Shown here one piece after another: positions 1 to 64,000 of a stretch of 64,000 bases of DNA. The DNA is from Achromobacter pulmonis. GTDB lineage: Bacteria > Pseudomonadota > Gammaproteobacteria > Burkholderiales > Burkholderiaceae_B. The first letter of the stretch is position 1. Each line of letters starts with the position of its first letter. A program made the translations under genes and the position numbers. Where the stretch lies: the NCBI RefSeq assembly GCF_902859765.1, contig NZ_CADIJV010000003.1, positions 124,001-188,000 of the forward strand. The letters run 5' to 3'. The notes under the pieces were generated by a model. The model was given only the letters and a program-made list of their open reading frames with translations. It was not told where the DNA came from and did no database searches.

Positions 1-148
1 CTGTTGCGCGGCCCCTGCGGGGCCGTTCGTCATACCTGTCAAGATAAGGGCGGAACGGCGGTTGCGGTAGCCCCTGCCAGTGATAAGTACCGTTCCAGGG
101 ATAGAACACTGACGGCGCCGGGCCGGCGAACCCGGGTATTCTTGCGCC

Positions 149-691
149 ATGCAACGACCAGCCGACACCGCCGTGGCCGACCGATCTCCCCACGTCCAGG
201 GTTTCGCCCCGATCGCCGCCGCCAACGCCCGTATCCTGGTGCTGGGCTCCATGCCCGGCGTCGCCTCGTTGCGGCAGGCGCGCTATTACGCGCACCCGCG
301 CAACGCCTTCTGGCCCATCGCGGCCCGGGTGCTCGGGTTCGACCCCGCCGCCGAATACGCGCGGCGCCTGCAAGCGCTGCGATCCGCCGGCATCGCGCTC
401 TGGGACGTGTTGCAGGCTTGCGAACGGCCGGGCAGCCTGGATGCGGACATCCGCGTCGATACCCTGGTGCCCAATGACTTCGCGGCGTTCCTGGCGGCGC
501 ATCCGCGCCTGCTGCGGGTCTGCTTCAACGGCGCCAAGGCGGCCAGCCTCTACCGCCGCCACGTGTTGCCGCGCCTGCCGGAGCGGCCGTTGCAATATGT
601 CGATCTGCCGTCCACCAGCCCGGCCCACGCGGCAGTGTCATTCGAGCAGAAGCTGGCCGCCTGGCGCGCGGCGTTGACGGTGCCTGCCTGA
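149..691 (+). CDS. DNA-deoxyinosine (hypoxanthine) glycosylase, UDG superfamily family 6
   Basis: This 180-residue protein belongs to the uracil-DNA glycosylase superfamily. The N-terminal active-site block reads GSMPG, followed a few residues later by YYAHPRNAFW (about residues 34-53). The C-terminal loop is LPSTSPAHA (about 151-159). This pair is typical of family 6 enzymes, which remove hypoxanthine from deaminated DNA as the first step of base-excision repair in the cytoplasm. The ATG directly follows a short leader without a strong Shine-Dalgarno sequence. The gene is convergent with ccmI, whose stop lies 24 bases downstream, and shows no functional link to the ccm genes. The Mug/TDG family is the alternative, but the HPRNAFW block and the short length favour family 6. 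Function is assigned by motif only. Confidence 0.85.
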   Translation: MQRPADTAVADRSPHVQGFAPIAAANARILVLGSMPGVASLRQARYYAHPRNAFWPIAARVLGFDPAAEYARRLQALRSAGIALWDVLQACERPGSLDADIRVDTLVPNDFAAFLAAHPRLLRVCFNGAKAASLYRRHVLPRLPERPLQYVDLPSTSPAHAAVSFEQKLAAWRAALTVPA

Positions 692-715
692 TCCGGCGCC
701 ACGCGGGGCGGCCGG

Positions 716-1645
716 TCAGTCCTGCCGGCCGCGACTCGCTGCGCCATCGGTTGGAGGATTTGGCGGGAACACGGCGCCTTCGCCGTCGGGCGCGGGACGA
801 TCGGCCGCCTGGCGCGCCTGCGCCAGGCTGGCCTGGACCTGGTCGTGGACGGGGCCCTGCGGGTCGACCAGGGGCAGCAAGCGCTCCCAGCAGTCAATGG
901 CCCGGCGGAAGTCGCCCCGGAAAAACGCGCTGGTGCCGGCCAGGGCCAGGCCTTTGACGTCGTCGGGGGCGAGCGCCAGCAGCTGGCCGATCAGGCGGTC
1001 GGGCTCGCCGGAGAAATCCCCGTCCGCCGCCGTGGCCAGGAGGTCGGCCCATTCGGCCAGCACATCGGGGTCTTGCGGCGCGCGGTCGCCGATGCGAGCC
1101 CAGGTTGCCGCGCCGCCGGCGAACTCGCCCAGCGTTGCGTAGGTATGGGCCAACGTCACCCAGCCCGCGGCGTCGTCGGGGTGGGCCTGCAGGTGTTGGA
1201 TCAAACCGGCCAGCCGTTCGGCCATGGGATCGCCGCCGGCGCGGGCGGGCATCGCCGCGTCCGGGCCGGCATGCGCCGGAACCAGGGCCGCCGGCGTGCC
1301 GAGCGCGGCGTACAGGCCGATACTGATCGCGCCCAGCCCCAACGCCACGGCCAGGGCCCAGCGCGGCGCGGGCCGGGTATCGGGACTGTCCGGCGTGGCG
1401 TGTCCTTCGCGCAGCGCGCGCCGCTCGATCTCGTCGCGCGCCTGGGCAAAGTGGCCGGGGGCGATGCGCCCGCTGGCATGGTCGGCCTGCAATTGCGCCA
1501 GTTGTTCGCGCAATACCGCCAGCGCCGCCTGCGCTTGAGGCGGGCGGTCGTGGTGGTCGGCCGCTTGCGGCGCCAGCAGCGGCGGCAGCACGAACAGCAG
1601 GGCGACGGCAACCATGCCGGCCGCGAGGAGCCAGAACAGGGTCAC
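716..1645 (-). CDS. ccmI: Cytochrome c maturation protein CcmI (TPR apocytochrome chaperone)
   Basis: The 309-residue product starts at a GTG that overlaps the ccmH stop (GTGA). A membrane helix opens the protein (TLFWLLAAGMVAVALLFVLP). A second helix follows near residues 105-125 (ALAVALGLGAISIGLYAAL), and then a periplasmic TPR-like region with repeats such as WVTLAHTYATLGEF and ALAGTSAFFRGDFRRA. CcmI binds apocytochrome c and hands it to the CcmF/H haem ligation module. It is the last gene of the ccm operon. The open frame extends upstream to 2002, but that part runs antisense to the ccmH reading register and has no CcmI similarity, so the short form is preferred. The C-terminal tail (NPPTDGAASRGRQD) is low-complexity. 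Confidence 0.88.
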   Translation of the reverse strand: MTLFWLLAAGMVAVALLFVLPPLLAPQAADHHDRPPQAQAALAVLREQLAQLQADHASGRIAPGHFAQARDEIERRALREGHATPDSPDTRPAPRWALAVALGLGAISIGLYAALGTPAALVPAHAGPDAAMPARAGGDPMAERLAGLIQHLQAHPDDAAGWVTLAHTYATLGEFAGGAATWARIGDRAPQDPDVLAEWADLLATAADGDFSGEPDRLIGQLLALAPDDVKGLALAGTSAFFRGDFRRAIDCWERLLPLVDPQGPVHDQVQASLAQARQAADRPAPDGEGAVFPPNPPTDGAASRGRQD

Positions 1646-2205
1646 GGCGCGCGCTCCGTTGGGGGCAGGACCGGCTCGGCATCTTGCGCGGGTTCGGCCA
1701 GCAGGCCCCGGGCCTTGGCCGCTTCCCGGGCCGGCAGGGGCGGCTCCGGCGTGCGGGCATGGCGTCGCAGGCGCCACAGCAGGCCGCCCATGGCGCCAGC
1801 GAGCAGCACGCCGGGCCCGATCCAGAGCAGCGCGGTGCGGGCCTTCAGCGGGGGCCGGTAGAGCACATAGTCGCCATAGCGCGACACCAGGAACTCGCGC
1901 ACCTGGGCGTCGTTCCGGCCCGACCGGAACAGGCGGCGTACTTCGTCGCGCAGGTCGCGCGCCAATGGCGCGCGCGAGTCCGCCAGGGATTCGTTCTGGC
2001 ACACGAGGCAGCGCAGTTCGCGGGTGAAGGCCTGGACGTGCGCTTCCAGGGCGGGGTCGGGCGCGGCGGGGGGGGCCTCGCCGGCCACCGCTCCGACCGT
2101 CACGGCCAGCGCCAGCGCAATGCCGCGGCAGGCCGCGTGACCGCCAGCGGCAAAGGCGGCGCGTCGCGTCATGGGGCGGAGCCCGGGGCGGACATCAAGG
2201 TTCAT
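1642..2205 (-). CDS. ccmH: Cytochrome c maturation protein CcmH (thiol reductase of apocytochrome)
   Basis: The 187-residue membrane-anchored protein carries the family signature LRCLVCQNES with redox cysteines at about residues 66 and 69. CcmH keeps the CXXCH cysteines of apocytochrome c reduced so CcmF can attach haem. A signal segment (GIALALAVTVGAVAG, about 28-42) precedes the domain, and a single membrane helix (LLWIGPGVLLAGAMGGLLW) follows it. The tail of about 45 residues is charged and proline-rich. The ATG at 2205 overlaps ccmG by 11 bases; a later ATG at 2172 would remove 11 residues and is equally possible. This is the short CcmH of organisms with a separate CcmI, unlike the fused E. 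coli CcmH. Confidence 0.92.
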   Translation of the reverse strand: MNLDVRPGLRPMTRRAAFAAGGHAACRGIALALAVTVGAVAGEAPPAAPDPALEAHVQAFTRELRCLVCQNESLADSRAPLARDLRDEVRRLFRSGRNDAQVREFLVSRYGDYVLYRPPLKARTALLWIGPGVLLAGAMGGLLWRLRRHARTPEPPLPAREAAKARGLLAEPAQDAEPVLPPTERAP

Positions 2206-2728
2206 TCAGCGCCTCCCGCGCCCGGGGCATCAGGATGTTGTCGAGCACGTCCTGCGTGACCGGCCCGACGTGCTTGTAGCGGATGACGCCCCGGGCGTCG
2301 ATGAGAAAGGTCTCGGGTACGCCGTAGACGCCATAGTCGATGCCGAGCCTGCCGCCGGGGTCGACGACCGTGGCCGTGTAGGGATCGCCCAGGGCCGCCA
2401 GCCACGCCCGGGCGGCGTTGTCTTCGTCCTTGTAGTCCAGCCCGACGATGGCGATCCGGCCCTCGCGGGCGGCGCGCAGCAGCACGGGATGTTCGGCGCG
2501 GCAGGCGACGCACCAGCTGGCCCAGACATTGAGCAGCCAGACCTGGCCGCGCATGTCGTCCAGCCCGAACTGGCGCGTGGGCGCGTCCAGCCGCGCCAGC
2601 GTGAAGGGCGGCGCGGGCTGGCGCAGCAGGGGCGACGGCAGCTCGCGCGGGTCCAGCCCCAGGCCGACGGCGAGCATCGCCGTCAGCCCGAGGAACAGCA
2701 GCAAGGGGATGAGGAAGCGGAGCTTCAT
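2195..2728 (-). CDS. ccmG: Thiol:disulfide interchange protein CcmG/DsbE
   Basis: This 177-residue membrane-tethered thioredoxin-fold protein has an N-terminal helix (FLIPLLLFLGLTAMLAVGLG) and an active site WCVAC with cysteines at about 73 and 76. The GVYGVPETFLID segment supplies the conserved cis-Pro loop. It passes electrons from CcdA/DsbD to CcmH and apocytochrome in the periplasm. The start codon overlaps the ccmF stop as ATGA, so translation is probably coupled. Length matches family members (about 175-185 residues). Confidence 0.95.
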   Translation of the reverse strand: MKLRFLIPLLLFLGLTAMLAVGLGLDPRELPSPLLRQPAPPFTLARLDAPTRQFGLDDMRGQVWLLNVWASWCVACRAEHPVLLRAAREGRIAIVGLDYKDEDNAARAWLAALGDPYTATVVDPGGRLGIDYGVYGVPETFLIDARGVIRYKHVGPVTQDVLDNILMPRAREALNEP

Positions 2729-4716
2729 GGCGGTCCGCCTCCCGGCCGCCGCGCCGGGTCCCGGGGCGTGGCGCCGCGCCTTGACGCCTGCTTGCGGTAG
2801 CGGCGGTCGCCGGCGGCGGCCAGGCCGCCCAGGATCATCAGCGCGCAGCCGGCCCAGATCCAGCTGATGAACGGCTTGTAGAACAGGTTCACGATCCAGC
2901 TGCCGTCGGGCAGGGCCTCGCCCAGCGCGGTGTAGAGGTCGCGAAAGGGGCCCACATCGATGGCCGACTGCGTCATGGGCATCGCTTGCGCCACGTAGCG
3001 GCGGGTCTCGGGATGCAGCGTGGCGACATGCGCGCCGCCGCGGGCGACATCGAGCGTGGCGCGCGCGGCGATCCAGTTGGGGCCGGCGACCTGCCGGACC
3101 CCGTCAAAGGTGAAGGTGTAGCCGGCCAGATGGGCCGTCTGGCCGGGCAGCATGCGCGCGTCCAGATTGGACTGGAAGCTGTTGACCATGGTGACGCCGA
3201 CAATGAACACGCCCAGTCCGAGGTGGGCCAGCCACATGCCCCACCAGCCGGCGGGGATGCCGCGCAGCCGGGCGGCGACGCCAGCACGGCCGCCGCCGCG
3301 CACGCGCTCGGCCAGCAGTTGCGCGCCGCCCATCACGATCCAGGCCGCCAGCGTCAGGCCCAGGCAGGTGCGCCAGGTGAAGTGCCCGAGCCCGTAGCCC
3401 AGCCCCGGGCCCAGCAGCACGCTGCCGAGCGCGGCCGGCCGCAAGCGGCGCGCCAGCCGTTGCCAGGTGTCGGCCTTCCAGCGCGCCAGGGCGCCGGGCA
3501 CCAGAAGCAGGAGAACCGGCGTCATCAACGGCACGAAGGTGGTGTCGAAGTAGGGCGGACCCACCGATAGCTTGCCGAGGCCCAGCGCGTCGATCAACAA
3601 CGGGTACAGGGTGCCGAGCAGCACCGCCGCGCAGGCCACCGACAGCAGCGCGTTGTTGGCCAGCAGGGCGGCGTCGCGCGACACCAGCTCGAAGCGGCCG
3701 CCGCCTTGCAGTCGCGGGGCGCGCCAGGCATACAGCAGCAGCGACGCGCCGGCCACCGCCACCAGCAGGCTCAGGATGAACAGGCCGCGCGCCGGGTCGG
3801 TGGCAAAGGCGTGCACCGAGGTGACGACCCCGGACCGCACCAGGAACGTGCCCAGCAGCGACAGCGAGAAGGTGCCGATCGCCAGCAGCACGGTCCAGCC
3901 ACGGAAGGCGCCGCGCTTTTCCGTCACGGCCAGCGAATGGATCAGCGCGGTGCCCAGCAGCCAAGGCATGAACGAGGCATTTTCGACCGGGTCCCAGAAC
4001 CACCAGCCGCCCCAGCCCAGCTCGTAATAGGCCCAGCTCGACCCCACCGCGATGCCGGCGGTGAGCAGGATCCAGGCGGCCACGGTCCAGGGCCGGGACC
4101 AGCGCGCCCAGGCGGCGTCCAGGCGTCCGGTCATCAGGGCCGCGATGGCAAAGGCGAAGGCGATGCTGAAACCCACATAGCCCAGGTACAGCAGGGGCGG
4201 GTGGATGATCATGCCGGGGTCCTGCAACAGCGGGTTGAGGTCGCGGCCTTCCCGCGCCGCGGGCAACAGGCGCGCGAAGGGGTTGGAGGTCAGCAGCGTG
4301 AAGGCGGTGAACCCCGCGCTGACCGCGCCCAGCACGCCCAGCACCCGCGCCGTGAAGGCCTCGGGCAACCCGCGGCTCCAGCGCGTCACCGCCGCCGTCC
4401 ACAGCGCCAGCGAGACGATCCACAGCAGCATGGAGCCCTCGTGGTTGCCCCACACCGCCGTGAGCCGGTAGATCAGCGGCGTGCGGCTGTGGCTGTTGTC
4501 CGCCACCAGCCGCACGGAGAAATCATTGACGATGAACAGCAGGTGCAGGCAGGCGTATGACAGCAGCACGAACAGCAGTTGGCCGCGCGCGGCGCCGCGC
4601 CCGACCGCCATCAGCGCCGCGCGGCCGCGCCAAGCGCCATACAGCGGCACGATGGCCTGCACCAGCGCCAGCGCGAAACCGAGCATCAGGGAAAAGTGGC
4701 CCACTTCGGCGATCAT
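2725..4716 (-). CDS. ccmF: Haem lyase CcmF
   Basis: The 663-residue polytopic membrane protein is the core of the cytochrome c haem ligase. It contains the WWD-type haem-handling motif (WGGWWFWDPVENASFMPWL, about residues 227-245), the YLGYVGFSIAFAFA helix and the late periplasmic domain with YKPFISWIWAGCALMILGG typical of CcmF. The start at 4716 overlaps the ccmE stop as ATGA. The open frame continues upstream to 5301, but that extension is a shadow of ccmE and ccmD. Length is close to E. coli CcmF (647 residues). Its partners CcmH and CcmI are encoded immediately downstream. Confidence 0.95.
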   Translation of the reverse strand: MIAEVGHFSLMLGFALALVQAIVPLYGAWRGRAALMAVGRGAARGQLLFVLLSYACLHLLFIVNDFSVRLVADNSHSRTPLIYRLTAVWGNHEGSMLLWIVSLALWTAAVTRWSRGLPEAFTARVLGVLGAVSAGFTAFTLLTSNPFARLLPAAREGRDLNPLLQDPGMIIHPPLLYLGYVGFSIAFAFAIAALMTGRLDAAWARWSRPWTVAAWILLTAGIAVGSSWAYYELGWGGWWFWDPVENASFMPWLLGTALIHSLAVTEKRGAFRGWTVLLAIGTFSLSLLGTFLVRSGVVTSVHAFATDPARGLFILSLLVAVAGASLLLYAWRAPRLQGGGRFELVSRDAALLANNALLSVACAAVLLGTLYPLLIDALGLGKLSVGPPYFDTTFVPLMTPVLLLLVPGALARWKADTWQRLARRLRPAALGSVLLGPGLGYGLGHFTWRTCLGLTLAAWIVMGGAQLLAERVRGGGRAGVAARLRGIPAGWWGMWLAHLGLGVFIVGVTMVNSFQSNLDARMLPGQTAHLAGYTFTFDGVRQVAGPNWIAARATLDVARGGAHVATLHPETRRYVAQAMPMTQSAIDVGPFRDLYTALGEALPDGSWIVNLFYKPFISWIWAGCALMILGGLAAAGDRRYRKQASRRGATPRDPARRPGGGPP

Positions 4717-5159
4717 GGCCGCACCGTCCTGCTGGCGTCGTGGGCGCGCTCGATGGCGTCGCGGACCTCGATCGGCGTGTAGTTCTCGTCGTGGCGGGCG
4801 AGCACGCTGGTGGCAGTGAATACGCCGTCGGCGCCCAGCGTGCCCTGGGCCACCACGCCCGCGCCTTCGCGGAACAGGTCGGGCAGGGCGCCGCGATACC
4901 TCACCGGCACCTCGTGGGCGGTGTCGGTAACGATGAAACGCGCGCCCAGGCCGTCGGCCTGGCGCTGCAGCGATCCGGCCAGCACCATGCCGCCGACGCG
5001 GAACAACCGTTGTCGCGGCGCCTCGCCGCGGGCGATTTCGCTGGGGGTATGGAAGAACACCAGGTTCTGGCGCATGGCCGTCAGGATCAGGGCGGCCGCC
5101 GCGCACAGCAGGGCGAAGGCGCTGAACAGCAGCAGTAGGCGCCGGCGGCGGGGTGTCAT
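4713..5159 (-). CDS. ccmE: Haem chaperone CcmE
   Basis: The 148-residue periplasm-facing protein has one N-terminal membrane anchor (LLLLFSAFALLCAAAALILTAM) and an OB-fold domain. The haem-binding motif HDENYTP is intact, with the covalently haem-binding histidine at about residue 123 and the axial tyrosine at about 127. CcmE accepts haem from CcmC and delivers it to CcmF. The chosen ATG overlaps the ccmD stop; the frame upstream of it is an alanine/arginine-rich shadow of ccmD. The short C-terminal tail after the motif is normal for the family. Confidence 0.95.
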   Translation of the reverse strand: MTPRRRRLLLLFSAFALLCAAAALILTAMRQNLVFFHTPSEIARGEAPRQRLFRVGGMVLAGSLQRQADGLGARFIVTDTAHEVPVRYRGALPDLFREGAGVVAQGTLGADGVFTATSVLARHDENYTPIEVRDAIERAHDASRTVRP

Positions 5160-5371
5160 GATGCCGGCCCTTCGCGTTGCCGCCGCGGCTTGTCCGCCGG
5201 GCGGCCGGCGCGATCGAGCGCGGCCAGCCGCCGCAGCGCGCGCCGCCGCCGCCGCGCCAGCGCCGCGCATTCGGCCAGCACCAGCAGGGCCAGCGCGCCA
5301 TAGCTGCCCCAGACGAAGCCGGCGCGCCCGCCCATCTGCCAGAACGCGGCCCAGGATTCCCAGTGCATCAT
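5156..5371 (-). CDS. ccmD: Haem exporter subunit CcmD
   Basis: This small protein of 71 residues starts MMHWESWAAFWQMGGRAGFVWGSYG and continues into a single membrane helix (ALALLVLAECAALA) followed by a very basic arginine-rich tail. That layout (aromatic N-terminus, one helix, positive cytoplasmic end) is standard for CcmD, which stabilises the CcmABC complex and releases haem-loaded CcmE. The first ATG overlaps the ccmC stop as ATGA; the second ATG three bases later is also possible. The stop overlaps the ccmE start. The tail is somewhat longer than in E. coli CcmD (69 residues total). Confidence 0.88.
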   Translation of the reverse strand: MMHWESWAAFWQMGGRAGFVWGSYGALALLVLAECAALARRRRRALRRLAALDRAGRPADKPRRQREGPAS

Positions 5372-6156
5372 GCCGGCTCCTTGCGCGCCGCCGCCTCGCG
5401 GTGCGCCAGCTCGCGCACCCACCCGGCCGGCCATTCCCGCTCCAGCACCAGCACGCGCGCGCGTGCCAGCGCGACCGCGGCGGTATAGGCCCAGGCGGCC
5501 AGCGCCATCAGCAGCATGGCGGCCAGCATGGTTGTGGCCATGGACGGGGCGCGGGTCAGGCTGACCGAGGCGCCCTGGTGCAGCGTGCTCCACCAGGTCA
5601 CCGAGAAGTAGATGACGGGCACGTTGATGGCGCCCACCAACGCCACCAGCGCCCCGGCCCGGTCGCCGCGATGGGGATCGACGGTCAGGGCGGTCAGCGC
5701 CAGGTAGCCCAGGTACAGGAAGCCCAGGATCAGTTGCGAGGTGAGCCGCGCGTCCCAGACCCAATAGGCGCCCCAGGTCGGCCGGCCCCACAGCGCGCCG
5801 CTCCAGAGCGCGACAAAGCAGAACAGCGCGCCGGTGGGCGCCAGCGCGCGCGCCATGATGAACGACAGGCGGGTGCGCAGGATCAGGCCGAGCACGGACC
5901 AGAACGCCATCAGCAGATAGATGAACAACGACATCCAGGCGGCGGCGACGTGGATGAAGATGATGCGGTAGACCTCGCCCTGGGTGGCGTCGGTGGGCGC
6001 GACGAAAAAGCCGATCGCCAAGGCGCAGGCGCCGAGCACGATGGCGAGCCCGGCGCACCAGGGCACCAGCCGGCCCGCCAGCGGATAGAAGACCTGCGGC
6101 GCGGCGAACCGCAGCAGGCGGGCGGGGGCAGAGGGCGGCATGGGAGTCATCTTCAT
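5368..6156 (-). CDS. ccmC: Haem exporter membrane protein CcmC
   Basis: The 262-residue protein has six predicted membrane helices and the WWD haem-handling signature seen as WGRPTWGAYWVWDARLTSQL (about residues 114-133). Flanking histidines that coordinate haem lie in IIFIHVAAAWMS and in TWWSTLHQGASVS. CcmC loads haem onto CcmE with CcmABD. The N-terminus starts MKMTPMPPSAP, and the ATG at 6156 overlaps the ccmB stop. The open frame runs on to 6450 but that region is the ccmB coding sequence in another register. Confidence 0.95.
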   Translation of the reverse strand: MKMTPMPPSAPARLLRFAAPQVFYPLAGRLVPWCAGLAIVLGACALAIGFFVAPTDATQGEVYRIIFIHVAAAWMSLFIYLLMAFWSVLGLILRTRLSFIMARALAPTGALFCFVALWSGALWGRPTWGAYWVWDARLTSQLILGFLYLGYLALTALTVDPHRGDRAGALVALVGAINVPVIYFSVTWWSTLHQGASVSLTRAPSMATTMLAAMLLMALAAWAYTAAVALARARVLVLEREWPAGWVRELAHREAAARKEPA

Positions 6157-6833
6157 TCTTCGACGGCGAAGCGCAGCGCCAGGACGCAGGCGGCCGGGGC
6201 CAGCGCCAGCGCCGCCAGCAGCGCGCCGCCCAGCAACAGGAACGGCGTCGTGGGCGCCTGCCCCGTGGCGCAGGAGGCCACCGAGCCCGCGCCGAAGATC
6301 AGCACCGGCACGAACCAGGGCAGCAGCAACAAGGCTTGCAGCACGCCGCCGCCGCGCAACCCGAGAGCCAGCGCGGCGCCGATCGCGCCGACCAGGGCCA
6401 GCACCGGCGTTCCCAGCGCGAAAGATAGCGACAGGGTCAGGCGCGAACACTGACCCAGGTCAAACAGCAGGCCCATGATGGGCGCCACGGCCACCAAAGG
6501 CAGACCCGTTCCGATCCAGTGCGCCGTGATCTTGGCCAGCACCCAGAGCGTGGGGGCGTCCGGCGAAAGCAGCAGTTGTTCGAGCGTGCCGTCGGCATGG
6601 TCCTGCGCGAACAGCCGGTGCTGCGACAGCAGGGTGGCGAGCAGCGCGGCGACCCACAGCACCCCCGGCCCGAGCGCGCGCAGCAAGGACGCATCGGCGC
6701 CCACGCCCAGCGGGAACAGGCAGGCGACCAGCACGAAGAAAAGCAGCGAGACGATGACGTCGGCCAGGCCGCGGCCGAGCAGCAGCAGATCGCGCCGCAG
6801 GACGGCGAAGAAGGGGCTGGTCCGCCACGTCAT
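6153..6833 (-). CDS. ccmB: Haem exporter membrane protein CcmB
   Basis: The 226-residue membrane protein is the permease subunit of the CcmAB ABC module. It starts MTWRTSPFFAVLRRDLLLLGR, and contains the CcmB segment AQDHADGTLEQLLLSPDAPTLW followed by four to five hydrophobic helices. The start overlaps the ccmA stop (ATGA) and the stop overlaps the ccmC start. ATP hydrolysis by CcmA and CcmB drives release of holo-CcmE from CcmC/CcmD. Confidence 0.93.
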   Translation of the reverse strand: MTWRTSPFFAVLRRDLLLLGRGLADVIVSLLFFVLVACLFPLGVGADASLLRALGPGVLWVAALLATLLSQHRLFAQDHADGTLEQLLLSPDAPTLWVLAKITAHWIGTGLPLVAVAPIMGLLFDLGQCSRLTLSLSFALGTPVLALVGAIGAALALGLRGGGVLQALLLLPWFVPVLIFGAGSVASCATGQAPTTPFLLLGGALLAALALAPAACVLALRFAVEE

Positions 6834-7456
6834 GGCGTGTCCGGACCGAGATCGAGGGTGTGCACCGGACGGTCGAAGGCAATTTCCTGGTGCGTGGTCA
6901 GCAGGACCCGGCCGCCGCTGTCGCACTGGCTTGCCAACGTCCGCGTCAGCGTTGACACGGTGGCCGCGTCGAGCAGGTTGAAGGGTTCGTCCAGGATCCA
7001 CAACGGCCGCGCCGGCCGCAGCGACAGCCGCGCCAGCATCACGCGGCGCCGCTGGCCGCGTGACAGCACGCGCGCGGGCAGGTCGAGCATCGCCGCCAGG
7101 TTCATCTGGCAGAGCGCGTCGCGACAGGCCGCCGTGCTGACGGCATCGGCCTGGGCCTGGCACAGGAAGCGCAGGTTTTCGAGCGGAGTCAGGGAATCGG
7201 CGAGGGCATCGGCATGGCCCAGGTAGAGCAGGTGCTGGCGAAAGGCCGGCCCCAGGCGGTGGATGTCGGTCCCGCGCCAGCGTACCGTGCCGGCGTCGGG
7301 GCGCATCAGGCCGCACAGGATACGCAGCAGGCTGGTCTTGCCCTGGCCGTTGGGCGCGGTCACGCGCAGCAGTTGTCCGGCGCGCAGTTGGAACGACACG
7401 TCTTCGAACAGCAGACGGGTTCCTTTCGAACAGGTGAGCCCTTCCGCCTCAAGCAT
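6830..7456 (-). CDS. ccmA: Haem exporter ATP-binding protein CcmA
   Basis: The 208-residue ABC ATPase has a Walker A motif APNGQGKTS (about residues 34-42), an ABC signature LSRGQRRRVML, and Walker B LWILDEP with the catalytic glutamate. NGxGKT with asparagine and the LSRGQ variant are typical of CcmA. It is the first gene of the leftward ccm operon, and its promoter must lie in the gap shared with torE. The next gene overlaps it by four bases. Confidence is high because the eight genes that follow are the remaining ccm genes in canonical order. Confidence 0.95.
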   Translation of the reverse strand: MLEAEGLTCSKGTRLLFEDVSFQLRAGQLLRVTAPNGQGKTSLLRILCGLMRPDAGTVRWRGTDIHRLGPAFRQHLLYLGHADALADSLTPLENLRFLCQAQADAVSTAACRDALCQMNLAAMLDLPARVLSRGQRRRVMLARLSLRPARPLWILDEPFNLLDAATVSTLTRTLASQCDSGGRVLLTTHQEIAFDRPVHTLDLGPDTP

Positions 7457-7872
7457 GGCCGGTGCCCATCCAGATATTCATGAGAACAATCCCCGCGGCA
7501 TAAAGGGCGGCGCGAAGCCGCTAGCGGAGGCGATAGTAATGAATCCGGACCGGGCTGTTGCGCGGCGGCGGCGCATTTTGATTTATGTCGGACTGATTAA
7601 CCTTTCCGCGCGCGTCGCCGCGTCCTTGCTGCGCCGCCGGTCGCATCCCTGCTGCGGTTTGGACAACGCGGCGCGCCCACGTTTTCAGATCGGTCTGAGT
7701 AATCGACGCCAAGGCGCGCGCGGGGGGCGGCGTTTGATAGATATCAATCTGCGAACCGGGTCCGCGCGCCGATCATGAACAGGCATCGAACCGCCGGCGG
7801 CCCTCGCGGGGACTGCGGCTTCGCGGCTCGCCGCGGCGCGGTTCGAAGCGTCATTCATCTCCAATTCGTTGT
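7457..7872. promoter_or_regulatory. Divergent regulatory region between ccmA and torE
   Basis: This 416-base gap separates the leftward ccm operon from the rightward tor operon. I find no protein-coding gene in it that is better than the surrounding noise. It holds a perfect FNR box at 7734-7747 placed for the tor promoter. The ccmA-proximal half (7457-7620) has no clear box. A GC-rich stretch between 7790 and 7840 can form weak hairpins in the torE leader. The small frames on either strand here have no recognisable product. Confidence 0.6.
7734..7747 (+). promoter_or_regulatory. FNR/ANR box upstream of torE
   Basis: The sequence TTGATAGATATCAA matches the FNR consensus TTGAT-N4-ATCAA at all ten conserved positions. 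Its centre is at 7740.5. A -10-like hexamer GATCAT at 7771-7776 would place the transcription start near 7782, about 41.5 bases from the box centre, which is the class II activation geometry. The torE start codon follows at 7873. This points to anaerobic activation of torECAD; binding itself is inferred. Confidence 0.8.
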
Positions 7873-8043
7873 ATGTCCGTGAAAAGCAAACCCAAGCACA
7901 GCAGTAGTAGTGGTGGGGCCGAGTGGGCGAAGTTCCTGTCGCTGGCCTTTGTGGCGTGTCCCGTCGTGGCGTTCGTGATGATCTGCGTTTATGGATTCAT
8001 CGTCTGGTTCGGCCAGATCCTGTTCTGGGGGCCGCCGGCATGA
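7873..8043 (+). CDS. torE: TorE/NapE family small membrane protein
   Basis: This 56-residue protein is easily missed because of its size. It starts MSVKSKPKHSSSSGGAEW, has one membrane helix (FLSLAFVACPVVAFVMICVYGFIVWF) and ends GQILFWGPPA. The pattern of charged N-terminus, EW before the helix, an internal proline and the YGFIVWF..GPP ending matches NapE/TorE peptides found next to periplasmic nitrate or TMAO reductase genes. Its role is not well established; in Shewanella TorE belongs to the TMAO respiratory operon. The stop is 38 bases before torC, so the genes are probably cotranscribed from the FNR-type promoter. A serine run near the N-terminus is encoded by repeated AGT codons. Confidence 0.85.
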   Translation: MSVKSKPKHSSSSGGAEWAKFLSLAFVACPVVAFVMICVYGFIVWFGQILFWGPPA

Positions 8044-8081
8044 AGTCTCCTTCCGAGAAACGCGCAGCCTGAGCCACCGAC

Positions 8082-9302
8082 ATGAAAAATCCCTTCAAGA
8101 TCGTCAAGTCCGTCATCCAATGGACGGGCGCGCTGTTGCTGCGTCCGGCCACCCGCATCGGCCTGGGCGTGCTGGTCATCGGCGGGTTCCTGGGCGGCGT
8201 GACCTTCCTGGCGCTGTTCAACACCGGCATGAACGCCACCAATACCGAGGCGTTCTGTATTTCGTGCCACTCGATGCGCGACACCGTGCTGCCGGAATTG
8301 CAGCAGAGCGTGCACTGGAAAAACCGCTCGGGCGTGCGCGCCCATTGTCCGGACTGTCACGTACCGCATGACTTCACCTCCAAGGTCGCGCGCAAGATGC
8401 AGGCCTCGCGCGAAGTGCTGGGGCACCTGATGGGCACCATCGGCACGCCCGAGAAGTTCCAGGAACACCGCATCGTGCTGGCCACGCGCGAGTGGGCCCG
8501 CTTCAAGGCCAACAACTCCAAGGAATGCCGCAACTGCCATGATTACGCCAGCATGGATTTCGACAAGATGCGGGTGACCTCGCAGACCACCATGCACGGG
8601 GCGGCCGAGCGCAACGCCAGTTGCGTCGATTGCCACAAGGGCATCGCGCACCGCCTGCCCGAGGTCAAGTCGCAGGGCAACCCGGCGCTGGCGGCGCTCA
8701 CGGCCAACGCCCGCGGCGCGGCCATCGATGCCGGCCGCGATTACTACAGCGTCATGCCGCAGCCGATCTACGCGGACGAGGGCCTGGCCCAGGAGATCGG
8801 CGCCATCGAGATCGCCACCGGCGTGAAGGTGCTGCAGAAGAAAAAGGACGCGGTGCAGGTTGAACTGCAGCTCTGGCGCAAGAACAAGGGTTACGCCCGG
8901 GTGCTGTACGGCCGGTTCGGCCTGAACATCACCAGCGCGGTGCTGAGCCAGGAGGTGTCGCGCGACGAGGGCGTGGTCCATGTGATCGAAAGCCGGGTCG
9001 ACGACGTGACCGGCCTGCAATGGCAGAAGATCGCCGCGACGGTGTGGCTGCGCGGCGGCGGCCTGGTCGATGACGTCGAGCCGATCTGGGCGGTGGCCAG
9101 GAAGAGCTATTCGCAAAGCTGCAGCGTCTGCCACCGCCAGCCGAACGAGGCCTCGCACGACGCCAACCAATGGCCCGGGCTGTTCGGCGGCATGGTCGGC
9201 TTCACCAACATGGATGACCCGACCGCCAAGCTGGTCCTGAAATACCTGCAACTGCATTCCTCCGATTTTGCTGCAAAGGACAGTGTGGCCGCGGCCCACT
9301 GA
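8082..9302 (+). CDS. torC: Pentaheme c-type cytochrome TorC (quinol oxidase for TorA)
   Basis: The 406-residue protein has one N-terminal membrane helix ([21 protein letters not shown]) and five CXXCH haem sites. Four lie in the NapC/NirT-like domain (CISCH about 59, CPDCH 90, CRNCH 150, CVDCH 182). The fifth is in the C-terminal domain (CSVCH 348). Five haems with this split is the TorC/TorY arrangement: the N-terminal tetrahaem part takes electrons from menaquinol and the C-terminal monohaem part passes them to TorA in the periplasm. Haem attachment would need the Ccm proteins encoded next door. The gene ends 7 bases before torA. It is longer than a NapC protein (about 200 residues), which excludes NapC. 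Confidence 0.93.
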
Positions 9303-9309
9303 TATAGAC

Positions 9310-11823
9310 ATGAAGCACTCTCGTCGTCGTTTCCTGGGCGGTGTCGCCGCCTCGCTGGGTTCCATGGTGGTGCCGCCATTGCTGCGCAATGGCCGGGTGC
9401 TGCGCGCCGCCACGCTTGGTCCGGAGGACGCCGGCGCGGGCCGCTGGCGGTTCTCCGGCGCGCACTGGGGCGCATTCCGCGCCCGGGTCGTGGCCGGCCA
9501 CGTGGTGGAAATCAAGCCCTTCGAGTTCGACCGGCATCCGACGCCGATCCTGGATGGCACGCTGGATGTGCTGTACAGCGCCTCGCGGGTGCGCTACCCG
9601 ATGGTGCGGCTCGACTGGTACCGCAAGCGCGGTGCGGCCGGCAAGGCGCTGCGCGGCGACAACCGCTTCATCCGGGTCGGCTGGGACGAGGCGCTTGACC
9701 TGGTCTACCACGAACTCGAGCGGGTGCAGCGGGACCACGGCCCCTGGGCGCTGCACGTGGGCAACGTTGGCTGGCGGTCGGTGGGGCTGATGCACAGCTG
9801 CGGCAACCACATGCTGCGCGCCATGGGCATGCACGGCAACAGCGTCGGCACGGCGGGCGACTATTCCACCGGGGCCGGCCAAACCATCCTGCCCTACGTG
9901 CTGGGCTCCACCGAGGTGTATTCGCAGGGCACGTCCTGGGACATCATCCTCAAGGAGACGCGGGTGCTGGTGTTCTGGGCCAGCGATCCGATCAAGAACC
10001 TGCAGGTCGGCTGGAACACCGAAACGCACGAGGCCTATGCCTACTTCGAGCAGCTCAGGCAGAAGGTCGCGAACCGCGAAATCACGGTGATCTGCGTCGA
10101 TCCGGTGAAAAGCAAGACGCGCAATTATCTGGACTGCGAGCACCAGTACGTCAATCCGCTGACCGACGTGGCCTTCATGCTGGGACTGGCCCACACCTTG
10201 TGGAAAGAGAACCTGTACGACGCCCGCTTCCTCGAGACCTACGCGGTCGGCTTCGATGAATTCATCGCCTACGTCGAAGGCAAGACCGAGGACCGGATCG
10301 AGCGCACCCCGGAATGGGCCGAGTCGATCTGCGGCGTGCCGGCGCAGCGCATCCGCGAGCTGGCCCGCCTGATGGCGGCCAATCGCACGCAGCTGATGTT
10401 CGGCTGGGCCATCCAGCGCCAGCAGCATGGCGAGCAGCCCTACTGGATGGGGGCGATCCTGGCCGCGATGCTGGGCCAGATCGGACTGCCCGGCGGCGGC
10501 ATCAGCTATTCGCACCACTACAGCTCGGTGGGCGTGTCGGCCTCGGGCGCTTCGATGCCGGGCGCGTTTCCGCTGAACCTGGATACCGGCCGCAAGCCGC
10601 AACACGAGAACGACGATTACCAGGGGTACAGCGCCGTGGTGCCGGTGTCGCGGGTGATCGACGCATTGCTGGAACCGGGCAAGGAGATCAACTTCAATGG
10701 CCACAAGGTCAAGCTGCCGCCCTACAAAGTGGCAATTTTCTCGGGCTGCAACCAGTGGCACCGGCAGCAGGACCGCAACCGCATGAAGCGCGCCTACCAG
10801 GAACTGGAAACGGTGGTGGCCATCGACTACAACTGGACCGCCACCTGCCGCTTCGCCGATATCGTGCTGCCGGCCTGCACGCCCTACGAGCGCAACGACA
10901 TCGATGCCTACGGTTCCTACTCGAACCGCGGGGTGATCGCCATGCACAAGCTGGTCGATCCGCTGTACCACTCGCGTTCGGACTTCGATATCTGGACGGA
11001 CTTCTGCAAGCGCATGGGCCGCGACGTGGAATACACGCGCAACATGAGCGAGATGCAGTGGGTCGAATCGCTGTATGAGGAGTGCCGCAAGGAAAATGCC
11101 GGCAAGGGCTTCGACATGCCGCCGTTCGCGCAATTCTGGGAACAGGGCTATGTGCTGTTCCCAGAGGGCAAGCCCTGGGTGCGGCATGCCGATTTCCGCG
11201 CGGACCCCGAGGTCAATGCGTTGGGCACGCCGTCCGGGTTCATCGAGATCTACAGCCGCAAGATCGCCGGCTTCGGCTACCGCGACTGCAAGGGGCATCC
11301 GGTCTGGATGGAAAAGGCCGAGCGCTCGCACAGCGGGCCGCACTCGGACAAATACCCGCTCTGGCTGCAGTCGGCACACCCGGATACCCGGCTGCATTCG
11401 CAGACCTGCGAATCGCCCACGCGGCGCGCCACCTACACCATCCAGGGGCGCGAGCCGGTCTTCCTCAACCCGGATGACGCCCGCCGGCGCGGTATCAGGC
11501 ATGGCGACCTGGTGCGGGTGTTCAACGACCGCGGCCAGTTGCTGGCCGGCGCGTTCCTCTCGGCCAATTTCCCGCCCGGGGTGGCGCGCATCCAGGAAGG
11601 GGCCTGGTACGGGCCCACCGGGCCGGAGATCGGCGCGCTGGACACCTATGGCGATCCCAACACGCTGACGCTGGATATCGGCACCTCCGAGCTGGCGCAG
11701 GGACCAAGCCCCAATACCTGCCTGGTGGAAATCGAACCGTACAAGGGCGTGGCGCCGCCCGTGACCGCGTTCGGCGGCCCGACCGAGGTGAATATCGATG
11801 GCAAGACGCTGGCCCGGCTTTGA
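9310..11823 (+). CDS. torA: TMAO/DMSO/biotin sulfoxide reductase-type molybdoenzyme TorA
   Basis: The 837-residue protein begins [21 protein letters not shown], a twin-arginine signal, so it is folded with cofactor and exported by Tat. There is no N-terminal iron-sulfur motif, as expected for the TorA/DorA/BisC clade. The bis-molybdopterin site includes GDYSTGAGQ with the probable molybdenum-ligand serine at residue 186. Other family blocks are [14 protein letters not shown] and [19 protein letters not shown]. It reduces S- or N-oxides in the periplasm with electrons from TorC. The ATG used here is the one just before the Tat motif; the frame extends 14 codons upstream into torC. Substrate (TMAO, DMSO or another sulfoxide) cannot be told from sequence; E. 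coli TorA has 848 residues. Confidence 0.9.
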
Positions 11824-11843
11824 GGCCGCGGCCGGCGCGCGAT

Positions 11844-11865
11844 GGCCGGCCGGCGCCGGCCTTTT
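11844..11865 (+). terminator. Hairpin with T-run between torA and torD
   Basis: A perfect 7-bp stem GGCCGGC/GCCGGCC (11844-11850 and 11855-11861) with loop CGGC is followed directly by TTTTGATTT. This resembles an intrinsic terminator or attenuator and lies after the torA stop and before the torD Shine-Dalgarno sequence. It would let torD be made at a lower level than torA. The T-run is short, so termination is probably partial. Confidence 0.45.
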
Positions 11866-11883
11866 GATTTCAAGGAGCATGCA

Positions 11884-12555
11884 TTGAAGCGCGCATCATT
11901 CGACCCGGACTGGGGCGCGGCCTGCCAGATGCGGTCGCAGCTGTATGGATGGTTCGCCACCGTCTTTGCCAGGGAAATGGAGCCCGCCGCCCTGGCATTG
12001 TGCCGGGACGGCGGCGCCGATCATGTGCTGGCCGTGTTCACGGCGCTCGGGCTGGGGCGGCAGGCCGACGCGATGGCCGCGGTGTTCAAGGCATGGGGCG
12101 AGCATGCCGACGCGCCGCTGGAAAACGCGGCCGACTTCGCCACGCTGTTCCTGCTGGAAGGGCGGGCGGCGCCGATTCCGTATGCCTCGCACTACCTGGA
12201 GGGGGGCGGGCAACTGTACGGGGAGCCGGCGCGCGCGATGCGCGCGTTCCTGGTGTCCAGCCAGTTGCAGCTGGACGCGCAGTTCAAGGAGCCGGAAGAC
12301 CACCTTGCCGTCATCCTGGAGGTGCTGGCGCGGTGGAGCCGCGAGTGTGGCCGCACCGATGACGTCGCCGCCTGCGCGGCGGACCAGGCGGCCTATCTGG
12401 ACGCCACGCTGATGCCCTGGGTCGCGCATTGGCACGGCCTGGTGGACGCCGTGGACACCTTGACGTTCCGCTTCTATCCGGCGGTCGCGGCGCTGCTGGT
12501 CGCGTTTCTTCACCTGGATCGGGACTACCTGCGCTCTTTCGGGGTGGGGGATTAA
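11884..12555 (+). CDS. torD: TorD-family molybdoenzyme chaperone
   Basis: This 223-residue, all-helical cytoplasmic protein is the dedicated chaperone of TorA: it protects the apoenzyme and its Tat signal until the molybdenum cofactor is inserted. The family segment is PIPYASHYLEGGGQLYGEPARAMRAFL (about residues 98-124), followed by EPEDHLAVILEVLARW, the typical E-P-x-D-H motif. I chose the TTG at 11884 because AAGGAG sits six bases before it. An ATG at 11842 would add 14 residues read through a hairpin. The gene follows torA in the same operon. FNR-type signals for the next operon start 27 bases after its stop. Confidence 0.88.
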   Translation: MKRASFDPDWGAACQMRSQLYGWFATVFAREMEPAALALCRDGGADHVLAVFTALGLGRQADAMAAVFKAWGEHADAPLENAADFATLFLLEGRAAPIPYASHYLEGGGQLYGEPARAMRAFLVSSQLQLDAQFKEPEDHLAVILEVLARWSRECGRTDDVAACAADQAAYLDATLMPWVAHWHGLVDAVDTLTFRFYPAVAALLVAFLHLDRDYLRSFGVGD

Positions 12556-12582
12556 GAGAATCTGAAATAAACCCGTCCCCTA

Positions 12583-12596
12583 TTGATACGTATCAA
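12583..12596 (+). promoter_or_regulatory. FNR/ANR box upstream of ttrB
   Basis: TTGATACGTATCAA is a second perfect TTGAT-N4-ATCAA site and is fully palindromic. Its centre (12589.5) lies about 68 bases before the ttrB GTG. The stretch GATAAGTTAAT (12617-12627) can supply a -10 element at the right distance for class II activation, with a start near 12631. This suggests that ttrBCA has its own oxygen-regulated promoter rather than relying on read-through from torD. Confidence 0.8.
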
Positions 12597-12657
12597 CTCT
12601 CTATATAACCAAAAGCGATAAGTTAATGGCGTAGCGACATATTTCGTGGAGAAGTCC

Positions 12658-13425
12658 GTGCCTCATCCCCCACCCGAAGTCCCTCTCCCGGGCAAACGCG
12701 GTTTCCTGAAGAACCTGCTCGGCCTGAGCGCCGCGGCCACCATCATCCCCATCCGTGCCGAAGCCGGCACCGGCATCAACCAGCAACCCCCCCGTCGTCC
12801 CGGCATCCCCGGCAAGCGCTACGGCATGCTGGTCGACCTGCGCAAATGCATCGGCTGCCAGTCCTGTACGGTCAGCTGTTCGCTCGAAAACCTGCCGCCG
12901 GTCGGCCAGTTCCGCACCACCGTGCTGCAATACGAGGTCCAGCCCGACAGCGGCGGCCCCTGTGCCATGGTGATGCTGCCGCGCCTGTGCAACCACTGCG
13001 ACAAGCCGCCCTGCGTGCCGGTCTGTCCGGTGCAGGCCACCTTCCAGCGCGAGGACGGCATCGTGCTGGTCGACAACCAGCGCTGCGTCGGCTGCGGCTA
13101 TTGCGTGCAGGCCTGCCCTTATGACGCCCGCTTCATCAACCACGACACCCAGACCGCCGACAAGTGCACCTTCTGCGAACACCGGCTCGAAGCCGGCCTG
13201 CTGCCGGCCTGTGTCGAAAGCTGCGTGGGCGGCGCCCGCGTCATCGGCGACCTGAACGACCCCGATAGCGCCATTTCGCGGTTGATGGCCGAGCATCGCG
13301 CCGACATCAAGGTGCTCAAGCCCGAGATGAAGACCGACCCGCACGTCTATTACATCGGTCTGCCCGACGCCTTCGTGCACCAGATCGACGGCCAGGCCGG
13401 CGTGCGCCTGGCCGGTGGCCATTGA
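12658..13425 (+). CDS. ttrB: Tetrathionate reductase-type iron-sulfur subunit TtrB
   Basis: The 255-residue electron-transfer subunit carries four ferredoxin-type cysteine clusters: CIGCQSCTVSC, CNHCDKPPCVPVCP, CVGCGYCVQACP and CTFCEHRL...ACVESC. That is the DmsB/NrfC/TtrB arrangement with four [4Fe-4S] sites. The N-terminus has GKRGFLKNLLGLSAAATI, a Tat-like signal in which the usual RR is KR; Salmonella TtrB is the known natural case of such a KR signal. The start chosen is the GTG preceded by GGAGAAG; a GTG four codons earlier (12646) lacks a ribosome site. It would link quinol oxidation by TtrC to TtrA in the periplasm. It is the first gene of ttrBCA. Confidence 0.85.
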   Translation: MPHPPPEVPLPGKRGFLKNLLGLSAAATIIPIRAEAGTGINQQPPRRPGIPGKRYGMLVDLRKCIGCQSCTVSCSLENLPPVGQFRTTVLQYEVQPDSGGPCAMVMLPRLCNHCDKPPCVPVCPVQATFQREDGIVLVDNQRCVGCGYCVQACPYDARFINHDTQTADKCTFCEHRLEAGLLPACVESCVGGARVIGDLNDPDSAISRLMAEHRADIKVLKPEMKTDPHVYYIGLPDAFVHQIDGQAGVRLAGGH

Positions 13426-13438
13426 GCAGGGGACCCTC

Positions 13439-14473
13439 ATGCAGATCACCGAATTGCTGACCCCGGTCTACGACGCCGCCTGGCTGCCCTGGGCGGTGCA
13501 GTACTTCTTCCTTATCGGCATCGCCGCCACCGCCGCGTTGACGGCGGCCGGCGCCGCCTTCGGCAAGGCCGGTTCGCCGGCGCGCCAACTGTTGCCGGCG
13601 GCCGTGACCGTGCTGCTGGTGTGCGCCATCGCCGCGCCGGTCTCGCTGTTGGCGGACCTGCATCAGCCGGGCCGCTTCTGGCACTTCTACACCCGCCTGA
13701 CGCCCTGGTCGTGGATGTGGCTGGGGGCGTTGCTGCTGCCGGTCTTCACCGGGCTGGCGGTGCTGTTCTGCGCCGCCTGGTGGTGGGGGCGCATGTTGTG
13801 GGTGCGCCTGCTGGCGCTGGCGTTGGCGCTGTCGGCGGTGTCGATCCTGGTCTATACCGGCGCCGAAGTGATGGTGCTGCGGGCGCGGCCGCTGTGGCAC
13901 ACGCCATTCCTGCCGCTGAATTTCGCGCTGACCGCGTGGCTGGGGGCGCTGGGGGCAATGTTCCTGGTGGCGCGCTGGCTGCCGGGCGGCCTGAAGGCGC
14001 TGCCGGTCGCGCTGTTACGCCGCCTGAGCGTGACGGCGGTGGTGATGCTGGCCATCGGCGCGGGCGCCTGGATCCTGTTGGGATTGTTGGGCGTGGATGC
14101 GTCGTTCGACGCGGCGGTGCGCCTGTTCGGCGAGTTCCCGGTGTGGCGCGCCAGCCTGGCCGGCGCCGTGATCACTGCGTTCTGCATGATCGCGCTGCTG
14201 CAGCGCGCGCCGCGCACTCTGGCGGCGCCGCTGCCGTCGGCCGCGTTGGCGCTGACCATGCTGGCCGCTGCCTGGATCTTTCGCTGGGTCGTGTTCATGA
14301 GCGTGCAGGGCGTGCCCAAGTACGGCGCCGGCCTGTACCTGTACGACATGCCCTGGGGCAGCGACGGCCTGCTCGGCATGATCGGCGTCTTGGGCCTGTG
14401 CGTCGCGCTGGTCGCCGCCGTGACCTACGCGCTGGAACTGTTCCCGGCCCGCACCCGCGGCCTGGCGGCCTGA
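13439..14473 (+). CDS. ttrC: NrfD/PsrC-type membrane subunit TtrC
   Basis: The 344-residue integral membrane protein has about nine hydrophobic helices and belongs to the NrfD/PsrC family of quinol-oxidising anchors. The conserved helix pair around YFFLIGIAATAALTAAGAAF and the segment LLADLHQPGRFWHFYTRLTPWSWMWLGA (about 72-99, with the D-x-x-x-P-x-R-F pattern) are family hallmarks. It starts 13 bases after ttrB. An upstream start in the same frame would overlap ttrB by 11 bases and is less likely. The length is close to that of Salmonella TtrC (about 340 residues). Confidence 0.85.
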   Translation: MQITELLTPVYDAAWLPWAVQYFFLIGIAATAALTAAGAAFGKAGSPARQLLPAAVTVLLVCAIAAPVSLLADLHQPGRFWHFYTRLTPWSWMWLGALLLPVFTGLAVLFCAAWWWGRMLWVRLLALALALSAVSILVYTGAEVMVLRARPLWHTPFLPLNFALTAWLGALGAMFLVARWLPGGLKALPVALLRRLSVTAVVMLAIGAGAWILLGLLGVDASFDAAVRLFGEFPVWRASLAGAVITAFCMIALLQRAPRTLAAPLPSAALALTMLAAAWIFRWVVFMSVQGVPKYGAGLYLYDMPWGSDGLLGMIGVLGLCVALVAAVTYALELFPARTRGLAA

Positions 14474-14504
14474 TGCCGCCGGCCCGACACGCATTCGCAT
14501 CGAG

Positions 14505-17500
14505 ATGACCATGGACAAGCAACACCAAGACGACACGCCCGACCTCCACGCGGACGGACCCGACCAACCTGACAATGCCGCCCGCCGCAAACTGATCGCG
14601 CGGGGCGGGGTGGTCGCCGGCGGCCTGGCCGCGTTCGCGGCCGGCTACGGCGAGACCGTCGCCAAGGCCGTCAAGGGCCTGGCGCAAGGCACCGCCGGCG
14701 TGCCCACCGCGCACGCCGTGCGCGGCAATTCGCTGACGCCGGAATTCCGCATCGATCCGGTCAGCGGCCTGCTGTCGACCCAGCCGGGCCAGACCGTCAG
14801 CCCCTCCAGCTGCCTGGGGTGCTGGACGCAATGCGGCGTGCGCCTGCGCGTCGATACCGAGGCCAACCGCATCCTGCGGGTGGCCGGCAACCCGTACCAT
14901 CCGCTGGCCACCACCCGGCCGGCCGCGATGGACGCGCCGGTGCGCGAGACCTACGCGCAACTGGGCGGCGACAACGGCCTGGAAGGGCGCGCCACCTCCT
15001 GTGCGCGCGGCTCGGCCATGCTGGAGCAGATGCACAGCCCGTACCGCGTGCTGCAGCCGCTCAAGCGCGTCGGCGGCCGCGGGGAAGGCAAGTGGCAGAC
15101 GATTTCCTTCGAACAGCTGGTGCAGGAGGTGTGCGAGGGCGGCGACCTGTTCGGCGAGGGCCACGTGGATGGACTGCGGGCGATTTTCGACCGTGACACG
15201 CCGCTGGATCCGGCCAACCCGGAGTACGGCGCCAAAGTCAACCAGTTCCTGTTCACCGATGCCTCCAACGAAGGCCGCACGCCGCTGATCCAGCGCTTTG
15301 CCGGCCAGTCGTTCGGCACCGTCAACTTCAGCAACCACGGCTCGTATTGCGGGCAGAGTTTCCGCGTCGGGACCGGCGCCGCGCTGGGCGATCTGAAGAG
15401 CATGCCGCACGGCAAGCCGGATTGGGACAATGCCCGTTTCGGCCTGTTCATCGGCGCGGCGCCAGCGCAGGCCGGCAATCCATTCCAGCGCCAGGCGCGC
15501 CAACTGGCGGAGGCCCGCGCCCGGCCCGAGGGGGAGGAGGGCTTCACCTATGTGGTGGTGTCGCCGGTGCTGCCGGCCTCATCCAGCCTGTCGGCCGGCT
15601 CGGGCAACGAATGGGTGCCGGTCAACCCGGCCAGCGACCTGGCGCTGGCGATGGGCCTGATCCGCTGGATTCTCGACAACGAACGCTTCGATGCGCGCGC
15701 GCTGGCGCAGCCCGGCCCGGCCGCCATGAAGGCGGCGGGCGAGGCGGTATGGACCAACGCCACGCACCTGGTGATCGCCGAGCCCGGTCACCCGCGCCAG
15801 GGCAGTTTCCTGCGCGGCGCCGATCTGGGCTGGGCCAGGCCCGCCGATGCTGGCGAGAAATGGGAAGACGTGTACGTGGTGCAGTTGGCGGACGGCTCGC
15901 TGGCGCCGCATACGGTCGCGGCGCCGGCCGCGTTGTTCGTGGACGAGACGGTGGCCGCGCCGGGCCTGGCGGACGCGCCGGCCGCGCTGCGGGTGCGCAG
16001 CGCGCTGACGCTGCTGCGCGACGAGGCGCACCGCAAGTCGCTGGACGAATACGCCGCGCTGTGCGGCGTGCCGGCCGCCAAGATCGCCGGCCTGGCCGAG
16101 CGCTTCACCAGCCACGGCAAGCGCGCCGTGGCCGATGCGCACGGCGGCACCATGAGCGGGGCGGGCTTCTACACCGCCTACGCCATCGCCATGCTCAACA
16201 CCCTGGTGGGCAACCTGAACGTCGAGGGCGGTCTGGTGCTGGACGCCGGGCCGTTCCCGCCCTACGGCGCGGGGCCGCGCTACAACATCGCGGGCTTTGC
16301 CAACCGCGCCACGCCCAAGGGCGTGGGCCTGTCGCGCAACCGTTTCCCGTACGAGAAGTCGAGCGAGTTCAAGCGCAAGCAGGCCGCCGGTCAGCCGGTC
16401 TATCCGGCCGCCGCGCCCTGGTATCCGGCCACTGGCGGCCTGAGCTCCGAAATGCTGGCCTCGGCGCTGGCGGGTTATCCGTACCGCGCCAAGGTCTGGT
16501 TCAACCATATGAGCAACCCGGTCTATGGCATCGCCGGCCTGAAGAACGTGCTGCTGGACAAGCTGAAGGATCCGACGCTGCTGCCGCTGGCGGTGTCGAT
16601 CAACCCGTTCATCAACGAAACCAACGCGCTGGCCGACTACATCGTGCCGGACACCGTCACCTACGAAAGCTGGGGCGTGTCGGCGCCGTGGGCCGACGTG
16701 GTGGCCAAGGCTTCGACAGTGCGCTGGCCGGCGGTCGCGCCGCGGGTGGCGCGCAGCGCCGACGGCGCGCCGGTGAACCTGGAGTCGTTCCTGATTGCCT
16801 GCGCCAAGCGGCTGGGCATGCCCGGCTTCGGCGCCGATGCCATCGCCGACCAGGATGGCAACCGCTATCCGCTGGACACGGCCGAGGATTTCTTCCTGCG
16901 CGGCATCGCCAACATCGCTTTCGGCGCCGGGCGGCCGGTGCCCGAGGCCAGCGATGACGACCTGGAGCTGACCGGCGTGGCGCGCTATCGCGATCTGCTG
17001 CAGGCCAAACTCAAACCCGAGGAATGGCGCCGCGTGGCGATGGTGATGAGCCGCGGCGGGCGCTTCGACCGCGTGCGCGAGGCCTGGAGCGAGGCCGGCC
17101 AGACCCGCAAGGCCTGGGCCAAGCCGCTGCAGGTGTGGAGCGAGGAGCTGGCCGGATTCCGCCATGCCATGACGGGCGAGCGCTACAGCGGCTGTCCCAC
17201 CTGGTATCCGGCGCGGCTGGCCGACGGCCGCGACGTGCGCGAACAGTATCCGCGCGCGGACTGGCCGTTCCTGCTGAGTTCGTTCAAGTCCAATCTGATG
17301 AGTTCGATGTCGATCGGCGTGGACCGGCTGCGCCAGGTGCATCCGCACAATCCGGTGTCGATCAACCGGCAGGACGGCGAGCGGCTGGGGCTGCGCAATG
17401 GCGACCCGGTGCGCATCGTCACGCCGGGCGGGGCGGTGACCGGCCTGGCGCTGCTGCGCGACGGCATCCAGCCGGGCGCGGTCGGCATCGAGCACGGCTA

Positions 17501-17702
17501 TGGCCACACCGAGCTGGGCGCGCGCGCCCATTTGGTGGATGGCAAGCCGATGCCGCACGATCCGGCGCTGGCGGCGGGCGTGAACCTGAACGACCTGGGG
17601 TTCGGCGACGCGACGCGCGGCGCGCACGCCAACGTCTGGATCGACTGGGTTTCGGGCGCGGCGGTGCGGCAGGGCTTGCCGGCGCGCATCGAGCGGGCCT
17701 GA
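14505..17702 (+). CDS. ttrA: Tetrathionate reductase-type molybdoenzyme TtrA
   Basis: The 1065-residue catalytic subunit has a Tat signal (ARRKLIARGG, arginines about 27-28), unusually preceded by an acidic extension of 25 residues. A [4Fe-4S] binding set follows: CLGCWTQC (103, 106, 110) with C166 in TSCARG. The motif SNHGSYCGQSFRVG gives a probable cysteine ligand to molybdenum at about 282. Cysteine ligation plus this cluster and size fit the tetrathionate/arsenate reductase clade. The gene order B-C-A equals that of Salmonella. No ttrRS two-component genes are in the window. Thiosulfate or another sulfur oxyanion as substrate cannot be excluded. Either ATG (14505 or 14511) could start it. 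Confidence 0.82.
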   Translation: MTMDKQHQDDTPDLHADGPDQPDNAARRKLIARGGVVAGGLAAFAAGYGETVAKAVKGLAQGTAGVPTAHAVRGNSLTPEFRIDPVSGLLSTQPGQTVSPSSCLGCWTQCGVRLRVDTEANRILRVAGNPYHPLATTRPAAMDAPVRETYAQLGGDNGLEGRATSCARGSAMLEQMHSPYRVLQPLKRVGGRGEGKWQTISFEQLVQEVCEGGDLFGEGHVDGLRAIFDRDTPLDPANPEYGAKVNQFLFTDASNEGRTPLIQRFAGQSFGTVNFSNHGSYCGQSFRVGTGAALGDLKSMPHGKPDWDNARFGLFIGAAPAQAGNPFQRQARQLAEARARPEGEEGFTYVVVSPVLPASSSLSAGSGNEWVPVNPASDLALAMGLIRWILDNERFDARALAQPGPAAMKAAGEAVWTNATHLVIAEPGHPRQGSFLRGADLGWARPADAGEKWEDVYVVQLADGSLAPHTVAAPAALFVDETVAAPGLADAPAALRVRSALTLLRDEAHRKSLDEYAALCGVPAAKIAGLAERFTSHGKRAVADAHGGTMSGAGFYTAYAIAMLNTLVGNLNVEGGLVLDAGPFPPYGAGPRYNIAGFANRATPKGVGLSRNRFPYEKSSEFKRKQAAGQPVYPAAAPWYPATGGLSSEMLASALAGYPYRAKVWFNHMSNPVYGIAGLKNVLLDKLKDPTLLPLAVSINPFINETNALADYIVPDTVTYESWGVSAPWADVVAKASTVRWPAVAPRVARSADGAPVNLESFLIACAKRLGMPGFGADAIADQDGNRYPLDTAEDFFLRGIANIAFGAGRPVPEASDDDLELTGVARYRDLLQAKLKPEEWRRVAMVMSRGGRFDRVREAWSEAGQTRKAWAKPLQVWSEELAGFRHAMTGERYSGCPTWYPARLADGRDVREQYPRADWPFLLSSFKSNLMSSMSIGVDRLRQVHPHNPVSINRQDGERLGLRNGDPVRIVTPGGAVTGLALLRDGIQPGAVGIEHGYGHTELGARAHLVDGKPMPHDPALAAGVNLNDLGFGDATRGAHANVWIDWVSGAAVRQGLPARIERA

Positions 17703-17759
17703 GGCCGCGCCGGCACATGGCGCGAGGCGGGCGCGTGGCGGCGCCGGCCTCGCCGCGCT

Positions 17760-18614
17760 TCAGGCGATGGCCCCGTAGATCCGGCGGGCCTGCGCGGCAT
17801 CCGCCAGCGGCCGTCCCAGCGCGCGCGCGCCTTCGACCGCCTGCCGCACCAGTTCGGCGTTGCCGCTGGCCAGCGCGCCGTCGCGCAGCTTCAGGTTGTT
17901 CTCGAACCCCACCCGCATATGCCCGCCGAACGCCGCGGCGGTCGTCACGCAGGCATTCTCCTGTGCGCCGAACGCGCACACCGCCCAGGGCAGCGCGTGA
18001 TCGTAGGCCGCCAGGAACGGCAGTAGATCGTAGGCCGATGAGGTCTGGCCGGCGCTGTAGCGTCCCAGCACGAACAGCACCGACCACGCGCCCGGCGGCA
18101 CCAGCCCGCGCGCGCGCAGCGACAACCAGCGCTGCACATCGCCCTCGTCATACAGGATGATCTGCGTCATGATGCGGCGTTCCGCCACCCACGCCAGGAA
18201 CGCCGCCAGCTCGCTTTCCGGGATCTCCGGCACCGCGATCTCGCGCAGCCCGATCGACACCGCCTCGGGCTGCAATTCGCGCACCAGCGCCATCTGTTCG
18301 GCCGCCTTGTAGACGCCCGCCGCCTCGCTGGTCACCTGCACCAGCAGCTCGTCGCCCACCGCGCGGTGCACCGCCGCCAGCGCGTCGCGGTAGGCCTGCG
18401 CGTCCAGCAGGTGGCTGCCGTCCGGCTTGCGCACGTGCATGTGCATCATCGCCGCGCCCGCGTCCAGGCAGGCGCGGGCTTCCCGCGCCAAGGCCTCGGG
18501 CGTCAGCGGCACGGCAGGGTGATCGGCGGCCTTCTTGTAGGCGCCGTTGGGCGCCACCGTCACGATGACGGGCGACTCGGCCAGGGTGGGGCGGGGCTGG
18601 TCGACGTCGCTCAT
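17760..18614 (-). CDS. BKACE-family beta-keto acid cleavage enzyme
   Basis: The 284-residue protein belongs to the BKACE family (DUF849; 3-keto-5-aminohexanoate cleavage enzyme-like). These zinc TIM-barrel enzymes condense a beta-keto acid with acetyl-CoA to give acetoacetate and a new CoA ester. The metal-binding HMHVR motif is present (about residues 58-62) after the ACLDAGAAM block, and the C-terminal hallmark RVGFENN (about 234-240) is conserved. The family covers many substrates. Its start overlaps the stop of the upstream dehydrogenase gene (ATGA), which would produce the beta-keto acid. It is convergent with ttrA. Confidence 0.88.
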   Translation of the reverse strand: MSDVDQPRPTLAESPVIVTVAPNGAYKKAADHPAVPLTPEALAREARACLDAGAAMMHMHVRKPDGSHLLDAQAYRDALAAVHRAVGDELLVQVTSEAAGVYKAAEQMALVRELQPEAVSIGLREIAVPEIPESELAAFLAWVAERRIMTQIILYDEGDVQRWLSLRARGLVPPGAWSVLFVLGRYSAGQTSSAYDLLPFLAAYDHALPWAVCAFGAQENACVTTAAAFGGHMRVGFENNLKLRDGALASGNAELVRQAVEGARALGRPLADAAQARRIYGAIA

Positions 18615-19573
18615 GGCTGGATCTCCGGCAGTTCCGGCGCGATCAGGTCCAGGCCCGCGCGCAGCAGGCGGTCATAGCGGGCGCGCTCGGCGGCGATGGT
18701 TTCCGGCGTCCAGGCGTAGAAACCTTCGCCGGCCTTCATGCCGTGGCGGCCGTCGGCGGCGCGCTCGGTCAGGCAGCGCGCCGGGTGGTCGTCATTGCAG
18801 AACGTCGGGTACATGGTCGCGCCCGCCGCCGCGTGCACGTCGATGCCGGCGTGGTCACGCTGCATCACCGGGCCGGCCGCCAGGAAGCGGAAGCCGAAAC
18901 CGAAGCGCACCGCCGCGTCCACGTCCTCGGGCGAGGCGATGCCGCGGTCGATCAGGTTGAACGCCTCGCGCGACAGCGCGTGCTGCAGGCGGTTGGCGAG
19001 AAAGCCCGGCAGGTCCTGGCGCACCTTCACCGGCACGCTGCCGCAGCGGCGCATGAAGGCGATCAGCGCGTCGGCGCGGGCCTCGTCGCTGGTCTCGGCC
19101 ATCACCACCTCGACCAGCGGCACCAGGTGCGCCGGCATGAAGAAGTGCAGGCCCAGCATGCGTTCGCGCGTGGCCAGCCCCTGGCCGATGGCGCTGATCG
19201 GGAAGCTGGAGCTGTTGCTCGCCAGGATGGCGTCGGGGCGCGCGCGCCGCACCAGCTCGGCGAACAGCGCCTGCTTGATGTCCAGCCGCTCCGGCACGCA
19301 CTCGATCACCAGATCGACGCTGGCCCAGTCCACCTGGTCCAGGCTGGCCGCCGTCGCCAGTTGCGATACCAGCGCCTCGCGGCCGATGGTCTTGAGGTTG
19401 TCGGCCACGCGCGCCGGCAGCGCGGCCGCGCGCGCCGCGTCGGGTTCAATCACCGTCGTGCGGCAGGCGGTGCGCGTCAGCACCACCGCCACGTCGGCGC
19501 CCATGGTGCCGCCGCCCACCACCACCGCATGCGCCGCGCCCGGATTGGGCAGGGCCTTCGCGTCCGTCTGCAT
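18611..19573 (-). CDS. 3-hydroxyacyl-CoA dehydrogenase-family NAD dehydrogenase
   Basis: The 320-residue protein has a Rossmann motif VVVGGGTMGADVA near the N-terminus, the catalytic-domain block ASNSSSFPIS, LGLHFFMPAHLVPLVEVV with the active-site histidine, and a C-terminal helical domain ending HGMKAGEGFYAW. Size and layout resemble L-carnitine and L-gulonate dehydrogenases as well as hydroxybutyryl-CoA dehydrogenases. Paired with BKACE, it most likely oxidises a beta-hydroxy acid to a beta-keto acid. Unlike Pseudomonas carnitine clusters there is no thioesterase gene here, so carnitine is only one option. The ATG at 19573 follows GGAGCAAACC. The promoter faces the LysR gene. Confidence 0.82.
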   Translation of the reverse strand: MQTDAKALPNPGAAHAVVVGGGTMGADVAVVLTRTACRTTVIEPDAARAAALPARVADNLKTIGREALVSQLATAASLDQVDWASVDLVIECVPERLDIKQALFAELVRRARPDAILASNSSSFPISAIGQGLATRERMLGLHFFMPAHLVPLVEVVMAETSDEARADALIAFMRRCGSVPVKVRQDLPGFLANRLQHALSREAFNLIDRGIASPEDVDAAVRFGFGFRFLAAGPVMQRDHAGIDVHAAAGATMYPTFCNDDHPARCLTERAADGRHGMKAGEGFYAWTPETIAAERARYDRLLRAGLDLIAPELPEIQP

Positions 19574-19651
19574 GGTTTGCTCCTTGTCCTGAAACCGCAG
19601 TTGCATCTGCGTCCGTGTCTGTATTGGGCGCCGAGTGTAGAGAAGCTTGTT

Positions 19652-19665
19652 TGATTGATGAATCA
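19652..19665. promoter_or_regulatory. Palindromic operator candidate, copy 1
   Basis: TGATT-GATG-AATCA is a palindrome lying between the dehydrogenase operon and the LysR gene. The 17-base stretch 19651-19667 containing it recurs, inverted and unchanged, between ilvD and the Bug receptor gene (23308-23324). It is 57 bases upstream of the LysR start. Such conservation in otherwise unrelated intergenic DNA points to a shared transcription factor. Confidence 0.7.
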
Positions 19666-19721
19666 GATTTTTTGGATAGAATGATCGACAAACAAGATCA
19701 ATCAAGGAGGCGTTCGCCGCG

Positions 19722-20630
19722 ATGCAGATCAATCTCTCGATGCGCGATATCGACACGACCCTGGTGCTGGGCCGCACCCTCAATTTCCGCCAGGCGGCGG
19801 CGCAACTGCACCTGTCGCAGTCGGCCCTGTCGACACAGATCCAGCGCATCGAGGACGCGCTCGGCGTGCGCCTGTTCGACCGCACCACCCGCACGGTGCG
19901 GCTGACGGCGGCGGGCGAGGTCTTCATGCAGCAGGCGGCGGCCCTGCAGGTGGCGTTCCGCGACGCCATCGCCGCCGTCAGCGGCATCGCCAGCGCCGAG
20001 CATGGGCAGGTGTCGGTGGCGGCGCTGCCGTCGCTGGCCGCGCGGCTGCTGCCGCGGGTGCTGATGGCCTATCGCCAGGCGCATCCGCAGGTGGCGCTGA
20101 AGGTGCGCGACACGCTGTCGGGGCCGGCCTTTGATCTGGTGCGCGCGGGCGACGTGGATTTCGCCCTGACCGCCGCCGACCCGCAGCATGCCGATCTGCA
20201 TTACCAGCCGCTGATGTCGGATAGCTTCCTGCTGTTGATCCCCGAAGGCCACGCGCTGGCGCGTGCCAAGGGGCCGTTGCGCTGGGCCGACACGGCCGGC
20301 GCCGCGCATGTGTCAATGGTGCATCCGAGCAGCGTGCGCCAGTACACCGAGTGGGCCTTCCTGCAGAACCGCATCCGCTTCACCCCGGCTTTCGAGGCCG
20401 AGCACCTGACCACCATCGTGGCGATGGTGGAGTGCGGCTTCGGGGTGGCGGCGCTGCCCGAGATCGCGGCGGGGGCGGTGGCGCAGCATGGCATCGTGCA
20501 GCGGCCACTGACCGGCCCGGTGGCCGAACGCTCGATCGGGCTGGTGACGGCGCGCAACCGCAGCCTGCCGCCGGCCGCCGCCGCGCTGGTGGTAACGCTG
20601 CGGCAATACCTGGCCGGACAGGCGCAGTGA
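19722..20630 (+). CDS. LysR-family transcriptional regulator
   Basis: The 302-residue protein has the N-terminal winged HTH (LNFRQAAAQLHLSQSALSTQIQRIEDALGVRLFDR) and a periplasmic-binding-type effector domain. It is divergent from the dehydrogenase/BKACE operon, the classical LysR arrangement, and probably controls that operon. AGGAGG lies 15-20 bases before the ATG, so the start may be a few codons further in (ATG of MRDID at 19740 is an option). It converges with the GntR gene 74 bases downstream. The effector is unknown. Confidence 0.88.
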   Translation: MQINLSMRDIDTTLVLGRTLNFRQAAAQLHLSQSALSTQIQRIEDALGVRLFDRTTRTVRLTAAGEVFMQQAAALQVAFRDAIAAVSGIASAEHGQVSVAALPSLAARLLPRVLMAYRQAHPQVALKVRDTLSGPAFDLVRAGDVDFALTAADPQHADLHYQPLMSDSFLLLIPEGHALARAKGPLRWADTAGAAHVSMVHPSSVRQYTEWAFLQNRIRFTPAFEAEHLTTIVAMVECGFGVAALPEIAAGAVAQHGIVQRPLTGPVAERSIGLVTARNRSLPPAAAALVVTLRQYLAGQAQ

Positions 20631-20703
20631 GTGTCCCGGCGGGCGAGGGGGCCAGGCAAGGGCGGCGCGCCGCCCGGCCTGGGTGGTTGCGCGCGGGCGG
20701 CGC

Positions 20704-21387
20704 TCAGGCGCCGCGGCGTGCCTGCTCCGACGCCAGGTAGGCGTCGCGCGAGGGCAGCAGGTGCTCGCGGCAGAGTGTCATCAGCGCCGCGCGGTTGCCG
20801 TCGCGCAGCGCGTGGATCATGGCCCAGTGCTCCTGGCGGGCGCGTTCGCGATAATGCGCGGCCGCCAGCGAGCCGAAGCGGATCGGATGGGTGCGGCGCG
20901 CGTATTCCTCGATGGCCTGGCCCAGCACCGCGTTGTCAAGCAGGCCGAACAGTTCGCGGTGAAAGCGCTGGTTGCTGCGGAACACGCGGCGCGCGTCGCC
21001 GTCGGCCACCGCGGCGTCATGCTCGCGTTGCACCGCGACCAGCGCCGCCAGCCGCGCCGGGGCCACCGGCAGCGGCATCAGGCTGGCGGCATGCACCTCC
21101 AGCACGTCGCGCAGCGCGTATAACTCCATGACCTCGCGCGCCGAGTAGGCCCGCACCACCGCGCCGATGTTGCGCTTGCGCTCGACCACCCCCAGCAGTT
21201 CCAGCTCTGCCAGGACCTGGCGCACCGCGTGGCGCTTGAGGCCGAAGCGCGCCATCAGCTCGTCCTCGGTCAGCCGCTCGCGCGGATGCAGCCGGCCGAA
21301 GACGATGTCTTCCTCCAGCGTGGCCACCGCCGCCGCCAGGGCGTCGGGCGCTTGTGGTTCGAGATCGGCGGGGGTGATGGCGTTCAT
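20704..21387 (-). CDS. GntR-family regulator, FadR/FCD type
   Basis: The 227-residue protein has an N-terminal winged helix (ERLTEDELMARFGLKRHAVRQVLAELELLGVV) and a helical FCD effector domain with the metal-binding pattern (H143-like residue in NQRFHRELF and a late H in REHLLPSRD). FCD regulators usually respond to organic or sugar acids and repress catabolic genes. It lies 19 bases after ilvD on the same strand and is probably cotranscribed with it, giving feedback control. It is a prime candidate for binding the palindrome repeated upstream of ilvD and of the dehydrogenase operon. Confidence 0.88.
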   Translation of the reverse strand: MNAITPADLEPQAPDALAAAVATLEEDIVFGRLHPRERLTEDELMARFGLKRHAVRQVLAELELLGVVERKRNIGAVVRAYSAREVMELYALRDVLEVHAASLMPLPVAPARLAALVAVQREHDAAVADGDARRVFRSNQRFHRELFGLLDNAVLGQAIEEYARRTHPIRFGSLAAAHYRERARQEHWAMIHALRDGNRAALMTLCREHLLPSRDAYLASEQARRGA

Positions 21388-21406
21388 GGGCGGCGGGCGG
21401 TAAAGG

Positions 21407-23182
21407 TCATTGCTTGGGCACGGTGTCGCGCGTGGCGCTGGCGCGCAGGAAGTCGAAGTCCACGCCCTGGTCGGCCTGGGTCACGGTCTGCAGGAACAGC
21501 TTGCGGTAACCGCGCTCGGCGGCCGGGCGCTCGACCGGGGCAGCCGCCATGCGGCGCGCCAGCTCGGCAGCGTCGACCAGCAGCGCGATTTCGCGCCGCG
21601 CCACCGACAGGCGGATGCGGTCGCCATTTTGCACGTAGGCGAGCGGCCCGCCAATCGCGGCCTCGGGCGTGACGTGCAGCACGATGGTGCCGGCCGCCGT
21701 GCCGCTCATGCGGCCATCGGAAATGCGCACCATGTCCTTGACGCCGGCGCGCGCCAGTTTCTTGGGGATCGGCATGTAGCCGGCCTCGGGCATGCCGGGC
21801 GCGCCAGTGGGACCGATGCGCTTGAGTACCAGCACGTCGTCGGCGGTCACGTCCAGGGCCTCGTCGTCGATGCGGCGGGCCATGTCCTCGGCGTCCTCGA
21901 ACACGACCGCGCGGCCTTCGTGTTCCATCAGCTTGGGGTTGGCGGCCGACTGCTTGATGATGGCGCCGCCGGGCGCCAGGTTGCCGCGCAGCACGGCCAG
22001 GCCGCCCACCGGGTAGATGGGCGCGGCGACGCCGCGAATCACGTCCTGTTTGAAGGGCGCGGGGGCGTCGTCCAGTTCCTCGCCCAGGGTGCGGCCGGAC
22101 ACCGTCAGCGCGTCCAGGTGCAGCAGCGGACGCAGCTCGCGCAGCAGGGCCAGCATGCCGCCGGCGTGGTGGAAGTCTTCCATGTAGTGCTGGCCCGAGG
22201 GCTTCAGGTCGACCAGCACCGGGGTCTCGCGGCTCATGCGGTCCAGGCCGGCCAGGTCGATGTTGATGCCCAGGCGGCCGGCGATGGCGGTCAGGTGCAC
22301 GATGCCGTTGGTCGAGCCGCCGATCGCCAGCAGCACGCGCAGGGCGTTCTCGATGGACTTGCCGGTGATGATGCGGTCGGGCGTCAGGCGCGAGGCGGCC
22401 ATGGCGACGGCGGTGGCGCCGGTGCGCTCGGCCACGCGCACGCGGTCGGCGGTGACGGCTGGGGCGGAGGCGCCGCCGGCCACCATCATGCCCATCGCTT
22501 CGGTCAGGCAGGCCATGGTGCTGGCGGTGCCCATCACCGAACAGGTGCCGACGCTGGCCACCAGCTGGTTGTTGACGTCGGCGATTTCGGCCGCGTCGAT
22601 TTCCTCGGCGCGGTAACGGCCCCAGTAGCGGCGGCAGTCGGTGCAGGCGCCGACCCGTTCGCCGCGATGCGAGCCGGTCAGCATCGAGCCAGTCACCAGT
22701 TGGATCGCCGGCACGCCGGCCGACGAGGCGCCCATCAGTTGCGCCGGCACGGTCTTGTCGCAGCCGCCGATCAGCACTACCGCGTCCATCGGCTGGGCGC
22801 GGATCATTTCCTCGGTGTCCATTGACATGAGGTTGCGCAGGTACATGCTGGTGGGCTGCGAGAAGCTCTCGTGCACCGAGATGGTGGGGAAGTCCATCGG
22901 CAGGCCGCCGGCCAGCATGACGCCGCGCTTGACCGCCTCGATCAATTGCGGGGCGTTGCCGTGGCATGGGTTGTAGCTGCTGCCGGTGTTGACGATGCCG
23001 ATGATGGGGCGCGCCAGCGCGTCGTCGGACAGGCCGGCGCCCTTGATGAAGGCCTTGCGCAGGAACAGCGAAAAGCCGGTGTCGCCGTAGTTGGTGAGCC
23101 CGCGCGCCACGCCGGTGCTGCGCGCGCCATCGCTGTCGAAGGGGCCCTTGGCGGTCTGGCCGCCCTTGGTCTCGTCCGTCAT
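21407..23182 (-). CDS. IlvD/Edd-family dehydratase (sugar/hydroxy-acid type)
   Basis: The 591-residue protein is an iron-sulfur dehydratase of the IlvD/Edd superfamily, which removes water from 2,3-dihydroxy acids. Likely cluster cysteines are at about 73 (SYNPCHGNAP), 141 (GGCDKTVPA) and 214 (GTCSVMGTAST). Near the C-terminus ISDGRMSGTAAGTIVLHVTPEA is the typical IlvD active-site block. The N-terminal RGLTNYGDTGFSLFLRKAF and the overall length fit the aldonic-acid dehydratase branch (L-arabonate/D-xylonate type) better than biosynthetic IlvD, and the catabolic context agrees. The ATG at 23182 was chosen over an upstream frame extension that would run through the promoter region. Substrate is unknown. 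Confidence 0.85.
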   Translation of the reverse strand: MTDETKGGQTAKGPFDSDGARSTGVARGLTNYGDTGFSLFLRKAFIKGAGLSDDALARPIIGIVNTGSSYNPCHGNAPQLIEAVKRGVMLAGGLPMDFPTISVHESFSQPTSMYLRNLMSMDTEEMIRAQPMDAVVLIGGCDKTVPAQLMGASSAGVPAIQLVTGSMLTGSHRGERVGACTDCRRYWGRYRAEEIDAAEIADVNNQLVASVGTCSVMGTASTMACLTEAMGMMVAGGASAPAVTADRVRVAERTGATAVAMAASRLTPDRIITGKSIENALRVLLAIGGSTNGIVHLTAIAGRLGINIDLAGLDRMSRETPVLVDLKPSGQHYMEDFHHAGGMLALLRELRPLLHLDALTVSGRTLGEELDDAPAPFKQDVIRGVAAPIYPVGGLAVLRGNLAPGGAIIKQSAANPKLMEHEGRAVVFEDAEDMARRIDDEALDVTADDVLVLKRIGPTGAPGMPEAGYMPIPKKLARAGVKDMVRISDGRMSGTAAGTIVLHVTPEAAIGGPLAYVQNGDRIRLSVARREIALLVDAAELARRMAAAPVERPAAERGYRKLFLQTVTQADQGVDFDFLRASATRDTVPKQ

Positions 23183-23309
23183 TTTTCTTCCCGATAATAT
23201 TATTGATAATTCAATCCGGGGATCATATCCAGCCTTTGGAGAGGCCTGCAAGACCTTTTCACGGGAAATTTTATTGATCTAAAAAAAAGATCAGTCGATA
23301 GAAAAATTC

Positions 23310-23323
23310 TGATTCATCAATCA
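23310..23323. promoter_or_regulatory. Palindromic operator candidate, copy 2
   Basis: TGATT-CATC-AATCA lies between ilvD and the divergent Bug receptor gene, 79 bases before the latter's ATG. It is the exact inverse of the copy at 19652-19665, and the identity extends to 17 bases (23308-23324). A separate inverted repeat GATCT-A-run-AGATC lies just left of it (23276-23292). Confidence 0.7.
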
Positions 23324-23402
23324 AGAATCGGCTCCTACACTGGCTCCGTTGACGAGCCGGGCGTCCGTTCCATTCCTATACTCATCCCGGCAGGAGACCT
23401 AC

Positions 23403-24398
23403 ATGTCAGACCTGCGTCTGCGGCCCCGCCGCGCCTTGCTGCTTTCCCTGTTGGCCTTGTGTACCGGCGTGTCCGCGCCAGCCCTGGCCGCCGACGCCTA
23501 TCCCGACAAACCGATCCGCCTGATCGTGCCGTACCCGCCCGGGGGCGCCACCGACGTGATCGGCCGCGTGCTGGCGCAGGAGCTGACCGGCGCGCTGGGC
23601 CAGTCAGTGATTGTCGAGAACCGCGCCGGCGCCGCCGGCAACATCGGCGCCGACCAGGTCGCCAAGGCCCAGCCCGACGGCTATACGCTGTTGATGGGCG
23701 CGCTCACCAGCCATTCGATCAATGCCACCCTGTACCGCGGCCGCGTCACCTACGACGTGGAAAAGAGCTTCGCGCCGGTGTCGATCGTCGGCACCGTGCC
23801 CCTGGTGTTCGTGGTCAATCCCTCGGTGCAGGCCAATGACCTGAAGCAGTTGATCGCGCTGGCCAAGTCGCGCCCGGGCTACATCACCATGGCCTCGGCC
23901 GGCAACGGCTCGCCGCAGCACCTGGCGGGCGAAATGTTCAAGCGCGCCGCGGGCGTGGAGATCCTGCACGTGCCGTACAAGGGCAGCGGTCCGGCCATGA
24001 CCGATCTGATGGGAGGCCAGGTGCTCAGCATGATCGAGACGGTGCCGGCGTCGCAGTCCAGCATCAAGGCTGGCAAGCTGCGCGCGCTGGCGGTGACCTC
24101 GGCGCAGCGCGTCGCGGCGCTGCCGGACGTGCCGACGGCGGCAGAGGCCGGTCTGCCGGGGTTCGAAGTCAGCTCCATGTTCGGCATCGTCGCGCCGGCC
24201 GGTACGCCGGCGCCGGTGATCGATCGCCTGAACGGCGAGCTCAAGAAGATTCTGGCCAAGCCGGGGGTGAAGGCCTCGCTGTTGAATCAGGGCGCCATTG
24301 CCGAATGGACCACGCCGGCCGATGCCGGCGCCCGCGTGTCGGCCGAGGTGGCGCGTTGGACCAAGGTCATCAACGAGGCCGGGGTCAAGCCCGAATAA
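23403..24398 (+). CDS. Bug/TctC-family tripartite tricarboxylate receptor
   Basis: The 331-residue exported solute-binding protein has a signal peptide ending CTGVSAPALAA and the Bug signature from YPDKPIRLIVPYPPGGATDVIGR. NRAGAAGNIGADQVAKAQPDGYTLL is the second family block. Bug proteins bind carboxylates in the periplasm for TctAB-type transporters, but no TctA or TctB gene is nearby, as is usual for the expanded Bug sets of Bordetella and Achromobacter. The ATG at 23403 is preceded by AGGAGA. It is divergent from ilvD and shares its operator region, so its ligand may be the acid processed by the dehydratase. Confidence 0.9.
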   Translation: MSDLRLRPRRALLLSLLALCTGVSAPALAADAYPDKPIRLIVPYPPGGATDVIGRVLAQELTGALGQSVIVENRAGAAGNIGADQVAKAQPDGYTLLMGALTSHSINATLYRGRVTYDVEKSFAPVSIVGTVPLVFVVNPSVQANDLKQLIALAKSRPGYITMASAGNGSPQHLAGEMFKRAAGVEILHVPYKGSGPAMTDLMGGQVLSMIETVPASQSSIKAGKLRALAVTSAQRVAALPDVPTAAEAGLPGFEVSSMFGIVAPAGTPAPVIDRLNGELKKILAKPGVKASLLNQGAIAEWTTPADAGARVSAEVARWTKVINEAGVKPE

Positions 24399-24404
24399 GC
24401 CAAT

Positions 24405-24430
24405 CGGGCGAGGCGCGCCTCGCCCGTTGC
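24405..24430 (+). terminator. Intrinsic terminator after the Bug receptor gene
   Basis: CGGGCGAGGC (24405-24414) pairs with GCCTCGCCCG (24417-24426), a perfect 10-bp self-complementary stem that in practice closes around GCGC. It is followed by TTGCTTCATTT. It lies 7 bases after the stop codon. Confidence 0.6.
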
Positions 24431-24696
24431 TTCATTTGCGCCACACACCAGAAATGGTCACAAAATTTCGACGATTATTGTTTGTGTGCCTGGCGGTGCG
24501 CCGCGCAACAGGCGTGAAGCCGGTGTGCGCCGAGCGAATTGTCCGTAGCGCGCGGGTGAGGGGGTGGCCGGCGATTGCCGCGCGGGGTGAAATAATCCGC
24601 AATAATGGCAAAATGCGCCTCGCTCGGGTGGTTGACCCCGAACTGACTAGGCCGTAATGTTGCTCGCAGGCCTTCCTGGGACGGCGGGGGACACCA

Positions 24697-26694
24697 ATGA
24701 CTGAGAATCAGGACGAAAAATCGATCCTGTACCTGCATTTCGGTACGCCTAGCCCCTATTGGAGGCTGGCGGCCGACAGCGACGCGATCGAACTATCCGC
24801 CGTCAAGGGCGCCACCAACATCGCCATGGCGCTCAAGCCCGAGCAGGCGCAGGCGATCCGCGCCCTGACCGGCATCACCGCCAGCCTGCGCATCGACATC
24901 GTGCTGTATGGCGACCCGATACAGTTGCGGCTGGTGGGCCGCAAGATCAATCCCAATGAATGGGCCGGCACGGCCTCGGCGCATACCGACACCGATTCGG
25001 TGGCGCGCGATCTGGTCGAGGGCCTGTCGTTCGCCGAGACCGTGGTGTCTGAAGCCAATTCGGTCATCGTCATCGTCGACCAGCATGGCCGAGTGCAGCG
25101 CTTCAACAAGGTCAGCGAGGAATACACCGGCAAACGCGAGCAGGACATCGTCGGGCGCAGCGTGTTCGACATGTTCATGACCCGCGAAGAGGCGGTCGCT
25201 TCACGCCGCAACATCGCCGAGTTCTACAAGCGCGGCCAATCCTATGAGGTCGAGCGCCTGATCAACACGGTCAAGGGGCCGCGGCTGTTCCTGTTCCGCA
25301 ATAAGTTCGTCACCAGCGGCAGCGGCGAGAAGCGCGTCTACCTGATCTGCTCGGGGACCGACATCACCGAGGAACGCCAGGCGCAGGAGCGCCTGCGGGT
25401 GCTGGCCAACACCGACATGCTGACCAATCTGCCCAACCGCCACGCCATCACCACGCGCCTGAAGGCGGCGCTGGCCGAAGGCGAGGGCGCCAGCGGCGGC
25501 GTGCTGTTCCTGGACCTGGATAACTTCAAGCGCATCAACGACCACTACGGCCATGGTTTCGGCGACCGCCTGCTCAAGTCGGTGGCAGTGGCCATTTCCA
25601 GTTGCCTGGCGCCCGGCCAGACGCTGGCGCGGCTGGGCGGCGATGAATTCCTGGTGCTGCAGGAAAACGCCGAGGCCTGGCAATTGGAGGCCACGGCCGG
25701 CCGCATCATCGAGCGCCTGCGCGATCCGTTCCGCCAGGAGCTGATCGAGGTCTACACCAGTTGTTCCATCGGCATTGCCATGTACCCCGAGCATGGCGCG
25801 GACCTGGACAGCGTGGTGCGCAGCGCCGACATCGCGATGTACGTGGCCAAGGAAGCCGGCCGCCATACCTACCGTGTGTTCCAGCCCGAGATGGACCGCC
25901 GCAACGCCGACTATGTCTGGCTCGACACCAATCTGCGCAAGGCGCTGGCCGAGGGCCATCTGATGCTGTACTACCAGCCCAAGCTGGCCGGCCGCGGCGG
26001 CGAGGTCGACGGGGTCGAGGCGCTGCTGCGCTGGCGCTCGCCCGAGCGCGGCATGATCTGCCCGAGCGTGTTCATTCCCTACGCGGAAGAGTCGGGCCTG
26101 ATCTCGCAGTTGGGCGTGTGGGTGATGCGCGAGGCCGCGCGCCAGGCCGCGGCCTGGAAGCGCGACGGGCTGAACCTGCGGGTGGCGGTGAACGTGTCGG
26201 CGCGCCAGCTGGATGACAAGGGCGTGGTCAGCGAGTTCATGCGCGCCGTCAATGACGCCGGCCTGGCCCCCTGCCTGCTCGATATCGAACTGACCGAAAG
26301 CTGCCTGATCGAGGACGAGGTCGCCGCGATCGAGCTGATGAAGCAGTTCCGCCAACTGGGCGCGCGGGTCCACCTGGATGACTTTGGCACCGGCTATTCG
26401 TCGCTGTCGCAACTGGCGCGCATTCCGCTGGACGCGATCAAGCTGGACGCCAGCTTCGTGCGCGGCGTCAACGAGAACCCGGTGTCGCAGGCGCTGGCGC
26501 GGGCCATCGTGGCGGTGGCCAGCACGCTCGAACTCAAGGTGATCGCCGAGGGCGTCGAAACCCAGGAGGAAGCCGCCTTCCTCGACACGCTGGGGGTGGA
26601 CGCCAAGCAAGGCTATTTGTATGCCAAGCCCATGCCCGCCGCGGAACTGACCGCCTGGCTGGCGCAGCGGCGCCGGCTGCATCTGATCGCCTGA
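24697..26694 (+). CDS. rpfR: RpfR-type BDSF receptor: FI-PAS-GGDEF-EAL c-di-GMP enzyme
   Basis: The 665-residue cytoplasmic protein has an N-terminal segment of about 90 residues (LYLHFGTPSPYWRLAADSD and on) like the RpfF-interaction domain of RpfR and E. coli PdeR. A PAS domain follows (about 110-225), then a GGDEF domain with intact GGDEF at 314-318 and an EAL domain with EAL at 441-443 and DDFGTGYSSL. RpfR binds the fatty-acid signal BDSF through PAS, which stimulates c-di-GMP hydrolysis by EAL. The gene is convergent with rpfF, 22 bases apart, as expected for a signal/receptor pair. Size equals that of PdeR (661). Without the rpfF neighbour PdeR would be the default name. Confidence 0.88.
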   Translation: MTENQDEKSILYLHFGTPSPYWRLAADSDAIELSAVKGATNIAMALKPEQAQAIRALTGITASLRIDIVLYGDPIQLRLVGRKINPNEWAGTASAHTDTDSVARDLVEGLSFAETVVSEANSVIVIVDQHGRVQRFNKVSEEYTGKREQDIVGRSVFDMFMTREEAVASRRNIAEFYKRGQSYEVERLINTVKGPRLFLFRNKFVTSGSGEKRVYLICSGTDITEERQAQERLRVLANTDMLTNLPNRHAITTRLKAALAEGEGASGGVLFLDLDNFKRINDHYGHGFGDRLLKSVAVAISSCLAPGQTLARLGGDEFLVLQENAEAWQLEATAGRIIERLRDPFRQELIEVYTSCSIGIAMYPEHGADLDSVVRSADIAMYVAKEAGRHTYRVFQPEMDRRNADYVWLDTNLRKALAEGHLMLYYQPKLAGRGGEVDGVEALLRWRSPERGMICPSVFIPYAEESGLISQLGVWVMREAARQAAAWKRDGLNLRVAVNVSARQLDDKGVVSEFMRAVNDAGLAPCLLDIELTESCLIEDEVAAIELMKQFRQLGARVHLDDFGTGYSSLSQLARIPLDAIKLDASFVRGVNENPVSQALARAIVAVASTLELKVIAEGVETQEEAAFLDTLGVDAKQGYLYAKPMPAAELTAWLAQRRRLHLIA

Positions 26695-26698
26695 TGCG

Positions 26699-26714
26699 GC
26701 CGGCGCGCGCCGGC
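26699..26714. terminator. Symmetric hairpin between rpfR and rpfF
   Basis: GCCGGCGC-GCGCCGGC is a perfect 16-bp palindrome filling most of the 22-base gap between the two convergent stop codons. It may act as a bidirectional transcription barrier. No T-run follows on either strand, so rho-independent termination is uncertain. Confidence 0.35.
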
Positions 26715-26716
26715 GC

Positions 26717-27601
26717 TCAGTGCATGGTGGCGTCCGCCAGCCCCTCGGAACCGGCGGGCGCGCGCCGATTCTGCGCCAGCACCAGCCGCTCCATATAGGC
26801 ACGGTCCTTCGGATCGATCATGAAGGCGGCCTCGACCCAGTCCTCGGTGATGTCCATCAGCTCGGAGCGGGTCAGTTGCAGCACGCGCTGGCGCGCCCGC
26901 AGCATGGCGCGCATGCCATTGAGCTTGGGCCGCATCACGTCGATGAAAGTGCGGGTGGCCTTGTAGGCGTCGCCGGGCTCGAACAGCACGTCTACCAGGC
27001 CGCGCGCCTGGAACCATTCGGCGGTGTGCGATTCGCCCGTGCCGATCAATTCCTCGGCCAGCTTCATGCCCGCGCGCCGCGCCACCAGCGAATAGCCGCC
27101 CATGCCCGGAAACAGGTTGAAGGCCATTTCGGGGAAGCCCATGCGGGCGTTGTTCTGCGCCAGCACGAAGTGGTGCGCCAGCGCCGCCTCGAAGCCGCCG
27201 CCCAGCGCAGTGCCTTCGATCATGGCCAGCGACACCGCGCCGGTGTCAAAGCCCCGGGTGGCGGCATGGACGCAGTCGACGCAGGCGCGGGCGTAGGCGC
27301 GCAGCGCCTCGCGCCGCCCGGTGCGGATGGCTTCGGCGAAGAAGTTCAGGTCGCCGCCGACGTTGTAGATCTGCGGCACCAGCGAGCCCGTGACCCAGAA
27401 GTCGATGGGCAGGCCAGAGTCCTTGGCGGCCCGCGCCAGGGTCATGATTTCGTCGATCAGTTCGTGGTTAAAGCAGGGGCGCGGCTGGGCGCGCAGCATC
27501 ATCCACATGACACGTCGTCCTTCTTCATAGAACGCGGAGACTTGCTTCAGGTTGCCTGCGGCGGTAAAGGGATGGCAGTCCGGATGAATGAGTTGATTCA
27601 T
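26717..27601 (-). CDS. rpfF: RpfF-type DSF/BDSF synthase (crotonase fold)
   Basis: The 294-residue crotonase-fold enzyme is dual-function acyl-ACP dehydratase/thioesterase making cis-2-unsaturated fatty-acid signals. The two catalytic glutamates are present: E138 in LGGGFEAAL and E158 in MGFPEMAFNLFPGMG, spaced 20 residues as in Xanthomonas RpfF (E141/E161). The N-terminal half has the RpfF pattern SLVPQIYNVGGDLNFFAEAIR. An ordinary enoyl-CoA hydratase is about 260 residues and lacks the FPGMG extension. The neighbouring RpfR-type receptor supports the call. The ATG at 27601 starts MNQLIHPDCH. The acyl chain length of the product cannot be read from sequence. Confidence 0.9.
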   Translation of the reverse strand: MNQLIHPDCHPFTAAGNLKQVSAFYEEGRRVMWMMLRAQPRPCFNHELIDEIMTLARAAKDSGLPIDFWVTGSLVPQIYNVGGDLNFFAEAIRTGRREALRAYARACVDCVHAATRGFDTGAVSLAMIEGTALGGGFEAALAHHFVLAQNNARMGFPEMAFNLFPGMGGYSLVARRAGMKLAEELIGTGESHTAEWFQARGLVDVLFEPGDAYKATRTFIDVMRPKLNGMRAMLRARQRVLQLTRSELMDITEDWVEAAFMIDPKDRAYMERLVLAQNRRAPAGSEGLADATMH

Positions 27602-27862
27602 TTGCTTTCGTCCAATCGATCAAGGTGAGTCGGAGTACTGCCGGGCCAGCCTAATACAGCGGCCGCCGCGTCCGGCTCATGCAAAGCTCGTCCGTCCGGC
27701 CAGAGTTGTCCGTAGTGCAAACATCGGAGTGATTGTTGGAAGAACCCGGCGTTCGGGGCGATGGCGTCGTGCGCATGGATGACGCGCGTCTCGTCGATGT
27801 GGACGATGACCGTCGCAGATTCGCGAAGGTCCGGGCCGGCATGGGCGGCATGGCGGCCTCAT

Positions 27863-27892
27863 GCGAATGGCGGGCAGGCGAATGGCGGGCAG
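27863..27892. repeat. 15-bp direct tandem repeat, two copies
   Basis: GCGAATGGCGGGCAG occurs twice head to tail (27863-27877 and 27878-27892) without mismatch. It lies about 60 bases upstream of the Fur-like sites. It could be a simple slippage duplication. Confidence 0.85.
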
Positions 27893-27953
27893 GCGCGCGG
27901 GTGACGCGCGTGGCCGTTGTGAGCCTGCAACACGAGCGCGGCTTGCGGTCCAA

Positions 27954-27988
27954 ATGAGATGAATCTCATATACAAATGAGATTCATTT
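27954..27988 (+). promoter_or_regulatory. Tandem Fur-box candidates upstream of the siderophore receptor
   Basis: Two adjacent palindromes occur: ATGAGAT-GA-ATCTCAT (27954-27969) and AAATGA-GAT-TCATTT (27974-27988). Both resemble the Fur operator, whose half-sites carry ATGA and TCAT in AT-rich context. The start codon of the TonB-dependent receptor is 33 bases downstream, so a bound repressor would block its promoter under iron sufficiency. Fur binding is inferred. Confidence 0.65.
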
Positions 27989-28021
27989 TCGATATTATCG
28001 CGGCTCGATAAAACTTACAGA

Positions 28022-30130
28022 ATGCTTGCGATGCCCGTTTTTTCTGTCCCGCGCACCGTCGTCCTGGGCGCCACGCTGGCCGCCTTGGCCCCCGCCGTTT
28101 CCGTGGGCGCCGAGCCGGCGCAACTTCCCGCCATCAGTGTCGAAGGCGCCAATGCCGACGATCCGCGCGTGCCCGAGGTCACCACCGCCACCCGTACCCA
28201 GACCCCCGCGCGCTACGTGCCGCAGGCCATCGACAGCGTCAAGGTCGAAAGCCTGCAGAACTACGGCATCAACACGCTGGGCGAAGCCCTGTCCGGCATC
28301 CCCAACGTCAGCAACGCCTCGGACACCCGCTTCGATTCGCTGCGCATCCGAGGCTTTGACGCCAGCAACGATTTCTACCTGGACGGCATCCGCGACGACA
28401 GCCAGTACGTGCGCGACCTGCACAACATCGAACGCATCGAGGTGCTCAAGGGCCCGGCCGCCGTGCTGTATGGCCGCGGCAGCCAGGGCGGCATCGTCAA
28501 TCGCGTCAGCAAGGCGCCACAGCCGGGCCGCGAATCCACCCTGGAAGCGCAGGCCGGCAGTTGGGACCTGCGCAGTTTCTACGGGGATCTGAGCGCCGAC
28601 CCCGGCGAACACGTCAGCGTGCGCCTGAACATCGGCCAGGAAGACAGCAACAGCTTCCGCCACAAGATCGGCGGCACCCGCCAGTTGGTGGCGCCGTCGC
28701 TGAACTGGCGCATCACGCCCGACCTGGACTGGCTGGTGCAGTACGAATACAGCCGCTACGACCGCACCCCGGACCGTGGCATCCCCAGCGTCAACGGCCG
28801 TCCGGCCGACGTCGGCCGCTCGACCGTCTATGGCGACCCCGACCGTGACTATATCGACGACCGCGCGCAATCGTTCCGCTCGCGCCTGGCCTATGCCGTG
28901 GCGCCGGGCTGGCAACTGCGCTACACGCTCGGCGTGTTCGCGCTGGACAGCAAATTCGACAACACCTACCTGACCGGCTACAGCGCCGCCAGCGGCAAGG
29001 TCAGCCGCACCCGCTGGCAGCAGGACCTGAGCACCCGCAGCATCAACCACAACCTGGAGGCCGAGGGCCTGTTCCATACCGGCGGCATCGAGCACCGTAT
29101 GTTGTTCGGCGTCGAGCTGGCCAACCAGGAGCGTTCGCCCGATCTCTACAACATGCTGGCGCGTGGCCCGGGCGCGCAGCCCATGCCGGCGCTGGACCTG
29201 TACGATCCGGACCTGTCCCAGCAGCACGACGGCGCCATGACGCTCAGCAGTTCGGCCCGCCACAAGACGCGCAGCCAGGGCTACTACGTGCAGGACCAGA
29301 TCAAGCTGGATGACGCCTGGCAGGTGCTGCTGGGGCTGCGCATGGACCGCTTCCGCGTCGATTCCACCAACCGCATGCTGGATCTCTCGGCCCGCCGCGA
29401 CAACCGTGGGCTGAGCCCGCGTGCCGGCGTGGTCTGGACGCCGCTGCGCGACCACTCCTTCTATGCGTCATACAGCAAGACCTTCTCGCCGGTCGGCGGC
29501 AGCTTGATCGGCATTACCCCGAACCCGCGCGACAACACCAACGACCTCGATCCGGAAAAGACCCGCCAATACGAAGTCGGCGTCAAGAGCGACTGGCTCG
29601 ACGGGCGACTGAGCACTACCCTGGCGCTGTACCAGCTGGAGCTCTACAACCGCCGCACCCGCGATCCGGTCGATCCGACCCTTGTGTTGCTGACCGGCAA
29701 GCAGCGTTCGCGCGGCATCGAGCTGACCGCGGCCGGGCGCCTGGCCGGCAACTGGTACCTGCGCGGCGGCATCGGCCTGCAGAACGCCTCCATCGTCGAA
29801 GACAACAACGGCCTGGCCGGCAAGCGCGTCAGCAACGTGGCGCGGCGCAACGGCAGCGTGTTCCTGACCTACAAGCCGGCCGAGGGCCTGTATGGCGAAA
29901 CCGGCCTGACCTTCGTCGGCCAGCGCTATGCCGACAATGCCAACACGGCGGTGCTGCCCGGCTACGCCACCTGGGACGCGCTGGTCGGCTACCGCAGCGG
30001 CCAGTGGGACTGGCGCCTGGCGGTGCGCAACATCACCGACAAGACCTACTACGCCTCGGCCACCAGCGCCGGCCAGATCCGCGTGGGCGAGCCGCGCACG
30101 GTGGTGGCGACCGCGCAGTACCGGTTCTGA
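28022..30130 (+). CDS. TonB-dependent siderophore receptor
   Basis: The 702-residue outer-membrane protein has a signal peptide (ending about VSVGAEP), a plug domain with FDSLRIRGFDASNDFYLDG and IERIEVLKGPAAVLYGRG (about residues 101-155), and a 22-strand barrel ending in the aromatic signature VVATAQYRF. The plug motifs are those of the catecholate/hydroxamate ferric-siderophore branch (Fiu/FhuE/BfrD-like). It imports an iron complex with TonB-ExbB-ExbD energy. No siderophore biosynthesis, FecI/FecR or ABC genes adjoin it, so it is an orphan receptor probably controlled directly by Fur. The ATG at 28022 is chosen; an ATG three codons later is possible. A strong terminator follows. Confidence 0.92.
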   Translation: MLAMPVFSVPRTVVLGATLAALAPAVSVGAEPAQLPAISVEGANADDPRVPEVTTATRTQTPARYVPQAIDSVKVESLQNYGINTLGEALSGIPNVSNASDTRFDSLRIRGFDASNDFYLDGIRDDSQYVRDLHNIERIEVLKGPAAVLYGRGSQGGIVNRVSKAPQPGRESTLEAQAGSWDLRSFYGDLSADPGEHVSVRLNIGQEDSNSFRHKIGGTRQLVAPSLNWRITPDLDWLVQYEYSRYDRTPDRGIPSVNGRPADVGRSTVYGDPDRDYIDDRAQSFRSRLAYAVAPGWQLRYTLGVFALDSKFDNTYLTGYSAASGKVSRTRWQQDLSTRSINHNLEAEGLFHTGGIEHRMLFGVELANQERSPDLYNMLARGPGAQPMPALDLYDPDLSQQHDGAMTLSSSARHKTRSQGYYVQDQIKLDDAWQVLLGLRMDRFRVDSTNRMLDLSARRDNRGLSPRAGVVWTPLRDHSFYASYSKTFSPVGGSLIGITPNPRDNTNDLDPEKTRQYEVGVKSDWLDGRLSTTLALYQLELYNRRTRDPVDPTLVLLTGKQRSRGIELTAAGRLAGNWYLRGGIGLQNASIVEDNNGLAGKRVSNVARRNGSVFLTYKPAEGLYGETGLTFVGQRYADNANTAVLPGYATWDALVGYRSGQWDWRLAVRNITDKTYYASATSAGQIRVGEPRTVVATAQYRF

Positions 30131-30157
30131 CGGGTAGACACGATCCAGACAGGACGG

Positions 30158-30187
30158 ACGGGCGCTTCGGCGCCCGTTTTCTCTTTG
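30158..30187 (+). terminator. Intrinsic terminator after the TonB receptor
   Basis: ACGGGCGC (30158-30165), the loop TTCG and GCGCCCGT (30170-30177) form a perfect 8-bp stem with a stable UUCG tetraloop, followed by TTTCTCTTT. This is a textbook rho-independent terminator 27 bases after the receptor stop. Confidence 0.9.
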
Positions 30188-30291
30188 CAGGAAGACGGGC
30201 GAGTGGGGAGGAAAAGATCGCGCACCGCCAGACAGGAACCAAGGGAGTGTCCTATCTTGTTGGCGGACGGACTGTTTTGACTTGACTGAAA

Positions 30292-30307
30292 TTCGTCTAT
30301 TGACGAA
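30292..30307. promoter_or_regulatory. Palindrome upstream of the HigBA-type pair
   Basis: TTCGTC-TATT-GACGAA is a perfect 6-bp inverted repeat ending 6 bases before the GTG of the toxin gene, overlapping its ribosome-binding region. Toxin-antitoxin operons are usually repressed by their HTH antitoxin through such a palindrome, so this is the likely autoregulatory operator. Confidence 0.55.
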
Positions 30308-30313
30308 GGTGGT

Positions 30314-30658
30314 GTGTACCGAATCGAACACTACCTCACCCCCGGAAAACTCAAGGATTCCTATGCCACCTGGCTACGCGGCCTGCGCGGCATGCGTGAC
30401 AAGGTGGCGGTCATTCGCCGCGTGGCGCGTCTTGCGTCCGGCAATTTCGGCGCTCACCGCTTCTGCCGCGAGGGCGTGTGGGAATTGCGTATCGATTCAG
30501 GGCCGGGCCTGCGCGTCTACTACGCGCTGTCCGGTGAACGGCTGGTGTTGTTGCTGGCCGGAGCCAGCAAACGCACGCAGGATGCCGACATCCATCGCGC
30601 GGTGGAGTATTGGCATGACTGGCAACGGAGAACAGATGATGAGAAGCAAGCCCCATGA
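30314..30658 (+). CDS. RelE/ParE-superfamily toxin, HigB-like (Gp49 type)
   Basis: The 114-residue basic protein begins (GTG) MYRIEHYLTPGKLKDSYATWLRGLRG and contains NFGAHRFCREGVWELRIDSGPGLRVYYAL. This is the pattern of the phage-derived Gp49/HigB addiction-module killer family: E-L-R-I followed by G-x-R-V/I-Y-Y. The C-terminal SKRTQDADIHRAVEYWHDW is also typical. Such proteins are ribosome-dependent mRNA interferases. The downstream antitoxin overlaps it by 23 bases, the toxin-first order of HigBA. No ATG is available near the N-terminus, so GTG is used. Confidence 0.88.
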   Translation: MYRIEHYLTPGKLKDSYATWLRGLRGMRDKVAVIRRVARLASGNFGAHRFCREGVWELRIDSGPGLRVYYALSGERLVLLLAGASKRTQDADIHRAVEYWHDWQRRTDDEKQAP

Positions 30659-30959
30659 TGAAGCAATGGTCGAGGTCTATCGCAGCGACCCCGCCCTCGC
30701 GCTGGAGACGGTCAACAGCATTCTCGCCGATGGCGACCAGGGGGAATTGCTGGTGGTGCTGCGCCAGATGACCCAGGCGTTCGGCGGCATGCAGGCCGTG
30801 GCGGAGCAGGCGCGGCTGAATCCGACGCAGCTCTACCGCACGCTGTCGCCCAAGGGCAACCCATCACTGGCCAGCCTGCTGGCCATTCTCAGGGCGATGG
30901 GCTTGCGGCTGGCCGTGATGCCGCTGGCCGATGCGGCGGCCCCGGTCCGGATGGGTTGA
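30636..30959 (+). CDS. HTH antitoxin, HigA-like (putative addiction-module antidote)
   Basis: The 107-residue protein starts MMRSKPHDEAMVEVYRSDPALALETVNSIL and has a C-terminal Xre-type HTH: AVAEQARLNPTQLYRTLSPKGNPSLASLLAILRAMGLRLAV (about residues 55-95). This matches the addiction-module antidote family that pairs with Gp49-like toxins. GGAG lies six bases before the first ATG, inside the toxin gene. A second in-frame ATG follows immediately. It should bind and neutralise the toxin and repress the operon. The stop is 17 bases from the convergent Bug gene stop. Confidence 0.88.
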   Translation: MMRSKPHDEAMVEVYRSDPALALETVNSILADGDQGELLVVLRQMTQAFGGMQAVAEQARLNPTQLYRTLSPKGNPSLASLLAILRAMGLRLAVMPLADAAAPVRMG

Positions 30960-30976
30960 GGCCACGCCCGGCGCGT

Positions 30977-31960
30977 TTATTGCGGTTCGATCTTCGCGTC
31001 GATCGCGCGCTGGGTCCAGATCTGGCGCTGCGACTGGGTGAAGGCCCGGTGCTCGGCCAGCGTGTTGGGGGCGACCTGCATGCCCAGCGTTTCGAATTTG
31101 GCGACGCTGTCGGGTTCTTGCAGGATGCGGGTGATCTCGCGGTTCAGGCGCTCGACCACCGGCGCCGGCGTGTCTTTGGGCGCGGCCACGCCCACCCAGA
31201 CCACCAGGTCGAAATGCTTGTAGCCCAGCTCGGCCAGCGTCGGCACGTCGAGGAAGTCCTTCGAGCGCGCCTGCCCGGTGAAGGCGATGCCCTTGAGTTT
31301 GCCGCCGCGCATGAACGAGGTCACCACCGACAGGTCGGCGAACAGGTAATCGACGTGACCGCCGAGCAGGTCGGTGACGGCGGGCGGCTGGCTCTTGTAG
31401 GGCACGGCGTTGGCGGCGGCGCCAGCGACGCTGTTGAAGGTGGCGCCGGCGATCTGGCTGGTGGGCGAGCCGTAGGCATAGTTCAGCGGCTTGGCGCGGG
31501 TGGCCTGTACCAGCGCCGGCACCGAGTCGTAGGGCGAGTCGGCGCGCACCACCAGCATCATCGGAATGGTGGCGATACGGATGACGTGGATGAAATCGCC
31601 GGTCGGGTCGTAGGGCAACTTGCGGAACAGGGCGGGCGTGGCCGAGTGCGTCGAGCTGCTGGTCAGGATCAGGGTGTAGCCGTCGGGCGCGGCGCGCGCG
31701 GCGGTGGACGAACCGATGGTGCCGGACGCGCCGGGCTTGTTCTCGATCACGATCGGCACGCCCAGGCGCGGGCCGAGCTTTTCCATCAGGATGCGGGCGC
31801 TGGTGTCGGTGGCGCTGCCGGGCGAGAACGGCACCACGATGGTGATAGGCTTGCTGGGATAGACGTCGGCGGCCTGCGCGGCGCCAGTGGCGGCGGCCAG
31901 GGCCAGGGCGCAGGCGGCGGCGAACTGGCGCGCGCGGCTGCGTTCCGGGGATTGGGTCAT
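30977..31960 (-). CDS. Bug/TctC-family tripartite tricarboxylate receptor
   Basis: The 327-residue solute-binding protein has a signal peptide ending ATGAAQAADVYPSKP and the Bug blocks ITIVVPFSPGSATDTSARIL and ENKPGASGTIGSSTAARAAPDGYTL. It has no TctAB partners here. It is the last gene of a leftward set, enoyl-CoA hydratase, CoA-transferase, LysR and Bug, and probably binds the acid that enters that pathway. The ATG at 31960 is preceded by AGGAGACTTTC. Confidence 0.9.
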   Translation of the reverse strand: MTQSPERSRARQFAAACALALAAATGAAQAADVYPSKPITIVVPFSPGSATDTSARILMEKLGPRLGVPIVIENKPGASGTIGSSTAARAAPDGYTLILTSSSTHSATPALFRKLPYDPTGDFIHVIRIATIPMMLVVRADSPYDSVPALVQATRAKPLNYAYGSPTSQIAGATFNSVAGAAANAVPYKSQPPAVTDLLGGHVDYLFADLSVVTSFMRGGKLKGIAFTGQARSKDFLDVPTLAELGYKHFDLVVWVGVAAPKDTPAPVVERLNREITRILQEPDSVAKFETLGMQVAPNTLAEHRAFTQSQRQIWTQRAIDAKIEPQ

Positions 31961-32116
31961 GAAAGTCTCCTGTGTTGTTCTGCGGCCCCGCGGCGACATG
32001 CGGGCGTCAGGGCCGCTGCCATGATGCGGCCGCACGGCTTATCCCAACAAGGGACTAATTTTCATAGACCTATTCCGTATCCGGATAAGTCTGGCGGGGC
32101 GCAGCCGGGCCCGCCG

Positions 32117-33061
32117 TCAGGCGCCGGCGCCGTCTTCATCGTAGCGGGTCGGGTCAGGCGCCGCTTCGCGCGCCCGCAAGGTCTGCTCCAGGCCGGTCAG
32201 GAACGCGTCCGCCGCCAATGACAGGCGGGTGCTGTGGCGCTGGATCAGCCATAGCGCATGGCCGCGCTGGCCGGCGCCGCCGATGGGCGCGGTGACCAGG
32301 CCCAGCTGGCGCGCGAAGGCGCAGACGTAGCCGGGCACCACGGTGATGCCCAGGCCGGCGCGCACCAGGTTCAGCACCGAGGTCAGCATCCCGGCCTCGA
32401 TGCCGGACCGGAATTGCAGGTCGAGTTCGCCGCCGATGCGGTCGACCGCGCGGCGCACGCTGTAGACGTTGCGCAGCGTGATGTGCGCGTGCGCGGCCAG
32501 GTCGGCCCAGCGCACCTGCTTGCGGCGCGCCAGTGGGTGGCCGGGGGCATAGACGGCATGCATGGTGTCGCGGTAGATCACCCGCGCGGCCAGTTCGCCG
32601 CCTTCTGTCTCGGTGGAGACGACGCCGAAATCGGCGCGGCCATGGCGCACGTGCTCGATGGTTTCGTCGGTGTTCAGTTCGAACAGGTCCAGCTTCACGC
32701 CCGGATGGCGGCGGTGGTAGCGCGCGATGACGCCGCCCAGCAGGCCGACCATCATCATCGGCGAGCAGGCCACGCCGACCACGCCGCGCTCCAGCGAGCG
32801 CAGGCCGGACATGCTGCGCTCGGCCGCGCGCACCGTGCCCAGGATTTCCTGCGCATAGGCATAGAAGTCGGCCGCGCCCTCGCATGGCGTGACGCTGCGG
32901 GTCGAGCGTTCGAACAGCGGCTGGCCGACCTCGGCCTCGAGTTCGGCGCACAGCTTGCTGACGGCCGACTGCGTGACGAAGGCGGCGCGGGCGGCGGCGG
33001 TGAAGCTGCGCAGCTCGTAGAGCGCGCAGAACACGCGCAACTGCTTCAGGGTGATGTTCAT
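32117..33061 (-). CDS. LysR-family transcriptional regulator
   Basis: The 314-residue protein starts MNITLKQLRVFCALYELRSFTAAARAAFVTQSAVSKLCAELEAEVG, the LysR winged HTH, followed by a substrate-binding effector domain. It lies 68 bases after the CoA-transferase gene and before the Bug receptor gene on the same strand, so it is probably the local regulator. The frame extends 24 codons upstream of the chosen ATG without LysR similarity. The C-terminal tail (AAPDPTRYDEDGAGA) is acidic and probably disordered. Confidence 0.88.
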   Translation of the reverse strand: MNITLKQLRVFCALYELRSFTAAARAAFVTQSAVSKLCAELEAEVGQPLFERSTRSVTPCEGAADFYAYAQEILGTVRAAERSMSGLRSLERGVVGVACSPMMMVGLLGGVIARYHRRHPGVKLDLFELNTDETIEHVRHGRADFGVVSTETEGGELAARVIYRDTMHAVYAPGHPLARRKQVRWADLAAHAHITLRNVYSVRRAVDRIGGELDLQFRSGIEAGMLTSVLNLVRAGLGITVVPGYVCAFARQLGLVTAPIGGAGQRGHALWLIQRHSTRLSLAADAFLTGLEQTLRAREAAPDPTRYDEDGAGA

Positions 33062-33129
33062 GGTCGGGGCGAAGTGGGGGCACGGGATGCGCCGGGGCGC
33101 GGCGCATGCGTCCACCGCGTCCCGGCGCG

Positions 33130-34281
33130 TCAATCGGCTTCGAGCATATCGCGATCCGCGTCCTGGCGCGGCGCGAGGCGGCGGATCGAACCCGGCGTGC
33201 GCGAGAAGCGCACCGGGATGGCGGTGGCCGTCAGGGTGCCTTCAGTGGGGTGTTCGACCCGCTGGAAAAAGCCGGTGGCGGCCAGGTGCGGATCGTCGAA
33301 CAGCGCCTCGGGCGCGTTGACGCGCGAGTGCGGGATGTCGGCGTCGGCCAGCAGAGTCAGCCAGTCTGCGGTGGCGCGCAGCGCGACAATGGCCGCCAGG
33401 TCGCTGTAGAGTGCGTCGAAATTGCGGGCGCGGGTCTCGGCGCTGGCGTAGCGCGGGTCGGCGGCCAGGTCGGCGCGCGCGGCCAAGGTGAAGAAGCGTT
33501 GCCATTGGGCGTCGGTATACGGCAGCAGCGCCAGGAAGCCGTCGCGGGTGCGGTAGGGCCGGCGCTCGGGCGACAGCACGCGGCGGTAGCCCATGGCGCC
33601 GCGCGGCGGCTCGAAGGTGCGCCCGCCCAGGTGCTCGACCAGGGTGAAGGACACCAGCGTCTCGAACATGGGCACCTCGATCGCCTGGCCTTGGCCGGAT
33701 TTCTCGCGTTCGTACAGCGCCATCGGGATGGCGTAGGCCAGCGTCAGTCCGGCCACCTTGTCGGCCATGATGGTGTTGATGTAGGCCGGCGCGCCGCTGT
33801 TGCGGCCCTGCAGGTCGGCCAGGCCGCTCATGGCCTGGATGATGTCGTCGAAGGCCGGCTGCGCGGCGTAGGGACCGTCCTGGCCGAAGCCCACCGCCGA
33901 GCAATAGATCAGGCGTGGGTTGCGCGCCCGCAGGCTGGCGGCGTCCAGGCCGATCCGCGCCAGCGCGCGCGGCCGCACGTTGGAGATGAAGACGTCGGCG
34001 CCGTCGACCAGCCGCAGCAGGTGTTGCCGCTCGCCCGGGTCTTTGGCGTTCAGGGTGATGCTGCGCTTGTTGCGGTTCAGATTCAGGTAGACCGCGCCCA
34101 TGCCAGGCGAGGCCGCCGGCGCCGAGGCGCGGAACACGTCGCCTTCGGGCGCTTCGACCTTGATGATCTCGGCGCCCATGTCGCCCAGGATCTGGGTGGC
34201 GTAAGGGCCCATGCCGACCGAGGTCATGTCGACCACTCGCACGCCGGCCAGCGGGCCGGTGGCCGGGGCCGCGGCCGTCAT
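33130..34281 (-). CDS. Class III acyl-CoA transferase, CaiB/BaiF family
   Basis: The 383-residue protein moves CoA between carboxylic acids. It has the family N-terminus LAGVRVVDMTSVGMGPYATQILGDMGAEIIKVE and NRNKRSITLNAKDPGER. The catalytic aspartate is probably D174 in NTIMADKVAGLT, and GQGQAIEVPMFETLVSF follows in the expected place. The start overlaps the enoyl-CoA hydratase stop (ATGA), implying coupled translation and a shared pathway: activation of an acid as CoA ester, then hydration. The upstream frame extension is a shadow of the hydratase gene. Substrate unknown. Confidence 0.9.
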   Translation of the reverse strand: MTAAAPATGPLAGVRVVDMTSVGMGPYATQILGDMGAEIIKVEAPEGDVFRASAPAASPGMGAVYLNLNRNKRSITLNAKDPGERQHLLRLVDGADVFISNVRPRALARIGLDAASLRARNPRLIYCSAVGFGQDGPYAAQPAFDDIIQAMSGLADLQGRNSGAPAYINTIMADKVAGLTLAYAIPMALYEREKSGQGQAIEVPMFETLVSFTLVEHLGGRTFEPPRGAMGYRRVLSPERRPYRTRDGFLALLPYTDAQWQRFFTLAARADLAADPRYASAETRARNFDALYSDLAAIVALRATADWLTLLADADIPHSRVNAPEALFDDPHLAATGFFQRVEHPTEGTLTATAIPVRFSRTPGSIRRLAPRQDADRDMLEAD

Positions 34282-35072
34282 TGCGCCCCCCGCGCGCGTT
34301 TGCGGGCCAGGAACGGCGCCATGTATTGGCGCGGTTCGTCCGTGGTGAAGGCCGCGCCGAAAGCGTCGACGCTGCGGTCCAGGCCGGCTTCGACCGTCGA
34401 CGTCTCCCAGTAGCGCAGCAGCGCCTTCTGCGCGCGCACGGCCCGTGGCCCGCTGTGGGCGATGGGGGCGACGGTGCGCTCGACCAGCGCGTCCAGCTCG
34501 CCGGCTTCGCACAGGAATTGCAGGAAGCCCCAGCGCAGCGCCTGCTCGGCGTCGACCGTGGCGCCGGTCAGCAGCAGCCAATTGGTGGCGCCCGGGCCGA
34601 TCAGCGCCGGCAGCAGCACGGCGTGGATCACCGACGGGATGCCGACCTGCACTTCGGGCATGCCGAAGACGCCGTCGCGCGAGCCCAGGCGGATGTCGCA
34701 GGCCGCCGCCAGTTCCATGCCAGCGCCCAGGCAGAAGCCGGGCAGGCGGGCGATGGTGGGCACCGGCACCGCGCGCACCGCTTCGCACAGATCGCGCAGG
34801 CGGCTGATGAAGGCGCGGCCGCCGTTCGGATCGAGTTCGGCCATTTCGTAGATGTTGGCGCCGCCGACGAAGGCCTTGTCGCCGCTGCCGCGCAGCACCA
34901 GCGCGCGGGCGTCGGCCTGCGCGGCGATCCAGCGCACGGCGTCGGTCAGGCCCAGCGTGACCGGCGATGCCAGGATGTTCATGCTCTTGGCGTCGTCGAT
35001 CCGCAGCGTGTAGACGCCGCGCGCGTCGCGCTCGATATGGCTGTGGGGGAAGGCGGGAATCGGGGCGCTCAT
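34278..35072 (-). CDS. Enoyl-CoA hydratase/isomerase family protein
   Basis: The 264-residue crotonase-fold protein has both oxyanion-hole blocks (GSGDKAFVGGANIYEM and LPGFCLGAGMELAAACD) and the catalytic glutamate positions in GMELA and FGMPEVQVGIPS. It is likely to hydrate or isomerise the CoA ester made by the downstream CaiB-family transferase. The ATG at 35072 begins MSAPIPAF and follows GGAGACAGC; an ATG at 35114 would add 14 residues. It heads the four-gene leftward operon, divergent from the exported protein at 35267. Confidence 0.88.
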   Translation of the reverse strand: MSAPIPAFPHSHIERDARGVYTLRIDDAKSMNILASPVTLGLTDAVRWIAAQADARALVLRGSGDKAFVGGANIYEMAELDPNGGRAFISRLRDLCEAVRAVPVPTIARLPGFCLGAGMELAAACDIRLGSRDGVFGMPEVQVGIPSVIHAVLLPALIGPGATNWLLLTGATVDAEQALRWGFLQFLCEAGELDALVERTVAPIAHSGPRAVRAQKALLRYWETSTVEAGLDRSVDAFGAAFTTDEPRQYMAPFLARKRARGAQ

Positions 35073-35266
35073 GGGCTTGCTGTCTCCATTGGATTCGTGG
35101 GCGATGCCGGTCATGCTAGGCCCGGCCGTTGATCACGACAAACAAGTAATTTTCATGGAATGAGTCCAAGTTGGAATGAATCGCCGCGATAGGGCGGCGC
35201 CGGCTCGCGCCGCGCCAGACGGTAGAATGCGCGGATCTCAAATTGGCAGGGATTGCCGGGCAAGCC

Positions 35267-36133
35267 GTGGCGCAGTTGTCTCGAACCGATTTCCTTTCTT
35301 TGCGCGCCATCCTGGCGGGGCTGGGCCTGGCGTGGGCGGCGGCGCAGACGCCCATGGCCGCCGGCGCGCAAGCCGCTCCCTCGGCAGCGCCGCCGGCCGA
35401 CAGCCGTGTCAGCGAGCAGATCGGCGCGTTCCGGCTGGACGGGCGCGAAGGGTCGCGCCTGCGCACGATCAACTATCGCGGCCAGCCCTATCGGCCCCTG
35501 AATGCCTTTGAATTCATCCATGTCAGGGCGCTGGGCCCGATGGCCGGCGGCCAGCCCGTCTTGCTGGCGGTGTCGAACGACTTCATGGGCGTGGGCACGA
35601 TTCTGATCGCGGTGCAGAACGACACGCCGCTGGCGCGCGTGCTCAGCCCGGTCGTCGATGTGCGCGACCCGGACCTGGGCCTGGCGCAGCCGGGCCGCCA
35701 GGATCTGTTGCTGTTCATCGCGGGGGCGCGCGCCCTGGTCACATCCACCGCACAGGTGTTGTGGTTCGAAGACCGCATCCCCGGACAGGGCGGGGCGCCG
35801 GTCTCGCGTCTGGTGTCGGTGGCCCCGGACAACCGCAGCGCCGCCTTGCTGCTGGACGACGAAATCCGGCTCAGCGCGGCCGATGACGGCGTATATGCCC
35901 GCCTGCCGTTCACCAGCGCGATGCAAAGCAAGGCATTCCGGCCGATCTGGGACGAAACCTATGCGATCGCCAGGCGCCAACGGGACGCCGGCAAGCCGAT
36001 CGACCAGCGCCGCCTGTATGACAACATGAGAGCCGAATGGATCAATCGGAACTTCCGCTGGCAGCCCTCCAAAGACGGATGGCAGTTCCGCGGCCAGGGG
36101 CTGACCGCCATCCCGGTGCGGCCGGCGCGGTGA
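35267..36133 (+). CDS. Exported protein of unknown function
   Basis: I do not recognise this family. From the GTG at 35267 the product has 288 residues: an N-terminal signal-like segment (SLRAILAGLGLAWAAAQTPMAAGAQA), a beta-rich middle (LLAVSNDFMGVGTILIAVQN, LLLFIAGARALVTSTAQVLWFED) and a basic C-terminal part with many tryptophans and arginines (DNMRAEWINRNFRWQPSKDGWQF). It has no cysteines in the mature part and no obvious catalytic motif. The stop is one base before the next gene, so the two are probably coupled. A TTG at 35243 could add eight residues. It is likely periplasmic. Confidence 0.7.
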   Translation: MAQLSRTDFLSLRAILAGLGLAWAAAQTPMAAGAQAAPSAAPPADSRVSEQIGAFRLDGREGSRLRTINYRGQPYRPLNAFEFIHVRALGPMAGGQPVLLAVSNDFMGVGTILIAVQNDTPLARVLSPVVDVRDPDLGLAQPGRQDLLLFIAGARALVTSTAQVLWFEDRIPGQGGAPVSRLVSVAPDNRSAALLLDDEIRLSAADDGVYARLPFTSAMQSKAFRPIWDETYAIARRQRDAGKPIDQRRLYDNMRAEWINRNFRWQPSKDGWQFRGQGLTAIPVRPAR

Positions 36134-36134
36134 C

Positions 36135-36827
36135 ATGACGTCGATATCCTTTCCGCGTCTTCGCGCGCGTCGGGCAGGCCTGCCGCCGCTGGCGCTGTCG
36201 GCGCTGCTGCTGGCGGGGTGCGCCAGCCATGCGCCCAACCGCCTGGACGACATTCGCAGCGAAGCGGCCAACCCCGCCGACGCGGTGCTGACGCTGGACG
36301 TGACGTTTGCGCGAGCGCCGGACTACGCGCCACGGTCCAGGCAGGGCCTGGCGCCCAACAGGCACCTGGCGCTTTCGGGCTACCCGAACATCGACATTCC
36401 GTTCTATCAGAAGGGCCTGGGTTTCGATCTGGGCGTGCTGGGCGACCCGCGCGCCTTGCTGGCGCTGCCTTATCCGTCGCCGAAGATGGATTCGTCCATG
36501 GCCAGACTGAAAGTCTTCGGCGAGCGCCTGGATGACAGGCGCTATCGGTTCCTGGTGCTGCCCCGCGCCGGATGGCGCAGCCTGGACAGCTTCCAGGTCG
36601 CCTTTGCCATCAATGGCCGCGCCGAGGCCATGACCTTCGCCTACAGCGTCAAGGCGGTCTGCGAGAGCCATTTCGATGTCACCACGCCCACCTACGGGTT
36701 CGCGATGTCGGTGTCGGCGCGCTTTGCGGGCGACCAACCGGGTTGCCTGAAAGCCTGCGACGCGCGCCCGGGATTTCCCGGCCAATGCGCGTTCTTCACG
36801 GGTTTCAAGACGGTGCCGGGCCTGTAG
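36135..36827 (+). CDS. Putative lipoprotein of unknown function
   Basis: The 230-residue product has a clear lipobox LLLAGC (cysteine about residue 31) after a hydrophobic signal, so it is probably a lipid-anchored envelope protein. The mature part has no family I can name. Notable are the segment FYQKGLGFDLGVLGDPRALLALPYPSPKMDSSM and a C-terminal region with four cysteines (CESHF, CLKACDARPGFPGQC) that could form disulfides. It follows the unknown exported protein by one base and is convergent with a YiiX-like gene. The predicted start at 36135 gives a typical signal length. Confidence 0.75.
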   Translation: MTSISFPRLRARRAGLPPLALSALLLAGCASHAPNRLDDIRSEAANPADAVLTLDVTFARAPDYAPRSRQGLAPNRHLALSGYPNIDIPFYQKGLGFDLGVLGDPRALLALPYPSPKMDSSMARLKVFGERLDDRRYRFLVLPRAGWRSLDSFQVAFAINGRAEAMTFAYSVKAVCESHFDVTTPTYGFAMSVSARFAGDQPGCLKACDARPGFPGQCAFFTGFKTVPGL

Positions 36828-36854
36828 CGCCGCGGGCTGGCCAGGCCCGGCCCG

Positions 36855-37553
36855 CTAGCGTTCCACGACTGTCGTCAGCAGGGGAGAATCGAACATCGCG
36901 GCGGGCGAGATGATGGGCTCTTCCCAGGGAATGTCCTTGCCATAGCGCTCCTGCATCTTGGCGCGCACGGCGGGCGCGCTCAGGTCGAAGCCCTTCAACG
37001 GTTGCAGCGCGCCGATCTGCACGCCCAGCGCGCGCTGGTAGGTCTTCCACACCAGTTCGGAACAGTAGATCCGGTCATCCGACCAGCCGAACACCAGGTC
37101 ATAGGGCCTGCCGACGTACTGCGCCCCGGTGCGCGCCAGCCGGTCGCGCGCCTCGGGCGTCAGCCGCGCCGAGTCGCGCAGGCGCTTGACGACGTATTTG
37201 CCGTCTTCGCCCCGCGCCGCCCAACTGGCCAATGGCGTATAGCTGACCGTGGCGGCGGCCTCCAGCACATAGGGAGCGCCCTGGCGCAGCACGATCATGC
37301 CCATGTGGCTGTAGGGCGAATGCGTGGCCTGCTGGATGGCCAGGCTCTGGGCCGATCGGGATTGCTGGAACACCAAGTCGCCGGTCTGCACCTGCGGCTC
37401 GGCCCCGGCGGCCCGCGTGGCCAGGCATAGCGTGGCGAGCGCCAGGGCGGGCGCCCAGGCGCGGCGCGGCCCGTGGCGTGCGGACCGATCCGGCGGGGGG
37501 ATCGGGCGGGTCCGGCGCGTGGCGGCCAGGTTCATGGCGTTGTCTGCTTGCAT
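36855..37553 (-). CDS. YiiX/YebB-like permuted papain-fold hydrolase
   Basis: The 232-residue exported protein resembles YiiX-type members of the NlpC/P60 superfamily, which act on peptidoglycan or lipids. The permuted catalytic pattern is visible: an early histidine block (ATHSPYSHMGMIV, about residues 78-90) and a late cysteine block (DDRIYCSELVWKTYQRALG, about 161-179). A signal segment (AWAPALALATLCLATRAAGA) precedes the domain. The end (IISPAAMFDSPLLTTVV) is typical of YiiX. It may start at the second ATG at 37535. No partner gene is evident, and it is 35 bases upstream of nothing on its strand except the SDR gene behind it. Confidence 0.82.
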   Translation of the reverse strand: MQADNAMNLAATRRTRPIPPPDRSARHGPRRAWAPALALATLCLATRAAGAEPQVQTGDLVFQQSRSAQSLAIQQATHSPYSHMGMIVLRQGAPYVLEAAATVSYTPLASWAARGEDGKYVVKRLRDSARLTPEARDRLARTGAQYVGRPYDLVFGWSDDRIYCSELVWKTYQRALGVQIGALQPLKGFDLSAPAVRAKMQERYGKDIPWEEPIISPAAMFDSPLLTTVVER

Positions 37554-37588
37554 GCGCGCAACAGTAGCATCCGCGCCGCCATCGCGCT

Positions 37589-38332
37589 TCAGGCGATGCC
37601 GCCGTTGGCGCGCAGCACCTGGCCGTTGATCCAGCCGCCGTCGGCGCCGGCCAGGAACGACACGATGCCGGCGATGTCCTCGGGCTCGCCCAGACGTTCC
37701 AGCGGCGGCATCTTGGCGTAGTGCTCGATCAGTTCCACGCTCTTGCCCTGCTTGAACAGATCGGTGGCGACGGGGCCCGGCGCCACGGCGTTGACCGTGA
37801 TGTGGCGGCCGCGCAGTTCCTTGGCGAACACGCGGGTGAAACCCTCGACCGCCGCCTTGCTGGCGATGTAGAGCCCATAGGTGGGCAGGTTCAGCGCCAG
37901 CGTGGTGCTGGAGATGTTGACGATGCGGCCGCCGTCGGCCAGCCGCGTGCCGGCCTCGCGCAGGGTGTTGAAGGTGCCGCGGGTGTTGATGTCGAAGGTC
38001 TGGTCGTAGAGCGCGTCGCTGGCCTCGGCCAGCGCCTGCAGCTTGAGCACGCCGGCGCTGTTGACCAGCACGTCGATGCGCCCGAGGCCGGCTTCGACCT
38101 GGTCGAACAGGGCGCGTACCTCGGCGGCCTTGGAAACGTCGGCGCGCACCGCCAGGGCGCGGCCGCCCGCCTGGCGGATCTCCTCGGCCAAGGTCTCGGC
38201 CTCGGCGGCGCTGGCGGCATAGTTGATGGCGACGGCGCAGCCGTCGGCGGCCAGGCGGCGGGCGATCGCGGCGCCGATGCCGCGCGAGGCGCCCGTGACC
38301 AGGGCGGTGCGTTGGGGGGCTGGAGAATTCAT
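37589..38332 (-). CDS. Short-chain dehydrogenase/reductase (SDR)
   Basis: The 247-residue protein is a classical SDR: TGASRGIG cofactor motif, NSAG, the serine in INISSTTLAL and the YGLYIASKAA catalytic YxxxK, and the VNAVAPGPVATDL block. SDRs of this kind reduce 3-oxoacyl or alicyclic ketones with NADPH. It is divergent from a LysR gene across a 125-base AT-rich gap and is the probable target of that regulator. Substrate is unknown. Confidence 0.9.
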   Translation of the reverse strand: MNSPAPQRTALVTGASRGIGAAIARRLAADGCAVAINYAASAAEAETLAEEIRQAGGRALAVRADVSKAAEVRALFDQVEAGLGRIDVLVNSAGVLKLQALAEASDALYDQTFDINTRGTFNTLREAGTRLADGGRIVNISSTTLALNLPTYGLYIASKAAVEGFTRVFAKELRGRHITVNAVAPGPVATDLFKQGKSVELIEHYAKMPPLERLGEPEDIAGIVSFLAGADGGWINGQVLRANGGIA

Positions 38333-38457
38333 GGTGACTCCTGAAGGGTAGTGGGACGGATCATGCGGTGAGACGAATCATGAACTATTCCAAAGAAAAG
38401 ATAATTACCCTTATTTTGCTAACATAATTTCATTTGCATAAATAATCGAGTCCGCCC
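38333..38457. promoter_or_regulatory. Divergent promoter region SDR / LysR
   Basis: The 125-base gap is far more AT-rich than its surroundings (TTATTTTGCTAACATAATTT and TTGCATAAATAATC at 38410-38446). It must hold both promoters and the LysR operator. TTTGCAT..TAAT elements are present, but I cannot define a unique box. Confidence 0.5.
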
Positions 38458-39378
38458 ATGGATCGCTTCCAGGAAATGCAGGTGTTCGTCCGCATCGCCG
38501 AACGGCGCAGTTTCTCCAAAGCGGCCGAGGACTTGCGGATTCCGCGCGCCACCGTCACCCACCTGATCAAGCGCCTGGAAAAGCGCCTGGGCGCGCGCCT
38601 GCTGGAGCGCACCACGCGCCAGGTGCGGCTGACCCACGACGGCGAAGCCTATTACCGGCGTTGCGTGCGCCTGCTGGCGGACCTGGAAGAGGCCGACGGC
38701 GCGTTCCTGAACACTGCGCCCAAGGGGCTGCTGCGGGTCAACCTGCAAGGCACGCTGGCGCGCGTGTTCGTGATGCCGGCGCTGCCCGGTTTCCTGGCGC
38801 GCTACCCCGACCTGGTGCTGCATCTGGGCGAGGACGACCGGCTGGTGGATCTGGTGCGCGAGGGCGTGGACTGCGTGCTGCGCGCCGGCACCCTGCAGGA
38901 TTCGTCGCTGGTGGGCCGCCAGATTGCGTTGATGCCGCAGGTCACCGTCGCCAGCCCGGCCTACCTGGCGCGTTACGGCGAGCCCGCCACCCTGGACGAC
39001 CTGGAGGGACACCGGGCGGTGGACTACGTGTCGTCATCCTCCGGCCGCAGCCTGCCGCTGGATTTCATGATGAACGGGCGCAATGTGCTGGCGCGGCCTG
39101 CCTCGGTCGTCAGCGTCAATGGCGCCGAGCTGTACACCAGCGCGGCGCTGGCGGGCCTGGGCCTGGTCCAGGTGCCGCGCTACCGCGTGGCCGACGACCT
39201 GGCGGCCGGACGGCTGCGGGTGGTGCTGCCCGACGCGCCGCCGGCGCCGATGCCGGTGTCGGTGCTGTACCCGCAGAACCGCCAGGTATCGGCGCGGGTG
39301 CGCGTGTTCAGCCAGTGGCTGGCCGAAATCTTCGGCCGCGCTTTCGGCCAGGACGATCAGACGATGCCGGTCAGGTAG
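38458..39378 (+). CDS. LysR-family transcriptional regulator
   Basis: The 306-residue protein has the LysR HTH (AERRSFSKAAEDLRIPRATVTHLIKRLEKRLGARLLERTTRQV) of the PP1262/CrgA-like subgroup and a substrate-binding domain. It is divergent from the SDR gene. Its last 22 bases overlap the end of the convergent GntP permease gene. The stop codon follows DDQTMPVR. Confidence 0.88.
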   Translation: MDRFQEMQVFVRIAERRSFSKAAEDLRIPRATVTHLIKRLEKRLGARLLERTTRQVRLTHDGEAYYRRCVRLLADLEEADGAFLNTAPKGLLRVNLQGTLARVFVMPALPGFLARYPDLVLHLGEDDRLVDLVREGVDCVLRAGTLQDSSLVGRQIALMPQVTVASPAYLARYGEPATLDDLEGHRAVDYVSSSSGRSLPLDFMMNGRNVLARPASVVSVNGAELYTSAALAGLGLVQVPRYRVADDLAAGRLRVVLPDAPPAPMPVSVLYPQNRQVSARVRVFSQWLAEIFGRAFGQDDQTMPVR

Positions 39379-40751
39379 TACACCGCGATCACCAGGAACA
39401 CCGACAGCGTCGAGATCAGCGTGATGGCGAAGATGTCGCCGTACGATTGGCGATGGGTCAGTCCGGTGACGGCCAGCAGGGTGATGACGGCGCCGTTGTG
39501 CGGCAGGGTGTCCATGCCGCCCGATGCCATGGCGGCGATGCGGTGCAGCACTTCCATGGGAATGCCGGCCGCTTGGGCGCTGTCGATGAAGGTCTGCGCC
39601 ATGGCCGCCAGCGCGATGCTCATGCCGCCGGAGGCCGAGCCGGTGATGCCGGCCAGGGAGGTTACCGCCACCGCCTCGCCCACCAACGGGTCCGGAATCG
39701 CCTTGAGCGCGCTGGCCACCATCAGGAAGCCGGGCAGGGCCGCGATCACGCCGCCGAAGCCGTATTCGGCCGCGGTGTTCATGGACGCCAGCAGCGCGCC
39801 CGACACCGCGCTCTTGCTGCCTTCGGCGAAGTGGGCCTTGATGTGCGAGAACGAGAACACCAGGATGGTGGCGATGCCCGCGATCAGCGCGCCCATCACC
39901 GCCCACAGCGCCACCTGGTCCTGGGCATTGACCGGCATGGGGCGCGGCAGGCCGGGCAGGTCGACCTGCGAGCCGGCCGGATACCAGCCGGGAATCCAGC
40001 GCGTGAGCAGGTAGTTGGCCACGCCTACCACCACCAGGGGCAGCAGCGCCACCAGCGGATGATGCTCGCGACCGCCGGGCGGGGTCTCGGGTTCGTTGCG
40101 CAGTTCGGTGCCATAGCCTTCGCCGGCCCGCGCGGCGCGCTTGCGGCGCCATTCCAGGTAGGCCACGCCGACCGCCAGCGTGAAGGCCGCGCCGATCAGT
40201 CCGAGCCAGGGCGCGGCCCAGGTGGTGGTTTCGAAAAAGGTGGTGGGAATGATGTTCTGGATCTGCGGCGTGCCCGGCAGCGCCGTCATGGTGAAGGTGA
40301 ACGCGCCCAGCGCGATGGCGCCCGGCATCAGCCGCTTGGGAATGCCGCCCTGGCGGAACATCTCGGCCGCGAAGGGGTAGACCGCGAACACCACCACGAA
40401 CAGCGACACGCCGCCGTAGGTCAGCACCGCGCAGACCAGCACGATGGCGACGATGGCGCGTTCCGCCCCGATCAGCCGCAGCACCGCCTGCACGATGGCG
40501 CGCGAGAAACCCGACAGTTCGATCAGCTTGCCGAACACCGCGCCCAGCAGGAATACGGGGAAATAGAGCTTGGCGAAGCCCGCCATGCGCTCCATGAAGA
40601 TGCCCGAGAACACCGGCGCCAGCGCCGACGGGTCGGTCAGCAGCACCGCGCCCATGGCCGCGAGGGGCGCGCACAGGATGACGCTGTAGCCTCGATAGGC
40701 CGCCAGCATCAGGAACGCCAGCGCCGCCACCACGATAATCAATCCGGTCAT
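39357..40751 (-). CDS. GntP-family permease
   Basis: The 464-residue polytopic membrane protein has about 12 hydrophobic helices and resembles the GntP/hydroxybutyrate permease branch: YRGYSVILCAPLAAMGAVLLTDP near the N-terminus, FPVFLLGAVFGKLIELSGFSRAI, and the late ITGSASGGMSIALAAM and ASGGMDTLPHNGAVITLLAVTGLTH blocks, which are typical. Substrates in the family are gluconate-like or 3-hydroxy acids, taken up with protons. The SDR on the other side of the LysR gene could act on the imported hydroxy acid; this is inference. The start is at ATG 40751. Confidence 0.87.
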   Translation of the reverse strand: MTGLIIVVAALAFLMLAAYRGYSVILCAPLAAMGAVLLTDPSALAPVFSGIFMERMAGFAKLYFPVFLLGAVFGKLIELSGFSRAIVQAVLRLIGAERAIVAIVLVCAVLTYGGVSLFVVVFAVYPFAAEMFRQGGIPKRLMPGAIALGAFTFTMTALPGTPQIQNIIPTTFFETTTWAAPWLGLIGAAFTLAVGVAYLEWRRKRAARAGEGYGTELRNEPETPPGGREHHPLVALLPLVVVGVANYLLTRWIPGWYPAGSQVDLPGLPRPMPVNAQDQVALWAVMGALIAGIATILVFSFSHIKAHFAEGSKSAVSGALLASMNTAAEYGFGGVIAALPGFLMVASALKAIPDPLVGEAVAVTSLAGITGSASGGMSIALAAMAQTFIDSAQAAGIPMEVLHRIAAMASGGMDTLPHNGAVITLLAVTGLTHRQSYGDIFAITLISTLSVFLVIAVYYLTGIV

Positions 40752-40771
40752 TCATTACTCCAGGAATGAAG

Positions 40772-40801
40772 GGTTAAGGGGTGTGGGGCTACACCTTAAC
40801 C
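40772..40801. promoter_or_regulatory. Interrupted inverted repeat upstream of the GntP permease
   Basis: GGTTAAGG (40772-40779) and CCTTAACC (40794-40801) form perfect 8-bp arms, and GTGT/ACAC inside them extends the pairing with one bulge. It begins 21 bases upstream of the permease start on the minus strand and could be an operator or a leader hairpin. Confidence 0.45.
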
Positions 40802-40895
40802 GATCGATCCCGGCGGCTGTTTGACTCGCGGCCAGGGGCCGGTCCGATGTCGGACTGGACGACTCCCGCCAGGTGCGAATGGGCGGCCGGATCCT

Positions 40896-41342
40896 TCAGA
40901 GAATGCCAGCCGCAACCGCCAGGGCCGCCGCCTTGCGCGCGATGGCCGCCACCCCGAAGCTGGTCGCCAGCGCCTGGCCCTCCAGCTCGGCCAGCGGCAC
41001 CCAGCGCGCGTCCAGCGCATCGTCGCCGGCCACCGGCTCGCCCGCCTGCCAGCGGCACAGCACGGCGATCAGGATGTAATGGCGGCGCAGCGCGCCGCTG
41101 TCGTCGCGGTCGAACACGTCGACGGCATCGAACACCTGCAACGGCTGCGCGCGCACGCCGCATTCCTCGAACAGTTCGCGCGCGGTCGCGTCTTCGAGAG
41201 GTTCGCCGGCCTCGATCTTGCCGCCCGGAAAGGCCCAGCGGCCCTGGTCGGGCGGGTTGGCGCGGCGCACCAGCAGCACGTGGCCATTGCGCACCACGGC
41301 GGCGATGGTGGCGGGAATGGGGCGTGAGGCGGGGCTGGACAT
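40896..41342 (-). CDS. NUDIX hydrolase
   Basis: The 148-residue protein has a complete NUDIX box at about residues 40-63 (pattern G-x5-E-x7-R-E-L-x-E-E-x-G), beginning GGKIEAGEPLED and ending RELFEECGV, after RWAFPG. It would hydrolyse a nucleoside diphosphate linked to another group, such as ADP-ribose or an oxidised nucleotide. The exact substrate cannot be inferred. The strand and spacing suggest it is a stand-alone gene, 139 bases from the substrate-binding protein upstream of it. Confidence 0.9.
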   Translation of the reverse strand: MSSPASRPIPATIAAVVRNGHVLLVRRANPPDQGRWAFPGGKIEAGEPLEDATARELFEECGVRAQPLQVFDAVDVFDRDDSGALRRHYILIAVLCRWQAGEPVAGDDALDARWVPLAELEGQALATSFGVAAIARKAAALAVAAGIL

Positions 41343-41481
41343 CGGGCTTCCTTGGACGGGCGGGCAGCATTGCGGGCGCTGGGCCAGCCCCGAGAATAAC
41401 GGAAGCGTGGGGCCGGCGGTGGCCGGGCCCGATATGCGCCGCGCCCGCCGCCGCGGGGGGCGGCGGCGGGCGGCCTCCTGC

Positions 41482-42768
41482 TTACTTCGCCGCCGTCTTC
41501 ACCAGCGGGCAGGTCGACTTGGACAGCGGCATGAAGGCCTCGTCGCCCGGCAGCGTGGCCACCAGCTTGTAGTAGTCCCACGGCCGCTTGGACTCGGCCG
41601 GCGTCTTGACCTCGAACAGGTGCATGTCGTGCACCATGCGGCCATCCTCGCGGATGCGGCCATTGGTGGCGAAGAAGTCGTTGATCGGCATGGCCTTCAT
41701 CTGCTTCATCACCGCCTCGGTCGCGTCGGTGCCGGCCGCCTGTACCGCCTTCAGATAGTGCATCACCGACGAGTAGGTGCCCGCCTGGCTCATGTTGGGC
41801 ATCTTGTTGAGCTTGTCGTAGTAGCGCTGCGACCAGGCCCGCGTCTGGTCGTTCATGTCCCAGTAGAAGGCTTCTGTCAGCATCAGGCCGGCGGCCGATT
41901 CCAGGCCGATGGCGTGGATGTCGTTGATGTACAGCAGCAGGCCGGCCATCTTCTGGCCGCTCTGGGGCAGGCCGAATTCGCGCGCCGCCTTGATGGCGTT
42001 GACGGTGTCGCCGCCGGCATTGGCCAGGCCGACGATCTGGGCGCCGCTGGCCTGCGCCTGCAGCAGGTACGAGGCGAAGTCGCTGGTCCCGATGGGGTGG
42101 CGCGCGGCGCCCAGCACCGTGCCGCCGCGCGCCTTGACGACCTCGGTGGCCGAGGCCTGCAAGGTATGACCGAAGGCATAGTCGGCGGTCAGGAAGTACC
42201 AGCGCTTGCCGCCCCGGTCGACCGTGGCGCGGGCGGTGGTGTTGGCCAGCGACCAGGTGTCGTAGGTGTAGTGCACCGAGTAGGGCGAGCACAGGTCGTT
42301 GGTGATGCGTTCGGTGCCGGGGCCGCTGAAGACCACGATTTTCTTCTTTTGGCGCGCTACTTCCAGCACCGCCAGCGCCGGGGCCGAGCCGGCCACGTCC
42401 ATGATGGCATCGACCTGCTGCGTGTCGTACCACTCGCGGGCGCGGGCCGCGGCGATGTCGGCCTTGTTCTGGTGGTCGACCACCAGCAGGTCGATTTTCT
42501 TGCCCAGCACCTTGCCGCCGAAGTCGTCGATGGCCATCTGCGCGGCGGTGGCGCTGCCTTTGCCGGTCACATCGGCATAGATGCCGCTCATGTCCAGGAT
42601 CAGGCCGAGGCGGACCACGTCGTCGGAGATGGCGGCGGGAGCGCTTTGCGCCAGGGCGGCGGCGCTCAGGAACAGGCTGGCGCCGCAGGCGGCGGCCGTG
42701 GTGGATATGCGCGCGAAGCGGCGCGAGCAGATGCTGCGTTGCTGCGAAATCCGGGGCATGGGGGTCAT
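41482..42768 (-). CDS. ABC-type branched-chain amino acid/amide substrate-binding protein
   Basis: The 428-residue exported protein has a long signal region (RISTTAAACGASLFLSAAALAQSAPA) and the Peripla_BP_6/LivJ-like fold: VRLGLILDMSGIYADVTGKGSATAAQMAIDDFGGKVLGKKIDLL, then DYAFGHTLQ. Such proteins often bind aromatic or amide compounds. No LivHMGF permease genes are near. The ATG at 42768 follows GGAGACAACC; an ATG four codons earlier (42780) has no ribosome site. It is the last member of the leftward cyclase/ligase/GntR cluster, 170 bases after GntR, so it may have its own promoter. Confidence 0.88.
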   Translation of the reverse strand: MTPMPRISQQRSICSRRFARISTTAAACGASLFLSAAALAQSAPAAISDDVVRLGLILDMSGIYADVTGKGSATAAQMAIDDFGGKVLGKKIDLLVVDHQNKADIAAARAREWYDTQQVDAIMDVAGSAPALAVLEVARQKKKIVVFSGPGTERITNDLCSPYSVHYTYDTWSLANTTARATVDRGGKRWYFLTADYAFGHTLQASATEVVKARGGTVLGAARHPIGTSDFASYLLQAQASGAQIVGLANAGGDTVNAIKAAREFGLPQSGQKMAGLLLYINDIHAIGLESAAGLMLTEAFYWDMNDQTRAWSQRYYDKLNKMPNMSQAGTYSSVMHYLKAVQAAGTDATEAVMKQMKAMPINDFFATNGRIREDGRMVHDMHLFEVKTPAESKRPWDYYKLVATLPGDEAFMPLSKSTCPLVKTAAK

Positions 42769-42938
42769 GGTTGTCTCCATTTATGGTTATGCCGGATGTT
42801 TGCGGGAACTGCGCGCTTGGCCTCAAGGCCGCGCTTTTGTAATGGAATCGGACGGGCGGGGAAGCCGCCGGCGCCGGCCGCGGGCAGGCTCGCGGCGAGG
42901 GGCGTCTTCACGGGCGTTGCTGGAAAAGCCGGGTCCCC

Positions 42939-43682
42939 CTATCGTTGGCTCAACAGGTCGAATTCCATGCGCACCTTGCGGAACGGGAATTCCAGCCGCG
43001 CGAAATACACCACGCGGCCATCGATGCAGGCGTAGCGGCGCAGCTCGGCCACGGGCGAGGACACCGGGATCCGCAGCGATTCGGCCGACTCCTGGCCGGC
43101 CTCGATCACGTTCAGCACCTGGCGCGCCTCGCTGATGCGCGCGCCGTAGAACTGGTCCAGCACGGGCGCCACGGTGTTCTTCTGGATGCGGGCGCGGTGC
43201 TTGCGGAACAGGCTGCTCTCCAGGAATACCTCGCTATAGCAGAACGGGCCGGCGTCGGTGGTGTGCACGCGCCGCAGATACTGAAAGCGGCCGGCGCGGT
43301 CGGCATCGCAGCGCATGCCAAGCGTGTCCGGCAAGGGCGAGTCGGCGCTCGACTCCACCAGCGACACGGTGCCGAGCTGGTTGCTCAGTTCCACCGTCTC
43401 GGCCCAGGTCTTGGGAATCAGCAGGGTTGGCGTCTCGGGCAGGTCGGCGTTGACGAAGGTGCCCGAACCGCGCGAGCGCCGGATCAGGCCGTCCTGCTCC
43501 AACTGGCCCAGGGCCTGACGGATGGTGGCGCGCGAAATGCCGTAGGTCTCCATCAGCGCTTCCAGCGGGGGGATTTGCTGGCCGGGCCGCCAGGTGCGGT
43601 TCTGGATGTGGCTGCGGAACAGCGCCGCCGCCTGCAGGTAGAGCGGCTGGGGACTGTGCGAGAAAAGCGGGCGCGCGGGCAT
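42939..43682 (-). CDS. GntR-family regulator, HutC/UTRA type
   Basis: The 247-residue protein has an N-terminal winged HTH (PPLEALMETYGISRATIRQALGQLEQDGLIRRSRGSGTFV) and a C-terminal UTRA effector domain (about 100-240, with FQYLRRVHTTDAGPFCYSEVFL and ELRRYACIDGRVVYFARLEFPF). HutC regulators repress catabolic operons and are released by pathway substrates. It starts 11 bases after the ligase gene in a leftward operon. The perfect 24-bp palindrome at 46377-46400, upstream of that operon, is the obvious operator candidate. Confidence 0.9.
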   Translation of the reverse strand: MPARPLFSHSPQPLYLQAAALFRSHIQNRTWRPGQQIPPLEALMETYGISRATIRQALGQLEQDGLIRRSRGSGTFVNADLPETPTLLIPKTWAETVELSNQLGTVSLVESSADSPLPDTLGMRCDADRAGRFQYLRRVHTTDAGPFCYSEVFLESSLFRKHRARIQKNTVAPVLDQFYGARISEARQVLNVIEAGQESAESLRIPVSSPVAELRRYACIDGRVVYFARLEFPFRKVRMEFDLLSQR

Positions 43683-43693
43683 GGGCGTCTCGG

Positions 43694-45301
43694 TCAGGTA
43701 GGGGCGGGGGCCGCGAGCAGGCGGTCGGCCATCTCGCGCAGCCGGTGCTTCTGGATCTTGACCGAATTGGCGCTTTCCACCGAAGGGAATGCGTCCAGCA
43801 CCGTGAAGCCGGCCGGCACCTTGAAGCCGGCCATGGCCTGCTTGCAGGCCGCGGTCCAGCCGGCGGCGTCGGCGTTGGCGCCGCTCTGCAGCAGCACGAA
43901 AGCGTAGGGCACGGTCTTGCCGTCGCGGGTGGCGCCGACCACCTGGCAGGCGCGCACGCCGGGCAGGGTCTCCACCACTTGTTCGATTTCCACCGGATTC
44001 ACCAGGAAGCCGGACAAGCGCAGCGAGTCGCCCATGCGGGTCTGGAACACGAACTGGCGCGGGTTCAGGGTGTAGCCCAGGTCGCCGGTCTTGAAGTAGC
44101 CGTCATCGCTGCAGGCGTGGCGGCTGGCCTCGGGGTTGTCGAGGTAGCCGCGCATCAGGCTCGGCGAGAGGATTTCCAACTCGCCCGATTCGCCGTGCGG
44201 CAGGACCGCGCCGCTGGCCGGATCGCGCGCCCGCACCCTTGCCTCGGGGTAGATCAGGGTACCGCCGGGCTGGTGGCGCGCGGCCACGTCGCCTTCGCCG
44301 GGATCGCGCGGCTGGCCGGCCACCAGCGCGATCAGCTCGCTGGAGCCGTACAGTCCGGTCAGTGGCACGCCGGCCGCGCGCGCCAGGTCCAGCATGTGCT
44401 CGAGCGCCGGCGTGAAACTGGCGAAGCCGAACAGCCGTGCCGAGGCGAACGCGCCGGGCGCGGCCGCACGCATCATGGCGACCAGCGCCTCGTTGTTGGC
44501 GTAGGTGTGGGTGACGCGGTGGCGCTGGATCGCGGCGGCCGATTCGGCCGCGTCGAATACCGGCGCGCACACCACCGGCACGCCCCGCGCCAGCCCGCCT
44601 GCCAGCGTGGCGAAGCCGAAGGCGCCGCAGAATGGCGCGCTGGCCAGCACGCGGCTGTCGTCGTCATAGCCGAACGCCTGCGCCACCGTGGCGCCGTGGC
44701 GCAGCAGGGTGCGCTGGTCATGCAGCACGAATTTGGGTTGCGAGGTGGTGCCGGACGTGGTGAAGCACAGCACGCCGGCGTCCGGCTGGGGCGGCGGAGG
44801 CTCCCCGGGCGTGGCGCGCAGATCGGCATAACGGTATAGCGGCTTGCCGCGCAGCGCCAGCGCAAGCGCGTCGTCGGTCTCGGACAAGGCAACGATGCCT
44901 TGCAGCCGTTCCAGGCATTCGGGCGCGACGCCGTCCAGGATGCCCTGGAAGTCGATGCCTTTGAAGCCGGGCCAGAACACCAGCCAATCGGCGCGGCCGC
45001 GGCCAAGGATGTCGGCCAGCTCCAGCGCGCGAAAGCGGGTGTTGACCGCCAGCACCAGCGCGCCCAGGTGGGCGCAAGCCAGGAAGGTCTCGACCCAGGC
45101 GGCGCAGTTGGGCAGCCATACCGCCACGCGCTGGCCGGGCCGCACGCCGATGCGCGCCAGGCCGGCGGCCAGGGCGCGGCTGCGCGCGCGCAGGTCGGCG
45201 TGGCTGACGGCACGGTCGCGGTCGATCAAGGCGGGACGGTCGGGGTGATTCGAGGCCAGCGTGTCGAGATGATGCGAAAACAGGGTGGGGAGCGACGTCA
45301 T
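43694..45301 (-). CDS. Acyl-CoA synthetase / AMP-dependent ligase
   Basis: The 535-residue protein of the ANL superfamily activates a carboxylic acid to acyl-AMP and then acyl-CoA. The phosphate-binding loop CFTTSGTTSQPKFV (about residues 177-190), the GLYGSSE motif and YFKTGDLGY are present. The C-terminal catalytic lysine region reads ANSVKIQKHRLREMA, with SVKIQK in place of the usual G-K motif. It starts 4 bases after the cyclase gene. The hydrolase plus ligase plus SDR layout suggests opening of a ring or amide to an acid, CoA activation and redox degradation, but the substrate is unknown. Confidence 0.87.
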   Translation of the reverse strand: MTSLPTLFSHHLDTLASNHPDRPALIDRDRAVSHADLRARSRALAAGLARIGVRPGQRVAVWLPNCAAWVETFLACAHLGALVLAVNTRFRALELADILGRGRADWLVFWPGFKGIDFQGILDGVAPECLERLQGIVALSETDDALALALRGKPLYRYADLRATPGEPPPPQPDAGVLCFTTSGTTSQPKFVLHDQRTLLRHGATVAQAFGYDDDSRVLASAPFCGAFGFATLAGGLARGVPVVCAPVFDAAESAAAIQRHRVTHTYANNEALVAMMRAAAPGAFASARLFGFASFTPALEHMLDLARAAGVPLTGLYGSSELIALVAGQPRDPGEGDVAARHQPGGTLIYPEARVRARDPASGAVLPHGESGELEILSPSLMRGYLDNPEASRHACSDDGYFKTGDLGYTLNPRQFVFQTRMGDSLRLSGFLVNPVEIEQVVETLPGVRACQVVGATRDGKTVPYAFVLLQSGANADAAGWTAACKQAMAGFKVPAGFTVLDAFPSVESANSVKIQKHRLREMADRLLAAPAPT

Positions 45302-45305
45302 GGCC

Positions 45306-46340
45306 TTACACCGTGGCGATCGGCGTCACCGGCGAACCCACCGCGCCCGGCAGGCGCAGCGGCGGCGCGGTCAGCAGGAATCGGTTGCGTCCCTGCGCGT
45401 GCAGCCAGTCGGCCAGCGCCTTCAGGTACCACAGCTCGGCCAGCGGCACGCCCAGCTTGAACAGGCAGTGATGGTGCAACGGCAGGATCGAATGACCGGG
45501 GCCGGCGGTGCGGGCCGGGTAGGCTTCGACCGCGTAGTTGTCGGCGCAGATTGCCGCCACGCCGCTGTCGCTGATCCAGCCCAGCAACGCCGCGTCGGCG
45601 CCGTCCAGCACCGCGCCGGTCTGCTCCAGGCGGTGCGGATCCGGCCGGCCGTCCATTTCCAGCAGCGCTTCGGCGAAGCCGGTGCGCAGCACCAGCATGT
45701 CGCCCGGCTCGACCACGACCTGTTGTTCGCGCATCGCCGCCTGCAACTGGGTAAGGCCCACCCGCGTGCGGCCGGGGCCGAAGGCGCGCGCCAGATCGAT
45801 CAGCACGCCGCGGCCCTGCATGCCTTTTTCGGCATAGCGGTTGATGCCGAGCTTGCGCGCGTACGAACCGCCCGGCGGGCAGCAGGCGTCGGGCGCGGCA
45901 TCGTCGCCGCCGAACACGTCCACCCCGGCGGCATAGCCGTTGTAGTAGACACGGCGGGCCTGGCCGTCGCCCTGGATGTCGAACTGCGCGCCGACGTGGC
46001 ACAGGCCGTCCCACTGGGTCGAGTATTGCAGGCTGAGCGTGACCTGGTCGTCCGACAGCACGTCGACAGCCTCGGCTTGCAGCCGCGCCATGGCGAAGTT
46101 CAGGTAGGGCGTGCCGTCGCGGAAGGTGGGCTTGAGCTGCGGCGGATGGCGGCGCGGGTTGAGTACGTTGCCGCCGGGCAGGTCCAGCGGCAACGACAGG
46201 CAGAAGACCTTGCCGGCGCGCACTTCACGCACCCCCTGCAGCACTTTTTCCTCGGTCAGCAGGTTCAGGCGGCCGATCTCGTCGTCCGGCCCGAAGTCGC
46301 CCCAGGTCGATCCCTCGGGACGGCGCGTCCAGCGTTTCAT
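45306..46340 (-). CDS. Cyclase-family (PF04199) metal-dependent hydrolase
   Basis: The 344-residue protein belongs to the putative cyclase family that includes bacterial kynurenine formamidase. It is longer than KynB (about 210) and has the variant metal-site motif LQYSTQWDGLCHVGAQ (about residues 105-120) instead of HxGTHxDxPxH. The C-terminal blocks AAICADNYAVEAYP and LPLHHHCLFKLGVPLAELWYL are typical of the long branch. These enzymes hydrolyse amides, lactones or isatins. It is the first gene of the leftward operon, whose promoter region holds the 24-bp palindrome. Confidence 0.87.
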   Translation of the reverse strand: MKRWTRRPEGSTWGDFGPDDEIGRLNLLTEEKVLQGVREVRAGKVFCLSLPLDLPGGNVLNPRRHPPQLKPTFRDGTPYLNFAMARLQAEAVDVLSDDQVTLSLQYSTQWDGLCHVGAQFDIQGDGQARRVYYNGYAAGVDVFGGDDAAPDACCPPGGSYARKLGINRYAEKGMQGRGVLIDLARAFGPGRTRVGLTQLQAAMREQQVVVEPGDMLVLRTGFAEALLEMDGRPDPHRLEQTGAVLDGADAALLGWISDSGVAAICADNYAVEAYPARTAGPGHSILPLHHHCLFKLGVPLAELWYLKALADWLHAQGRNRFLLTAPPLRLPGAVGSPVTPIATV

Positions 46341-46376
46341 GGTTTGTCTCCGGTATCCATTTCGTGTTCTTGTGAA

Positions 46377-46400
46377 TATAGTACGTATTTACGTACTATA
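46377..46400. promoter_or_regulatory. Perfect 24-bp palindrome, probable GntR operator
   Basis: TATAGTACGTA (46377-46387), TT, and TACGTACTATA (46390-46400) form a perfect inverted repeat with 11-bp arms and a 2-base centre. It lies between two divergent operons, 36 bases before the cyclase start and 98 bases before the Bug start. The core GT...AC repeat fits a GntR/HutC operator, and the only local GntR gene is in the leftward operon. One dimer could therefore control both operons. Confidence 0.8.
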
Positions 46401-46497
46401 GGAAGTGCCCGCCTTGCGCGGGCATCCACCAACAGCATCCGCCCCGAGGCGGAGCCAGAAGAAATCCGCACCAGCGGATTCGCGAGGAGACATATTC

Positions 46498-47493
46498 ATG
46501 ACGCATTCCCTGTACAGGCGCGCCGGGCGGCGCGCGCTGGCCGTGGCCGCCCTGGCCGCGCTGGCCATGTCCGCGGCGCATGCCGCCGGCTATCCCGAGC
46601 ATCCCATCACTGTGGTGGTGCCATATCCGCCGGGCGGCGGCGCCGACATCTTCGGCCGCGCCATCGCCAACGCGCTGCAGCCGGGCTTGAAGCAGACCGT
46701 GCTGGTCGAGAACAAGCCGGGCGCGGGCGGCAACATCGGCATGGCCTACGTGGCGCGCGCCAAGGCCGATGGCTACACGCTGGGCCTGGGCACCATCGGC
46801 ACCCAGACCATCAACCAGTTCCTGTACAGCAATATGGCGTTCGATCCGGAGCGCGACCTGGTGCCGATCGCGCTGGTGTCCACCACGCCCAACGTCATCG
46901 CCGTCAGCGCCAAGTCGCCCTACAAGACCGTGGCCGACGTGATCCAGGCCGCCAGGCAGTCCAAGGACAGGAAGCTGACCTACGCATCGCCCGGAGTGGG
47001 TTCGTCGGTGCACCTGACGGGCGCCTATTTCGAGGCCATGGCCGGCGTGACCCTGCTGCACGTGCCGTTCAAGGGCTCCTCGGCATCGCTGCCGGCGGTG
47101 GCCGGCGGCCAGGTCGACCTGTTGTTCGACAACCTGCCTGGCGCGCTGGCGCAGATCAAAGACGGCAACCTGGTGCGCGGGGTGGCGGTGACCTCGGCCG
47201 CGCGCGATCCCTCGGTGCCAAACCTGCCCACGGTGGCCGAGTCCGGCCTGCCGGGCTTTGACGTGACGGCGTGGTTCGCGCTGTACGCGCCGCGCGGCAC
47301 GCCGGAGCCGGTGGTGCGGCAACTGATCGAGGCGGCGCGCAGCGGGCTGGCCACGCCGGCCATCGCCACCAACTTCGCCACCATGGGCGCCAAACCGGGT
47401 ACGCTGTTCGGTCCCGAGCTTGCGGCGTTCGAGCGCCAGGAACGCGGCAAATGGGGCCGTCTCATCAAGGACAAGGGAATCACCGCGCAATGA
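46498..47493 (+). CDS. Bug/TctC-family tripartite tricarboxylate receptor
   Basis: The 331-residue exported receptor has a signal peptide ending ALAMSAAHAAGYPEHP and the Bug blocks ITVVVPYPPGGGADIFGRAI and ENKPGAGGNIGMAYVARAKADGYTL. The ATG at 46498 is preceded by GAGGAGA; the frame upstream is only leader. The stop overlaps the next gene start (ATGA). Its position opposite the cyclase operon suggests it binds the substrate of that pathway. No TctAB genes are present. Confidence 0.92.
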   Translation: MTHSLYRRAGRRALAVAALAALAMSAAHAAGYPEHPITVVVPYPPGGGADIFGRAIANALQPGLKQTVLVENKPGAGGNIGMAYVARAKADGYTLGLGTIGTQTINQFLYSNMAFDPERDLVPIALVSTTPNVIAVSAKSPYKTVADVIQAARQSKDRKLTYASPGVGSSVHLTGAYFEAMAGVTLLHVPFKGSSASLPAVAGGQVDLLFDNLPGALAQIKDGNLVRGVAVTSAARDPSVPNLPTVAESGLPGFDVTAWFALYAPRGTPEPVVRQLIEAARSGLATPAIATNFATMGAKPGTLFGPELAAFERQERGKWGRLIKDKGITAQ

Positions 47494-48212
47494 CCGCTCC
47501 CATCGTATTGGTCACCGGCGGCAGCCGGGGCATCGGCCGCGCCATCGTCGCGCGGCTGTTGCAGGACGGCTTCGAGGTCGTCAACTTCAGCCGCCGCCCG
47601 CCGCAGGCGACATTGCCCGGCGAAACCTTCCAGTCCGTGGACCTGGGCGATGCGGCTGCCACGGCGGCGGCCGCGTCGGCCTTGGCGGCGGCGCGGCCGG
47701 TGCTGCACCTGGTCAACAACGCCGGCATGATCCAGGTGGCGGACATCGACGCCGTGACCCAGGAGGATCTGGCGCGTACGGTGGCGTTGAACCTGGCCGC
47801 GCCGCTACTGCTGCTGCAGGCGTTGTTGCCGGGCATGCGCGAGGCGGGCTACGGGCGCGTGGTCAACATCGGCAGCCGCGCCGGGCTGGGCAAGCCGGGC
47901 CGTTCGGCCTATGGCGCCACCAAGTCCGGCCTGGCCGGCATGACGCGCACCTGGGCGCTGGAATTGGGCAAGGACGGCATCACCGTCAATACCGTCGCAC
48001 CCGGGCCGATCGCCACCGAACTGTTCGAGCAGTCGAACCCGCCGGGCGACCCGCGGACGGTGGCGCTGGAGGCGTCCATCCCGGTGGGCCGCGTCGGCCG
48101 GCCCGAGGACGTGGCGCACGCGGTTGCGCTGTTCCTGGACCGGCGCGCCGGCTTCATGACCGGCCAACTGCTGTATGTGTGCGGCGGCATGTCGGTCGGC
48201 TTGGCGGCATAG
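47490..48212 (+). CDS. Short-chain dehydrogenase/reductase (SDR)
   Basis: The 240-residue protein is a classical SDR with TGGSRGIGRAIVARL, LVNNAGM, NIGSRAGLGKPGRSAYGATKSG (catalytic S and YxxxK) and TVNTVAPGPIATELF. It is translated from an ATG overlapping the Bug stop, so it belongs to the rightward arm of the GntR-controlled cluster. It may oxidise or reduce a hydroxy or keto intermediate. Substrate unknown. Confidence 0.9.
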   Translation: MTAPIVLVTGGSRGIGRAIVARLLQDGFEVVNFSRRPPQATLPGETFQSVDLGDAAATAAAASALAAARPVLHLVNNAGMIQVADIDAVTQEDLARTVALNLAAPLLLLQALLPGMREAGYGRVVNIGSRAGLGKPGRSAYGATKSGLAGMTRTWALELGKDGITVNTVAPGPIATELFEQSNPPGDPRTVALEASIPVGRVGRPEDVAHAVALFLDRRAGFMTGQLLYVCGGMSVGLAA

Positions 48213-48214
48213 GC

Positions 48215-48622
48215 ATGGCCGCGCGCGCCCGTTGGGCCTGGGCCGGGCTGATGGCGCTGGCATTGATGGCCGGCTGCGACGAACGGCCCGCGCCGTCCGG
48301 TCTCGACCCGCAATCGCTGCGCGACCTGGCGCCCGAACACGAGTTCAGGGGCCGTCTGAACGGCCAGGCGGTGCATCTGGTGGTGAGTGATTGCGTGGTC
48401 TACCTGGACGAGGCCGATCCCGCGTCCGGCGCACGCCGCTGGGTCAAGGTGCTGGAACCCGAGTTCTATCCGTCGCTCATGTCCTGCGCGCGCCAGAGCC
48501 TGCAGGCCAAGGCCCCGGGCGTGGAGGCATTTGTCGGCCGCCAGGCCCTGGGGGCAGGCGGCTGCTGCAGCAGCGGCGGACGCTATTACTCCACCGATGG
48601 CCGCAACTGGACCAGGCGCTAG
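48215..48622 (+). CDS. Putative lipoprotein of unknown function
   Basis: The 135-residue product starts MAARARWAWAGLMALALMAGC, with a lipobox LMAGC near residue 21. The mature part is short and includes FRGRLNGQAVHLVVSDCVVYLDE and a cysteine pair near the end (GGCCSSGGRYYSTDGRNW). I do not recognise the family. It starts two bases after the SDR stop, so it is probably the last gene of that operon, or simply adjacent. It is convergent with the AraC-type gene. Confidence 0.7.
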   Translation: MAARARWAWAGLMALALMAGCDERPAPSGLDPQSLRDLAPEHEFRGRLNGQAVHLVVSDCVVYLDEADPASGARRWVKVLEPEFYPSLMSCARQSLQAKAPGVEAFVGRQALGAGGCCSSGGRYYSTDGRNWTRR

Positions 48623-48642
48623 CGGGACGCGCTATTGGCGCA

Positions 48643-49623
48643 TCACGCCTGGGCCGGCTGGCCGTAGTCCGCCAGCGCGCGCCGGGCGGCCTTTGCCGAC
48701 AGCTTGCCGGCGGCGCCCAGCGCGCTGGCGCGCTCCTGCCGCAGTTGACGCAGCACCTCGCTCGGCGTCACGCCGAAATGCGCCACGAACTTGCGTTGGA
48801 AAGTGCGGCGCGACATGTGGCAGGCATCGGCCATGTCGTCGACCGACCAGCGCGCCGAGAGGCTGGCCTCGATTTTCTCCACCAGGTCGCGGAACGGCGC
48901 CGCCAGGCGATCCTGCAGGCGCAGCGACTGGCTGTACTGGCGCTGGTCGCCGTTGCGGCGCATGAAGACCACCAGGCGGCGCGCCACGTCCTGCGACACC
49001 CGCGCGCCCACGTCGCGCTCGATCAGCGCAAGCGCCAGGTCGATGCCCGCGGTCACGCCGGCCGAGGTCCAGACGTTGCCGCTCTCGATGTAGATGCGGT
49101 CGTCTTCCACCCGCAGTCCGGGGTGCAGTTGACGCAGCCGGTCGGCCGAGCGCCAGTGCGTGGTGACGCGGCGGCCGTCGAGCAGTCCGGCCGCGGCCAG
49201 CAGAAAAGCGCCGGTGCAGACGCTGCAGGTGCGGCGCGCCTGCGGGCTGCGGCGCCGCAGCCAGGCCAGGGTTTCGCCATGGGTGCTGGCCGAGTCGATG
49301 CCTGGCCCGCCCGGCACGAACAGCATGTCGATCGGCGCGTCATCGTCGCTGGCGAAAGTGGCGCTGACCTGCATGCGCAGGCCCTGGTCCCAGGTGCTGA
49401 CCACCGGGCGGGCGGCCACGGTGCTCAGATGATAGCCGGCGCCGCCTTCCTCGTTGGCGCTGCTGAATGCCTGCCACGGACCGGCCAGGTCAAGCGGCTG
49501 GAAACCGTCGTACACCAGGAAGACAATGCGTTTTGGCGCGATTGTGCCGCTGTTTGGCGCGCGCGCGCCGCGGTCCCGGTCTACGCTGGAGGTTCCGTTC
49601 TGCCAAGGAGCATCGTCGTGCAT
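48643..49623 (-). CDS. AraC-family regulator with DJ-1/PfpI-like N-terminal domain
   Basis: The 326-residue protein has a GATase1/PfpI-like N-terminal domain (IVFLVYDGFQPLDLAGPWQAF, DMLFVPGGPGIDSAS, CSVCTGAFLLAAAGLLDGRRVTTHW) and a C-terminal AraC HTH (WSVDDMADACHMSRRTFQRKFVAHFGVTPSEVLRQLRQERA, about residues 255-300). The cysteine in CTGAFLL is at the DJ-1 nucleophile position, though in GATase1-AraC regulators it usually only shapes the ligand site. The start ATG overlaps the divergent gene's start by six bases. It probably controls that gene. Confidence 0.87.
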   Translation of the reverse strand: MHDDAPWQNGTSSVDRDRGARAPNSGTIAPKRIVFLVYDGFQPLDLAGPWQAFSSANEEGGAGYHLSTVAARPVVSTWDQGLRMQVSATFASDDDAPIDMLFVPGGPGIDSASTHGETLAWLRRRSPQARRTCSVCTGAFLLAAAGLLDGRRVTTHWRSADRLRQLHPGLRVEDDRIYIESGNVWTSAGVTAGIDLALALIERDVGARVSQDVARRLVVFMRRNGDQRQYSQSLRLQDRLAAPFRDLVEKIEASLSARWSVDDMADACHMSRRTFQRKFVAHFGVTPSEVLRQLRQERASALGAAGKLSAKAARRALADYGQPAQA

Positions 49624-50322
49624 GTGAATATTCTCTTGTTCGAAGGGCTGACCCAGCTGGATATGACCGGGCCCTACGAGGTGCTCGCCGCCGCGCCCGG
49701 TTTCAGCATTGATTTTGTCGCAAAATCGCCGGAACCGGTGCGTAGCGATCGCGGCCTGTGCTTCGTGCCGACCCGCACGCTGGCGTCGGCGCTGCCCTGC
49801 GATCTGCTGGTGGTGCCGGGCGGGCCGGGCACGGATGATGCCATCCTCGACCCGGATTGGGTGGCGTTCACGCGCCGGCAGGCGTTGGGCGCGCGATACG
49901 TCTTCGGTATCTGCACCGGATCGCTGCTGCTGGGCGCGGCCGGCCTGCTGCGCGGCAGGCGCGCCGCCAGCCATTGGCGCGCTCGCGAGTTGCTGGCGCA
50001 TTTCGGCGCCGTGCCGACCGAGGCGCGGCTGTGCGTGGACGGCAATGTCTTCACCGCCGGCGGCGTTACCTCGGGCATCGACATGGCCCTGAAGGTGGTG
50101 GCCACGTTGTGCGGTGACGAGGCCGCCAAGCTGATCCAGCTGCAGATCGAGTATGACCCCGAGCCGCCATTCCCGGGCGGCACGCCCAGGACCTCGGAAC
50201 CGGCCATCGTGCAGCGCTACCTGGCGCAGTCGCAGGCGCGCTTCGAGCAGCGCAGCGCCAAGGTGCGGCAGGCGGCGCTCAATGCCCCAGGTGGTCCAGC
50301 GGCAGGGGACTCTGCGGCTTGA
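49618..50322 (+). CDS. DJ-1/PfpI family protein
   Basis: The 234-residue protein starts at GTG (MHVNILLFEGLTQLDMTGPYEVL) behind AAGGAG. It has the DJ-1 blocks DLLVVPGGPGTDDA and FGICTGSLLLGAAGLLRGRRAASHW, with the nucleophile cysteine in ICTGS. Members include isonitrile hydratases and glyoxalase-like enzymes; isonitrile hydratase (InhA) is about this size and shares the pattern, so that activity is possible. It is divergent from an AraC regulator of the same fold. Its 3' end overlaps the convergent Lrp gene by 44 bases. Confidence 0.85.
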   Translation: MHVNILLFEGLTQLDMTGPYEVLAAAPGFSIDFVAKSPEPVRSDRGLCFVPTRTLASALPCDLLVVPGGPGTDDAILDPDWVAFTRRQALGARYVFGICTGSLLLGAAGLLRGRRAASHWRARELLAHFGAVPTEARLCVDGNVFTAGGVTSGIDMALKVVATLCGDEAAKLIQLQIEYDPEPPFPGGTPRTSEPAIVQRYLAQSQARFEQRSAKVRQAALNAPGGPAAGDSAA

Positions 50323-50761
50323 CCGTCTGGATCGCGAAATTGCTGCGGATGTCCTTCACGCCGGGCAGCTTCAGCAGCGTGCCCAGCAGGAAGCGTTCAT
50401 AGCCGCGCAGGTCCGGCAGCACCACCTGCAGCAGGAAGTCCGATTCGCCCGACACCAGGTGCGCCGCCACCACTTCGGGCAGGGCGCAGACTTCCTTGCG
50501 GAACTGCTCGGCATCACGCTCGTGGTGGCGCTCGACCTTGACCCCGACGAATACCGTCAGGCCCAGCCCGACCTCGTCCGGCGCCAGCCGGGCCTCATAG
50601 CCCTGGATCACGCCGGCTTCCTCCATCAGCCGCACCCGCCGCAGGCAGGGCGAGGGCGACAGGCCGATCTGCTCGGCCAGCTCGACATTGGTCAGTCGGC
50701 CATTCTGTTGGAGGGCCTCGAGTATGCGCCGGTCGTAGGCGTCCAATTGGCGTTTTGGCAT
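50279..50761 (-). CDS. Lrp/AsnC-family transcriptional regulator
   Basis: The 160-residue protein has the Lrp HTH (LDAYDRRILEALQQNGRLTNVELAEQIGLSPSPCLRRVRLMEEAGVI) and the RAM ligand domain (VVAAHLVSGESDFLLQVVLPDLRGYERFLLGTLLKLPGVKDIRSNFAIQTVK). It is divergent from a LysE-type exporter gene, so it probably senses an amino acid and controls its export. The real ATG is at 50761; upstream frame has no similarity. The last 44 bases overlap the DJ-1 gene on the other strand. Confidence 0.92.
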   Translation of the reverse strand: MPKRQLDAYDRRILEALQQNGRLTNVELAEQIGLSPSPCLRRVRLMEEAGVIQGYEARLAPDEVGLGLTVFVGVKVERHHERDAEQFRKEVCALPEVVAAHLVSGESDFLLQVVLPDLRGYERFLLGTLLKLPGVKDIRSNFAIQTVKPQSPLPLDHLGH

Positions 50762-50782
50762 GGAATAAAAATAATGGGATTT

Positions 50783-50805
50783 TGATTGGTTGGATATGCC
50801 AATCA
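50783..50805. promoter_or_regulatory. Inverted repeat between lrp-like and lysE-like genes
   Basis: TGATTGG (50783-50789) and CCAATCA (50799-50805) are perfect 7-bp arms around a 9-base spacer, and TTGG/CCAA nest inside. It lies 22 bases before the Lrp start and 89 bases before the exporter start. Lrp proteins bind such AT-rich inverted repeats, so it is a plausible shared operator. Confidence 0.55.
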
Positions 50806-50893
50806 TGTTATTCAAGTTGGCAGGAATAGCAAGCACATGCCGATGCCTTTTCCCTAGAATGATCGCCATTTCCAGCAGCACGGAGCGTGGCGT

Positions 50894-51523
50894 ATGGCCG
50901 ACATGGCGTTGTTTCTCGGGGCATTGTTGATTGTGTATGTGGTGCCGGGGCCGGACATGATCCTGCTGCTCGAAACCGGCGCCCTGCGCGGCCGAGGCCC
51001 GGCGCTGGCGGTGGCGGTGGGCCTGGCCCTGGCGCGCGCCGCCCACGTGACGCTGGCGGCGTTGGGGCTGGCGGCGCTGTTCAAGGCGCATCCCTGGGCC
51101 TTCGATGCGGCGCGCACCGTTGGCGGCGGCTATCTGATCTGGCTGGGCGCGCGGCTGCTGCGCGCGGGGCCGCTGTCGTATGGCGTGGCGCACGAGGCGC
51201 AGGCGGCCGCGCGCGGCAGGGGGGTCGGCGCGGCGTTGTTGAGCGGGGTGTTGACCAATGTTCTCAACCCCAAGGCGCTGCTGTTCTGCTCGGTGCTGCT
51301 GCCGCAGTTCGTGTCGCCGGCGCAGGGCGCGATCGGCCAGCAGTTCGCCCTGCTGGGCGTGATCTTGGTGAGCCTGGGGTTGACCTTCGATGTGCTGTGC
51401 GCCCTGGCGGGCGGCGCGCTGGGCCGCTGGATGGCGGCGCACCCGCGCGTGCAGAAGTGGCAGGGCGCCGTATTCGGCGGCGCGCTGATCGCCTTCGGCC
51501 TGCGGCTGACGTTGAATCGCTGA
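50894..51523 (+). CDS. LysE/RhtB-family amino acid exporter
   Basis: The 209-residue membrane protein has about six helices and the LysE signature near the N-terminus (LIVYVVPGPDMILLLETGALRGRGPALAVAVGLALA), followed by LLSGVLTNVLNPKALLFCSVLLPQF. It exports an amino acid or a derivative such as homoserine, threonine or lysine. The Lrp gene opposite is the likely regulator. The substrate cannot be told from the sequence. Confidence 0.92.
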   Translation: MADMALFLGALLIVYVVPGPDMILLLETGALRGRGPALAVAVGLALARAAHVTLAALGLAALFKAHPWAFDAARTVGGGYLIWLGARLLRAGPLSYGVAHEAQAAARGRGVGAALLSGVLTNVLNPKALLFCSVLLPQFVSPAQGAIGQQFALLGVILVSLGLTFDVLCALAGGALGRWMAAHPRVQKWQGAVFGGALIAFGLRLTLNR

Positions 51524-51578
51524 GGCCGCCGGTCCACGGCGATCCGCGCGCTGCCCAGGCCGTGGGCGGCCATGAAAT

Positions 51579-51600
51579 GGGCCTGACGCGAGTCAGGCCC
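51579..51600. terminator. Hairpin between the LysE and ABC exporter genes
   Basis: GGGCCTGAC (51579-51587), loop GCGA and GTCAGGCCC (51592-51600) give a perfect 9-bp stem between two convergent genes. On the minus strand ATTTCAT follows, a weak T-tract. It probably terminates transcription, at least for the ABC gene. Confidence 0.55.
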
Positions 51601-51605
51601 TGCGC

Positions 51606-53504
51606 CTACTTGCCGAACGCGAAGGACGCTTCGTCCTGATCCTGCTCCTCGCCGGCGGCCGGCGCCGGCAGGGGGCGGGCGCCATCGGCCAGCAGTTCCG
51701 CCTGCGTCAGGCCCTTGGTCAGTTCCAGGGCCTGGCGCTCGAACAGGCGCCGGTACAGGCCGCCCTGCAAGCGGATCAACTGGTCATGGCTGCCTTCCTC
51801 GATGATGCGGCCGCGGTCCATCACCAGCAGGCGGTCGAGCGCGCGCACCGTGGACAGCCGGTGCGCCACCACCAGCGTGCTGCGGCCGACCATCAAGCGC
51901 TCCATGGCCTGCTGGATCAGCACCTCGCTCTCGCTGTCCAGGCTCGACGTGGCCTCGTCCAGGATCAGGATCGGCGCGTCCGCCAGGAAGGCCCGGGCGA
52001 TCGCCACGCGCTGGCGCTCACCGCCCGACAGCTTGACGCCGCGCTCGCCCACCAGCGTTGCGTAGCCCTTGGGCAAGGCCATGATGAAGTCATGCGCGCT
52101 GGCCTGCCGCGCCGCCTGCTCGATCTCGGCCTGCGAGGCGCCGGGGCGGGCGTAGGCGATGTTCTCGGCCAGGGTGCGGTGAAACAGCACCGGCTCCTGC
52201 TGCACGATCGCGATCTGGCTGCGCAGCGAGGCCTGCCTGACCTGGGCGATGTCCTGCCCGTCGATGGTGATGCGGCCGCCGTTGACGTCGTACAGGCGCT
52301 GAATCAGCTTGATGAAGGTGGTCTTGCCCGAGCCCGAATGCCCGACCAGGCCGACCCGCTCCCCCGGCGCGATGCGCGCCGAGAAGCCCTCGTATAGCGG
52401 CGCTTCGTGGCGGCCATAGCGGAAGGTGACGTCCTCGAAGCGGATCTCGCCGGCCGTGACGCGCAGTGCACCGGCGCCGGGCCGGTCGTCCACGCCCAGC
52501 GGCTGCTTTTCCAGCGCGACCAGCTCTTCCATGTCGTTGACCGAGCGCTGCAGGTTGCGGATGTGCATGCCCACGTCGCGCAGGTGGCCCTGCAGCATGA
52601 AGAACATGGTCAGGGCGAAGGTGATGTCGCCGACGCTGGCCTGGTTGCGCGACCACAGCCAGAGCGATGCGCCCAGGATGCCGGCCTGCATTGCCACCAG
52701 CATCGCGCCCTGCACGCCGCCGTTGAACGTGGCGCGAATCCAGGTGCGGCGCGTGCGGCGGCGCCACTTGTCGACCACCCGGTCCAGGCGCGCTTCCTCG
52801 CGGGTCTCGGCGCCGAAGGCCTTGACCACGGGGTTGCAGCTGACCGCGTCGGCCAGCGCGCCGCCCATGCGCGTGTCCCAGGCATTGCCCAGCCGCGCCG
52901 CCGGCGCCACGTAGCCCAGCGACAGTGTCGCCGTGACCGCGATGTACAGCACCGACCCGATGCCCACCACCAGGCCCATCACCGGCCAGTGGATGCCCAG
53001 CAGCACGGTGGCGCCAAGCAGCATGATGATCGACGGCAGCAGCGCCACCAGCAGCGTGTCGTTCAGCAGGTCCACCGCCCACATGCCGCGGGTGATCTTG
53101 CGCACGGTCGAGCCGGCGAAGCTGTTGGCGTGCCAGTCGGTGGAAAAGCGCTGCACCCGGTAGAAAGCATTGGAGACCATGCCGTTCATCATCTTCAGGG
53201 TGAAGACGATGATGTTCTGGAACACGGCCTGGCGCAGCAGCGTGGCGCCGATGCCCAGCGCGATCAGCAGCCAGAACGCGGTGATGGCCGCGCCCCAGAC
53301 CTGCGCGTCGGCCGCGGCGCCGGAAGCCACCGCGTCGACCAGCCGGCCCGCGTACAGCGGGGTCAGCACGTCGGCCACGGCCGACAGCAGCGCCAGCGCG
53401 ACGATGAAAGCGGTGCGCCACGGCTGGGCGCGCCAATAGCGGAAGGTAAAGCCGAGGACGTCCTTGAAGGCTTGTCCTCGCAGATCGATTTTTGTTCGAT
53501 TCAT
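51606..53504 (-). CDS. ABC exporter, fused membrane and ATPase domains
   Basis: The 632-residue half-transporter has six helices (about residues 35-330) and an ATPase domain with Walker [10 protein letters not shown], signature [14 protein letters not shown] and Walker [11 protein letters not shown], followed by the H-loop VVAHRLSTV. It would work as a homodimer for lipid, peptide or drug export. A C-terminal extension of about 40 residues (after [12 protein letters not shown]) is acidic and alanine/proline-rich, and is not part of the normal fold. No partner or accessory genes are adjacent. Confidence 0.9.
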
Positions 53505-53773
53505 TGCGATCGCCCGGCAACGCGAAGGCGCCGGATTCCTTGTGGGAAGAAGGTGATACGACCTGCGCCTCGCGGCGCGGGCATTGCGTTCAGGGGGGTA
53601 GGGCGGGCACGGCGGACCAGTCGCCAGGTCGTCTGGCGATGGGGCCGCGCGGGCGACGACTTAATGGCGTCGCGGAGATACGCGCGGGATGGCGGTATGC
53701 GGATTCATCATCTTGCGCCTCCCAGGTGTAGGTGAAGGAAAAAAAGAATGGGCACAGGCCCGAATTGAAGATT

Positions 53774-54772
53774 CTATAGAAGTGGTGTAAGCGCATCAAC
53801 CGCGCCGGCGGTGGGGGATTGCGCCATGTGGGTTTTTTTCCACGGCGCGGGCTGCTTGGGCCGGAATGCGGCGAACTCGCTCCAGCATTGCCGGGTGAAG
53901 GTGTACAGCGCATCCTGCGCCTTCAGCGGGCTGCGGCCGGCCAGGCGGGCCAGGGCGTAGTGGCCCTGGCGTTGGGGGTCGGGCGCGAGCGGCACTTCGA
54001 CCAGCAGGCCGGCTTCCTGTTGCGGGCGGGTGATGCAGAGGACGCCGAGCAATAGCGTGTCGGTGGTGAGGGCCAGGCGCGCCAGGGCGTCGAGGTTCTC
54101 GCAGCGCACGGTGACCATCTGCTCGGGCGCGCCGGCGGGGCCGAGGGTTTCGGCCAGGCGCAGGGACACTTCGGGGCTCAGGGTGCTGGAGGCGACGGGA
54201 TATTGACGGATGTGGTCGATGGTGGGGCGGCGGTGGGCCAGAATGGGATGGCCGGCGCGGCACACCACGCCGGCCCGCAGGGGAGCGAGCGGGCGGGTCT
54301 CGAGGTCGGCCGCGCTGTAGAGCATGCGGGCGTCGCAGACCATCGCATCGATGCGTTCGGCGCGCAGCAGCTCCAGCAGGGCGCCGGTGGCGCCGAGCTC
54401 GGTGGTGACGCGCACATGAGGGTGATGGGTCGCCATGTGCGCCAGGAAGGGCGTCAGCAGCAGCGAGGCGGGGGCGGGGCTCAGGCCGATCGACAGGGTG
54501 CCGGATTCGCCGCCGGCCAGGGTCTTGAGTTCGCGGCGCAGCTCGGTTTCCTCGTAGCGCATGCGGCGGGCGCGTTCGGCCACGCAGGCGCCGTAGGGGG
54601 TCAGCCGCACCTGGCGGGTGCCGCGGTCCAGCAGCGGCAGGCCCAGTTCGGCTTCCAGTGCCTGGATGCTGCGGCTGAGCGCGGGCTGGGACAGGTTGAC
54701 CTTGTCGGCGGCGCGCGAAAAGGTGCCGTGTTCGACCACCGCGAGCAGGTGCTTGAGTTTCTGAAAGTCCAT
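53774..54772 (-). CDS. LysR-family transcriptional regulator
   Basis: The 332-residue protein starts MDFQKLKHLLAVVEHGTFSRAADKVNLSQPALSRSIQALEAELGLPLLDR, a LysR HTH, with a substrate-binding effector domain after it. It is divergent from the penicillin G acylase gene across a 151-base gap containing near-repeats of ATGAATCA (54784-54807), so it is the likely acylase regulator. The C-terminal tail (about 30 residues after SEFAAFRPKQ) is longer than usual. Confidence 0.88.
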   Translation of the reverse strand: MDFQKLKHLLAVVEHGTFSRAADKVNLSQPALSRSIQALEAELGLPLLDRGTRQVRLTPYGACVAERARRMRYEETELRRELKTLAGGESGTLSIGLSPAPASLLLTPFLAHMATHHPHVRVTTELGATGALLELLRAERIDAMVCDARMLYSAADLETRPLAPLRAGVVCRAGHPILAHRRPTIDHIRQYPVASSTLSPEVSLRLAETLGPAGAPEQMVTVRCENLDALARLALTTDTLLLGVLCITRPQQEAGLLVEVPLAPDPQRQGHYALARLAGRSPLKAQDALYTFTRQCWSEFAAFRPKQPAPWKKTHMAQSPTAGAVDALTPLL

Positions 54773-57480
54773 GTTGCAACCGCATGAATCATATGAATCA
54801 AATGCATTGGAATTATAGTTGGCGGCTCCGTATCATGGTTCGCGGACGGCGCCCGGCAGAGGCGCCGCCGATCGCCCGCGGCAGGCTCGCGGCGCGGACC
54901 CATTCGATACGGAGACAGATTCAATGAAGCAGCAATGGTTGTCGGCCGCCCTGTTGGCGGCCAGTTCGTGCCTGCCCGCGATGGCGGCGCAGCCGGTGGC
55001 GCCAGCCGCCGGCCAGACGTCCGAGGCGGTTGCGGCACGGCCCCAAACCGCCGATGGCAAGGTCACGATCCGGCGCGATGCCTACGGCATGCCGCATGTC
55101 TATGCCGACACGGTGTACGGCATCTTCTACGGCTACGGCTACGCGGTGGCGCAGGACCGGCTGTTCCAGATGGAGATGGCGCGGCGCAGCACCCAGGGCC
55201 GGGTGGCCGAGGTGCTGGGCGCCTCGATGGTGGGCTTCGACAAGTCGATCCGCGCCAATTTCTCGCCCGAGCGCATCCAGCGCCAGTTGGCGGCGCTGCC
55301 GGCCGCCGACCGCCAGGTGCTGGACGGCTACGCGGCTGGCATGAACGCCTGGCTGGCGCGGGTGCGGGCCCAGCCGGGCCAACTGATGCCCAAGGAATTC
55401 AATGACCTGGGTTTCGCGCCGGCCGACTGGACCGCCTACGACGTGGCGATGATCTTCGTCGGCACCATGGCCAACCGCTTTTCGGACGCCAACAGCGAGA
55501 TCGACAACCTGGCGCTGCTGACGGCGTTGAAGGACCGGCATGGCGCCGCCGATGCCATGCGCATCTTCAACCAGTTGCGCTGGCTGACCGACAGCCGCGC
55601 GCCGACCACGGTGCCGGCCGAAGCGGGCAGCTACCAGCCGCCGGTGTTCCAGCCGGACGGCGCGGACCCGCTGGCCTACGCGCTGCCGCGCTACGACGGC
55701 ACGCCGCCGATGCTCGAGCGGGTGGTGCGCGACCCGGCCACGCGGGGCGTGGTCGACGGCGCGCCGGCGACGCTGCGGGCGCAACTGGCCGCCCAATACG
55801 CGCAATCGGGCCAGCCCGGCATCGCCGGCTTTCCGACCACCAGCAATATGTGGATCGTGGGCCGCGACCACGCCAAGGACGCGCGCTCGATCCTGCTGAA
55901 CGGCCCGCAGTTCGGCTGGTGGAATCCGGCCTATACCTACGGCATCGGCTTGCACGGCGCCGGCTTCGACGTGGTCGGCAACACGCCGTTCGCCTATCCC
56001 AGCATTCTGTTCGGCCACAATGCACACGTGACGTGGGGCTCGACCGCGGGCTTCGGCGATGACGTCGACATCTTTGCCGAAAAGCTCGATCCCGCCGACC
56101 GCACGCGCTATTTCCACGACGGCCAATGGAAGACGCTGGAAAAGCGCACCGACCTGATCCTGGTGAAGGACGCGGCGCCAGTGACGCTGGACGTGTACCG
56201 CAGCGTGCATGGCCTGATCGTCAAGTTCGACGACGCGCAGCACGTGGCCTACGCCAAGGCGCGCGCCTGGGAAGGCTATGAACTGCAATCGCTGATGGCC
56301 TGGACCCGCAAGACGCAATCGGCCAACTGGGAACAGTGGAAGGCGCAGGCGGCGCGCCATGCGCTGACCATCAACTGGTACTACGCCGACGACCGCGGCA
56401 ACATCGGCTACGCGCACACGGGCTTCTATCCCAGGCGCCGTCCGGGCCACGATCCGCGCCTGCCGGTGCCCGGCACCGGCGAGATGGACTGGCTGGGCCT
56501 GCTGCCGTTCTCCACCAATCCGCAGGTCTACAACCCGCGCCAGGGCTTCATCGCCAACTGGAACAACCAGCCGATGCGCGGCTACCCGTCCACCGACCTG
56601 TTCGCCATCGTCTGGGGCCAGGCCGACCGCTACGCCGAGATCGAGACGCGCCTGAAGGCCATGACCGCGAACGGCGGCAAGGTCAGCGCGCAGCAGATGT
56701 GGGACCTGATCCGCACCACCAGCTACGCCGACGTCAACCGCCGTCATTTCCTGCCGTTCCTGCAACGCGCGGTGCAAGGGCTGCCGGCGGATGATCCGCG
56801 CGTGCGCCTGGTGGCCGGCCTGGCGGCCTGGGACGGCATGATGACCAGCGAGCGCCAACCGGGTTACTTCGACAACGCCGGCCCGGCGGTCATGGACGCG
56901 TGGCTGCGCGCCATGCTGCGGCGCACGCTGGCCGACGAGATGCCGGCCGACTTCTTCAAGTGGTACAGCGCCACCGGCTACCCGACACCGCAGGCGCCGG
57001 CCACCGGCTCGCTCAACCTGACCACCGGCGTCAAGGTGCTGTTCAACGCCCTGGCCGGGCCCGAGGCTGGCGTGCCGCAGCGCTATGACTTCTTCAACGG
57101 CGCGCGCGCCGACGACGTCATCCTCGCGGCGCTGGACGATGCGCTGGCGGCGCTGCGCCAGGCCTATGGCCAGGATCCGGCGGCATGGAAGATCCCGGCG
57201 CCGCCGATGGTGTTCGCGCCCAAGAACTTCCTGGGCGTGCCGCAGGCCGACGCCAAGGCGGTGCTGCGCTATCGGGCCACGCAGAACCGCGGCACCGAGA
57301 ACAACATGACGGTGTTCGACGGCAAATCGGTGCGCGCGGTGGATGTGGTGGCGCCGGGGCAGAGCGGCTTCGTCGCCCCGGACGGCACGCCGTCACCGCA
57401 CACCCGCGACCAGTTCGACCTGTACAACACCTTCGGCAGCAAACGGGTGTGGTTCACGGCCGATGAGGTGCGGCGCAACG

Positions 57481-61095
<3,615 letters not shown>

Positions 61096-61165
61096 ATCAA
61101 TGCTCCCTCCAGAGCCTGCATGGTCACGCATCCGGCGCCCGCGCGATAGCGATAGTTATTCAATC

Positions 61166-61190
61166 ATGGGTTGAGATAAACTCAACCCAT
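61166..61190. promoter_or_regulatory. Palindrome covering the LysR start codon
   Basis: ATGGGTTGAG (61166-61175), ATAAA, and CTCAACCCAT (61181-61190) form a perfect 10-bp inverted repeat. The last two bases are the AT of the LysR start codon. It contains a T-N11-A LysR motif, so LysR binding would both autorepress its gene and act on the divergent ABC exporter gene 71 bases away. The repeat could also fold in the leader RNA. Confidence 0.65.
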
Positions 61191-62160
61191 GTCGCCCCTG
61201 CCCACCCATACGCCACCGCTGGCGGCGCTGCGCGCCTTCGAGGCCGTCGCCCGCCTGGGCAGCCTCAGCCGCGCCGCGGCCGAGCTCAATGTCACCAAGA
61301 GCGCCGTCAGCCATCAGCTGCGCGCGCTGGAGACCGATCTGGGGGTGAGCCTGCTGCGCCGGGGCGGCACGGTGCGCCGCGCCGAAACCACCGAGGCCGG
61401 CGCCGCGCTGCTGGTGTCGGTACAACAGGCCTTGACCCTGCTGGAGACCGCCTGCCGCCATGCCCGCAGCAGCGCGCGCGGCAAGCGGCGCTATAACCTG
61501 AATGTCTCGGCCAACCCGTCGCTGGCCGCGCTGTGGCTGGCGCCGCGCATCGGCCGCTTCATCGAACTGCACCCGGATATCGACATCCAGGTGTTCCTCC
61601 ACGCCAGCCAGGAACCTGCCTGGAAGGCGCAGGACATCGACCTGGCCTTTCTGCACGTGCGCGACCTTGGTCCGCACCTGGCGGCGCCGGGCGATATTCC
61701 GTTGATGACCGAAACCGTGGTGCCGGTATGCAGCCCGGCGCTGGTCGCGGCCGATGAACGCGATGATCCGGCCGTCTTCACGCGCCATCGCTGGCTGGAG
61801 GAAAAGCACGTCGACAGTCCCGAGACCGACTGGCGCACCTGGCGCCCGCGTCTTGGGCTGCCGGAAAGCGCCGGCCAGGACCCGTTGGTGCTGAGCGGCC
61901 TGAGCACGGTGGTGGCGGCGGCCGCGGCCGGCGTCGGCATCGCGTTGGGACGCGCGCCGCTGGTCGACGAGGAACTGGCCAGCGGCCGGCTGGTGGCGCT
62001 GACGCCGGGCCTGCGCATGCCGGGATCGTGGGGCTACGTGATGCGCGTCCATGCCAACCGGCCGATGGACGCGTCGCTGCCGGCGCTGGTGGAATTCCTG
62101 GCCGAAGAAGGGCGGGGCGCAACGCTGTCCTGGCGCCCGCCGGGCGCGGCGCAACCCTAG
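61189..62160 (+). CDS. LysR-family transcriptional regulator, GcvA-like
   Basis: The 323-residue protein begins MSPLPTHTPPLAALRAFEAVARLGSLSRAAAELNVTKSAVSHQLRALETDLGVSLLRR, the GcvA-like LysR HTH, and has a C-terminal effector domain. It is divergent from the fused ABC exporter, the probable target. The start codon lies inside the palindrome described above, and no separate ribosome site is visible because the region is taken up by that repeat; AGATAAACT is the nearest purine-rich stretch. Confidence 0.87.
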   Translation: MSPLPTHTPPLAALRAFEAVARLGSLSRAAAELNVTKSAVSHQLRALETDLGVSLLRRGGTVRRAETTEAGAALLVSVQQALTLLETACRHARSSARGKRRYNLNVSANPSLAALWLAPRIGRFIELHPDIDIQVFLHASQEPAWKAQDIDLAFLHVRDLGPHLAAPGDIPLMTETVVPVCSPALVAADERDDPAVFTRHRWLEEKHVDSPETDWRTWRPRLGLPESAGQDPLVLSGLSTVVAAAAAGVGIALGRAPLVDEELASGRLVALTPGLRMPGSWGYVMRVHANRPMDASLPALVEFLAEEGRGATLSWRPPGAAQP

Positions 62161-62316
62161 CGCGATCCGCGCTGCGGGCGCCTATCCATGCCACCGCCCT
62201 GGCGCCGTTGCCATGCCCTCGCTTTCCCTGAACTGCTTCTACTCAATATTCGTCGCGCTGATATAACGCGCGCCTGGACCGGTGCGCGCCACACTGCCGC
62301 CATTGCCTCCTGGAGC

Positions 62317-63510
62317 ATGGCCGTGAAAAGTTATGACGTGATCGTGATCGGCGCCGGCGTGGTCGGCGCCTCGGTCGCCTTCCATCTGGCCGCCCTGGGC
62401 GCCCGCAATGTGCTGGTGCTGGACCGCGCCACCATCGGCGCCGGCACGACGGCGCAGTCGTCGGGCATCCTGCGCACCCACTATTCGGTGCGCGAGAACG
62501 TCGAGCTGGCGCGGCGTTCGTGGGGCGCCTTCACCGATTTTGCCGCCTATGTGGGCGATGACGACGCCGCCAGCGGCCTGGTCCGCTGCGGCTACCTGAT
62601 AGCCGCGGCCGACGACGACAAGCGCGCGCCGCTGGCCGCCGCGCTGGCGCAGCAGCGCGCGCTGGGCATTCCGGTGCAAGAGCTGGACGCGGCCCAGGCG
62701 CGCGAACTGCTGCCGATCGCCGACTTCGCCGATGCCGCGCTGATCGGCTTCGAGCCCGAGGCGGGCTTCGCGGACGCCTACCTGGTCGCCACCAGTTTCG
62801 CGCGCGCCGCGCGCCGGCGCGGCGTGACAATCCGCGAACATGTCGCCGTGCGTGGTCTGTTGATGCGGGACGGCCGCGTGACCGGCGTGCGCACCGCCGA
62901 GGGCGACTACGCCAGCGCCGTGGTCGTCAGCACGCAGAACATCTGGACCGCCGAACTGGCGGCGTGGACCGGCGTGGCGATGCCGCTGGCGCCCGAACGC
63001 CACGCGGTGCTGGCGCTGGAATGCGCCGCCGCGCCCTATGCCTACACCATGCCCGTCTACAAGGACCTGGCCTCGCCCGGCATGCTCTATTGCCGCAGCT
63101 ATGGCGGCACCCAGATGCTGGTCAGCGAAGGCACGCAGGGCGAAAGGCTGGCGGCCGGCGAGGCGGAGCAGGGCGACGTGCCGCTGGACTACGTGGCCGC
63201 GGTCGGCGAACAGGTGGCCGCGCGCTTTCCGGCCTATGCCGAGGCCGGCCTGGCTGCGTCGTGGACGGGCGTGTATGACGTCACCCCCGACTGGAATCCC
63301 GTGCTGGGACGCATCGCGGGGGTGGAGGGGCTGGTGGCCGGATTCGGTTTTTCCGGACACGGCTTCAAGCTGTCGCCGGCGGTGGGAAGGATGCTGGCGC
63401 AGGAAGCGCTGGGGCTGGCGCCCGACGTCTCGCTGGCGCCATACGCGCTGGCGCGCTTCGAGCGCGGCGCGCTGCTGACGGGACGCTACGGGCGCGGCGC
63501 GGTGTCGTGA
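62317..63510 (+). CDS. FAD-dependent amine/amino-acid oxidoreductase, DadA/SoxB-like
   Basis: The 397-residue protein has an N-terminal dinucleotide-binding site (DVIVIGAGVVGASVAFHLAALGARNVLVLDRATIGAGTTAQSSGIL) and the DAO-family C-terminus (DWNPVLGRIAGVEGLVAGFGFSGHGFKLSPAVGRMLAQEAL). It oxidises an amine or N-methyl amino acid with FAD, as sarcosine oxidase or D-amino acid dehydrogenase do. GGAG at 62312 is only one base from the ATG, so a GTG at 62323 (giving MKSYDVIV) may be the real start. It faces a LysR gene downstream. The substrate is unknown. Confidence 0.87.
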   Translation: MAVKSYDVIVIGAGVVGASVAFHLAALGARNVLVLDRATIGAGTTAQSSGILRTHYSVRENVELARRSWGAFTDFAAYVGDDDAASGLVRCGYLIAAADDDKRAPLAAALAQQRALGIPVQELDAAQARELLPIADFADAALIGFEPEAGFADAYLVATSFARAARRRGVTIREHVAVRGLLMRDGRVTGVRTAEGDYASAVVVSTQNIWTAELAAWTGVAMPLAPERHAVLALECAAAPYAYTMPVYKDLASPGMLYCRSYGGTQMLVSEGTQGERLAAGEAEQGDVPLDYVAAVGEQVAARFPAYAEAGLAASWTGVYDVTPDWNPVLGRIAGVEGLVAGFGFSGHGFKLSPAVGRMLAQEALGLAPDVSLAPYALARFERGALLTGRYGRGAVS

Positions 63511-63547
63511 TGAGGCAGGCGCGCGCCGCCATGCCGCATCGATGGAT

Positions 63548-64000
63548 TCAGCGCCGCAGGCTGCGCCACAGCGTGGCCGACGGCAGGCCGAGGGCGGGCG
63601 CGATGTCGTGCTGCATCAGCCGTTCGACCGCCATCAGGATCACGTTGCGGGCCTCGGCCGGCAGCTTGCCGGCCTCGTGCGGCCGCGCCGCCAGGTAGAA
63701 GCTGCGGGCCAGGTCGGGCGCGTCGGCGCGGGTCTTGTCCAGACAGGGCGCCAGCGGCAGCACCCGCAACTGGTCGACGAAATGGCGCGATTGCCAGATG
63801 CACAGCGGCGTGCTGATCGCAAATCCCAGGCCGGCCGTGACCAGGCTGAGCAGCGGATCGGTGTTGTCGAATTCGAAGGTGCGCTCGATGAAGAGGCCGC
63901 GCGATTCGAGCAGCCGGTCGATGGCGGCGCCGATGTGGGAACGCGCGCTGTAGCGGATGAACGGGCTGCGGCGCGCCAGGTCCGCCAGCGAGTGCGCGTC
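63548..64000 (-). CDS. LysR-family regulator, C-terminal part (cut by window edge)
   Basis: The reading frame enters from the right edge without a start codon and ends at 63548. The visible 150 residues are the C-terminal half of a LysR substrate-binding domain, e.g. FEFDNTDPLLSLVTAGLGFAIS followed by TPLCIWQSRHFVDQLRVLPL and a tail ending TLWRSLRR. The DNA-binding N-terminus is outside the window. It is convergent with the FAD oxidoreductase gene and 37 bases from it. Confidence 0.8.
   Translation of the reverse strand, partial: DAHSLADLARRSPFIRYSARSHIGAAIDRLLESRGLFIERTFEFDNTDPLLSLVTAGLGFAISTPLCIWQSRHFVDQLRVLPLAPCLDKTRADAPDLARSFYLAARPHEAGKLPAEARNVILMAVERLMQHDIAPALGLPSATLWRSLRR

Follow-up and report, generated by a model that had tools for sequence, protein, structure and literature searches.

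The two copies of a 17-bp sequence in this region of Achromobacter pulmonis very probably belong to full-length binding sites for the LysR-type regulator encoded at 19722–20630, through which it would activate both a dehydrogenase-BKACE operon and a Bug receptor gene (bug) and repress its own gene. The case is built on sequence, spacing, conservation and gene co-occurrence. Activation of the two promoters together with self-repression is the most likely reading of the regulator's role, and the dehydrogenase (DH) gene, the BKACE gene, lysR and bug are the best-supported members of the predicted regulon.

A common site at two promoters

The original prediction reported that the 17-mer TCTGATTCATCAATCAA occurs at 23308–23324 on the forward strand and again, without mismatch, at 19651–19667 on the reverse strand, and that it contains the palindrome TGATT-N4-AATCA. 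Both observations hold, as does the gene context given for them, one copy lying between DH-BKACE and lysR and the other between ilvD-gntR and the Bug (TctC) receptor gene. The sequence and positions were right, but the site was drawn too short (17 bp versus approximately 70 bp): the 17-mer forms the interior of a longer site, ATTGATC-N9-GATCA-N14-TCTGATTCATCAATCAA-N11-TACACT, with the same spacing at both promoters (Table 1). It consists of a 52-bp pattern common to 19651–19702 and 23273–23324, followed at equal distance by TACACT; the flanks differ between the two promoters, and the spacing of the dyads and of TACACT is identical.

The motif is uncommon in the rest of the genome. The exact 17-mer occurs twice in 5.67 Mb, and at up to three mismatches it has three further places in the rest of the genome (with 2, 3 and 3 mismatches) and none within the 64,000-nucleotide stretch that was analysed (the window), for which shuffled sequence gives a mean of 0.02 matches at the same threshold. 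The 52-bp pattern matches only at its two known places in the whole genome at up to three mismatches. No additional regulon members were found in the genome by this pattern or by the recognition half alone (both at up to three mismatches), nor by the 17-mer at zero to one mismatch. Among stray matches to a 15-mer, the six one-mismatch places examined (five in genomes of the genus, one in G051) lack the full site, with best matrix scores of -69 to -92 compared to 81 to 114 for the sites from which the matrix was made. An Rfam search of 19500–23600 gave no match at E ≤ 0.5.

The anatomy of the common site is that of a LysR-type site, and the adjacent regulator has both HTH_1 (PF00126) and LysR_substrate (PF03466) domains above cut-off. 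Counting from the start inferred from TACACT, the ATC-N9-GAT dyad, a T-N11-A box, is centred at about -64, and the TGATT-N4-AATCA dyad, judged by sequence only, is centred at about -31 and ends 12 nt before TACACT. A LysR tetramer would occupy both dyads and, with its inducer (probably one of the pathway's hydroxy- or keto-acids), would activate the promoter that has TACACT as its putative -10, site 1 driving DH-BKACE and site 2 driving bug. The recognition box of site 1 also lies at the predicted lysR promoter, whose TAGAAT is conserved in all 41 Achromobacter genomes read, and since this dyad covers the expected lysR start, LysR would repress its own gene from there. Weak -35 elements are usual in activated promoters. 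The promoter scan detected no sigma-70-like pair within 23170–23420 and none toward DH, and so lends no positive support to the proposed activated promoters, though weak -35 elements would be expected there.

Table 1. Genes and proposed control elements of the locus (window positions).
Feature	Coordinates	Strand	Remarks
BKACE (PF05853) family enzyme	17760–18614	-	284 aa
3-hydroxyacyl-CoA-dehydrogenase-type dehydrogenase (DH)	18611–19573	-	320 aa
Site 1, proposed complete LysR-type site	19631–19702	-	with -10-like TACACT (19634–19639); toward DH-BKACE
Site 1 second (putative activation) dyad	19652–19665	-	TGATT-N4-AATCA; within 17-mer
Predicted lysR promoter	19655–19682	+	TTGATG-N16-TAGAAT; overlaps site 1; promoter scan
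Site 1 putative recognition dyad	19682–19700	-	TGATC-N9-GATCA (ATC-N9-GAT, T-N11-A); covers expected lysR start
LysR-type regulator	19722–20630	+	302 aa; putative reader of sites 1 and 2
FCD-type GntR regulator	20704–21387	-	227 aa; probable own operator at 23193–23210
IlvD/Edd-family dehydratase	21407–23182	-	591 aa
Separate conserved element GATAATATTATTGATAAT, core ATTATTGATAAT	23193–23210		likely GntR operator at ilvD start
ilvD -10-like TATGAT	23222–23227	-	picked by eye; follows exact operator in 40/41 genomes
Site 2, proposed complete LysR-type site	23273–23344	+	with -10-like TACACT (23336–23341); toward bug
Site 2 putative recognition dyad	23275–23293	+	TGATCT-N7-AGATCA
Site 2 second (putative activation) dyad	23310–23323	+	TGATT-N4-AATCA
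Bug/TctC periplasmic receptor	23403–24398	+	331 aa

Conservation and distribution

Both copies are kept in all 41 Achromobacter genomes read, including 19 in which lysR and gntR are on different contigs or separated by more than 18 kb. Exact ATC-N9-GAT is present at site 1 in 41/41 and at site 2 in 38/41, the remaining three site-2 sequences being without the exact form, and the -10 place reads TACACT in 41/41 at site 1 and TACACT (34/41) or TAAACT (7/41) at site 2. This persistence contradicts the idea that the common sequence is a remnant of recent local duplication rather than a control site, which we consider extremely improbable: the copies are 3.6 kb apart in the window, as such an event might leave them, but column identity averages 0.93 and 0.88 within the sites compared to 0.49 and 0.60 just upstream, the copies survive where the two regulator genes are separated, and they are present in other genera.

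Outside the genus, both sites were found in 18/18 loci of the Bordetella/Cupriavidus group, and the spacer before the hexamer measures 11 nt in 33 of their 36 sites and 12 nt in the other three. In the order sample the pattern occurs in 4 of 399 genomes (three of the four belonging to one genus), all of them among the six that have this LysR. The pattern used for this order-wide search was loosened after inspection of the sites in G369 and in the Bordetella/Cupriavidus group, so that matches there are not independent and the informative part is the absence of the pattern elsewhere. The two order genomes with more distant LysR proteins (G290, 57%; G191, 53%) retain just the recognition half of the site together with the -10 spacing, and G051 (47%) matches neither pattern nor matrix; in G051, DH, BKACE, Bug and LysR genes form one cluster, and gntR and ilvD are absent from the 10 kb examined.

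Which regulator reads which element

The original prediction assigned the 17-mer to the local FCD-type GntR, which would bind both copies and control the whole set of genes. In the window the gntR gene does lie between the two sites, the 17-mer does contain a short dyad, and lysR and full-length gntR occur together in 41/43 genomes of the genus (the remaining two being 78% and 57% complete). However, the site follows LysR and not GntR across genomes. GntR was rejected as reader of the 17-mer by co-occurrence, the pattern being found in none of the six order genomes that have GntR but not this LysR; nor was it found in G049, where ilvD-gntR is present without any LysR-type site. Conversely, G369 has LysR and the site without a GntR homologue detected at E ≤ 1e-20, and 7 of the 18 Bordetella/Cupriavidus-group loci retain both sites without gntR in the locus, although a 60–64% homologue is encoded elsewhere in these seven genomes.

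A different dyad, ATTATYRATAAT, is the likely operator of GntR. It is present in 41/41 genomes of the genus (one has a mismatch in the 18-mer) and precedes ilvD or gntR in 7/7 outgroup loci with GntR and an IlvD of at least 77% identity. It is also retained at ilvD in the seven loci without adjacent gntR, and was not found in the vicinity of the distant GntR homologues in these seven genomes or of the one in G056. The shared regulon proposed originally is supported, one common site tying the two promoters together, whereas its assignment to GntR is not, and we regard GntR control of both 17-mers as very unlikely. GntR itself probably controls ilvD-gntR through ATTATYRATAAT at 23193–23210, with possible extra input from LysR.

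That extra input would make site 2 a two-input switch, at which LysR may help ilvD transcription and GntR would repress ilvD, a tentative reading to which we give rather less than even credence. The recognition dyad is centred at 23284, at about -69 if counted from where ilvD transcription is expected to start, with TATGAT at 23227–23222, and the adjoining GntR-type element is exact in 40/41 genomes; against this, the second dyad and TACACT point toward bug only, and the ilvD-gntR of G049 manages without a LysR-type site. A broader and somewhat more doubtful proposal is that, in Achromobacter, Bordetella and Cupriavidus, the LysR/GntR pair provides two inputs into an undescribed beta-hydroxy-acid pathway made up of DH, BKACE, IlvD-type dehydratase and Bug receptor. 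LysR might sense one metabolite and switch on uptake and cleavage, and GntR might sense another and release the dehydratase. The two would converge on the intergenic region between ilvD and bug, and the bug mRNA might carry a leader hairpin.

Relation to known systems

With LysR as the preferred reader, the locus most likely represents a commonplace form of bacterial regulation for which the wrong regulator was originally picked. PMC8407307 describes LysR-type sites as 50–60 bp long, in which a T-N11-A box near -65 serves for recognition and a second site, at the -35/-10 region, for activation. The present sites share this layout, and the regulator gene is likewise divergent from its target; unlike in that general model, the same site here would also serve a second, separate promoter, that of bug, whose gene group is distant or on another contig in the 19 genomes noted above. 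In Ralstonia eutropha, CatM/BenM regulate a gene of COG3246 (the BKACE family), according to PMC6449761, a similar case of LysR-type control of an operon with a BKACE-family gene; there the context is catechol/benzoate metabolism, whereas here the BKACE gene is partnered by genes for a 3HCDH-type dehydrogenase and a Bug receptor. The mechanism of the BKACE family is treated in PMC12871164. Among the matches listed in our literature search there was no description of this DH/BKACE pair, its target pathway or its inducer.

NCBIfam gave no above-cut-off match for DH or BKACE. A 3HCDH-type dehydrogenase also feeds a BKACE in the L-carnitine dehydrogenase pathway of Pseudomonas, and the pairing of enzymes here is alike. 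However, carnitine dehydrogenase was rejected as an identity for DH, which scores far below the cut-offs of the carnitine models (109.4 against 414 and 113.5 against 592 bits), and no AraC-type regulator is among the genes annotated at the locus, unlike in Pseudomonas.

The analysis provides a sharply defined, testable candidate operator for the LysR regulator and a second, distinct one for GntR. It also connects enzymes whose genes are widely separated in many species as likely members of one pathway, and this helps to focus the search for a DH/BKACE substrate.

Anatomy and conservation of the shared site

The 17-bp repeat lies where the original prediction placed it, in two copies on opposite strands without mismatches. 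The window contains no further match with up to three mismatches (expected 0.02), and the next-best match genome-wide has two. Both copies are preceded, at the same spacing, by ATTGATC, GATCA and an A-rich spacer (comparison by eye). The resulting 52-bp pattern occurs only twice in the 5.67-Mb genome with up to three mismatches, and its first half, searched alone across the genome, is restricted to the same two places.

Coordinates of the promoter elements and neighbouring features
Feature	Position	Remarks
Site 1 (lysR/DH promoter region)	19631–19702 (-)	
Predicted lysR promoter	19655–19682	TTGATG-N16-TAGAAT; opposite strand of site 1; 9/12 matches
Site 1 recognition dyad	19682–19700	directly after predicted lysR promoter
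Candidate GntR element	23193–23210	GATAATATTATTGATAAT; at ilvD
Site 2 (ilvD/bug promoter region)	23273–23344 (+)	
bug mRNA leader	23343–23400	
PAS-GGDEF-EAL protein	24697–26694	after the Bug gene

Our genus sample comprised 43 genomes including that of A. pulmonis, of which 41 encode the LysR and 41 a full-length or nearly full-length GntR. Two incomplete genomes were left out of the comparison (G029, 78% complete, with a GntR fragment and no LysR match; G034, 57% complete, with neither), and both promoters were readable in all 41 genomes kept. The motif ATC-N9-GAT is present at lysR/DH in 41/41 and at ilvD/bug in 38/41, and the site terminus ATCAA in 41/41 and 40/41 respectively (ATCAG in one). 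A hexamer 11 nt past the site end reads TACACT on the side of the dehydrogenase gene (DH) in 41/41, and TACACT (34) or TAAACT (7) on the bug side. Mean column identity is 0.93 within site 1 and 0.88 within site 2. Immediately upstream it falls to 0.49 and 0.60, respectively, and the downstream values are 0.63 and 0.93, the bug leader being conserved in its own right.

We infer that transcription of DH and bug starts approximately 7 nt past the hexamer, which would centre the first dyad at about -64 and the second at about -31 in both cases. According to PMC8407307, a LysR-type site spans 50–60 bp; its recognition box, T-N11-A, is located around -65, and its activation site falls at the -35/-10 region. 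The promoter scan found no sigma-70-like pair toward DH, nor any in 23170–23420. On the opposite strand, the position of the recognition dyad relative to the predicted lysR promoter is the arrangement expected for autorepression.

Assignment of the regulator

The original prediction tied these genes into one probable regulon, most likely under GntR. The shared regulon is upheld, and is real with high likelihood, but the site pattern tracks LysR, while GntR has a separate candidate element; sequence comparison makes LysR the most likely regulator. Within the genus, lysR and gntR lie < 1 kb apart in 13/41 genomes, 2.6–8.8 kb apart in 9/41, and > 18 kb apart (18) or on different contigs (1) in 19/41, and both sites are retained whatever the distance. 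LysR proteins of 80–86% identity are encoded at 18 loci (L185–L202) in Bordetella, Cupriavidus and "Burkholderiaceae bacterium 16", after dropping L204 and L205 (25–27% identity) and without recounting 26 Achromobacter loci. Both sites are found at 18/18 of these loci using a relaxed pattern, the most altered being site 2 of L185 and of L191, with 6 and 7 mismatches, respectively, against the strict motif. At 7/18, gntR is absent from the locus, with a 60–64% homologue elsewhere in all seven genomes.

The proposed motif search was also run on 399 genomes of the order, where a loose first look that scored a few candidates per genome detected LysR in 6 (E ≤ 1e-62) and GntR in 10 (E ≤ 1e-60). The site pattern occurs in four (G000, G003, G037, G369), all LysR-positive; as it had been loosened beforehand to fit known sites, including that of G369, its absence elsewhere outweighs these matches. 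It is found in none of the six GntR-positive genomes lacking this LysR (G056, G215, G295, G322, G364, G418). G290 and G191, with LysR proteins of 57 and 53% identity, have the recognition half and TACACT/TAGACT at the same place, and the second dyad was not seen in either. No GntR homologue was detected in G369 or G290 at E ≤ 1e-20. The helix HLSQSALSTQ, which we take to be the DNA-reading helix of LysR, is identical in five aligned proteins from Bordetella, Cupriavidus and G369, and changed in those of G290, G191 and G051.

A separate candidate GntR element

GATAATATTATTGATAAT is exact in 40/41 genus genomes (one mismatch in G007, by eye) and single-copy in the genome, where the next match has two mismatches. 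It is present at ilvD with 0–2 mismatches in 18/18 Bordetella/Cupriavidus-group loci, and its core ATTATTGATAAT, with 0–1 mismatch, upstream of ilvD or gntR at six outgroup loci (L259–L264). The core appears as ATTATCGATAAT upstream of ilvD or gntR in G049, and immediately upstream of a 41–42% GntR homologue in G455 (L216). GATAATATTATTGATAAT is probably GntR's own operator. Counting against GntR as its reader, no such element lies within ~1.5 kb of seven Bordetella GntR homologues (60–64%, L209–L215; best 6–8 mismatches to the 18-mer), or near the G056 GntR (L140, L220), where the nearby IlvD is only 47% identical. Seven Bordetella loci (L186, L187, L190, L192, L198, L199, L200) keep GATAATATTATTGATAAT at ilvD without an adjoining gntR.

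Gene arrangements and the bug leader

Linkage of the genes in several arrangements supports a single pathway. G051 carries DH-BKACE-Bug-LysR as one co-directional cluster (L141:4946–8731), with neither gntR nor ilvD found in the 10 kb covered and no GntR genome-wide at E ≤ 1e-40. G049 (L138:1674–6403) has ilvD-gntR-DH in one direction with Bug divergent, an order of the first three also found in G322; the LysR-type site pattern was not found in G049, and this LysR and BKACE were unmatched in the 10 kb covered. G049 has a differently wired form of the gene set. Above cut-off, NCBIfam matched neither DH nor BKACE; for IlvD it returned just a dehydratase subfamily. In the family structure 3chv, Ala replaces Arg there too, and the enzyme may act on another substrate.

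The bug leader conserves GAGCCGGGC, and TCCCGGC beside the ribosome site; the two could pair, and by a simple string test 58/59 leaders contain a pair of this kind. Bordetella ansorpii (L186, L187; by eye) shows a matched change, but in at least six other leaders one side alone is altered; RNAalifold did not return the hairpin, and Rfam gave no match. The protein encoded after Bug has c-di-GMP type domains.

No literature description of this cluster was found among the matches listed. The regulatory system is ordinary in kind; the novelty lies in the regulator assigned to it, the exactly defined site, and a distinct candidate element for GntR.
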